From: Candidatus Heimdallarchaeota archaeon
Lineage (GTDB): Archaea > Asgardarchaeota > Heimdallarchaeia > Hodarchaeales > Hodarchaeaceae
NCBI GenBank assembly: GCA_019057635.1
Contig: DXJL01000025.1
Span: 1-37,801, forward strand
Length of the DNA stretch: 37,801 nt
Reading direction: 5' to 3'
In this document: in pieces, positions 1 through 37,801 of the stretch
Layout: each line of letters opens with the position of its first letter
How positions within the stretch are numbered: the stretch's first letter is position 1
The notes under the pieces: model-generated
What the model was told of the DNA's origin: nothing
Databases searched by the model: none
What the model saw: the letters and a program-made list of their open reading frames with translations, nothing else
Position numbers and translations under genes: made by a program

Positions 1-489
1 AATATTACCAATATCATCGAAAGGGTTATTAGCGGTAGTGGTGGTGGTAGTAGTTGTAACATCGGTGGTAGATTCACCACCAGAGGCATCATACCAAATT
101 TCCAGAACTGTCACACGAAAATAAAGATCTTTACCATCGCCATACGCATTTACAGCAGTAAATTCTTTTTCCACATTCACAGTTGCACCAACGATTCCTT
201 CCTTAAAGGTTAAAACATAACCTGCTTCAGCATCAGGATATAAGGCTAATATATTAGCAGGTACGGTGGATTCAGTACCAAGATATACATGATAAAATGT
301 ATTATCTTCTGCAGGATCTCCCGAGTAATCAGAGGTTTCAAAGCGAAAGTAATGGACATCAACTACGTCTCCCCAGTCAGCAGTTACGGCTGCATTGGCT
401 GATTCTGCAGTATTTACCCAAAAAGTTAGTAAGAGAACAAAAACGGCCGTTTTAGTAAGAGATCTTCGTTTAAATGATGAATAAAGCAT
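1..489 (-). CDS. Secreted FKBP-like peptidyl-prolyl isomerase domain protein (3' end outside window)
   Basis: An open frame runs on the minus strand from an ATG at 489 to the window edge (163 codons, no stop). The N-terminus is basic (KRRS), followed by a hydrophobic stretch (TAVFVLLLTFW) and an ANA-A site, which is a typical Sec signal peptide. The mature part fits the FKBP pattern: a GDVVDVHYFRF strand, a VYLGT motif, a GYVLTFKEGIVGATV segment matching the FKBP 'F.KGLIGM.VGE' region, and an LYFRVTVLEIWY closing strand. Several canonical active-site aromatics are not evident, so it may act as a chaperone rather than a proline isomerase. After the domain comes a stretch of about eight threonines, probably a linker to a membrane anchor or further domain outside the window. 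It is divergent from the PAC2 gene at 719. Confidence 0.7.
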   Translation of the reverse strand, partial: MLYSSFKRRSLTKTAVFVLLLTFWVNTAESANAAVTADWGDVVDVHYFRFETSDYSGDPAEDNTFYHVYLGTESTVPANILALYPDAEAGYVLTFKEGIVGATVNVEKEFTAVNAYGDGKDLYFRVTVLEIWYDASGGESTTDVTTTTTTTTANNPFDDIGNI

Positions 490-718
490 ATTTATAGTAG
501 TTTATAAAAAATCTATATCTTTTATGTTTGTACGCACAAATCTTCGCTCGCTGTTCTCTAGTGTCGAAGGATAAGTTAGCAGGGAAACCAATCATAATAC
601 TTATCACAGAAGCTCTTTTAAGAATCGAATGCTGAAAATGAATAAATACTTCCAAATTTGATGGAACAGCTAAATCTTATTGAAGCTAGAAATAAAGAAC
701 ATAAAAAGAGGTTTAATA

Positions 719-1498
719 ATGCACGATCAATCATCAGAATTAGTTATTCGAACAGATGCGGATCAAACCATTTGTGAATGCACCCGTGATATCTCCCCCG
801 AATGGATTGTTGTTGGTTTTCCTGGTCACGGTTTGGTAGGCAATATTGCAGCTAAACACATCATTAGTGAACTGGATTTAGAGTGGATCGGTTCTATACG
901 TTCTCCATTGATACCTCCAGTATCTGTGTTCATTGATGGAGTACTGGCATATCCTTACCGAATATATGGTCGTAAAGACAAGAAAATTGGAATTCTCATA
1001 GGTGAATCTCCCTGTCCTCCCCAAGCATATTACTATCTAGCACGAGCAATGATGCAATGGGCGAGGAGTAATGGTACCAAACAGGTTATTTGTTTAGATG
1101 GATTTGTAGCTGATCCTCGTGAGAATAAATCAGACGAGGTCTATCTGGTTTGTGAACCTCAAGTCTATCAAGAGAATGAAGAGCTAAAAAGTCATAATTT
1201 CCCAAAACCACATACTGGTTTTATTTCTGGTTTATCAGGAGCAATTATGAATGAGGCTTTACTGAGTCCTATTGAAGGAATTTCTCTTTTAACACCAATC
1301 TCAACTCCTTATCCTGATCCTGGTGGAGCAGCACGGCTTATTGAAGCATTAAGCAAGATTAAAGGTCTTAATATTGATGTTACAAAACTCTTAGGGGATG
1401 CAGAAAAGATACAGAAATCTTTAATGGAACTCTCGGACAAGAATCGTCAAATTTCTCAACAAGAAACACTAGGACCCAGTAAAGGCCTTTACGTTTAA
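719..1498 (+). CDS. PAC2-family proteasome assembly chaperone homologue
   Basis: The protein has 259 residues from the ATG at 719. It shows PAC2-superfamily hallmarks: WIVVGFPGHGLVGNIAAKHI near the N-terminus, a conserved PLIPPVSVF segment, a strand with IGILIGESPCPP, and a late GGAARLIEAL helix. Archaeal members resemble the eukaryotic proteasome assembly chaperone PAC2/PbaB group, and many are of unknown role. The frame stays open upstream to a TTG at 680, but the ATG at 719 is preferred because AGAGGT (707-712) lies six bases before it. It ends 7 bases before the convergent gene at 1506-2021. The family call is secure; a role in 20S assembly is inferred. Confidence 0.8.
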   Translation: MHDQSSELVIRTDADQTICECTRDISPEWIVVGFPGHGLVGNIAAKHIISELDLEWIGSIRSPLIPPVSVFIDGVLAYPYRIYGRKDKKIGILIGESPCPPQAYYYLARAMMQWARSNGTKQVICLDGFVADPRENKSDEVYLVCEPQVYQENEELKSHNFPKPHTGFISGLSGAIMNEALLSPIEGISLLTPISTPYPDPGGAARLIEALSKIKGLNIDVTKLLGDAEKIQKSLMELSDKNRQISQQETLGPSKGLYV

Positions 1499-1505
1499 TA
1501 AAAGG

Positions 1506-2021
1506 TTATTCCTCAACCTTATGTGCCCAATTGGCAATTGTTGCCCATTTGTCAAAATACGGGCGTAAGGCCTTAACCAATTTAGATTTTAGATTCTTTT
1601 GTTTCTTTTTATCTAACTGCTGGAGTTCTGAATATGGAAGACTAAGAACCCAGTAATTTTCTTTGGACATAATTTTCTCTTTTTTCAATATTTCAAGAAA
1701 TTGATCAGAGCGAATGATGAAATGATGCTTTTCTAAGGTTTCATCTTCAGTAGGTAGACGGAAACTCAATATTAAGAAGCTCTCATTGTTCATAAAAAAA
1801 GAAATTTCTAACTTCCACACAATTTTCTGTTTCTCTCTTCTCCCTGTACATACTTTAATATCCGCATACCTTACATGTTGATTTTTATCAGAGCGGACAA
1901 TCATATCCACTTTTCCTGTGCTAGCATAAGGACTGAAAGATTCAACACCTAATTCAAATAGCTTGATCTGGGTATCTAACTCATCTAAACCTCCTGTTTC
2001 AAAGTACACGTTGTTATCCAT
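1506..2021 (-). CDS. Predicted PD-(D/E)XK-fold nuclease-like protein
   Basis: This is a 171-residue protein with an ATG start. No family is recognised by name. The N-terminal half has the layout of a restriction-endonuclease-like core: an early acidic helix (GGLDELDTQIKLFELG), then TGKVDMIV with a conserved-looking aspartate, then a strand ending in ADIKV. The spacing D...(about 17 residues)...D-x-K matches the PD-(D/E)XK catalytic signature, and the early glutamate would be the helix-1 metal ligand. A second half with alternating strands and helices and a basic, lysine-rich C-terminus could bind nucleic acid. There is no neighbouring methylase or toxin-antitoxin partner. Fold assignment by motif only. 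Confidence 0.5.
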   Translation of the reverse strand: MDNNVYFETGGLDELDTQIKLFELGVESFSPYASTGKVDMIVRSDKNQHVRYADIKVCTGRREKQKIVWKLEISFFMNNESFLILSFRLPTEDETLEKHHFIIRSDQFLEILKKEKIMSKENYWVLSLPYSELQQLDKKKQKNLKSKLVKALRPYFDKWATIANWAHKVEE

Positions 2022-2208
2022 GAGAAAGAATGCCCCAAAGTAGTTACTTCTAAGACTATGCTTAATGGTTTTATATATATTCCAATTTGTATCAATGCTT
2101 CTAATAATACATTTACAAAAATAATCAAGAGAAGTAAAAATAAAAATCTTTTGAAATTATTTTCCTTTGAGGCTTTTTCGCTTCTCTAATTAATTGTAGG
2201 AGATATAA

Positions 2209-3183
2209 CTAGGGTTGACTAGAGTTGATTTTAATTCTTTGCTGACACATTGGACACTGATTGAATACTTTTAACCATTCTAACAAATGTGTTCGATGAA
2301 AGACATTTCTACATTCGGGACATATCACTTTTTGTTCACGTGAACCAACAGACTGCCGACATATTACACAATAATCTTGGGTTTCAGTAATGCTCCCCCA
2401 CGAATATGTATCTGAATCATGATGAACTTGAACATCCCCCACGATAATTATATTTTCCCCTGTATCATCTCGTTTCAGTGTTCCATGTAATTCCCCATTG
2501 TCAAGAGCATGTTTTATAACCCGTTGTACAAGGGATGAGTCAACCATTAATTCAGGAAGGTCTTTTTGAATACAATAGAATAAGTATCCCAGTTCAACTT
2601 CATTTTGAGGACGATTTATTCGCTGATTAATGCTGGAGAACAAAAAGTTTCTTGTTTTGGCTAATAATATAAGATTTTGGTGTTTTTTATCAATTTCAAG
2701 CAGGACATCCTCCGCAGAGTCGATTACAACTTGTAGGAGTTGTTGTACCTCAGAGGATTGAAAGGGATGTGCAGATAAATACGTTTCACGTTTAGATTGC
2801 TCTAGGAAATCAGAAATCGTTTCATTATATCCCTGTACCTGACGTAACACTTTATCAACGTTCACAAGTAACTGAAGGGGTTCAATCATATCAACTGAAA
2901 CAAAAATTTGTTGAATATCTAACCTTCTGTCGTTGAGTTCCCCAAGATAACGTGACACTTCTGTGAAAAAAGGTTGGCGAAGAGATTGGTTTATTATATG
3001 GCCAAATATAACACTAAGAATTATTATTATTACTATTATCAATTGGTTATTGAATGTACTCATACCCGTATTAAAGAACATGAAAAGAAAAATAAGCCCT
3101 GAAATTGTGGCCAAGAAAAGAATGATATTGCCTGTTGTCTTTTCTCGTGATAAACGGGAAAGTTTACTCACACTAGTCGTCAT
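2209..3183 (-). CDS. Membrane-anchored RING-type zinc-finger protein (putative E3-like)
   Basis: The protein has 324 residues from the ATG at 3183. A TTG at 3225 would add 14 residues, but GGTGG lies just upstream of the ATG. Two transmembrane helices sit at about residues 19-37 and 47-65. A long helical middle follows, with a winged-helix-like stretch (VELGYLFYCIQ to NIIIVGD). The C-terminus carries eight metal ligands: C272, C275, C288, C291, H296, H299, C310 and C313. This C-x2-C-x12-C-x2-C-x4-H-x2-H-x10-C-x2-C pattern, with FH and LEWL between ligands, resembles RING-CH/RING-variant domains such as those of LTN1 or FANCL. Such domains in eukaryotes recruit E2 enzymes; Asgard archaea are known to encode ubiquitin-system genes. 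No E1, E2 or ubiquitin is in this window, so E3 activity is inference. Confidence 0.7.
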   Translation of the reverse strand: MTTSVSKLSRLSREKTTGNIILFLATISGLIFLFMFFNTGMSTFNNQLIIVIIIILSVIFGHIINQSLRQPFFTEVSRYLGELNDRRLDIQQIFVSVDMIEPLQLLVNVDKVLRQVQGYNETISDFLEQSKRETYLSAHPFQSSEVQQLLQVVIDSAEDVLLEIDKKHQNLILLAKTRNFLFSSINQRINRPQNEVELGYLFYCIQKDLPELMVDSSLVQRVIKHALDNGELHGTLKRDDTGENIIIVGDVQVHHDSDTYSWGSITETQDYCVICRQSVGSREQKVICPECRNVFHRTHLLEWLKVFNQCPMCQQRIKINSSQP

Positions 3184-3296
3184 GTAGCCACCGAATAGGT
3201 CTAAGGGAATGAGTCGAAGCTTCAAATAATAACGGCCATTGAATTAATAAAAAGTAGACTAGTTAATAATTCCGCAATAATTTTCATATTTTGAAA

Positions 3297-4265
3297 CTAT
3301 TCACCCAAAAAAGACACGCTGTGATCCGAAAGGACTAAAGAATTCGTTATGTCGTGTTTTACAAATGAATTCGGGAGAACTACTGAATTTTGTACTTTTA
3401 CTCCATCAAGTATTGAACAAAAGTCTCCAATTACTGAATTTGTTACTTTATTAGGCGTTGGGTTTTCTACCTCCTTCCCAATGAGATTACCATTGGAATC
3501 TTCTAATTCAACACTTGTTAAAAATTCGAGATTAGTGTTCCATAAATCATAGGCATTACTGATGTGATAAACTTGTGATGCAATCTTTCCTCCAACTCTT
3601 TTGCCCAGATTAATTAGTTTCATGATTGCGGGAGCTAATTCGTACTCATTTCGAATTGATTTGTCAGTTTCCTTTAATGCATCAAATATAGCAGGTGTAA
3701 AGATATAAAGAGCTGCTGAGTTTAAGTTACTCAATACTTCGGCCCTTGTCAGAGGTTTCTCACGAATATTCCACACACGTCCATTACTATAATCAACTGT
3801 GGAACTTTTACGCATCTGTTCATAATTCATCTCCTCTAGTGAAAGTGTGATAATATTACTTTCATTTAGATGAGTTTTTGATAACTTCTCTAAATAATCT
3901 GCTGAAAATAATGAATCACCAGCAAGCACAATGAAATTATCATGCTCTACATACTTCTCTATTTGAAGTACTGCATGTCCAGTTCCTAAGGGTTCTTTTT
4001 GGATAATAAAACGAAATTTGAGATCAGGATAGACCGTGTTAAGTATTTCTTGAATTCGTTGTTCTTCTGGCTTAATAACAACTGAAATTTTGTTGATTCC
4101 AGCCAATAGCAACCTTTTAATTGAATGAAGAATTATGGGAATGTTAACAATTGGAAGTAACGGTTTGCTAATCAACTGAGAAAAGGGATACATACGAGTC
4201 CCCCTTCCTGCAGCTAAAATATAAGCTGAATGGGTTCTAGTATCTATTCCTTCTTGGTTACTCAT
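3297..4265 (-). CDS. Sugar-1-phosphate nucleotidyltransferase (NTP_transferase family)
   Basis: The protein has 322 residues from the ATG at 4265; a TTG two codons earlier is less likely. The N-terminal Rossmann-like nucleotidyltransferase domain has the signature LAAGRGTRMYP (residues 17-27), followed by KPLLPI with the conserved lysine (34). A GDSL motif matches the GD metal-binding position, and an NEYELAPAI segment is typical of archaeal glucose-1-phosphate uridylyl/thymidylyltransferases. The C-terminal part (NSVIGDFCSILDGVKVQNSVV) has the hexapeptide-like rhythm of a short left-handed beta helix. It would make an NDP-sugar for glycan or glycolipid synthesis. No other sugar genes are adjacent, so the substrate cannot be named. 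Confidence 0.85.
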   Translation of the reverse strand: MSNQEGIDTRTHSAYILAAGRGTRMYPFSQLISKPLLPIVNIPIILHSIKRLLLAGINKISVVIKPEEQRIQEILNTVYPDLKFRFIIQKEPLGTGHAVLQIEKYVEHDNFIVLAGDSLFSADYLEKLSKTHLNESNIITLSLEEMNYEQMRKSSTVDYSNGRVWNIREKPLTRAEVLSNLNSAALYIFTPAIFDALKETDKSIRNEYELAPAIMKLINLGKRVGGKIASQVYHISNAYDLWNTNLEFLTSVELEDSNGNLIGKEVENPTPNKVTNSVIGDFCSILDGVKVQNSVVLPNSFVKHDITNSLVLSDHSVSFLGE

Positions 4266-4360
4266 TATCAAAAAGATTTAAGGGAGGAGATTTAATATAC
4301 TTACGTATCTCCTTTCCCTTGAAGTTCAATCTTACTAAACTGAAGGAGCCAAGAAAATCA

Positions 4361-5143
4361 ATGGTTCGTCTCAAAGCGGTCTATTTCATTACTGATGATG
4401 GGTTTAACATTTATAATCAATCCTTTGAGTCAACAGATCAAGATCAAGATATGGTTAGTAGTTTAATATTGGCATTACAAACATTCGGGAAGGAAGTTAT
4501 GTCAGAAAATGTTTTACAGACGGTGGGTTTTAGGGATGTTAGCGGGAAAAACACCGATATCGAAGGGAAAGACACAGAGGGGACACGAATGATTCTTGAA
4601 CAGGGGGTTAAAGTGAATGCTATCTGTTTTGTTGTCCTTGATAAGGATAATGCAGAACGAGAAGAATACATCTTACGTGGACAACTTCTGAAAATTATAA
4701 AAGAAGTCGAAGAAAAATATTCTGAAGAATTAAAGGATCCTATCTTTAGAAAAAACGCTTTCACAGGGTTAGAAACGCTTATTAATACCCGTTTCTTCCG
4801 TGACAAAATGTCTCGTATTTACAAACAGCAATACGCTAGTTTAAATGAATATTTAAAGTATCCAAGATCCCTCCTATTCGAACTGACGCCAAGAGGAATA
4901 AAGACCTACAATTTCTACCGTGACTATCCAGAGGTTCAGCAAAAAATGAAAATTATTGCTGTAGAAGAGTTAGATGGGCTTATTGACGATATAGAGGAAC
5001 GGAGTAGTATGATATCCTTTCAAGATTGTATTGAACGCTTTGGAACTGATCGAAGCGGGGAAATTCTTGAATTACTGAAATTGTTGACAAGAAAGGGGGT
5101 ATTTGACGCGTATAACTTTGAACGAGTGAGTATCACCGCGTAA
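4361..5143 (+). CDS. Longin/roadblock-like domain protein with C-terminal helical/winged-helix region
   Basis: The protein has 260 residues from the ATG at 4361, preceded by AAGGAG about 12 bases upstream; an upstream TTG at 4319 is possible. The first ~120 residues (LKAVYFITDDGFNIYNQSF, then a DMVSSLILALQTFGKEV helix, then strands ending in ICFVVLDKD) follow the beta-hairpin, helix, beta-strand order of longin/roadblock domains that bind small GTPases. The remainder is helical and ends in a winged-helix-like unit (MISFQDCIERFG, LELLKLLTRKGVFDAYNF). The first domain has the same rhythm as the middle domain of the MinD-like protein at 32057-33748. It is convergent with the coiled-coil gene at 5157. 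Family name unknown; the GTPase-partner role is inferred. Confidence 0.6.
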   Translation: MVRLKAVYFITDDGFNIYNQSFESTDQDQDMVSSLILALQTFGKEVMSENVLQTVGFRDVSGKNTDIEGKDTEGTRMILEQGVKVNAICFVVLDKDNAEREEYILRGQLLKIIKEVEEKYSEELKDPIFRKNAFTGLETLINTRFFRDKMSRIYKQQYASLNEYLKYPRSLLFELTPRGIKTYNFYRDYPEVQQKMKIIAVEELDGLIDDIEERSSMISFQDCIERFGTDRSGEILELLKLLTRKGVFDAYNFERVSITA

Positions 5144-5156
5144 GTGATCAAGTATA

Positions 5157-6032
5157 TTAAGATCCCCTCATATCCTTCAATGCTTTTAAGATTAGTGCAG
5201 TTGTTTTCTTACTCTCCTTCTCCATTCCCTTAATTGCCGAAATCAACTTAGTATCTACAGCTAAATTAATTTCATTCTTTATGACTTCAGGTAATTGAGT
5301 AACGGACTGATTTAATCTCTCTACTACTTGAGATAATTTTTGAATACTACCATCTTGTACCACAAGTCGCTCGGTGACTGATGTTTTAAGCTCATTTACT
5401 GAGTTTTCGAGATTTATGTTAATATGATCACGTAAGGATGCTAATTCAACTTGGATTATCGCGCTCACCCTATCTCGAAGATCGGCCACTGTTGCTAGTT
5501 GATCAGTCTGATTTTCGATCAAAGAATTTAGATTACTTTCCATCGTTTTTAAGTCATCAGAGATAGATACGAAGCTATTAATACTCACTTCATACTGATT
5601 ACTTGTTTTTTCAGTGGAATTATGAACCATAGTGGTTAAATTTTCTGATAATACCTTCATCCGTCCCACAACATCATCGACGTAACCAGCTTTTATAGTA
5701 TTAAGATCTTCTTCAATTTTCCTCTCTGTAGATTTGAAAGTAGTCTCTAGTTCATTTAATGTTGACTCCAGTGTGGTAAGGACAGGTGGTAGTTGAGCGA
5801 TAGAGGCGAGAAGTTCTGGATTAAGTCCCTCATAAGACTCCTGCACATGTCGAATGATGGTTCGAGCACTTTCTTGGAATTTTGAATCAATCGCTAGGGC
5901 AACATCAGAAAAATTACGAATGGAGGTTTCAAGTTCTTGTCGGATTTGAGAAACATCCTGACTCTGCTGAAGCATTTGAAAGATCTGCATACTTACGTCA
6001 AATATTTGTTTCAGGCTTTCTTCGATTCCCAA
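5157..6032 (-). CDS. Coiled-coil protein, unknown
   Basis: This is a 291-residue protein that is almost entirely amphipathic helix, with heptad-like runs such as LTTLESTLNELETTFKS and LNSLIENQTDQLATVADL. No signal peptide, membrane helix or cysteine motif is seen. The organisation recalls the long helical hairpins of chemoreceptor signalling regions or tropomyosin-like rods, but the conserved chemoreceptor tip is absent. The start is a TTG at 6032 with AGTGAG close upstream; an ATG at 5990 is the alternative. It lies 156 bases downstream of the 335-residue gene and may have its own promoter (TATA-like box at 6141-6150). Position suggests a structural or scaffold role with the tubulin-like GTPase cluster. 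Function unknown. Confidence 0.75.
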   Translation of the reverse strand: MGIEESLKQIFDVSMQIFQMLQQSQDVSQIRQELETSIRNFSDVALAIDSKFQESARTIIRHVQESYEGLNPELLASIAQLPPVLTTLESTLNELETTFKSTERKIEEDLNTIKAGYVDDVVGRMKVLSENLTTMVHNSTEKTSNQYEVSINSFVSISDDLKTMESNLNSLIENQTDQLATVADLRDRVSAIIQVELASLRDHININLENSVNELKTSVTERLVVQDGSIQKLSQVVERLNQSVTQLPEVIKNEINLAVDTKLISAIKGMEKESKKTTALILKALKDMRGS

Positions 6033-6140
6033 GTTCTCACTTCACTCTTCTATCCCAATATTGATTGGTAACAGGTGGTGATAATTTTACTAAAGGTGTA
6101 TCTACAATAAGTTTTCTATTTATTATTGGACTACGAAGTA

Positions 6141-6150
6141 ATTTAAATCC
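6141..6150 (-). promoter_or_regulatory. TATA-like box for the coiled-coil gene at 5157-6032
   Basis: On the minus strand this reads GGATTTAAAT, a good match to an archaeal TATA box. It would place the transcript start near 6118 and give a leader of about 85 bases. It lies in the 156-base gap between the last two genes of the cluster. Confidence 0.3.
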
Positions 6151-6188
6151 ATACAAACACGAGATATAAGTATATAACGTATTAGATT

Positions 6189-7196
6189 TCATTTAAGTCG
6201 TCTTAGTAATACAATATATCTATCATTCTGCAAAATAGCATTATTTAATCTGTGAATTAGGACAATTGTCTCGGAATACACAAATTGTCTGAAATCATTT
6301 CCTCTAGCGAGCTGAAATTCTTTTTGGATGTCTTTCACAACAGAAAAGGATATATTTGGAATCCTAGATTCTAAATCACCTGGTCCCAGATTATATTGCT
6401 GGAGGACTGAAGTACTGATGCGTATTGTGTCCTGTAATGTACGATTTCCATTGAGATAGTCTGATGTATTGGATATATATTTTTTTATGATGTTTTGAAT
6501 AATTAATTCTTCTGAAGCATCCAATTCTATCTTACTCTGTAATGGGAACATCTTTTTTAAGTTCTGCAATAATCTGGCTGCAGGCGCTTCTCGTAGAAGC
6601 TTAAAAATCAAATCTTTAATTTTTATACATGGAAACTGTATGATTTCATGAGAATTAGGGTGTGAAATTTCTTGTGTTAGAGCATATCTTTGAATTTCTT
6701 TACACCCATGGAGATAAAAAGTGGGGAAGGCTAGATTTGATAAATTCGCATAAGAATTCATTAGTGCGTCAATGGACTCAATTATACCCCATTTGTCAAT
6801 TAGACTTTCATACCTATTGAAATTTTTAATTATTTCTTTATTCTTTCCTACTAGGGTAGAAGTATCATCAAATTGTTCAGTTTGATCGATAGTATCAGAT
6901 ACTCCAATAATTTCAGTAAGTTTGAGATCTAACTTTTCTACAAGATCCATAAAAACGGGTTTTGCTTCTTTTAACGTTAACAAATTAGGCAAAGCTGAAT
7001 GAACTGTTCTTAATTCCTTGTACAATCCATCAGGGATATTTTCTCGGTTACTGATATACGAACTGAGTGTAATAATCAAATTCAAACTGGTTAGATTTAA
7101 ATTGATTAGGAAATCTAATTTGTTCTCTAGCACTTCAAGAGGTCTCTGATTTGAAGAATGACCTTCTGGGGGATGTTGATCTTTATTAAAATTCAT
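6189..7196 (-). CDS. Helical protein of unknown function in the tubulin/FtsZ-like cluster
   Basis: This 335-residue protein starts at an ATG. It looks soluble and mainly alpha-helical, and no known motif, metal site or nucleotide-binding site is recognised. The first ~20 residues are polar and probably disordered; helical stretches rich in leucine and isoleucine follow (for example LDFLINLNLTSLNLIITLSS). The C-terminus is basic (LLRRLK). It lies 43 bases after the tubulin/FtsZ-like gene on the same strand, so co-transcription is likely. Function unknown; a regulator or adaptor of the GTPase is a guess from position only. Confidence 0.7.
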   Translation of the reverse strand: MNFNKDQHPPEGHSSNQRPLEVLENKLDFLINLNLTSLNLIITLSSYISNRENIPDGLYKELRTVHSALPNLLTLKEAKPVFMDLVEKLDLKLTEIIGVSDTIDQTEQFDDTSTLVGKNKEIIKNFNRYESLIDKWGIIESIDALMNSYANLSNLAFPTFYLHGCKEIQRYALTQEISHPNSHEIIQFPCIKIKDLIFKLLREAPAARLLQNLKKMFPLQSKIELDASEELIIQNIIKKYISNTSDYLNGNRTLQDTIRISTSVLQQYNLGPGDLESRIPNISFSVVKDIQKEFQLARGNDFRQFVYSETIVLIHRLNNAILQNDRYIVLLRRLK

Positions 7197-7239
7197 AGTG
7201 ATAATTTACCTCTTTACATATCTACTCAAATGATCTATA

Positions 7240-8610
7240 TCATTTTTTTGCCTGGTTTTGTTCAGGTGTAATATAGTAGCCAAACAATTTTTCGAGATCG
7301 CTTACGGCATCCTCTAATTCTTGTTTTGTTGTACCTTTTGAGCGTTTAAACCAGTGTTGTTTCAATTCTGAGTCACCACTGTGTAAACGTATCAACGCTT
7401 TTGCTTCTTCTAATATATCATATAATTCTGGTATTCGTGGTAGGCCAAACAACAACAAAAGAGAGGCTCGTGCTTTCTCATCATCATAGGCACAATAAGT
7501 TGGGGAAATACTTGCACCTTTAGCCAAAAAAGGACTAAGAGCTTTTTTCAATAATGGATCAAATTCAACTCGTGCAATTTCTTTAGGTCCACTCAATACG
7601 GAAAATACTGAGGAAGCAGCGGGGTTTGTTCCCATATTAGTTAAACTGCAATGTGCTGCGGTGTACTCAACTGCTGCGGCTAATTGGTGCCCTACTTCTC
7701 CTACTTCAGGGAAAATGGATAAATCATCAAACATCGCGGGAACAACCACACTATCCAGTTTGAGTGCGAAATCTCCGATATCTGTGGTGGGTAAGACCTC
7801 TTTACCTAGCTCAGGTACGCCTGGTGAGAGCATTTCTGCAATAGATTCAAGAGCTAGCGGATTTATAAGTTCAACAAATGCTTCTTCCATCTGAACGGGA
7901 AGAGGGGTTGTAGTTTGACCTAAAACATTCGGTCTGGTCACATTACTATCTAATGCTGTGAGATCCAGTCCCTTCTCCCGAGTTAATAAATCAACCGCTT
8001 CTCCCCTTTGCATACTTAACACGCGACTCAACATAGTATTATTTGAAAGGAGAAGGATTAGATCAGGACCCATGTTTCCTTCCTCTAATTGTAATCGAAG
8101 AAGTTTTGATAAAGCCCATACACTGTTCACAGCTTCAGATGATTGGTTTACGAATGGCAAAACTCCAAAGACATAAATGAAAATTTTTCGCTTCTCTTGC
8201 TCTGCAAACCTTTTTCGCAACAGGCGAATTAAGGCGGGAGTGCCTCCACAACCTGTTCCTCCTCCAAAACTTGTGAAAATGCAAAAACCACTGATTCCTT
8301 CATAGCCCAATGCCTGCAATTGATTTAAAATAATATCTTCCGAATTAATCACTGATTCATACCCAGCAGAGAATTTTCCACCCACCCCAATTTCTGCATC
8401 TGAATAAAGCAAAGTACGCTTTGATGAAATAGAGTACTTTTTTCGTGCTTTTAATAAATCTCCTCTATCTGTATTCATCACTAAATATTCACGTATACGT
8501 TGTGGAAGTTCTCCTTTCTTGGATTTAGCTAAGTAGCTACCTACTAAATTACTTCCGCATTCTCCGATTCCTATAGCAAAAATTTCACTTTCTGTTTCTT
8601 CCATCGTCAT
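7240..8610 (-). CDS. Divergent tubulin/FtsZ-superfamily GTPase
   Basis: This is a 456-residue protein with an ATG start and GGTGG eight bases upstream. The N-terminal GTPase domain has the expected order: strand 1 and T1 loop GIGECGSNLV (14-23), the NTDRGDL loop (46-52), GVGG (75-78), and the tubulin signature loop FGGGTGCGG (115-123), with cysteine in place of the usual serine or threonine. FGVLP (148-152) fits strand S5. TTDIGDFALKL (275-285) is a candidate T7 loop, where a D-x-x-D pair could supply catalytic acids. It is longer than typical FtsZ cores, and the C-terminus (from about 400) is charged and helical. It is neither clearly FtsZ nor CetZ nor eukaryote-like tubulin. It lies 14 bases after the giant helical gene. 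Polymerisation and GTP hydrolysis are inferred from the family. Confidence 0.85.
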   Translation of the reverse strand: MTMEETESEIFAIGIGECGSNLVGSYLAKSKKGELPQRIREYLVMNTDRGDLLKARKKYSISSKRTLLYSDAEIGVGGKFSAGYESVINSEDIILNQLQALGYEGISGFCIFTSFGGGTGCGGTPALIRLLRKRFAEQEKRKIFIYVFGVLPFVNQSSEAVNSVWALSKLLRLQLEEGNMGPDLILLLSNNTMLSRVLSMQRGEAVDLLTREKGLDLTALDSNVTRPNVLGQTTTPLPVQMEEAFVELINPLALESIAEMLSPGVPELGKEVLPTTDIGDFALKLDSVVVPAMFDDLSIFPEVGEVGHQLAAAVEYTAAHCSLTNMGTNPAASSVFSVLSGPKEIARVEFDPLLKKALSPFLAKGASISPTYCAYDDEKARASLLLLFGLPRIPELYDILEEAKALIRLHSGDSELKQHWFKRSKGTTKQELEDAVSDLEKLFGYYITPEQNQAKK

Positions 8611-8624
8611 ATCTGATCCACCTA

Positions 8625-11600
8625 TTATTTTAGCACCATGCCAGATTTAATTTCAATAAATAATTTCATCACTAATGATAAATACGCTCCAATGACTTTG
8701 TTATGGGGATAAGTCTCCATAATCTTCTTGGATATCTCTTTAAATTGTCTTTTATTCTCTTCAGTGTTATCTGTGGGTAAGTAACGAGCACGAAACATTC
8801 GAAAAGCACTATGCCATCGATTTAATTGAATAGACACCTTTTCCCACTCCTCCCGCTGGCTTTCAATTCTTGGGAAAAGATCTAATATAAATCGTAAATC
8901 ATGTGAATTCATTACGTCTGCTCGATCTTCAACTAATTTTGACAAAGGAAATATTTTCTCCGATGCTTCATCGGAATACTTTTTGAAAACCTCTTGAATG
9001 TTTGAATAATAGTCTAAAGTCCCTAATTTGGTCTGTAAATTCGAATTTAGATCTTTTTCGAATACTTTCATTATTTCAACTACAACGGCCCTTATTTGAC
9101 TTAGTCTAATAATTGCCTGAGTCAAATGATGGACATGATTAGTGGTAGCAATTCGTTGGAAATCACTTAAATATGCAAAGTCAATTCGGTCATCTGTACG
9201 TATATCAATCTGAAAAGAAGCGAATAAATACTCAATTGTGTCTTGGATCTCTGCAATATATCGCTCTCCAGTTGTACGAATTGCATTACAGGCATTATTA
9301 TCATTTTGTAACTTATCTATTTCCACAAAAACCTCAGTAATTTCTCTCAGATGGACATCTTCCTGATGTTTAACTATGACTTGTGAAAAAACTTCAATAT
9401 ATCCTCCAACAAACTCAATTATATTGATACCTACTTCCTTGAGGTCATTAACATTTTTCAGGACTTTTCGTGATTCTGAGACTCCATGGGATAATAAAAC
9501 CGCAACAATTTCTGTATCATAGAAATATATCAATTCCCTCAGATTATGAGCTAACCTCTCGTGAGAAACTTCTTCTGGTTCAAAATTGTAGATTTTTTGT
9601 TCTGCTGCAAAAACACTATCACTGAGTGGAGAGATTTCATGAATTCGAGGAAGACTGACTCTTAACCAATTATAGAGATTCTGGTGTAATTTTGTAAGAG
9701 AATCCTTTGCTAATTGCATGCTTTCGAGACTGTAACTTTCATAGCTATCAACTAAACGTACGATATCCTTGTGCGTTTTTATTTCCTCTAATTTTTTCTT
9801 CATCAGCCCAAGTGGTTCTTCGAAAAATGCAGAATATTGAGGGGGGAGTTTGGAATAATCTTGTATATGCGATGTTATTTCTCGATTCATTAATTCAGTC
9901 AAAGTAGAAATCTTTCTGTCAATGTATGTTAATAATTGCCAATATTCCGTTAATGCTTCTGAATAGTCCAAATTCTCGAAATCACTATCTGTTGTGTAAC
10001 TAACGCTACTCGTTCCAGATTTCATTAATCTGAAAAGTCTTTTATCCACAGCTTCCAGTCCATCAAGTTGTTTTTTTAATTCCACCAAAATTTCTGTTTT
10101 CATTTCTTCAATGGAGCCTAAAAACGTAACATATTCACGAACGATGGCTTCAATATTCCCTATCTCAGCATGACTGTCGATTAATTTTACTATTTCATTT
10201 CGTTTCTCTCTAAGATCAAACCGTGTTTCGATAGGAATTAACGGAAAAGAAATACCTTTGATATTTTCCCGAATACGTGTAGAGACTTTATATTTCCAAA
10301 TCGAAATCTTCTCAAACTCATCTAATAGATTCTTGATTTTATCTTGAGTGGAAATCTCTATTTCTTCTCTAATCGATTTAAGATCTTCTAATTCTAATTT
10401 AGGGACATGAGATTTTAGTTTTGGCGGGATAGTCTCCAAAGTAGTGATTTGGTTGCTGATTGGATGAATTTCGCGATCAATTGCAAGCCAGATCTCACGT
10501 CGTATCTTGGCGGATAATTGATTCAATTTGTCTATTTCTTTTACAAGATCACGAACTTCTTTTTCGTCTTCACTTACATACTCCCGCAGATGTTCTATTT
10601 CCTCTTTCAAATCATCAGGTAATACAGCCTTCAAGCTTTCACGAGTGTCATAAAGACTTATTAGATTTTGACGTAAATTTTGTTGCGCTGGTTTCGAGAA
10701 ATAAGCAACTAATCGTGCTTCCCAATCCTTAATTTCTCTGGCTTTTGTTACTAATTCTCCAGGAGAAAGTACTTCAAAATCTTTCACAGTGGGAATCGGA
10801 GGCCCGTCAGTTAAACTAATAGCCTCCTGAATATGGGGATTTTCAAGCATCCTGAAGAAATAATTTTGGCATTCAGCTGCAAGTGCAAATCTGAAGTCGT
10901 AGTAACGTTTCACTAATTCTACCCACATTTGAAGTTCGTTTGTCTTCTCAGTTTCTTTTTCAATGCTTCGAACGTCATTTATAAAATCTTCAGGGATTGG
11001 AAATTTCATAACTTGTAGCGTTTTCGCAGCATTAATCAGTTCAGCCGTGCTAACCAATTTTTTCAATGCAATAATTAACTTTGAATGCCATGAACGAATT
11101 CTTTCAATATCTTGTATAATAACAGGTATTTCAGCCGCAGATACATCAATATTTGGTACCGAAACCATGGAAGAATCGATTTCGTCGTCCCCAATTAGTT
11201 GAATAATTCTCCCAATTTGATCTTCGGTTTCTGTCTTCAATGAAATCTCATAAGTTCTTAAAGAATTGATGAATTCATTTTTCAGAACGCTTAGCCTCTT
11301 TTCTAATTCGATCAGCTTTTCTACTGAGGTACTTGAATCTGCATCACTTTGAATTTCCTCTATATGTAGTTTAAGCGTTTCTATATTGCTTGAAATCTGT
11401 ATACCGATCGAAGAAATCGTTCCAAGATGTTGATGCAGAGTTGATGCCATACGAACAATTTCGGCTTGGATTTTTCCTTCTGTTCCCTTTCTTCTCTGTT
11501 TCAAATAAGCATTTTCTGCTTCTAAGTTACTGTAAAGTTCCAATAGGTCTGAAATTGTCATTACATGAATACTTGCCTTTGAAGTCTGGCTAGAGATACG

Positions 11601-12146
11601 AATTTTCTCCTCATCGAAGTTAACAAATTTACCATATAACTCAATAATTTCGCGATTGAAAAGAAAAATGGAAATATTTTTCCCTTTCAATACTTCGGCT
11701 ACCTTATTATATATTGTAACTACTGAATTGCTAAATTTCAGGACAAGTGCAGTTTCTAAACTAGGGATTTGAATGCTCTTAATGTTCTCAGTCTCTTGGG
11801 GAACAAATTTGGCAATTTCTTTGATATTTTTTGCGAGATCAAAGTAAATTCGTCTAAATCCTGCAAGAACTGTATTCAAAAGGTTCTCTGTAGTTTTATT
11901 GTACCGGTTTTTCTTCTGAGAAAGGGATTTCCTCAATCCCCTCCTCTTAAAAAAGCCTGCAGTTGTTAAATCTTTCTCTAGTTTTTGAATCTGTGTAATT
12001 AATTTTTGGGATTCATTTAAAGAAGAAATTACCTGTACGGTGGGGTCGATTGATCGTAATTCTGTTGCCACAACACCTAATTCATGAAGATCTATTTTAG
12101 ATACAAGAGAATCTTCCGTCGTTTCCAAAGACATGATATTCAACAT
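8625..12146 (-). CDS. Giant alpha-helical/coiled-coil protein (1173 aa), unknown
   Basis: The protein has 1173 residues from the ATG at 12146; another ATG four codons later is possible. Nearly the whole length is charged amphipathic helix, with many Leu/Ile heptad-like segments and proline-containing breaks (for example LPPQYSAFFEEPLG), giving a look of successive helical-bundle units as in spectrin- or tether-like proteins. No signal peptide, membrane helix, Walker motif or zinc site is seen. A short basic patch (FFKRRGLRKSLSQKKNR, near residue 70) could contact membrane or nucleic acid. It sits directly upstream of the tubulin/FtsZ-like gene with a 14-base gap, strong evidence for co-expression. 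It could be a filament cross-linker, membrane tether or scaffold; this is inference from context. Confidence 0.8.
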   Translation of the reverse strand: MLNIMSLETTEDSLVSKIDLHELGVVATELRSIDPTVQVISSLNESQKLITQIQKLEKDLTTAGFFKRRGLRKSLSQKKNRYNKTTENLLNTVLAGFRRIYFDLAKNIKEIAKFVPQETENIKSIQIPSLETALVLKFSNSVVTIYNKVAEVLKGKNISIFLFNREIIELYGKFVNFDEEKIRISSQTSKASIHVMTISDLLELYSNLEAENAYLKQRRKGTEGKIQAEIVRMASTLHQHLGTISSIGIQISSNIETLKLHIEEIQSDADSSTSVEKLIELEKRLSVLKNEFINSLRTYEISLKTETEDQIGRIIQLIGDDEIDSSMVSVPNIDVSAAEIPVIIQDIERIRSWHSKLIIALKKLVSTAELINAAKTLQVMKFPIPEDFINDVRSIEKETEKTNELQMWVELVKRYYDFRFALAAECQNYFFRMLENPHIQEAISLTDGPPIPTVKDFEVLSPGELVTKAREIKDWEARLVAYFSKPAQQNLRQNLISLYDTRESLKAVLPDDLKEEIEHLREYVSEDEKEVRDLVKEIDKLNQLSAKIRREIWLAIDREIHPISNQITTLETIPPKLKSHVPKLELEDLKSIREEIEISTQDKIKNLLDEFEKISIWKYKVSTRIRENIKGISFPLIPIETRFDLREKRNEIVKLIDSHAEIGNIEAIVREYVTFLGSIEEMKTEILVELKKQLDGLEAVDKRLFRLMKSGTSSVSYTTDSDFENLDYSEALTEYWQLLTYIDRKISTLTELMNREITSHIQDYSKLPPQYSAFFEEPLGLMKKKLEEIKTHKDIVRLVDSYESYSLESMQLAKDSLTKLHQNLYNWLRVSLPRIHEISPLSDSVFAAEQKIYNFEPEEVSHERLAHNLRELIYFYDTEIVAVLLSHGVSESRKVLKNVNDLKEVGINIIEFVGGYIEVFSQVIVKHQEDVHLREITEVFVEIDKLQNDNNACNAIRTTGERYIAEIQDTIEYLFASFQIDIRTDDRIDFAYLSDFQRIATTNHVHHLTQAIIRLSQIRAVVVEIMKVFEKDLNSNLQTKLGTLDYYSNIQEVFKKYSDEASEKIFPLSKLVEDRADVMNSHDLRFILDLFPRIESQREEWEKVSIQLNRWHSAFRMFRARYLPTDNTEENKRQFKEISKKIMETYPHNKVIGAYLSLVMKLFIEIKSGMVLK

Positions 12147-12161
12147 TCCAGAAATTTAGAA

Positions 12162-12192
12162 CCTAGTCTTCTTTGATAATTTCTATACTAGG
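12162..12192. repeat. Short inverted repeat upstream of the tubulin-like operon
   Basis: CCTAGT (12162-12167) and ACTAGG (12187-12192) are perfect inverted copies separated by 19 bases. The flanks extend the symmetry imperfectly (GAA on one side, ATGTTC on the other). They lie just upstream of the ATG of the 1173-residue gene, so an operator or leader hairpin is possible. A chance match is also possible. Confidence 0.25.
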
Positions 12193-12390
12193 ATGTTCTT
12201 AAATAATGAAATAATATTGTCAAAATATAACTTTCCATTCAAAAAGAACAGAATGCCTAATTAGAATGGACTGAATGAAAACATGAATAAACTGATAATA
12301 CTGTTTTTATTATTTCCATTATGATTTCTGATATAACACCAAATTTTTTTTAGAACTGGCCAATTCGAGGAAAAGACGGAAAAAGAAAGC

Positions 12391-12396
12391 AGGTGA
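12391..12396 (+). promoter_or_regulatory. Ribosome binding site that decides a CTG start
   Basis: AGGTGA lies six bases before the CTG at 12403. An in-frame TGA at 12394-12396 blocks any start further upstream. No ATG, GTG or TTG occurs between it and the conserved family core, so this site selects CTG as the start of the CinA-like gene. Confidence 0.55.
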
Positions 12397-12402
12397 AGCA
12401 GA

Positions 12403-13227
12403 CTGAACATAAGCACGGCCAATGCACTTTTAGTTTCAATAGGGAATGAACTACTTTCTGGACAGACAGTTAATACAAATGCAAATTATCTTGCGAAAGA
12501 AATGACCCAAATGGGGTTTTCTGTCTTAAAAATTATTACAATTCCTGATTCAAAGGAAATCGTCTCCTCAGAAATTAAAAAATCATTATCTGAGGGTATC
12601 TACAGAGTTATATTAATTACAGGTGGTTTAGGTCCAACTTGGGATGACTCAACCGCGAGTTTCTTGGCTGAGACTTTAAATGTTCCTTCTATATTAAACT
12701 CTGAGGCATTAGCCCTTGTTACTCAGCGTTATAAAGAACTATATGAACAAGGATTAGTTGAGTCGGCAAAGATAACATCAGCTAGAAAAAAAATGGCTTA
12801 CCTACCTGAAGGAACTAATACCATCTATAATCCTGTTGGAGCAGCTCCAGGAATCATTTATAAAGATTCTATCAACAATACAATGCTTTACTGTTTACCT
12901 GGAGTTCCTAAAGAAATGAAGGCTATGTTCTCAATCCTTATCCCTGAATTAAAAATGATTAGTGCACTTGAAGAATCCTTTTACTTTGAAACCGAATTCT
13001 TTACCTCTTTCACAGATGAATCCATACTAGCTCCCTTTTTATTAAAAATAAGAGAAAAATATGATGTATGGATAAAATCTTTACCAAAATCTTATCAGGA
13101 AGAAGAAAATATTCATCTTATTATTTCAAGTAAAGGAAAAACTCAAAAAGAAGCTAAATCATTAGTATTTAAAGCGCGTGATTATCTTTCTGAGTTAATC
13201 TCAGGAGGAGAAATAGAGGAGATCTGA
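12403..13227 (+). CDS. CinA N-terminal/MoaB-fold (molybdopterin-binding-like) protein, CTG start
   Basis: The protein has 274 residues if read from CTG at 12403. The N-terminal core matches the CinA/MoCF family: ALLVSIGNELLSGQTVNTN at residues 8-26, then ITGGLGPTWDDST, an LPEGTNTIYNPVGAAPGI segment, and LPGVPKEMKAMF. The first ATG in frame is at 12502, but starting there would delete the conserved GNELLSGQ..NTN motif, so the true start must lie upstream. The C-terminal pyridine-nucleotide amidase domain of bacterial CinA is absent, as in other archaeal members. These domains relate to nicotinamide-nucleotide/ADP-ribose hydrolysis or molybdopterin handling; the exact substrate is not shown by the sequence. 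It is followed by a T-run and then cdc48. Confidence 0.8.
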   Translation: MNISTANALLVSIGNELLSGQTVNTNANYLAKEMTQMGFSVLKIITIPDSKEIVSSEIKKSLSEGIYRVILITGGLGPTWDDSTASFLAETLNVPSILNSEALALVTQRYKELYEQGLVESAKITSARKKMAYLPEGTNTIYNPVGAAPGIIYKDSINNTMLYCLPGVPKEMKAMFSILIPELKMISALEESFYFETEFFTSFTDESILAPFLLKIREKYDVWIKSLPKSYQEEENIHLIISSKGKTQKEAKSLVFKARDYLSELISGGEIEEI

Positions 13228-13246
13228 TTACCGAATCTAACCGAGC

Positions 13247-13258
13247 TTTTTTTTTTTT
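13247..13258 (+). terminator. T-run terminator after the CinA-like gene
   Basis: Twelve consecutive Ts lie 20 bases after the stop codon. Archaeal RNA polymerase terminates at such U-rich tracts without needing a hairpin. Confidence 0.6.
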
Positions 13259-13298
13259 GCGAATCATCATATAACTGACAATTTTTAATGTGTAAGTA

Positions 13299-13308
13299 TA
13301 TTTAAATT
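13299..13308 (+). promoter_or_regulatory. TATA-like box upstream of cdc48
   Basis: The sequence TATTTAAATT lies about 65 bases before the cdc48 ATG, predicting a transcript start near 13330 and a leader of about 40 bases. Confidence 0.35.
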
Positions 13309-13370
13309 TTTAAGTGATCTTGGACCTCACTTCTTTCAGAAAACTGTCCTTTCAGGCATGTGGATATTAA

Positions 13371-15677
13371 ATGTCGAATAATAATAGTAAAACTCTAACA
13401 TTGAAAGTAGCTGAAGCCAATCAAAGTGATGTTGGACGCGGATTAGTACGTGTAGACTATGCAATCATGCGTGATTTTGGTTTAGAAACTGGTGATATCG
13501 TTGAACTTTCCAGTGAGAGAGCTGGAGCACGTAAAACGGGTGCATTAGTAATCCCAGGAAGGCGTGAAGATCGTGGAAAAAAAATCATTAGATTGGATGG
13601 ATTGATTCGAGGGAATGTGGGAACCAGTTTAGGTGAAACCATCACTGTTAAACCAATTAAAAAACGTGTTGCAAAGAAAATCACAATAGCACCAGCAGAG
13701 GAGCGGATTCGATTGTTAGTACGATCCGAAATAATTCGTGAACGACTTCAAAACCGTCCAATTTCGCGTGGGGACCTTCTTGTAATAACTGGACAAATCC
13801 GTAAAATCCCACCCTCAGGTGCATCTACTGGGGTTGGTATGGATGATTTCATATCACGTTTCTTTAATACTACTAGTAGTCCTGTTAGTTTAGGTGAAAT
13901 TAAGGTAGTCGTAGCTTCCACGGATCCTGAAGGAATAATAATTATTGGAGAAAGCACAGAAGTAAGGATCATAGAAGAAGCGCCTAAAGACCTTCGCATG
14001 CTACCCAGAGTAACTTATGAGGATATTGGAGGACTTTCAGAGGAAATCAAACGAGTTAGAGAACTGATTGAGCTGCCTATGAAGCATCCAGAACTTTTCC
14101 AGAGATTAGGCATAGAACCTCCCAAAGGTGTTTTATTACATGGACCACCTGGTACTGGAAAAACATTGTTAGCAAAAGCTGTGGCAAACGAATCAGGGGT
14201 TAATTTTGTATCTATTGCTGGACCTGAAATTATGTCCAAATTTTACGGAGAGAGCGAACAACGAATCAGGGAAATTTTTCAACAAGCAGAAAAAGATGCA
14301 CCAAGTATTATTTTCATAGATGAACTTGATTCTATTGCTGTTAAACGTGAAGAAGTTACGGGGGAGGTAGAGAGACGAGTAGTTGCTCAATTGCTTGCTC
14401 TCATGGACGGTTTGAAAAGTAGGGGGAAAGTTATTGTAATCGGAGCCACAAATCGACCGAATGCATTGGATCCTGCGTTAAGACGTCCAGGGAGATTTGA
14501 TAGAGAAATTGAAATTGGGGTGCCAGATCGCAATGGTAGATATGAAGTTCTGCTTGTCCATACACGTGGAATGCCAATCGCTCAGGATGTGGATTTAAAG
14601 GAGTATGCTGCAAAAACACATGGATTTGTTGGCGCAGATATCTCTGCCCTTACAAAAGAGGCTGCTATGCATACCCTCAGGAAAATATTACCACAAATTA
14701 ATTTCGATAAACCGTTAACACCAGAAATTCTCTCTATACTCGTTGTTTCCAAAGAAAATTTTGATGAGGCATTAAAGATAACAGAACCTTCCGCAATGAG
14801 AGAAGTAATGCTTGAAATTCCGAACACTCGCTGGGAAGATGTAGGAGGATTAGGAGCTGTCAAACAACAATTGATAGAATCAGTAGAATGGCCTATCAAT
14901 CATCCTGATATTTTTGACAAACATGGGGTTAACCCTCCTCATGGTATACTTCTTTATGGCCCCCCTGGAACTGGAAAAACCTTACTAGCTAAAGCTGTGG
15001 CAACAGAGAGTCAAGCTAATTTTATTGCGATACGTGGTCCTGAATTACTTTCTAAATGGGTAGGAGAAAGTGAAAAAGCTGTTCGTGAAATTTTCCGTAA
15101 AGCCAAACAAGCTTCTCCCTCGATTATTTTCTTAGATGAGCTTGATGCAATTGCTCCCCGACGAGGAGCTTTTAGTGGAGGAAGCTCTGTTATGGAAAGT
15201 GTAGTCAATCAAATTCTATCCCTTCTTGATGGGTTAGAAAGTCTACAAGATGTAGTAGTCTTAGCAGCCAGTAATCGACCAGATATGATTGATCCTGCAC
15301 TACTACGTCCAGGGAGATTTGATCGTTTATTACTTGTTCCTCCACCCGATGTGGAAAGTCGAATCAAAATTTTCGGCATTCATACAAAGGGGATGATAAT
15401 AGGAAAAGATGTTGATCTAGATACTTTTGCTTCGGATCTTGAAGGATATGTTGGGGCCGATATTGCTGCTATTTGCCGTGAAGCTGTCATGATTGCACTA
15501 CGTGAAGATTTGGAAATTAAGGAAATCTCTTTGAGGCATTTTAATGCCGCAAAGAACGTAATTCATCCAAGTGCAAATGATCAAATCGTCAAGGAATTTG
15601 AGGAACTTGAGAAAAAATTATTGGGTAAGTCAGAAATTGCTCGTAAGGATATCTTAGACATAAGAGGATATCTTTAA
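13371..15677 (+). CDS. cdc48: CDC48/p97/VAT-type AAA+ ATPase
   Basis: The 768-residue protein has the normal length and domain order of archaeal VAT/CDC48. An N-terminal double-psi-barrel and CDC48 domain 2 region occupies about residues 1-200. Two AAA+ modules follow, with Walker A motifs GPPGTGKT near residues 257-264 (D1) and 529-536 (D2), and Walker B motifs IIFIDELD and IIFLDELD. Both carry the second-region-of-homology pattern with RPGRFDR. It unfolds or extracts proteins in the cytosol, feeding the 20S proteasome. The start ATG gives the expected N-terminus. The C-terminus ends DIRGYL, so I see no clear HbYX proteasome-docking tail. It has its own upstream TATA-like box after a T-run, so it is probably monocistronic. 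Confidence 0.97.
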
Positions 15678-15713
15678 CTTTCCTTTTACTCCTTAATTTT
15701 GGTCCAAAATCTA

Positions 15714-16649
15714 TTAATCTTGTGATTTGGGCTTATAAATATCTAAAGGCCATTGACGCTTAATGAGTTTAGTTAAAACTTGCGAACTGAACTCACCAAT
15801 TTCTATAGATGCACTTGCGGTATTCATAAGGCGTTCTGCTATTAATTTAGATCGGACAACAGAATCTGAATAACCTATTATTAACCCAACAACCAACGGA
15901 TGATTTTTCACTACTACTAATTGCAAATCGGAAGCAATTATTACTTCCATTCCTGCAGGTTCTTTTAGAAGATCATGCATAGTTTCTGAAATGCTCTTGT
16001 TGAATTCGTTAAGGATTTCGTTCCCAAGGGAAGTATACTTAGTAGTCCAGATTTTATGTGAATCTAAATCAATTAGAATAACAACTCTTAATTTACATTT
16101 AAACACTGATTCAGACCCTACTACAACATCAGCTAACCAATCAAATGCATCGTAAAAATTCTCACCCGTCTTTGCAGATATTCTGAAAAGCCCAACTGGT
16201 CGAGACGAACGGGTGGCGAGTGTTAAATCTAAATCTTGTACGATAGTATCAAAAGCACGGGCACCAGGAAGATCAATCTTGTTTGCTATGAATAAGACTG
16301 GAGCTTGTTCATTTTGTTTCATGGATTCCCAAAAGGCTGCCGAAGCTTCAGTAATTCGAAGATCTGCACTATCTAGCACAAATACAATCGCATCTGCTTT
16401 TTCAAGTGATGGTTGCCAAAGTAAATTGCGATAGATTTCCTGTCCCCCAAGATCTATTAAACTAAACATAATTTGACGATATTTTACGGTTCGATAGTTA
16501 ACACCCAATGTCCTGGTTGTAGGTATAAACTCGGAACGTAACAGTCGATTTACAATGGTAGTTTTACCCGCACTGTCAAGACCAATAATGACAATTTGAT
16601 GCTGTTGTTGGTCTTTTCCTTTGAATATTCTTCTGAGAATGCTCGACAT
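15714..16649 (-). CDS. Arf-like small GTPase with C-terminal longin/roadblock-like domain
   Basis: This is a 311-residue protein. Residues 1-180 form an Arf/Arl-type G domain: G1 GLDSAGKT (23-30), a G2 threonine near 47, G3 DLGGQ (66-70, the Arf-type GGQ), G4 NKID (123-126) and G5 SAK (158-160). Residues from about 184 form a second domain (LRVVILIDLDSHKIW strands, an ISETMHDLL helix, EVIIASDLQLVVVKNHPLVVGLIIGY strands, a final helix) whose order resembles longin/roadblock folds that normally act as separate partners. Canonical Arf proteins end near 180 residues. No obvious N-myristoylation signal (MG) is present, although the N-terminus is amphipathic and basic. It lies divergent from the gene at 16868. 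The G domain is certain; the tail assignment is moderate. Confidence 0.85.
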   Translation of the reverse strand: MSSILRRIFKGKDQQQHQIVIIGLDSAGKTTIVNRLLRSEFIPTTRTLGVNYRTVKYRQIMFSLIDLGGQEIYRNLLWQPSLEKADAIVFVLDSADLRITEASAAFWESMKQNEQAPVLFIANKIDLPGARAFDTIVQDLDLTLATRSSRPVGLFRISAKTGENFYDAFDWLADVVVGSESVFKCKLRVVILIDLDSHKIWTTKYTSLGNEILNEFNKSISETMHDLLKEPAGMEVIIASDLQLVVVKNHPLVVGLIIGYSDSVVRSKLIAERLMNTASASIEIGEFSSQVLTKLIKRQWPLDIYKPKSQD

Positions 16650-16867
16650 CGTTTCTTCACAAACGTTGAATATTTTAGGTAACTCAAGGTAAAAAAACTA
16701 AGTGTTTTGTAAGTGCTTTTCGACTTTGTTGATATTATATAATTACTGATAACCTTCTACTTACTAAAGGCTGTGGAACAACCACCAATATCTTCAATAT
16801 CTACGCATAATTAGATTTTTAAAAGAATACCTTTTAAAAAATTCAGTATAATTGAGATGGATTACTA

Positions 16868-17821
16868 ATGACAACCCGCGTTCCCGAAACACCAGAATAT
16901 AAACAGCTACGCCGAACTATGGATGATATTAAAACGCTTAAAATCCAAGGAGCAACAAATGTAGCAATTTATGGAGTGAAAGCATTCGCTAAACACGCTG
17001 AAACTGTCCCTGTAAAAGATGATGATTTATTAGCTCATCTTGAACCACTAGTTGAAGAAATAAGCTTTGTTAGAGTAACTGAGCCTGCGCTAAGAAATGG
17101 TCTTCGATACGTTATGACTGGAATAAGACGTGAAGGAAAAGAGGTTGCCTCAGAACTAGGTCAGGCATATGTAAAACTGATTGACGACGCCAAAAAGCGT
17201 ATTTTTAAAATTGGTGCTGAACGAATTAGAGATGGATCCAGGGTCTTCACACATTGCCATTCATCAATTAGTGTTGGTATATTCTTAGAAGCTGCAAAGC
17301 AAGGAAAAGATTTCGATGTAATTAATACGGAGACGAGACCCCTTTTCCAAGGTCGAAAAACAGCCAGAATTCTTGCTAAACAGAATATTCGGGTAACCCA
17401 TGTTGTAGATTCTGCAATGCGGTGGGCTATGAATTCTTTCAATCCTCATATGATATTTTTAGGTGCAGATGCAATTACGGTTGAAGGTGTTGCTCTTAAT
17501 AAAATTGGTTCCCGTTTATGTGCGCTAGCATCAGAAGAAGAACACATCCCTCTTTATATTTGCACCTCTCTTCTTAAGTATGATCAAGCTACAAGTATTG
17601 GCCGCTTAAGTGAGATTGAAATGCGCTCACCTCTTGAAATATGGGATGAAGAGTGTCCTGAGGGAGTTAAGGTTCTTAACCCCGCATTTGAAACCATAGA
17701 TAGACGTAATATTTCTGCTTACATTACCGAAGCGGGTTTGATTCCACCTCAATCCGTCCATCAGACTTTTCGGAGAATTTACGGCTCACAAATTCATGAT
17801 TTTCAACAGTTATGGAGTTAA
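16868..17821 (+). CDS. Ribose-1,5-bisphosphate isomerase / eIF2B-alpha-like family protein
   Basis: This is a 317-residue protein with an ATG start. It belongs to the IF-2B/R15P isomerase/MtnA superfamily. The THCHSS motif puts a cysteine at residue 130 and GADAI puts an aspartate at residue 201, matching the catalytic Cys and Asp positions of archaeal R15P isomerase. The sequences NTETRPLFQGRKTA and VEGVALNKIGS are family hallmarks. In archaea with the AMP pathway, the enzyme converts ribose-1,5-bisphosphate to ribulose-1,5-bisphosphate for form III Rubisco. Neither Rubisco nor AMP phosphorylase is in the window, so an eIF2B-like role is not excluded. TATA-like sequences (TTTTAAAA) lie near 16816 and 16832. 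Confidence 0.85.
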   Translation: MTTRVPETPEYKQLRRTMDDIKTLKIQGATNVAIYGVKAFAKHAETVPVKDDDLLAHLEPLVEEISFVRVTEPALRNGLRYVMTGIRREGKEVASELGQAYVKLIDDAKKRIFKIGAERIRDGSRVFTHCHSSISVGIFLEAAKQGKDFDVINTETRPLFQGRKTARILAKQNIRVTHVVDSAMRWAMNSFNPHMIFLGADAITVEGVALNKIGSRLCALASEEEHIPLYICTSLLKYDQATSIGRLSEIEMRSPLEIWDEECPEGVKVLNPAFETIDRRNISAYITEAGLIPPQSVHQTFRRIYGSQIHDFQQLWS

Positions 17822-17876
17822 TATTAGTCCCATAACAAATTACGCACATATTGGTAAAAGGAGAAGGCTGTAAAGA

Positions 17877-18233
17877 TTAACGATTATCTGGCCCATCACC
17901 AACGAAGTATCTATCGTCTTCTATAAATCCGACTTTTTCCAGTTCATCGTGTATTGTATTCACTATTATAGCGATCTCAGAATCATCATCCTCGTAGGGC
18001 CACACTGTAAATCCTACCAGTATCTCCGCGTAGTTGTTTTCCTCATCGAAATTATCAAGATCAACATCAAATTTTCTTGCAGTGCCTTGAAATTCCTTCT
18101 CTAAGGATTCTTCCACTTCAACAAGGTTCGAATCAGCAAAATCAAAAGTTAGGGTTTCCTCTCCCTCACGAAACATACCATTAAATAAGTAATAGAAAGT
18201 AATCGCAGATGTTATTGTTTCACGATAAACCAT
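17877..18233 (-). CDS. Small acidic protein, unknown
   Basis: This 118-residue protein has an ATG start and GAGGAAG seven bases upstream, supporting a real gene. It is strongly acidic (runs such as DLDNFDEENN and YEDDDSE) with predicted alternating strands and helices. No motif or family is recognised. It stands alone between the R15P isomerase-like gene (convergent) and the nreA end of the repair operon, with about 140 bases separating it from nreA. Function unknown. Confidence 0.65.
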   Translation of the reverse strand: MVYRETITSAITFYYLFNGMFREGEETLTFDFADSNLVEVEESLEKEFQGTARKFDVDLDNFDEENNYAEILVGFTVWPYEDDDSEIAIIVNTIHDELEKVGFIEDDRYFVGDGPDNR

Positions 18234-18372
18234 TCTTAACTTCCTCTAATGAAAATAAAATGCTTGAGGCTCTAGTCACAAATTCGATCCTAAAAACTCA
18301 TTGTTTTCCATAATGTTCATGAATTGTTAAATTTTATCATTATGGAAAGCGAAAATATATCTTTTCTTCGTG

Positions 18373-19680
18373 TTAAAGCCCAAGAAATTTATCTAATGTC
18401 GACCTATTTAATAGCGGACTTTTTCGTTGATAATACTTCATCGGAATCGATAATCTTTTTGAAATGAAATGGATAGCCGTTTCTAGTGAGGAAAAGGACT
18501 TTGGTTCATTAGTGAGCGCTTTGCGCATATTTTCACGGACTTGCCATACTCCTAGGGGTATGGCATATCCATCACCCACTTCCCGAAAAGCTAGCACTGC
18601 GGCTTTACGACGCATTTGTATAAGCTTCTCCTGTACTGCTAACCTTGCTGCATAGTAACCTCCTACTGTATTAGACGCATAAGACGTTCGTCCTTTTGGT
18701 CCCTCTATATCGGTCAAAATAGTTGGTTTTTTTCCCTCTAGATTCCAGGCGCTTTTCTGTTTCCACGCTTCGTGGTAATTAAAAAACCAGTCGTGTTTTG
18801 GTATAAATAGAATCCAAAAATCATTATCTAGATAGCTATTGTGATAAACAAGGACAGAAGATACCTGGGAGAAATCATGTATTTGTTCTCTGAGTTGATT
18901 CCCAATAATATCATCAACCGCGGTGATACTCCAACGTGTTGGCACAAAACGTCGGTTTTTTTTCAGCCCAAGTAAACCAGATGAAAACAGTTTAGTGATT
19001 TGAGTTACAGTATGTTTTCCTCTATACAATTGTGATATAGCATCATTAGAATACATATCTGTATCGGATACTATTTTATCAGTGTTATAAGCAATTTTGG
19101 GTGTGGAAGTAATCTGAACTGACGAGATTTGGACATGAGCACCCATAGGCTGATTAAATCGACTAAAACTCATCCCAATTTTCGGACGTTTGTCAAATTT
19201 TATTTCCAAATCTACAGGGATTGAAGATTGTACCTGATCTTGTGTGATTTCAATAATCCGTGTAGGATTAGAGGCACTTTTTACCTCTATCGGGGGGGCT
19301 ATGAATCGTAGAAGTTGAGCACGAAAACCAACAATATCTGCCATTGACATATTTGTTTTCCAATGATCAGGTTCATCTACTATTTCAACCACATCGGATC
19401 CAAGAGTAGCCATGGGACCTACCCTTACTTTAGGATAACCATATCTACCAACAAATATGCTAGGGGGGCTAGGGCCATAATAATCATTTTTTAATTTAGG
19501 GATAGCCTTTCTCAAAGGAATAAGGGCCTGTGATCGTAAAACAATGGGGCAGAATGTCAGACCACATAACATCTTCCCTCCTTTACATCGTAAACATTCC
19601 TCTTGAGTTGCAGGGACAGATACCATAATATGTCGCCTGTTAATCCATAAGAATTCTTTTGACCTTGTGATTTTAATCAT
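18373..19680 (-). CDS. nreA: DNA repair protein NreA
   Basis: This is a 435-residue protein. An N-terminal zinc-finger motif uses C29, C32, C39 and C44 (CLRCKGGKMLCGLTFCP), followed by the conserved SPPSIFVGRYGYPKVRVGP block characteristic of archaeal Nre proteins. Other family-like segments include RFVPTRWSITAVDD and GGYYAAR. The extreme C-terminus (STLDKFLGL) resembles the PCNA-interacting peptide with which NreA contacts PCNA. Known work in haloarchaea links NreA to repair of alkylation/mitomycin damage with UvrABC. It lies eight bases after the EndoQ gene. The start is ATG at 19680; an ATG at 19626 with an AGGCGA-like site would leave the zinc finger intact and is a real alternative. Confidence 0.85.
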   Translation of the reverse strand: MIKITRSKEFLWINRRHIMVSVPATQEECLRCKGGKMLCGLTFCPIVLRSQALIPLRKAIPKLKNDYYGPSPPSIFVGRYGYPKVRVGPMATLGSDVVEIVDEPDHWKTNMSMADIVGFRAQLLRFIAPPIEVKSASNPTRIIEITQDQVQSSIPVDLEIKFDKRPKIGMSFSRFNQPMGAHVQISSVQITSTPKIAYNTDKIVSDTDMYSNDAISQLYRGKHTVTQITKLFSSGLLGLKKNRRFVPTRWSITAVDDIIGNQLREQIHDFSQVSSVLVYHNSYLDNDFWILFIPKHDWFFNYHEAWKQKSAWNLEGKKPTILTDIEGPKGRTSYASNTVGGYYAARLAVQEKLIQMRRKAAVLAFREVGDGYAIPLGVWQVRENMRKALTNEPKSFSSLETAIHFISKRLSIPMKYYQRKSPLLNRSTLDKFLGL

Positions 19681-19688
19681 TATATTTA

Positions 19689-21068
19689 CTAAAACAATAC
19701 TTGTTGAAGAGGAGTTGATGACTTAATAACTTTAATGTCTTGAAAATTACCTCGTTCTCCTAATTTCAAGGCCCCGTATTTTCCGTCATACCCGTATGGA
19801 TAGAAGGTAAAATTTCCTTTCTTTACGTGTTTGAGGGCATTTAAAATCGTCTCATCAATTTGGCCCGACAATTTTGCTTCCATTTCATCTAAAGTCATTT
19901 TCCATAATATGCTTTCTGGACCAATGATTGAATTAATGTGTTGATAATCCCTGATTAACGATTTTGCTGTTTTGGTTTTTACGTTTCTTGCCTTGGAGAG
20001 AATATCTATTAGTGGTACCATACGAATAAACTTTTGTTTAGGATTGATATCATTAAGATTTCTTTGACCACCTTGTGCTTTACTGATTTCCATGCACCTT
20101 TGAAAAACACCAATTGTGAGTGATTTATGACAGATAGGACAAATATCATTTTTGGGAACATATTGAGGTGAGAAATAACAATATTGAGAGTCATCATGAA
20201 GTCCGGGCTTCTTTCTTCCACTTCGATGGCCTGTTAAAAAGAATCTCCCTTCTTCTGGAGGAAATTCAACGGTATAATCTACTTTATTATTCCGTAAACA
20301 TTTAATTATTTGTGAATAAGTTATTTTTGAAACGTTTAGTACAGTAAATTCTCGTCCCATACGATGTAAAGCGCTTGAATGAGCATCAGAATTTGATATG
20401 AGTGTTTTATTGTCAAGTTCTGGAATTAGTCCTAAAAATTGAGGATCAGCAGACAGTCCAGTTTCCACTATCTTTATTCGACTAGAAGCAGTACCAAAAA
20501 AATCAGAAAGGCGTGTCAATTTTATATTTGAGCCAAAAACACCTTGTGGGGTCATTATATGGGCTGGAATAAATTCAATTAACGGGTCAATTTCGAGAAT
20601 CTGAAAAATCCTGTGAGAGACCTGAACTTTTGATTCGCACTTAACATAAGGTCTGGCCATTTTTTCGTGTTTAACACCCCACCTGTTTAATAAATCCCTG
20701 AATGAGTCAACAGTAGTAAAATTTGGGAATAAAAACACAATATGAACTATTTTTGAATGTTTTTGAACAGGTAGAGTGAATATTATTTCAGTTTGAAGAA
20801 TGAAACGTGTATTAAAATTCCCTTCAAGATAAAAAATCCCAGGTGAATCTTCGATAACAACTTCTTTTAGAATCTCGGTCCAAATGGTGAATTGACAATC
20901 TCCTGTTCCTATTAAATCGATTCCTTTCAAAGGCATGGTTTCATTAGTTTTAATTAAATGATTAACAGCCTTTTTCTTATTTTCTGAATACTTTTCGGGA
21001 GTTAATTTTAACGCTTGAGTTCCACCTGCAAATACAGAATGAGCATGCAAGTCGGCTGTAAGTTCCAT
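19689..21068 (-). CDS. Endonuclease Q family protein (PHP domain)
   Basis: This is a 459-residue protein with an ATG start. The N-terminal PHP domain begins with DLHAHSVFAGG (6-16), then GIDLIGTGD (49-57) and later SNSDAHSS, which provide the clustered metal ligands of PHP hydrolases. Downstream, a cysteine-containing finger (YCYFSPQYVP, then CPICHKSL) and a helical C-terminus match archaeal endonuclease Q. That enzyme nicks DNA 5' to deaminated bases (uracil, hypoxanthine) and abasic sites. Its two-base gap from the upstream longin/roadblock-like gene and eight-base gap to nreA imply one transcript and a joint role in DNA repair. The assignment is from motifs and length; biochemical specificity is inferred. 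Confidence 0.82.
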   Translation of the reverse strand: MELTADLHAHSVFAGGTQALKLTPEKYSENKKKAVNHLIKTNETMPLKGIDLIGTGDCQFTIWTEILKEVVIEDSPGIFYLEGNFNTRFILQTEIIFTLPVQKHSKIVHIVFLFPNFTTVDSFRDLLNRWGVKHEKMARPYVKCESKVQVSHRIFQILEIDPLIEFIPAHIMTPQGVFGSNIKLTRLSDFFGTASSRIKIVETGLSADPQFLGLIPELDNKTLISNSDAHSSALHRMGREFTVLNVSKITYSQIIKCLRNNKVDYTVEFPPEEGRFFLTGHRSGRKKPGLHDDSQYCYFSPQYVPKNDICPICHKSLTIGVFQRCMEISKAQGGQRNLNDINPKQKFIRMVPLIDILSKARNVKTKTAKSLIRDYQHINSIIGPESILWKMTLDEMEAKLSGQIDETILNALKHVKKGNFTFYPYGYDGKYGALKLGERGNFQDIKVIKSSTPLQQVLF

Positions 21069-21070
21069 GA

Positions 21071-22387
21071 CTATTCACTCACAGGTTTCAACCGTAATTC
21101 ATTATTTGGTGGGCCAGATTCTATTTTGTGTTCCAATATTTGATCCCCAACAAGCTTCAATAACCCAACACCACGGATTGAGTCACCTACCATAAATAAT
21201 GCTGTTTCATTTGAACTACTTACCGCCCATTTTAATACAATCGAATTGAATCCATGTTGAGAAAGTACTAGTTCGATAAGAGAGGTACGAAACAAGCGTT
21301 CACATATCTCATGTATAACCGAAAATATCGTACAGACAAAGGCGTGTTTTTTGCCTGCATTGATGTCACTCAGTCGTAACGATTCAATCTTCGACAAATC
21401 ACAGGCACACCTCAATAATGAAGCATTTGATATAATTGGCGAAAAATTTCTTAAAATATCATAGCTTAGGTTGAGGAACAGATTGTTCTCGATATCACCT
21501 GATTTATCCTCATAATGAGTGACAAATGTTGACATGTGTAAGGTCGTTCTGGGGGAACCTTGAATATCTAGATCCCACAATATTTCACGAAAGCTTCGAA
21601 ACAAACTTCCAAGCCGTCCTTTTCCTGAACTGAACGCTAAAATAAAATTGTTTTCAATGGCAATCAAGTAAAATTGTTGCTTACTTTGGGTTTTCCCATG
21701 AATTTCGATAGGAAGTGCATCAAAGAATGTTCCATACTTTTTAAGTTCCTCACCATAATTCTTCAAAAGATATGGTATTTTGTCCACGAGAGAGATTATT
21801 TCTGGTGTGAGAACTATGTTATGTATGGCTCTAATCGTTCCATCTGAAACAATAACTGTTTCTTTGTCTGTACAAATGGCACTAATTCTATCCTGAACAA
21901 TGTTGTCAATTCTCGTAAGTAGTATTTTCTTTATGTTTGTAAATACATCATTTAAGTTGAATTTGCTTTCATTTTCTTCAGTATTAATCTGAATATCATG
22001 AATTGCATTTTGGAGAATATTTGTAAACGCATAAGAGTGCTGTAACAACTTATCCTGATGTGACCGAGGAATAAATAACATGAAGCTCTCAATTCTATTT
22101 TTTCCACGAACTGAGGGATCATCAATTGAAAATGAATGTATAAGTACTCTACCCTGTATTCCAGTTACATTAATAGGAATAATGGCCGTATCAGGTTCTC
22201 CTGTAGGTTCTCCTACTCCAACGGCCATTGTGAAGAGAGTTGTGGTTACTCCTTGAAGGATTATCTTGGGGATCTCAATATTATCAGCCTTGAATGATTT
22301 GAGTAATGGACCATGTTCCTCATCGAAGATAATATGTGCAAGAAAGAATTGTACATTGGAAGCTGTTGATTCTTGCAGATCCTTCAT
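21071..22387 (-). CDS. Multi-domain longin/roadblock-like protein, unknown
   Basis: This is a 438-residue protein with an ATG start. The N-terminal ~130 residues (FFLAHIIFDEEHGPLLKSF, then strands and a LLQHSYAFTNILQNAIHDI helix) resemble a longin-type domain. A middle segment (FYLIAIENNFILAFSSGKG, then SLFRSFREIL) and a C-terminal segment (FVCTIFSVIHEICERLF, IVLKWAVSSSNETALFMVGDS) repeat the strand-helix-strand rhythm of roadblock domains. It may therefore be a three-module platform for small GTPases, comparable in layout to Mon1/Ccz1-type proteins. That comparison is structural intuition, not a sequence match. It lies in the roadblock-zinc ribbon-EndoQ-NreA run, two bases before EndoQ. Family unknown. 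Confidence 0.55.
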   Translation of the reverse strand: MKDLQESTASNVQFFLAHIIFDEEHGPLLKSFKADNIEIPKIILQGVTTTLFTMAVGVGEPTGEPDTAIIPINVTGIQGRVLIHSFSIDDPSVRGKNRIESFMLFIPRSHQDKLLQHSYAFTNILQNAIHDIQINTEENESKFNLNDVFTNIKKILLTRIDNIVQDRISAICTDKETVIVSDGTIRAIHNIVLTPEIISLVDKIPYLLKNYGEELKKYGTFFDALPIEIHGKTQSKQQFYLIAIENNFILAFSSGKGRLGSLFRSFREILWDLDIQGSPRTTLHMSTFVTHYEDKSGDIENNLFLNLSYDILRNFSPIISNASLLRCACDLSKIESLRLSDINAGKKHAFVCTIFSVIHEICERLFRTSLIELVLSQHGFNSIVLKWAVSSSNETALFMVGDSIRGVGLLKLVGDQILEHKIESGPPNNELRLKPVSE

Positions 22388-22437
22388 GATTTTTTAACTC
22401 ACATTATCAGACTAAAGAATTTTTAATCTACACAGTT

Positions 22438-22743
22438 TTAACTATCTTTCTGGCTTATTTTCTCTATGATGTCAGCCCATTCCTCTTCTTTTTTAGATTT
22501 CTTAGGTTTTTTTAAAATATCTTTTACACCAAGAATATCTAATGCCCATTGTCGATCATTTTCTCTCTTTCGTTTTTTCTTTTTTTGACGATATTCGGCA
22601 GCGTCTATCCATGTCTTCAATGCTGCTTCTTGTATTCCACATTCAGTGCATACATATATTTTTTCTTCTGGATTCCAGTATAAAGTTCCTTTAGTACAAT
22701 TTCGACAAGGAATGCGTGAATCACGTACAGTAGGTCTGGACAA
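22438..22743 (-). CDS. Zinc-ribbon protein with basic tail
   Basis: This is a 101-residue protein. Two CxxC knuckles (CRNC and CTEC, 16 residues between them) form a zinc ribbon of the type found in transcription and RNA-processing factors. The C-terminal half is a highly basic helix (KKKKRKRENDRQ, then KKPKKSKKEEE), suggesting nucleic-acid or ribosome contact. The start is a TTG at 22743 with GAGGA about ten bases upstream; no ATG precedes the first knuckle. It begins six bases after the end of the roadblock gene, implying co-transcription. Function unknown. Confidence 0.65.
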   Translation of the reverse strand: MSRPTVRDSRIPCRNCTKGTLYWNPEEKIYVCTECGIQEAALKTWIDAAEYRQKKKKRKRENDRQWALDILGVKDILKKPKKSKKEEEWADIIEKISQKDS

Positions 22744-22749
22744 TGATCG

Positions 22750-23241
22750 TCAATCCTCTATTGATAGAACTTCATCAATCTCTCCCTTTGAAATTGTATA
22801 GCCCGAGATTTCAGTTTTTAATAACTTCAATTTAGGCGTTTGACTTAAGATCTGATATATCATATCTACTCCAGGCCCCAATATTAATTTCAATAACTCA
22901 AGATCTACATAGGGGTCTGTTAAGACCCCTATAAAGGCAATATCCCCTACTGCACTTAGGACTAGTTTATTGTCTTTACTTTCTGAAGTGAATGAAATCC
23001 AAGGGGAGCTACCAATCTCATGACCAATATCAACCATATTTGATTGTATTCCAGCCACTAATGAACATAAAATTATACTACTTTCTTTTCCTAAAGTTCC
23101 TGCTAAATTAACTTCTTCGATTAGTAGCCCATCACTATCTACACAAAACCCAGAGTATATTCCATCAATTGAGTTTACTATATCAGTTAACACACCTTTG
23201 ATGGTTTTGGTGTGTTTTATATCGCCATTCGTTAAAGACAC
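22750..23241 (-). CDS. Roadblock/LC7 domain protein
   Basis: This 163-residue protein starts at a GTG with AAGGCGA seven bases upstream. The order is helix (GVLTDIVNSI), strand with CVDSDGLLIEEV, a long helix (IILCSLVAGIQSNMVDIGHEI), then strands (SWISF-type and NKLVLSAVGDIAFIGVLT), which is the roadblock/LC7 fold also seen in MglB. A longer C-terminal helix and tail extend beyond the usual domain. Roadblock proteins bind and regulate Ras-like GTPases. It is the first gene of the operon leading to EndoQ and NreA, and it is divergent from the 7S RNA gene. Confidence 0.75.
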   Translation of the reverse strand: MSLTNGDIKHTKTIKGVLTDIVNSIDGIYSGFCVDSDGLLIEEVNLAGTLGKESSIILCSLVAGIQSNMVDIGHEIGSSPWISFTSESKDNKLVLSAVGDIAFIGVLTDPYVDLELLKLILGPGVDMIYQILSQTPKLKLLKTEISGYTISKGEIDEVLSIED

Positions 23242-23333
23242 AAGTAATTCGCCTTGTTCAATTGTGTGACTTATTAAACTGATCTTTCTTTAATATTTCT
23301 AGTTATGCACTAAATATGTAGAATGTAAAGAGA

Positions 23334-23342
23334 TTTAAAATA
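23334..23342 (+). promoter_or_regulatory. TATA-like box for the 7S RNA
   Basis: TTTAAAATA lies about 27 bases before the first base of the terminal stem at 23361, the expected distance for an archaeal TATA box driving an untranslated RNA. Confidence 0.45.
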
Positions 23343-23360
23343 ATCCACTTGTAAACCATA

Positions 23361-23670
23361 AATGGAGTGGTAGGCGGCTGATCTAGCGGCTCAGCTGAAT
23401 CGTAACGCTATATGACGAGCTAACTCCAAATCGAGGAGCTGAAACTTAGTGAGGTTTCTCAGTTATTGTAATGAGAGATCCTCCTTCATGGTGGCTTCTA
23501 GTGGAGATTCTTCTGGAGAGAAGAATAAGAAAACAAGGTCAAAACGGGATAGGCTTGGGAAAGAGCATCTCTAAGACCGAGAAGTTACGCTTGAAGGGCC
23601 GGGGTCTTGAACACGATTGAGTTCGGCCGAGCGAAAGTGGATGTTTCGAAGTTTGGTCCACTCCACTACT
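23361..23670 (+). ncRNA. Probable SRP 7S RNA
   Basis: This is a ~310-base non-coding stretch whose ends pair: TGGAGTGG (23363-23370) with CCACTCCA (23658-23665), like helix 1 of archaeal SRP RNA. Near the 5' end, GCTGA and TCAGC form a short hairpin followed by a CGTAAC turn, as in the Alu domain (helices 3/4, UGUAAC-type turn). An S-domain helix 8 is recognisable: AGG, then a CTT-GGGA-AAG tetraloop stem, then AGCA (about 23553-23571), which matches the symmetric/asymmetric loop bases bound by SRP54. No protein frame crosses the region. RNase P RNA was considered, but its conserved cores are not seen. The sequence is clearly divergent; boundaries are approximate. Confidence 0.75.
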
Positions 23671-24053
23671 TTCTGTTAACGAAGTCCTTAATCTAAATTA
23701 CTATATCAATCAAAAACAAAATCGATCATCTCACTTTTTGCTATTAACTATAGCTTTGAAATGAACTAGTTAATCATAGCACATCCTGATAGTGAATTTA
23801 ATAAATTTATGGATCGACCACTGTCAATACAATAGTTAGAAATTATTCAAGATTTATCTATGATTGAGGATTATCTAGTTTCATCAATTAATTGATCTAC
23901 ATCAAATTTCATAGGAGAAAAATATTTCTATTTTTCGGAGAAAGGTTTTTAAACATCAACGACAACAATATCAACAGAAACAAAAACAACAACAAAGCAA
24001 TTATAACCCCTAAAAACGAAAAAAAACCAAGAAAAAGAGTGAAATAAACCTTG
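23671..24053. other. Non-coding gap with a promoter-like site and A/C-rich leader
   Basis: These 383 bases separate the 7S RNA from the winged-helix gene at 24054. The first ~270 bases are AT-rich without a visible gene or repeat. A TATA-like TTTTTAAAC lies at 23946-23954. After it the plus strand becomes almost free of G and T (repeated CAACAA/ACAAAAACAAC units, about 23955-24000), then A-rich. If transcription starts near 23975, the gene at 24054 has an unstructured A/C-rich leader of about 80 bases. Confidence 0.4.
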
Positions 24054-24323
24054 ATGCAAGTTCAAGAAATAAATGAAGGAGTAAACACTGAAATTTTACC
24101 GATTAATGCTTATTCGGTTCCAACCAGTGCAAAAATGATCTTTGAAATCCTAAACCGAGATGGACCCCTTACATCTGGGGATATTGAAAAAAAATGTAGT
24201 TATTCTGACCGAACGGTCAGGAATGCGCTTAAAAAACTGATAAATATCGGTCTCGTTCGCAAAGTAGCTAACTTTACAGACATGAGAACATCTCTTTTTC
24301 ATGTTCAGGGAAGCGCTAATTAA
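24054..24323 (+). CDS. Small winged-helix transcriptional regulator
   Basis: The protein has 89 residues from the ATG at 24054; a TTG one codon earlier is also in frame. After a ~20-residue leader, a classical winged helix follows: AKMIFEILNRDGPLTSGDIEKK, then the recognition-helix motif YSDRTVRNALKKLINIGLV, then a wing (RKVANFTDMRTSLFHV). This resembles single-domain archaeal MarR/ArsR/TrmB-like regulators with no ligand domain. It is preceded by an unusually long A/C-rich leader and converges on maf. The regulated genes are not evident. Confidence 0.8.
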   Translation: MQVQEINEGVNTEILPINAYSVPTSAKMIFEILNRDGPLTSGDIEKKCSYSDRTVRNALKKLINIGLVRKVANFTDMRTSLFHVQGSAN

Positions 24324-24331
24324 TACTTTCT

Positions 24332-24955
24332 TCAACCTTTTTTTTCCACAGTTTTAAGAAAAACATCACCAAAGTGATTTAGAAGTGTTTGCCAGACCCA
24401 ATGTACGGGCAAACCTACAACATTATAATAATCTCCTCTTATTTCCGTTATTAACAAACTACCAAGTCCTTGAATTGCATACGCCCCAGCTTTCCCAATC
24501 CACTCGTTATGATTTAAATAAAACTCAATTTCATTACTAGAGAGATGACGAAATTCAACTTCAGTAGAAATTACCTGTTTATATATTTCTTGTAAGGGAT
24601 AAACAACAATGGTACAACCAGTAAGTACTTGATGACAATTGCCTGATAGGGATTTAAGCATCTGTTTAGCATGCCTCCTATCCTTAGGCTTACCAATTAT
24701 CTGTTTCAATGGATCGATCACGATTGTATCGCAACCGAGAACAATATACCTTCTATACTCGGATTTAATTCTCGAACCGACAGTTTTAGCTTTTTTGATT
24801 GAAAGCTCTGTCACATAAGATTCTGGAGTTTTTACAGATACCATTTCATCGATTTGACTTGGAATGATTAGATATTCTAAGTTAATTTGAGAGAGGACAC
24901 GAGCTCGTGCAGGTGAATTACTTGCAAGGATAAATTGGGGGAATGATTCAGTCAT
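24332..24955 (-). CDS. maf: Maf-like nucleoside triphosphate pyrophosphatase
   Basis: The protein has 207 residues from the ATG at 24955; a TTG three codons upstream is less likely. Maf/HAM1-like signatures are present: ILASNSPARARVL at the N-terminus (phosphate-binding SNSPxR), the acidic GCDTIV motif, IIGKPKDRRHA, and IGKAGAYAIQGLGS near the C-terminus. Maf proteins hydrolyse non-canonical or methylated NTPs, mainly dTTP/UTP-type substrates, as a house-cleaning function. The length is typical. The 3' end lies 8 bases from the convergent regulator gene, and that gene's T-run lies within the maf 3' coding end. Confidence 0.9.
   Translation of the reverse strand: MTESFPQFILASNSPARARVLSQINLEYLIIPSQIDEMVSVKTPESYVTELSIKKAKTVGSRIKSEYRRYIVLGCDTIVIDPLKQIIGKPKDRRHAKQMLKSLSGNCHQVLTGCTIVVYPLQEIYKQVISTEVEFRHLSSNEIEFYLNHNEWIGKAGAYAIQGLGSLLITEIRGDYYNVVGLPVHWVWQTLLNHFGDVFLKTVEKKG
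24338..24345 (+). terminator. T-run terminator for the winged-helix gene
   Basis: Eight Ts lie on the plus strand 15 bases after the stop of the winged-helix gene, inside the 3' coding end of the convergent maf gene, where they read as lysine codons on the other strand. Confidence 0.4.
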
Positions 24956-25117
24956 AGAAATCAATTAGCTATGAATAGTAAAAAACTCATAAGTAAATCC
25001 TCCAAATTTGTATGCAATTCTTTTTATAATCCCTTTGTTAGATTTTTCTTGTCATTCACAAAACGAACATAAATTTTTTAATTAATTCTATTATTACTTG
25101 CATAGGAAAGATATTTC

Positions 25118-26506
25118 ATGCCTCACGCAAATGACACACTTCCACCACCTCCTTTTAAGATTAAAATGATTGAACCGATTCAATTGACTACTGTGGCAGA
25201 GCGAAAAGAATATTTGAAAGTCGCAGGATATAATATTTTCAATATTCCGGCCGAAAAAGTCTATATCGATTTATTAACTGATTCAGGAACCTCTGCGATG
25301 TCTGATTATCAATGGTCAGGATTAATGCTAGGGGATGAATCATATGCTCAATGCAGAAATTTTTTCAATCTAGAAACCGTAGTAAAAGATATTACTGGCT
25401 TTAAATTTGTCATTCCAACCCATCAGGGACGAAGTGCTGAAAATCTGGTATGTTACGCCCTTAATTTAGATAAAACAAAATCGGCAGTATCAAATCAATT
25501 TTTTGACACGACAAGAGCAAATATTGAATCTGTAGGAGCAAAAGCTCATGATTTGGTTATTCCAGAGGCATATAATACATTAATACATCATGATTTTAAA
25601 GGAAATATGGATACAGAAGCTTTAGAAAAACTTCTTACTCAAAAATCCAATATAGTAGTGATTATTGTTACTGTAACAAATAACACAGGAGGAGGACAAC
25701 CCGTTTCCTTAAAAAACATAGTAACCGTTTCAAAAATAGCTAAAAAATATGATATCCCTTTCTTCTTAGACGCAGCACGTTTTGCCGAGAATGCCTACTT
25801 TATCAAATTACGGGAAAAGGAGTATTCAGATCTTACTCCAAAGGAAATTGCGCAGAAAATGTTTTCTTACACAGATGGTTGTATGATGAGCGCAAAAAAA
25901 GATGGTCTTGTAAACATTGGAGGCTTCATTGCTCTCAACAACGAAAAGACCTACACTCGTATAAAAGAGAGAATGGTTATTACCGAAGGATTTCCAACAT
26001 ATGGAGGCCTTGCTGGAAGAGATCTCGAGGCATTAGCCAGAGGGTTAACTGAAGTACTTTCTGAAGATTATTTGAAATATCGATATCAACAACTACAATA
26101 TTTAGGAAACAAGTTAGAAAAAGCAAATATTCCTATTTTGTTACCAGTCGGAGGACATTCTATCAATCTTGATGCCTTAAGATTTTTACCTCACATTCCT
26201 CAATCACTTTTTCCAGGTTGGGCTCTCACAATTGCCCTATATGAGAATTACGGGATAAGGTCTGTAGAACTAGGGTCCGTGATGTTTGCCTATCAAAAAG
26301 AGGATAATACTTGGGTATATCCGGAATTAGAATTAGTTAGATTAGCTATACCACGAAGAGTGTATTCAAGAGAACACCTCGATTATGTGTGTCATTCAAT
26401 TATTGAGCTTTACAAATTAAAAGAGCAAATTAAGGGTCTGAAAATGACTCACGATCCGGGTCTCTTACGTCACTTCAACGCAATCTTTGAACCAATTGCC
26501 AAGTAA
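25118..26506 (+). CDS. tnaA: Tryptophanase (beta-eliminating PLP lyase)
   Basis: This is a 462-residue protein with an ATG start, AGGAAAG upstream and a TATA-like box at 25075-25084. It is a full-length member of the tryptophanase/tyrosine phenol-lyase family: PTHQGRSAEN (100-109), NNTGGGQPVS (188-197), FLDAARFAENA, and MSAKKDGLVNIGG with the PLP-binding lysine at 261. Two positions separate the subfamilies. The residue matching the substrate-binding Arg of tyrosine phenol-lyase is Leu385, and the C-terminal LRHF carries His452, as in tryptophanase (Phe in TPL). So tryptophan to indole, pyruvate and ammonia is the best call. No leader peptide or transporter gene is adjacent. Catabolic use of amino acids is inferred. 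Confidence 0.85.
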   Translation: MPHANDTLPPPPFKIKMIEPIQLTTVAERKEYLKVAGYNIFNIPAEKVYIDLLTDSGTSAMSDYQWSGLMLGDESYAQCRNFFNLETVVKDITGFKFVIPTHQGRSAENLVCYALNLDKTKSAVSNQFFDTTRANIESVGAKAHDLVIPEAYNTLIHHDFKGNMDTEALEKLLTQKSNIVVIIVTVTNNTGGGQPVSLKNIVTVSKIAKKYDIPFFLDAARFAENAYFIKLREKEYSDLTPKEIAQKMFSYTDGCMMSAKKDGLVNIGGFIALNNEKTYTRIKERMVITEGFPTYGGLAGRDLEALARGLTEVLSEDYLKYRYQQLQYLGNKLEKANIPILLPVGGHSINLDALRFLPHIPQSLFPGWALTIALYENYGIRSVELGSVMFAYQKEDNTWVYPELELVRLAIPRRVYSREHLDYVCHSIIELYKLKEQIKGLKMTHDPGLLRHFNAIFEPIAK

Positions 26507-26606
26507 AGGTCATTAAGGACGCTAAAGGAGGAGAAGGTATCTCCGAATTATAACCTAAGCGATCTTAATTATTCCTTCCCGAAATGTTGTATAAAATCCC
26601 TTTTAT

Positions 26607-26819
26607 TTACGCAATCAGTCTACGTGAAATGTAGTCAGTTAGTTTCTTATCTCGAGGAATACGGGTTACGAATGCATCCATACCGCACTCGTTACATTTG
26701 AGACGTAAGGTACTATGATTGACAATAGTATTAATACTATTTGTGTGGCACCAGGGACAAACCAATTCCATCTCGGCTTGATGGTGTAAATCTACATTTT
26801 CTTGAATTTCAATTGTCAT
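26607..26819 (-). CDS. Small zinc-ribbon protein
   Basis: This 70-residue protein has an ATG start and a strong GGAGGT seven bases upstream, so it is a real gene despite its size. Two knuckles, CPWC and CNEC, are 17 residues apart and form a zinc ribbon. The C-terminus is basic (RDKKLTDYISRRLIA). Proteins of this type may be adaptors in transcription or ribosome function; no specific family is recognised. It stands alone, with a structured intergenic region upstream. Confidence 0.7.
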   Translation of the reverse strand: MTIEIQENVDLHHQAEMELVCPWCHTNSINTIVNHSTLRLKCNECGMDAFVTRIPRDKKLTDYISRRLIA

Positions 26820-26878
26820 ACTTTTACCTCCATTTAGTGTTTGAGGGGAAAACTTCCAAAGCTGGACTTGTTTTCCGA

Positions 26879-26964
26879 TATAGCTAGGCTATACCACACT
26901 GAAACTTTCGTTTCAGGATACTTTCCTTGAAGCAACCCATGTGAAATGGAATCCTATCAAGGAA
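26879..26964. repeat. Three consecutive hairpin-forming inverted repeats
   Basis: The region between the zinc-ribbon gene (26819) and the RibD-like gene (27105) contains three inverted repeats in a row. They are TATAGC-TAG-GCTATA (26879-26893), CTGAAAC-TTTC-GTTTCAG (26899-26916), and TTCCTTGA (26923-26930) with TCAAGGAA (26957-26964). The last encloses a nested CCAT/ATGG stem (26937-26940, 26946-26949). All are perfect pairings. This could be a small structured RNA, a leader element on either strand, or protein-binding sites. Confidence 0.5.
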
Positions 26965-27104
26965 TTGATTATTCATTTTTCGAGTATAAAAATATTGTTG
27001 TAATTTTGTAATATATTACTAACAGAACATTTGTTGGTGAAAAAAACCACTACGAGATCAGTAAGTTTATCTAGTTACAAGCAAGTTTTGGTAATTGATC
27101 GTGG

Positions 27105-27818
27105 ATGGCCTTGAGTAAAGAAAGACTAAATCGCCCAAAAATAATTCTATCTACAGCAATAAGCCTTGATGGTCAAATAGCTACTTTAACAGGAGATGAT
27201 AAGCTATCCAATGCTGAAGATTGGAAAAGAGTACATCATCTTAGAGCTAAAAGTGATGCGATAATGGTGGGAAGTGGAACTATTTTAGCTGATGATTCTA
27301 AATTAACAGTTAAACCAGAGTATTTCAAACCAGGGTATAGTATTAACAATCCTACACGAGTGGTAATTAGTTCTAGTGGAAATATCCCTCTTGATGCTAG
27401 AGTCATAGCTTTTCGTCCTGAAATACCCACAATTATTGCCACTACATCTAAATGTCCACCTGCTCAGAAAAAGAATTTTCTTAGAGAAGGATGTGAAGTG
27501 ATTATCTGCGGGAAAGGACCATTGGTCAATTTAAAACAGCTAATGTCGATTCTATTTTCAGATTTTAATATAAGAACAGTATTGTTGGAGGGGGGGAGTA
27601 AGTTAAACGGTAATATGCTTGCAGAAAAGCTGATTGATGAGATTCACGTTGCCATCGCTCCAGTTCTTGGAGGAACTGGAAAACCATTCTTTTCATTACC
27701 TTATACCGTAAGTTCTTTCACCCAACCACCTTTTTTTGAAATTTTAGAAAATAAGATTATAGGGGATATGATCTGGCTCTACCTAAGAATCTGTTATGAG
27801 TCTAGTAGAATGATATAA
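27105..27818 (+). CDS. RibD-type 2,5-diamino-6-ribosylaminopyrimidinone 5'-phosphate reductase
   Basis: This is a 237-residue protein with an ATG start. It is a stand-alone RibD C-terminal/dihydrofolate-reductase-like domain: PKIILSTAISLDGQIA at the N-terminus, an LRAKSDAIMVGSGTILADDSKL block (NADPH and substrate site), IRTVLLEGGSKLNGNML, and VAIAPVLGGTGKPFF. In archaea this enzyme reduces the ribosylamino side chain in the second step of riboflavin synthesis; the deaminase domain of bacterial RibD is absent, as expected. The adjacent genes are not riboflavin genes. Confidence 0.88.
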   Translation: MALSKERLNRPKIILSTAISLDGQIATLTGDDKLSNAEDWKRVHHLRAKSDAIMVGSGTILADDSKLTVKPEYFKPGYSINNPTRVVISSSGNIPLDARVIAFRPEIPTIIATTSKCPPAQKKNFLREGCEVIICGKGPLVNLKQLMSILFSDFNIRTVLLEGGSKLNGNMLAEKLIDEIHVAIAPVLGGTGKPFFSLPYTVSSFTQPPFFEILENKIIGDMIWLYLRICYESSRMI

Positions 27819-27836
27819 CAAAAATGGATGATCTTC

Positions 27837-28709
27837 TTAGATTGGGAGAAGAAAACTCAAAACTCCGTATATGACGCAAATAGCGAGCGGATTGGATTTG
27901 AATGATCCCAGTGACTTAATAGCGTAGTATATTAAAATTAAACTCCACAAAATTACCATTATTTCAATACCGAAAAGGAGAGCGTCAAATAAAAAGCTTG
28001 TTCCTCCTTCTGGTGAGATTATTTCCATTTCCCCCAAAGATTGAAAGATTATCTGCCCTCCTCGGGAGACAAAAAACATATTATAGATGATTGTAATGAA
28101 CTGATAAATTATCATGGGAATCTGTGCCCATCCTACAATAGTGGCCATGGTTTTGTAATTTCGCGCTTTTGAATCAATATCTGAAGCAAATATCTTGTGT
28201 AGTAACCACAAAATTAAACTCAATACCAACCAATTCATCAAAGTGGAGATTGGAGTGAAAATCGGCAGTAAAACCTTGTAAAGTTCCATATACTCTGATA
28301 AATTGATCTCCTCTGTCCCGGGAAGAAAATTGAAGAATGAATCAGAAAAAATGATCTCATACTTACTAAAGAAAATTCCTAGGGCAATAGCTGTGAGAAT
28401 ACCTACTAGTAAATTTACCAAAAGTGGTTGGGAGTAATTTGGAGACAATACGATTTGTGGCATTTCCTCTTTTGGGGTAAGTAAAGCACCACGAAAATTA
28501 TCTAAAAACGGTCGTCGAGAGGTGATTTCCATCGATTTTGTCATAACGTAAGGTATAGCCCCTTGAAGAGGAGTCGAATCTCCAATTTTTGGTATTGGAG
28601 CTCCACAATAAGCACAAAACGTAGCATTTTCTAATAATTTCTTGCCACAATTCCCACAGAATTTCATTATTGGTGTACTCTTATTAAAATTCATTGAAAC
28701 CATCCTCAT
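27837..28709 (-). CDS. Zinc-ribbon plus Yip1-like multi-pass membrane protein
   Basis: The protein has up to 290 residues. The N-terminus carries FCGNCGKKL and FCAYCGAPIP, a double-CxxC zinc ribbon. A soluble linker follows, then four to five hydrophobic helices: LLVNLLVGILTAIALGIFF, TLMNWLVLSLILWLL, QIPMIIYQFITIIYNMFF, a segment near IEIMVILWSLILIYYAI, and ICVIYGVLSFLL. This architecture matches archaeal zinc-ribbon/Yip1-domain proteins; in eukaryotes Yip1 proteins bind Rab GTPases on membranes. Several starts are possible: ATG at 28709, ATG at 28694 with GAGGATGG upstream, or ATG at 28667 directly before the ribbon. Function unknown. Confidence 0.75.
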   Translation of the reverse strand: MRMVSMNFNKSTPIMKFCGNCGKKLLENATFCAYCGAPIPKIGDSTPLQGAIPYVMTKSMEITSRRPFLDNFRGALLTPKEEMPQIVLSPNYSQPLLVNLLVGILTAIALGIFFSKYEIIFSDSFFNFLPGTEEINLSEYMELYKVLLPIFTPISTLMNWLVLSLILWLLHKIFASDIDSKARNYKTMATIVGWAQIPMIIYQFITIIYNMFFVSRGGQIIFQSLGEMEIISPEGGTSFLFDALLFGIEIMVILWSLILIYYAIKSLGSFKSNPLAICVIYGVLSFLLPI

Positions 28710-28937
28710 GTGAATATGGAAAAATACGATTAATAACCTTCTCTATCTCATCCTCAAGAAAAAGATTGTTTTGAGGCTATCATAAATGAATTTATATCAA
28801 GGAATAATTTAGCAGAGTTTGAAATTCTTTAATTCGTTTAATATTAACAAACCTCTAATCCAGAATGTGTGAACCAACAATAATAACAGATTATATACCT
28901 AATTGGTAGAAAAAAATATTATAAATGGTTTAAACGA

Positions 28938-29255
28938 TTAATATGATCGATCTTTTAGAACAACGATTGTAAAACCAGCCGATTCATCAGGAGTGATGAT
29001 AATTTCTGATTGAGGCATTTCCACGTACACACTCTGTAACTTTCCGTGATTTAATGCGTCTGAGACACTACGTACTTTTTTTACAAGCGATGCAACATGG
29101 GCAGAAACACGTTCTGCATCAGATTGCGGTAAATTACTTTGTAACGGTAAACCGTCCTCATCACAAACTAGAATGCCACGTACACCTTGTCTTGCTGCCA
29201 GTCTTTTAATTGTATTCTGTAAGACTGAAGGAATGACATATTCTTCACCAGACAT
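28938..29255 (-). CDS. Roadblock/LC7 domain protein (second of tandem pair)
   Basis: This is a 105-residue protein with an ATG start: a single roadblock domain with GVRGILVCDEDGLPLQSNLP, then an ERVSAHVASLVKKVRSV helix, then strands SVYVEMPQSEIIITPD and FTIVVLKD. It shares the DGLPLQS-LP and ERVSAHVASLV-KV blocks with the gene 17 bases upstream, so the pair are recent-looking paralogues that may form a heterodimer. This MglB-like fold regulates Ras-family GTPases; the Rab-like GTPase at 30607 is a nearby candidate partner. Confidence 0.88.
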   Translation of the reverse strand: MSGEEYVIPSVLQNTIKRLAARQGVRGILVCDEDGLPLQSNLPQSDAERVSAHVASLVKKVRSVSDALNHGKLQSVYVEMPQSEIIITPDESAGFTIVVLKDRSY

Positions 29256-29272
29256 TTTTCATTCACCAATAT

Positions 29273-29623
29273 TTATTTATCTTTAGAGGTGAGTGTCATT
29301 TGACTACTCTCTCGTTTAACTAGTGCTATAATAATAATCTCAGAATCATAATCAGGTATTATCTCTACGTCACCGACTTCTAATTCAAGTCGGATACTTC
29401 GAGCAATCTCCTGGGAGATTTCTTTTGAAATATATTTTACTTTTCCTACAAGAGAAGCAACGTGTGCGGAAACTCTCTCTGTATCTTCACCAGGAAGACT
29501 TGATTGTAACGGTAATCCATCAGTATCACTTAAGACTGCTCCATATACTCCCTTGTGTTTCCCAACGGATTCTATTACTTTTTCAAGCGCTTGATGTGAT
29601 AAATAACCTGCACCTTGGGACAT
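29273..29623 (-). CDS. Roadblock/LC7 domain protein (first of tandem pair)
   Basis: This is a 116-residue protein with an ATG start and a single roadblock domain: GVYGAVLSDTDGLPLQSSLP, ERVSAHVASLVGKVKYI, LELEVGDVEIIPD and EIIIIALVKR. A polar C-terminal extension of ~12 residues distinguishes it from its downstream paralogue. The two genes are 17 bases apart on the same strand and are surely co-transcribed. As in MglB or LAMTOR pairs, homo- or heterodimers could bind a small GTPase; that is inferred. Confidence 0.88.
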   Translation of the reverse strand: MSQGAGYLSHQALEKVIESVGKHKGVYGAVLSDTDGLPLQSSLPGEDTERVSAHVASLVGKVKYISKEISQEIARSIRLELEVGDVEIIPDYDSEIIIIALVKRESSQMTLTSKDK

Positions 29624-30050
29624 TGTTAATCATTATCCAATCTACTTATCATTCCTTAAAACCTTTTGCTTTTAATCTATTCCCAAATTTATCCAGTTTT
29701 CTTGATTAAAAAGATGAGTTCAAACGTCGTAGTCTGCAATGAATGAGTGCATTCAGATCTTTGGTCGAAAGTAACAAAAAAAAAGCTCTAATAGATATAA
29801 AGAATTAAAATCTATCTAATTGGTGTTTGAACAAACGTTTCATTCCATTAATACTCAAGAATACACAGTAAACTGAAGTTTTGCTGTGTTGTCTGACAAA
29901 TTTAGTCATGAAGTATTTTAAAATGATTTGTAGGAAGATTTCATCTGTACTCCATATGTAGATGGACAGCTTGTGGATATTTTCCTCAGTTCTGAAAGGT
30001 CAATGCTTTTATGTGAAGTAAATCTGAGCTTTCTTAGGAGAATTGTTTCA
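29624..30050. other. Non-coding gap between divergent roadblock and regulator genes
   Basis: In these 427 bases I see no convincing gene. It holds an A9 run near 29780, a short GTTTG/CAAAC inverted repeat in the 29820s, and a TATA-like TATTTTAAAA at about 29914-29923, which would drive the regulator gene at 30051 with a leader of roughly 100 bases. A GTG-initiated extension of that gene to 29973 is open but not favoured. Confidence 0.4.
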
Positions 30051-30512
30051 ATGCATTCTTCAGACAAAAATAGTAGCATTTCAGAAGAAAAGTTTGATGA
30101 GAAGTTAGATACACTCCTCACTACGGTTAATTCACTAGTCACTACCGTTAATTCAATATGTGGTCAAATTAATATCATAGATCAAAGAATAGCTGTATTA
30201 GAAGGATCTTCACACCAAGAAATTGCAACCGTGGCTGTTTCAGACTCACGAGACCCAAGAACGACCCCTCAAGTGAATTTTGATAATAAAGATGAAATGT
30301 TAAAAAGAGCTTATAATGTGCTTGCTCAAGCTCCCCGACCTCTAACTACGCAAGAAGTGGCAGATAGGATAGGCCGAAGTAGAAGTACTACCAGTCAATA
30401 CCTCAATGAACTTCATCAGAGAAATCTATTGCTAAAAACTTATGGAACTACACCTGATAAGTCTAGAAATGTTGTCTTCAGACCTGTAAATCAGAATGAA
30501 GATGAGATTTAG
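30051..30512 (+). CDS. Coiled-coil plus winged-helix transcriptional regulator
   Basis: The protein has 153 residues from the ATG at 30051, with AGGAG ten bases upstream. A GTG at 29973 would add 26 residues of doubtful character. Residues ~10-55 form a coiled coil with an internal repeat (LLTTVNSLVTTVNSICGQI). After a polar linker comes a helix-turn-helix (LKRAYNVLAQAPRPLTTQEVADRIGRSRSTTSQYLNELHQRNLL) with a wing (NVVFRPV). This looks like a dimeric DNA-binding regulator with an N-terminal dimerisation helix. It is followed by a hairpin terminator. Target genes unknown. Confidence 0.78.
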   Translation: MHSSDKNSSISEEKFDEKLDTLLTTVNSLVTTVNSICGQINIIDQRIAVLEGSSHQEIATVAVSDSRDPRTTPQVNFDNKDEMLKRAYNVLAQAPRPLTTQEVADRIGRSRSTTSQYLNELHQRNLLLKTYGTTPDKSRNVVFRPVNQNEDEI

Positions 30513-30523
30513 GCCAAGATATT

Positions 30524-30539
30524 AGGGATATTTATCCCT
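30524..30539 (+). terminator. Hairpin terminator after the regulator gene
   Basis: AGGGATA and TATCCCT pair perfectly around a two-base centre, starting 12 bases after the stop codon and followed by a T-rich stretch (GAATTTATTTTCT). The same palindrome could instead be a protein-binding site. Confidence 0.45.
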
Positions 30540-30579
30540 GAATTTATTTTCTAATGTACCTTAAGTTCCTATTTTGTAT

Positions 30580-30587
30580 AAAAAAAA
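30580..30587 (-). terminator. T-run terminator after the Rab-like GTPase gene
   Basis: On the minus strand, eight Ts follow the stop of the GTPase gene by about 20 bases, enough for archaeal intrinsic termination. Confidence 0.45.
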
Positions 30588-30606
30588 GAACTCCGAAGAG
30601 AGAAAT

Positions 30607-31140
30607 CTAGGAGGTATATTCTAAGATATTCTTCCCAAGCTTATCAAATGCGGCTTCTACACCTTCACCAGATTTCGCACTTGTTTCAATAAATGGAATT
30701 CCAAGGCTCTCGGCAAGTTTTTTCCCTTCATCTGTGGAGACTGTTTCTGCACCTTCCTCACGTAAATCTACTTTGTTAGCGAGGAGGACAACAGGGACAT
30801 TTCTATCGCGTCCAGAGTTTTTCCACATATCATTTAACCATATTTCTACATTGTCAAATGTTTGACGGCGGGTTACATCATAGACGACAACCCCACCAAA
30901 AATTTTCGTATAGTATGCCTGTACGACATCTTTGAACATTGGTTGTCCAGCTAAATCCCATATTTGCCATCTTATCTGAGTTTCTTTAAGGGTTGTATCA
31001 TGAAGGGCAAAATCTGCTCCCATAGTACTCAAATAGTCAGTTTCAAATCCTAAACCTAAATACCGCTTGCGAATAGACGTTTTTCCAACAGCTCCATCGC
31101 CTACTAATACGATTTTCCATAAACGAACATCTTCACTCAT
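30607..31140 (-). CDS. Rab/Ras-like small GTPase
   Basis: This is a 177-residue protein with an ATG start and AAGGTGA five bases upstream. It is a complete G domain: G1 GDGAVGKTS (14-22), G2 threonine at 39 in STMGADF, G3 WDLAGQ (61-66, catalytic Gln66), G4 NKVD (122-125) and G5 ETSAK (152-156). The GADF and WDLAGQPMFK sequences are Rab/Ran-like. There is no C-terminal cysteine for prenylation, so membrane attachment, if any, must use another route. The upstream co-oriented gene (31168-31917) is 27 bases away and may encode a partner. The roadblock pair at 28938-29623 lies nearby. Confidence 0.95.
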   Translation of the reverse strand: MSEDVRLWKIVLVGDGAVGKTSIRKRYLGLGFETDYLSTMGADFALHDTTLKETQIRWQIWDLAGQPMFKDVVQAYYTKIFGGVVVYDVTRRQTFDNVEIWLNDMWKNSGRDRNVPVVLLANKVDLREEGAETVSTDEGKKLAESLGIPFIETSAKSGEGVEAAFDKLGKNILEYTS

Positions 31141-31167
31141 TTATTTCACCTTTCTTTTAATTTAACT

Positions 31168-31917
31168 TTAATTGGGTATTTTTAATGTGATGCAAGTGTC
31201 ACCTACCCATTGTGTGAAAGTAATTTCTCCTTTAAATATCCGTTCCACATATATTCTATAATCTTCCGCTGCAACTTCAGTGGGAATTATTAAAAACGAA
31301 TCTTTATTCTCAATAGGCTGTACACGAATCATAGGTTTCTCAATTTTTAAAGCATCGTTAGCAGTAGCGAGTTCTAGCTCTAATAGGAATAGAAAGTCTC
31401 TTGCTTTAATATCATCAAAACCATATTTTATCATATTGTTATCTGGTGCTAGATCAAGAAGTACTCTACTCCATTCACCGATCCAATACTCATCGGTAAA
31501 CCAGTGTTCCAAATACTCGTTTTGTCTGGCTCTAAGCTCACTCAACACAACCATGTAACGAATCATCCCTTCTCGAACGCGTCTCATCAAATCAAGGCCT
31601 GGTTTGTCATAGAGCTCATTGAGTTTAGCTCTTTCCTTGCTCAATAAAACCTTAATTTTGACAATTTCTTCTAATTGCTTATCTGAAGCAATTGGAACAT
31701 ATTTAAACACTTTTTCAAGCCATTTAATTGTCGAATCAACCTCAGGTTTACTTACTTCAGTACCACGAACTCTTGCTAGAATTTCTTGAACTAGACTCTT
31801 ATTCTTGATTATTTTCTCATAGTCATGCTGAGGGGATATTCGACGTTCCCTAATCACGTCTTCAACCTTTAAACTTGCATAGTCCGTGTGTTGTCTAACC
31901 AACCTTAATTTCGCCAT
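31168..31917 (-). CDS. Unknown protein, putative partner of the Rab-like GTPase
   Basis: This is a 249-residue protein with an ATG start. The N-terminal ~170 residues are helical and charged (VEDVIRERRISPQHDYEKII, LEEIVKIKVLLSKERAKL), with conserved-looking aromatics in HWFTDEYWIGEW. The C-terminal ~60 residues appear beta-rich (DSFLIIPTEVAAEDYRIYVERIF, TFTQWVGDTCITLKI). No family is recognised; I considered a GINS-type replication protein because of the helical/beta layout but found no supporting motif. The 27-base gap and shared strand suggest co-transcription with the GTPase. Function unknown. Confidence 0.7.
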   Translation of the reverse strand: MAKLRLVRQHTDYASLKVEDVIRERRISPQHDYEKIIKNKSLVQEILARVRGTEVSKPEVDSTIKWLEKVFKYVPIASDKQLEEIVKIKVLLSKERAKLNELYDKPGLDLMRRVREGMIRYMVVLSELRARQNEYLEHWFTDEYWIGEWSRVLLDLAPDNNMIKYGFDDIKARDFLFLLELELATANDALKIEKPMIRVQPIENKDSFLIIPTEVAAEDYRIYVERIFKGEITFTQWVGDTCITLKIPN

Positions 31918-32056
31918 CTTTGTATACGTTTTGGAAAGTATGATCGTTTTAAATCCGTTTAGAACCCTTATTATTCTAGCACATATATATCATCTGATGC
32001 AGCTAGGATAAAGTATCTTTATGGGAACAAGAAGTCTGAAAACTTAGCTTCTTTCT

Positions 32057-33748
32057 TCATTCGATATTCGGAGTGATTTTTCGAACGTATCCCCGCCTTG
32101 TTAATTCCTCAAGTACTTCTAACTCCGTACTTTGATCTCGAAAAGTAATCTTTGCGGCCGACTCTGGAGTAAGAGTTTTAGACGCAAAAAGAGCTCTAGC
32201 AGTTGGACGGAGCTTTTCTGGAAGATCAAGTAAGCCCAAAGCATCAAAACCTTGTATTTGTACATATTTTGGGGGTTCGGTACAAGAACAGAGAGAACTT
32301 CCTATTTCTTCTTCGATACTCAGTTTTTTAGGCCTTGGATTTATTCCCAAGTTCAAAAGAAATTCATGCCTTTGATTATGAGAGGTAGTAAATTCATAAT
32401 AGAGTAGATTATGAACGCTAGTATCAGCAATATTTTCTGTTACATACTTCTGAAAGGTTTCCTCAGGATCTACTTTCAACTGTTGACTATTCTCACGAAA
32501 ATTGAGAATATTCTCCCGTAGTTGAGAATTCACTGTATGTATCTCAAAGATCCACTCCTCAAAAACATCGCTTACAACTGCTTTTGCCCCAACAAATCCA
32601 CCTATCTTTCCAGTGTTTGAAAATTCAATTAATGCCCCATGAAATTCCTTTTCAAAGCGATTTGTAAATGTTAATAATAAATTAGAAAGTGTTTTATCCT
32701 CCTTAGTGCTATAAAGTATACCTATAATGCTTTTTCCGTACTGAAAGTCAATGTATGAATTTCCATTATCAATACCTAAGAGGTCACCTCGTTTTCCTGC
32801 TGTTTCAGATATCATATGAGCAATACTGCTTAATGCCGCCGTAATCAATGCGGGATTCTTCATTTCATCTTGAGCTTTGCCAAAAAAATGATAATACATA
32901 ATTGATCCAGAGTACCTATCCGTCATAAATAATGCTTGTGGAGAAATGATTGATTTAGGCTCTAAAGTACCAAGATTTCGAATTTCCACGGCACTCTTCA
33001 ATTTATTAATGAAATCAAGGTAGATTTCATTCACTCCAGAGTTAGGGTTCTCTATGCCAAAAACACCTCGATCTGTAAAATCATGAATATCTTGGATCCA
33101 AGGAATGACATAAAATATTGGTCCACGTACTTTGTTTTCGATTTTCTTCAAAAAAACATCCACTTTTTCTAGAATCATTGGGGGATGAACCATATTCAAG
33201 ATCAATAATGTTGGAACAGTGAGGAAATGAAAAAAGTTTTGTATAGAAGATCTGGTTAAATTTATTGAAGGAAATTTATCAGTCGAGAGAAACCATACCA
33301 TTTCACTTTCCAGTAGGGTCGCCATCGTAATTGAGTTTTCTTCTAAGGTTGTAGGGATAATAAACACTAATATGTCAATAATGTCTTTAAAAAATAAAGA
33401 ATTTACTCGATGTCTAATCTTACCTGGTAGACCGTTTTCGTTAATTTGACAACCTGCGGAAGGAAGTACTCTGACAAAGGATCTTTGATCTTCTTCTTCA
33501 TGCAAAAGAAGGGATTCATTAACTAAAATATCATCGGAGATCTCGCTAATGAATTCAGTACTGTTAAAGTGTGATTTACCATATTTAGAAAGACTGTACC
33601 GTAATTTTTCTGTCAGAGAAAAGTCAACAATTAGTATTCTCGTGCCAGGATTTGATTTTGCGTATGATAAGAAAATATTTAGGGCAAGGGTTTGTTTACC
33701 TACACTTGAAGTTCGTGAATAAATGCTAATTACCTTTGGAAAGTCCAT
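32057..33748 (-). CDS. Degenerate MinD/ParA-like ATPase fused to longin-like and winged-helix domains
   Basis: This is a 563-residue protein with an ATG start. Residues 1-255 resemble a SIMIBI-class MinD/ParA/Mrp ATPase: strand plus loop ISIYSRTSSVGKQTLALN (7-24), ILIVDFS (38-44) and LLILNMV (181-187). The deviant Walker A is itself altered: the signature lysine position is Thr, and the glycines preceding Val-Gly-Lys are serines, so nucleotide use is uncertain. Residues ~271-372 form a longin/roadblock-like domain (ALFMTDRYSGSIMYYHFFG, LITAALSSIAHMISE, YIDFQYGKSIIGILYS). The last ~55 residues form a winged helix (RPTARALFASKTLTPESAAKI, LEELTRRGYVRKI). I know no named family with this order. 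It could link membrane or DNA positioning to small-GTPase-type signalling; this is inferred. Confidence 0.7.
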   Translation of the reverse strand: MDFPKVISIYSRTSSVGKQTLALNIFLSYAKSNPGTRILIVDFSLTEKLRYSLSKYGKSHFNSTEFISEISDDILVNESLLLHEEEDQRSFVRVLPSAGCQINENGLPGKIRHRVNSLFFKDIIDILVFIIPTTLEENSITMATLLESEMVWFLSTDKFPSINLTRSSIQNFFHFLTVPTLLILNMVHPPMILEKVDVFLKKIENKVRGPIFYVIPWIQDIHDFTDRGVFGIENPNSGVNEIYLDFINKLKSAVEIRNLGTLEPKSIISPQALFMTDRYSGSIMYYHFFGKAQDEMKNPALITAALSSIAHMISETAGKRGDLLGIDNGNSYIDFQYGKSIIGILYSTKEDKTLSNLLLTFTNRFEKEFHGALIEFSNTGKIGGFVGAKAVVSDVFEEWIFEIHTVNSQLRENILNFRENSQQLKVDPEETFQKYVTENIADTSVHNLLYYEFTTSHNQRHEFLLNLGINPRPKKLSIEEEIGSSLCSCTEPPKYVQIQGFDALGLLDLPEKLRPTARALFASKTLTPESAAKITFRDQSTELEVLEELTRRGYVRKITPNIE

Positions 33749-33878
33749 AATATCCCCATCAGGGTTTCTAAATTATGTCACGTTAAAGAATGTGATGATT
33801 GTGGTTACTCGGAAAGGTTAACTGGTTCATATAATTGGTAGGAAAAGGTTTTAATTCCAGATTTATTAAGATACACAG

Positions 33879-34418
33879 CTAATATTTGTAAAAACCTTCT
33901 CCTGATTTACGACCAAGTTTTCCAGAACGAACCATTTTTCTTAAAAGGGGGGCAGCCTGAAACTTCACTCCTAATTCGTCCTTAAGATAATCTAAAATGT
34001 GGAGTATGGTGTCTAAACCTATTAAATCAGCTAAAAATAGCGGACCCATCGGATGGGCTAGACCTAGTTTGATTGCCTTATCAATATCTTCGGGTGTTCC
34101 AAGATTATCTTGTAACATAAAAACACCTTCATTTATAACTGCTGCAACAAGACGAGTTGTGGCAAAACCAGGTAAATCGTTTATTATAACTGTTTCCTTT
34201 CCAATCTCTTTACAAAAAACCAGAGACTCATCACATGTATCATCAGAAGTGCGATCACTCCGTATAACTTCTACTAGTTTCATCATCAAAACAGGATTGA
34301 AAAAATGTAAGCCAATAAATCTCTTTTGACGTTTTTCAGGAAGTTTAGAGGCTAAATCAGTAATACTAATAGCAGAAGTGTTAGATGCAAAAATACATTT
34401 AGTGGCGCAATTAATCAC
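33879..34418 (-). pseudogene. 3-hydroxyacyl-CoA dehydrogenase, 5'-truncated fragment
   Basis: This 179-residue frame matches the second part of 3-hydroxyacyl-CoA dehydrogenase. It has FASNTSAISITDLA, FIGLHFFNPVLMMKLVEVI (with the catalytic-type His of HFFNP and Glu of VEVI), NDLPGFATTRL, and the C-terminal DKAIKLGLAHPMGPLFLADLIGLD through GRKSGEGFYKY. The first ~100 residues, which carry the NAD-binding GxGxMG, are missing. The in-frame sequence upstream of the GTG at 34418 continues family-like for a few codons (QKKANKHV), then meets a TGA, and no Rossmann motif follows before the divergent mptA gene. The usual PGFxxNR asparagine is Thr. It is best read as a decaying remnant; a separately used domain cannot be excluded. 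Confidence 0.7.
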
Positions 34419-34582
34419 ATGCTTATTAGCTTTTTTCTGACTATGGTATTGTCATAGAGAGAACTATTATTAATAGAAGTGTTCTACAGTGGATTTACAT
34501 GTACTGCAAATAATAATAAGAAACCATATCCTTTCTAAAAATTGAATAGACTATCTTAAAATATTACTGAGGCCTCCAGTTC

Positions 34583-35407
34583 ATGAATTTAGAGACACAA
34601 GAACAACCCCCAAATGTACGATTATCTTTGGACGAAGTAGGGATCACTGATTTTCGAACTCAAATTTCTATCACCAGAGGGACAAAGATTTATCGCTATA
34701 CTTCTAATATTACCGTAGTAATTGATCTACCTCCCTCAAAAAAGGGAGCTCATATGTCTAGATTCATCGAATCGATTTCAGAAATACTTTCAAGTAAGAC
34801 TGACTCCTTTTTCTCCTTAGAAGAAATGTCTATCCAAGTTCTCCAAGAATTAAATACTCGTCATCCATTCGCAACAGGAATGATCGCTTTAACGTTCGAA
34901 TTTTTTACTCCTCGAATTACACCAATATCGAAAAAGAATTCAATGGAAAACTATCAAGGGCGACTGGTAACACATTGGAAAAAAGGCATAGTAACACACG
35001 AACTCTCACTGGGTACATCTGGAAGTACAGCATGTCCTCATGCCTTAGTGAACAACGAATTCAATAGAACTCATATTCAACGGGCATATGCAGAGCTTAC
35101 GTTAAAAGGAAAGACATCTGAAATTCCTGATATGGAGATAATTAGTAAAATTATTGATCAAAGCTTTTCCGCCCCTTCCTTTTCACTGTTAAAAAAAGAA
35201 GATGAGCAATGGGTAGTAAATAGAATGTATGAAAACCCACTTTTTGCAGAGGATGTAACACGAAATCTCTTAATAAAGGCAGTTCAGGAATTTAAAGAGT
35301 TAAAACTCGATATAATTGCAATTACGACATCGATGGAGTCCATTCATAAACACAATGTTATCTCAAAAGGAAGTACAAGTACTAACTCTGAAACTAAGGC
35401 CAATTAG
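34583..35407 (+). CDS. mptA: GTP cyclohydrolase MptA (type IV / FolE2 family)
   Basis: This is a 274-residue protein with an ATG start. It matches the MptA/FolE2 family: VRLSLDEVGITDFRTQISITRG at the N-terminus (the SLxxVGVT hallmark), MSRFIESISEIL with a conserved SRF-type motif, and GSTACPHALVNNE with the metal-ligand cysteine at 151, followed by NRTHIQRAYAEL. The enzyme opens GTP to a 7,8-dihydroneopterin cyclic phosphate, the first step of tetrahydromethanopterin-type pterin synthesis in archaea. A TATA-like CTTAAAATA (34555-34563) ends only 19 bases before the ATG, so the mRNA is probably leaderless. Confidence 0.88.
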   Translation: MNLETQEQPPNVRLSLDEVGITDFRTQISITRGTKIYRYTSNITVVIDLPPSKKGAHMSRFIESISEILSSKTDSFFSLEEMSIQVLQELNTRHPFATGMIALTFEFFTPRITPISKKNSMENYQGRLVTHWKKGIVTHELSLGTSGSTACPHALVNNEFNRTHIQRAYAELTLKGKTSEIPDMEIISKIIDQSFSAPSFSLLKKEDEQWVVNRMYENPLFAEDVTRNLLIKAVQEFKELKLDIIAITTSMESIHKHNVISKGSTSTNSETKAN

Positions 35408-35436
35408 CCAAAGAAAACAAAGAAATAACCCTTAGA

Positions 35437-36765
35437 TCATTCCTTTTTATCAGAATCTTTGAATATTTTGTCTCTAAACATCCTTGCGGCTGAAAATATA
35501 CCCGCGCTTCCAGCATTAACTGCAGTTTTACCCACTTTTTTACCAACCGTTAGGGCAATGTCTGTTTTTGATATTTCTCCGCTCTTCACTCTTTCCATAT
35601 AATCTTTTAGCTCATCATAGGGGGGGAGAAAATCAAGCCGAATTATATCCGCTTCCCAGTACCCTCTCCCTCGTTGGAAAAAGTATGTCAATGTTACAAT
35701 ACCAAAGATGATGAAGGAAAAGATGGAGGTGATGTCATGATAGGCTTCAGAAAAACTAAGTTCTGCAAATAAGTCTTCATAGATACCAGCAGAGTTGTTC
35801 AGAATTTGCAGCTGGATTAAATGAAATCCAAGTGCCAAGCCAAGATAGATAAGAACTATGCCTTCACCCCCTACAAAACCTACAAAACGACCTATTCGAA
35901 AAGGATCATCGCTCTTCACATTTTTTACCTGTCCCGATTCATCTATTGTTACACCCGTAAGTTTAATTCTACGAGAGATACCTTGTGCACTATAAAGGAG
36001 AGCAAAAGCAACAAGTAAGAAATCAAATGTGGTAACTATATTTTCAGACCCACTGATTGAAGTTAACACGATCATTAGTTGATTGGGCAAAATCATGATG
36101 AAGAAAAGGCCTAAAACAGAGTTAAAAATATCATCAGAAAAAAATACCCCTTGTACGATTAATATTACAAGTGCAGAAACAGCAACTGCAAAGATGCCTA
36201 AAATGAGATAGCTAGTTCTAGAATCCATCATTCCGACATAAATCATCAGACCATTACCAATGAGAGAAAAAACTGCAATTACAGTCAAAAGCCCAGAAAA
36301 AATTGATTTTCTCTCGGTCTTAGGCTTACCCAAAAACAAAATACTGCCTGTTACTTTATTTGAAAACATTCCTTTAGCAAATGCGAATGACGCGACAGGG
36401 ATCAAGAAAGACCAGGCAAAGAAGGCTAATAGGGGAAAAACTTCAATGAAAAAATCAGTTAATTCGCTCAAAAGAGCTATATCTGTTGAGAATAAAGCGA
36501 GTACAAAAACGACTAAAACAATACCAAACATTAAAAATAAACGGTAAATAAATTTTAATCTCTTAGCAATAAGACCAGAGAGAATGAAACCTACAGCAAG
36601 GCTCATTTCAAGGCTGAATGCGAGATCGATTAAGTCTGGCGTTATCAGTTCAGACGCTTGCTCTTGCATGACAACTAAACCTGTTGTAACAATCGATGTT
36701 ACAAATAAAATAACAGAAAATAGAATAAATTGGCGGGAAAGGAGAATGCGTAATCCTCCGAACAA
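35437..36765 (-). CDS. Polytopic membrane protein, unknown
   Basis: The protein has 442 residues from the TTG at 36765. About ten hydrophobic segments are visible, for example FILFSVILFVTSIVTTGLVV, LMFGIVLVVFVLALFS, VFPLLAFFAWSFLIPVASF, LLTVIAVFSLIGNGLMIYVG, LGIFAVAVSALVILIVQGVFF, VLIYLGLALGFHLIQL and FSFIIFGIVTLTYFF. The cytoplasmic C-terminus is basic and helical. No transporter motif is recognised. In-frame sequence continues 15 codons upstream to a CTG at 36810 that has GAGGT seven bases before it; TTG 36765 has only AAGG. The true start is therefore uncertain. It lies convergent with mptA and divergent from the MazG-like gene. Confidence 0.75.
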   Translation of the reverse strand: MFGGLRILLSRQFILFSVILFVTSIVTTGLVVMQEQASELITPDLIDLAFSLEMSLAVGFILSGLIAKRLKFIYRLFLMFGIVLVVFVLALFSTDIALLSELTDFFIEVFPLLAFFAWSFLIPVASFAFAKGMFSNKVTGSILFLGKPKTERKSIFSGLLTVIAVFSLIGNGLMIYVGMMDSRTSYLILGIFAVAVSALVILIVQGVFFSDDIFNSVLGLFFIMILPNQLMIVLTSISGSENIVTTFDFLLVAFALLYSAQGISRRIKLTGVTIDESGQVKNVKSDDPFRIGRFVGFVGGEGIVLIYLGLALGFHLIQLQILNNSAGIYEDLFAELSFSEAYHDITSIFSFIIFGIVTLTYFFQRGRGYWEADIIRLDFLPPYDELKDYMERVKSGEISKTDIALTVGKKVGKTAVNAGSAGIFSAARMFRDKIFKDSDKKE

Positions 36766-36927
36766 TGTAGCCTTGAGATAATCCCAGAATGCTTTTTCGA
36801 CATAACTCAGTGTAAGAACCTCAACACGCTATAATCAAAAGGCCGTTTATATCCTCTTCGAACTAAGAGGTTATTCAATTATTTTTTCTTAGCTAACTTC
36901 ATTTTTCAATGTTTCTGGGGTAAAATT

Positions 36928-37254
36928 ATGGAATTGACACAATTAGCTGCTGAAGTTGATACTTTCATCGACAAACATGGCGGATACTGGGATCCAGCTT
37001 GGCTTCTTTCTGCCCTGACTGAAGAACTTGGTGAATTGTCGCGTGCTATACAAATTTTTGCTGGAATAAGGAATACGGGGGCATCAACCGTATCTCCTGC
37101 GATGATTCAGAATATTGAAGAGGAAAGTGGTGATTTGCTGTTTGCTTTACTTTGTTTAACAAATAATTTTAACGTAGATTTAGAAAATGCGCTGTTAAAC
37201 ACGCTTAAAAAATACAGGGAGCAGGAATCTGGCACATATAATGCCGATAGCTGA
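36928..37254 (+). CDS. MazG-like nucleotide pyrophosphohydrolase
   Basis: This is a 108-residue protein with an ATG start. It is a single all-helical MazG/dUTPase-type domain, with metal-binding acidic motifs LTEELGELSRAI (EExxE) and IEEESGDLLFAL (ExxD) and a C-terminal helix with a TLKKYREQ segment typical of MazG-like proteins. These enzymes hydrolyse NTPs to NMP and pyrophosphate, usually to remove aberrant nucleotides. The next gene begins 60 bases downstream on the same strand. Confidence 0.88.
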   Translation: MELTQLAAEVDTFIDKHGGYWDPAWLLSALTEELGELSRAIQIFAGIRNTGASTVSPAMIQNIEEESGDLLFALLCLTNNFNVDLENALLNTLKKYREQESGTYNADS

Positions 37255-37314
37255 TAATATATATTCCAGTATTTGGAAGCAGAGATCGAACATAAATTTT
37301 ATGGAAATGAGATT

Positions 37315-37801
37315 ATGGCAAGTACAATAAAACTTGTGGCTGGAATCATCATTGTTCTAATAGGATTTCCAATTTTCCTTGGTGGATCTGCAATTCTACT
37401 CGTTACACCCATATTTGCAGATGATCAGGGATATTTTGTCTCAGAAAGTTATCAAATTACTGAGGATGATGTTACTGCGATTCGTTTGGATATTCCATTA
37501 GACGATGTTCAGCTAGGTATAAGGATTGATCCTTCGAATTTTGTAACTCTCAAAGTAAATGCTTTCGGGGAAACAAATGAAGAAGTATTCTTGGGATTAA
37601 CAACTGATGAGCAGGCTGATGTTTTTTTAGAAAATGTTTCGTATCTAGAAATTACAAACTTAGACTTCTCAACTGCCTTTCCATTTGACTCAGAGGAAAA
37701 TGGTCCAGCAATAAGCATGGTACCAGTTATTAGTAGTAATCCAACAAGAATTCCTAGTTCTACTGATGCCGATTGGTTATTAGGAGGAGAAGAATTAGGA
37801 A
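37315..37801 (+). CDS. N-terminally anchored surface protein, unknown (3' end outside window)
   Basis: An open frame of 162 codons runs from an ATG at 37315 to the window edge. Residues ~5-35 are a strong hydrophobic segment (LVAGIIIVLIGFPIFLGG, then AILLVTPIFA), so the protein is a signal-anchor or signal-peptide protein with an exported acidic domain. The exported part is beta-rich and Thr/Asn-containing (VTAIRLDIPLDDVQLGI, FVTLKVNAFG, YLEITNLDF). No family is recognised. Two earlier in-frame ATGs (37301 and 37307) belong to another frame that stops at once. Confidence 0.7.
   Translation, partial: MASTIKLVAGIIIVLIGFPIFLGGSAILLVTPIFADDQGYFVSESYQITEDDVTAIRLDIPLDDVQLGIRIDPSNFVTLKVNAFGETNEEVFLGLTTDEQADVFLENVSYLEITNLDFSTAFPFDSEENGPAISMVPVISSNPTRIPSSTDADWLLGGEELG

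Follow-up and report, generated by a model that had tools for sequence, protein, structure and literature searches.

The locus considered here raises the question of whether a divergent tubulin-superfamily gene belongs to one of the known filament families or forms, with its neighbors, a dedicated system of its own. Asgard archaea are the closest prokaryotic kin of eukaryotes, and within them the Hodarchaeales have been put forward as one of the lineages nearest to eukaryotes. The window, i.e. the whole analyzed stretch of 37,801 nucleotides from a Candidatus Heimdallarchaeota archaeon of the Hodarchaeales, contains the four open reading frames on the minus strand that an earlier note had described, at the same positions. 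The operon starts with a giant helical protein of 1173 aa (8625..12146), followed by the tubulin-superfamily GTPase, here termed X (456 aa; 7240..8610), and a 335-aa helical partner (6189..7196); behind it lies the gene of a 291-aa coiled-coil-like protein with a TTG start codon (5157..6032). The junction between the giant and GTPase genes is indeed only 14 nt long (8611..8624, minus strand) and has a Shine-Dalgarno-like aggtgg just 5' of the GTPase ATG; the following gaps are 43 nt, between the GTPase and 335-aa genes, and 156 nt, between the 335-aa and 291-aa genes.

The divergent intergenic region upstream of the giant gene (12147..12501, minus strand) is the probable operon promoter, judging by its TATA-like stretch gaaagttatatttt. 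Another TATA-like stretch lies in the 156-nt gap upstream of the 291-aa gene. The two stretches together suggest a three-gene transcript (giant, GTPase, 335-aa), with the 291-aa gene probably on its own transcript. The dN/dS values calculated against two close relatives are 0.02–0.15 for all four genes, hence these are real genes under strong purifying selection.

Several other genes of the window are of interest in their own right. A small GTPase of the Arf family (15714–16649, minus strand), which at 311 aa exceeds the usual Arf in length, adjoins a Cdc48 AAA ATPase (13371–15677, plus strand); the two accompany the module in near relatives but not elsewhere. A 274-aa gene that converges on the 291-aa gene (4319–5143, plus strand) is also limited to near relatives; it has no match in Pfam or NCBIfam, and visual inspection suggests a longin- or roadblock-like N-terminus. 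A 338-aa protein (2209–3225, minus strand) has a C-terminal RING-H2 finger (PF13639, 28.9 bits), here in an archaeon.

The assignment of X to the tubulin superfamily as a divergent member holds: it matches the Pfam Tubulin domain (PF00091) with E=7.5e-17 and 62.7 bits (cut-off 33), and GGGTGCGG is found at residues 116–123. Against the FtsZ equivalog model TIGR00065, X reaches only 30.1 bits (cut-off 295.2), and it stays below the cut-off of Tubulin_2 (PF13809; 20.6 bits, cut-off 27), with only 52 residues covered. The T4 signature loop GGGTGCG, delimited by alignment and column counts (residues 116–122; 8245..8265, minus strand), has a Cys in the position of Thr/Ser in FtsZ and tubulin, and this Cys is kept throughout the family. 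The T7 (synergy) loop TTDIGD occupies residues 275–280 (7771..7788, minus strand). Its two acids, D277 and D280, correspond to the candidate D-x-x-D noticed earlier and are present in 55 and 56, respectively, of 58 aligned rows, a few of which are non-family sequences. By its motif and its position after helix H7, this loop is the likely counterpart of the FtsZ NxDxxD loop. The motifs conserved across the 58 rows are G-x-G-E-C-G in T1, G-V-G-G in T3, GGGTGCG in T4, S-N in T6, and T-T-D-x-x-D in T7; the few departures from them include rows of non-members.

To which family of the superfamily X belongs was addressed by profile comparison and phylogeny. In profile-profile ranking the best match is CetZ (5e-13), followed by tubulin (2e-10), FtsZ (5e-9), and then two other Heimdall GTPase groups; strong iterated-profile matches across all tubulin-family groups were taken as evidence at the superfamily level only. 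Among solved structures, the nearest in sequence are 4b46, 4b45 and 3zid, which match the N-terminal domain only; 4b46 and 4b45 were deposited as FtsZ, and we take them to be Haloferax CetZ. Profiles of the tubulin family align confidently with X over the first ~210 residues only, and the same N-terminal limit applies to the CetZ profile, so that a CetZ-type C-terminal region was not recognized in X. As the C-terminal half has no confident alignment, the filament contacts of X could differ. A tubulin-like H11–H12 hairpin was considered for the end of the protein on the basis of a weak collinear match (E=0.0012); it was dropped as unsupported, the profile search of solved structures having returned no tubulin.

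In a tree of 50 proteins under the LG+C20 model, X forms a single clade (100/100) on a long stem. The groups monophyletic without X are 11 Asgard FtsZ (100/100), five CetZ, haloarchaeal only (100/99), and the tubulins, comprising alpha/beta, Atub and Odin sequences (100/100). Thus, in the phylogenetic check proposed in the earlier note, X falls inside neither the FtsZ nor the CetZ clade. In the best reduced tree, with the fastest rows removed, X joins the tubulins weakly (88/84), and none of the alternative sister groups was rejected (p-AU 0.24 for X+CetZ, 0.11 for X+FtsZ, 0.17 for X+Y). We conclude that X is a distinct lineage of the tubulin superfamily, neither FtsZ, CetZ nor true tubulin. 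One could still regard X as a plain Asgard CetZ that sits in a conserved neighborhood by chance, as CetZ is both its closest profile match and its best PDB match and the X+CetZ clade is not rejected by the AU test. We consider this quite improbable, given that the sampled CetZ group together without X, that X has a long stem of its own, that only the N-terminal GTPase domain aligns, and that the best reduced tree places X, if weakly, with tubulins.

The Y group belongs to a different tubulin-superfamily operon, observed in one Hodarchaeales genome and otherwise in other Heimdallarchaeia. It encodes a ~380-aa GTPase (Y), a second, very divergent GTPase (Z), and a protein of ~430–465 aa that has several hydrophobic stretches but matches nothing in Pfam; genes for a zinc ribbon and a pyruvate kinase are often found alongside. 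Y and Z form one group (100/100) apart from X. Examples are L034:481-4055 (genome G002), L037:3922-10331, L039:7254-11106 and L042:4375-8304, with similar loci in L036–L049.

Does X take the place of FtsZ? The module had been described as separate from ordinary FtsZ, in line with the position of X outside the FtsZ clade and with the single ordinary FtsZ gene located elsewhere in the same genome, on contig 152. The 12 Hodarchaeales genomes searched (G000–G009, G012, G013) have a single FtsZ each, and no SepF (PF04472) was found in them, a divergent SepF being possible; within the same class, SepF is present in two genomes from a different family. From the Hodarchaeales pattern one could argue that X and its partners fill a missing ring function, X being a second division GTPase that acts as a component or modulator of the Z-ring beside FtsZ, and the giant being a regulator of the EzrA/ZipA kind. 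However, SepF accompanies one or two FtsZ, mostly two, in 13 of 13 sampled X-bearing genomes of other families, hence X is an addition and not a replacement. Moreover, the module is not located beside division or ribosomal genes, and a role in division seems unlikely to us.

The partners of X have no recognizable domain, as had been suggested: the giant, 335-aa and 291-aa proteins yielded no credible match in Pfam, NCBIfam, PHROG or PADLOC. The giant comprises three parts, a conserved N-terminal region (~40–360), a repeat rod (~190–755), and a C-terminal domain (~1041–1160). According to the conservation profile, the C-terminal ~120 residues are the best conserved and contain the motif Y-Y...W...WH...YL. 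The repeat unit is helical and comprises ~131–135 residues. When the family profile was compared with itself, off-diagonal matches appeared at ~126–142 and ~264 residues (best E=2e-10; the best match of reversed profiles used as a control was 1.7e-3). A 903-position model built mostly from shorter giants matches Hodarchaeales giants in two pieces, both of which use positions ~234–370, and the giants have lengths of about 896, 1173 and 1311 aa, differing by approximately one or two repeat units. The self-matches, the doubled use of the model and the length steps indicate a tandem repeat whose copy number changes between lineages. Domain models of Pfam and other collections detected no known domain in the giant, and in a profile search of solved structures, made with the whole protein and with the C-terminal domain, no match rose above chance level; neither EzrA nor spectrin matched it in Pfam or in that search.

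The 335-aa family (300–360 residues, helical) has a conserved C-terminal domain (~125–335 in the family alignment). It has no match in Pfam and, in the profile search of solved structures, only chance-level matches for the whole protein and the C-terminal domain. The helical character that the earlier note had attributed to the giant and the 335-aa protein agrees with their structure models, which contain helices only, at low confidence (pLDDT 50.6 for the AF2 model of the giant, too poor for assigning a fold or a rod, and 45.6 for the 335-aa protein). The alignments used for these models were composed of the window and genus-level relatives only, which partly explains their poor quality. None of the module proteins reaches a transmembrane-like hydrophobic mean (maximum KD19 1.47), so that any membrane attachment would be peripheral.

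Profiles of X, the giant and the 335-aa protein constructed in this analysis were used to search 228 Asgard genomes. They were found in 71, 70 and 68 genomes, respectively, and all three in 65. Genomes with an incomplete trio are drafts, and in the readable cases the missing or partial member is at a contig end or is a fragmentary gene. A Fisher test of the co-occurrence takes no account of common descent, and its value was not counted as support by itself. The module is present, at least in part, in 14 of 14 Hodarchaeales and in five families outside their class (f9, f10, f11, f26, f28); among the 228 genomes, it is absent from other Heimdallarchaeia. The giant and X genes share one strand in each of 43 loci, mostly at distances from -82 to +69 nt. 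In a comparison of seven windows of ~14–21 kb from six families, single-sequence phmmer searches detected the trio in every pair, and other genes were common only to closely related or sister families, apart from two marginal hits. Distant lineages thus have, within ~19 kb, essentially nothing but the trio in common. The flanks are CinA/Cdc48 in Hodarchaeales; elsewhere they are unrelated, with a CoA-ligase-like gene in f28 and f26, an M24 peptidase in f11, and MetRS in f10. The trio is inherited vertically as a unit, which establishes a functional link and is not proof of physical contact.

The synteny search suggested in the earlier note thus upheld two of the three proposed partners, the giant and the 335-aa protein being kept beside X across the phylum. 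The 291-aa gene occurs in eight of eight near-relative loci of a Hodarchaeales genus group and in none elsewhere; with this restriction, its TTG start and the 156-nt gap with a TATA-like stretch, it is an accessory gene outside the conserved core and not the core member it had been thought to be.

Within the trio, the giant–X pair forms the core, since it is duplicated without the third gene: three Hodarchaeales genomes have a second giant–X pair (53–54% identity for X, ~22–26% for the giant) and no second 335-aa gene. The pair is split by 4.3 kb in B3_Heim and by ~10 kb in YT2_065, and the 335-aa gene does not abut it in G218 (~8 kb off) or in G219 (~0.2 kb). The module tolerates separation of its genes and yet stays in the genome. 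The DNA between giant and GTPase contains a 1202-aa open reading frame without Pfam match in B3_Heim (L018:5723-9991), and an AAA ATPase with several unassigned open reading frames in YT2_065 (L019:155-10000 and L055). No terminal repeats were found at these two insertions.

The genomic data bear on two further readings. With three components, a filament GTPase and two partners, the module resembles a TubZRC-type system for DNA segregation, in which one helical partner would bind a centromere. This is highly improbable, as the surroundings of the operon contain no array of iteron-like repeats, no helix-turn-helix domain was found in the partners, X has no match in plasmid, phage or viral-contig records, and the module is chromosomal and stably inherited.

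Alternatively, X could be a non-polymerising GTPase switch that loads and unloads the giant, a long membrane or vesicle tether. Asgards are rich in small GTPases and trafficking-like genes. The giant is long and helical, has a variable number of repeats and no transmembrane segment, and an Arf-like GTPase and Cdc48 are encoded nearby in Hodarchaeales, all of which would suit a tether. On the other hand, these two neighbors are not conserved beside the module elsewhere, and essentially every copy of X keeps the T7 acids, which in the tubulin superfamily act across the subunit interface. We therefore hold the switch improbable.

We propose, with about even confidence, that the trio is a vertically kept Asgard cytoskeletal module, in which X forms GTP-driven filaments, the giant is a rod that cross-links or tethers them, and the 335-aa protein is an adaptor. 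In this partly inferred scheme, X would assemble head-to-tail into GTP-bound protofilaments, and GTP would be hydrolysed with the help of the T7 loop supplied by the adjoining subunit. The giant would be an elongated rod with its length set by the repeat number; its conserved C-terminal domain may bind X, and the rod could bundle, space or tether filaments, by analogy with EzrA and FtsZ. The 335-aa protein might serve as an adaptor or regulator of the X–giant assembly. The cellular role of the module would most likely be in cell shape or internal organization and not in the main division ring. More tentatively, and with appreciable doubt, we suggest that the module represents a further tubulin-superfamily cytoskeleton in much of the Asgard phylum, passed down vertically since an early ancestor of the Asgards and closer to tubulins than FtsZ is. 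Its GTPase would be obligately paired with a tandem-repeat rod that changes length by gain and loss of repeats, and the pair would have originated independently of the eukaryotic system of filaments and associated proteins.

Among known systems, the closest is the Asg.Tub group of uncharacterised CetZ-like paralogs from Heimdallarchaeia and Lokiarchaeia (Santana-Molina et al. 2023, PMC9871819). That study placed Asg.Tub on a branch of its own, with an unstable position between CetZ and tubulins, noted coiled-coil genes of unknown function among its neighbors, and called the neighborhoods unrelated between groups. Judging by the published description, X very probably corresponds to Asg.Tub; the range of X covers the Hodarchaeales and five families outside their class. 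The main text of PMC9871819 has no conserved trio of giant, GTPase and helical protein, no repeats in a giant, and no phylum-wide co-inheritance. As to the novelty considered in the earlier note, no description of the conserved three-gene module was found in the open-access literature (preprints were outside the scope); for the GTPase the novelty is narrower than implied, as Asg.Tub with its coiled-coil neighbors had been reported.

CetZ, the tubulin-like protein of archaeal cell shape, is like X archaeal and additional to FtsZ, and its N-terminal domain is the closest by profile; however, it forms a separate clade, there is no confident alignment between it and the C-terminal half of X, and five CetZ loci have no giant or 335-aa neighbor annotated within 1.5 kb. 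AtubA/AtubB and OdinTubulin belong, like X, to the Asgard members of the superfamily, and X is weakly joined to them in the best reduced tree. True tubulins were found in 3 of 228 Asgard genomes, the published figure being about 1% (PMC13394414); the genomic context of AtubAB is not conserved according to the same study, in contrast to that of X. Roughly one in three of the Asgard genomes sampled contains the module, and, in contrast to the rare true tubulins, it has a conserved context from which its partners can be read. It is a candidate, open to direct testing, for a cytoskeleton that is widespread in Asgards and additional to FtsZ, ESCRT and actin. FtsZ1/FtsZ2 with SepF share the GTPase domain family and loops with X, but the genomes that encode X have FtsZ as a gene of its own. 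The FtsZ-like families with Tubulin_2 (PF13809) are also tubulin-superfamily GTPases with unusual partners, although X scores below the cut-off of that model. EzrA, a spectrin-like regulator of FtsZ (PMC4243239), provides a working analogy, being a rod of helical repeats that acts on a filament of the tubulin family; the giant has no sequence match to it, and it differs in its repeat of ~131–135 residues and in lacking a transmembrane anchor. The module may be an instance, beyond eukaryotes and the bacteria that have EzrA, of a tubulin-family filament that is served by a repeat rod of its own.
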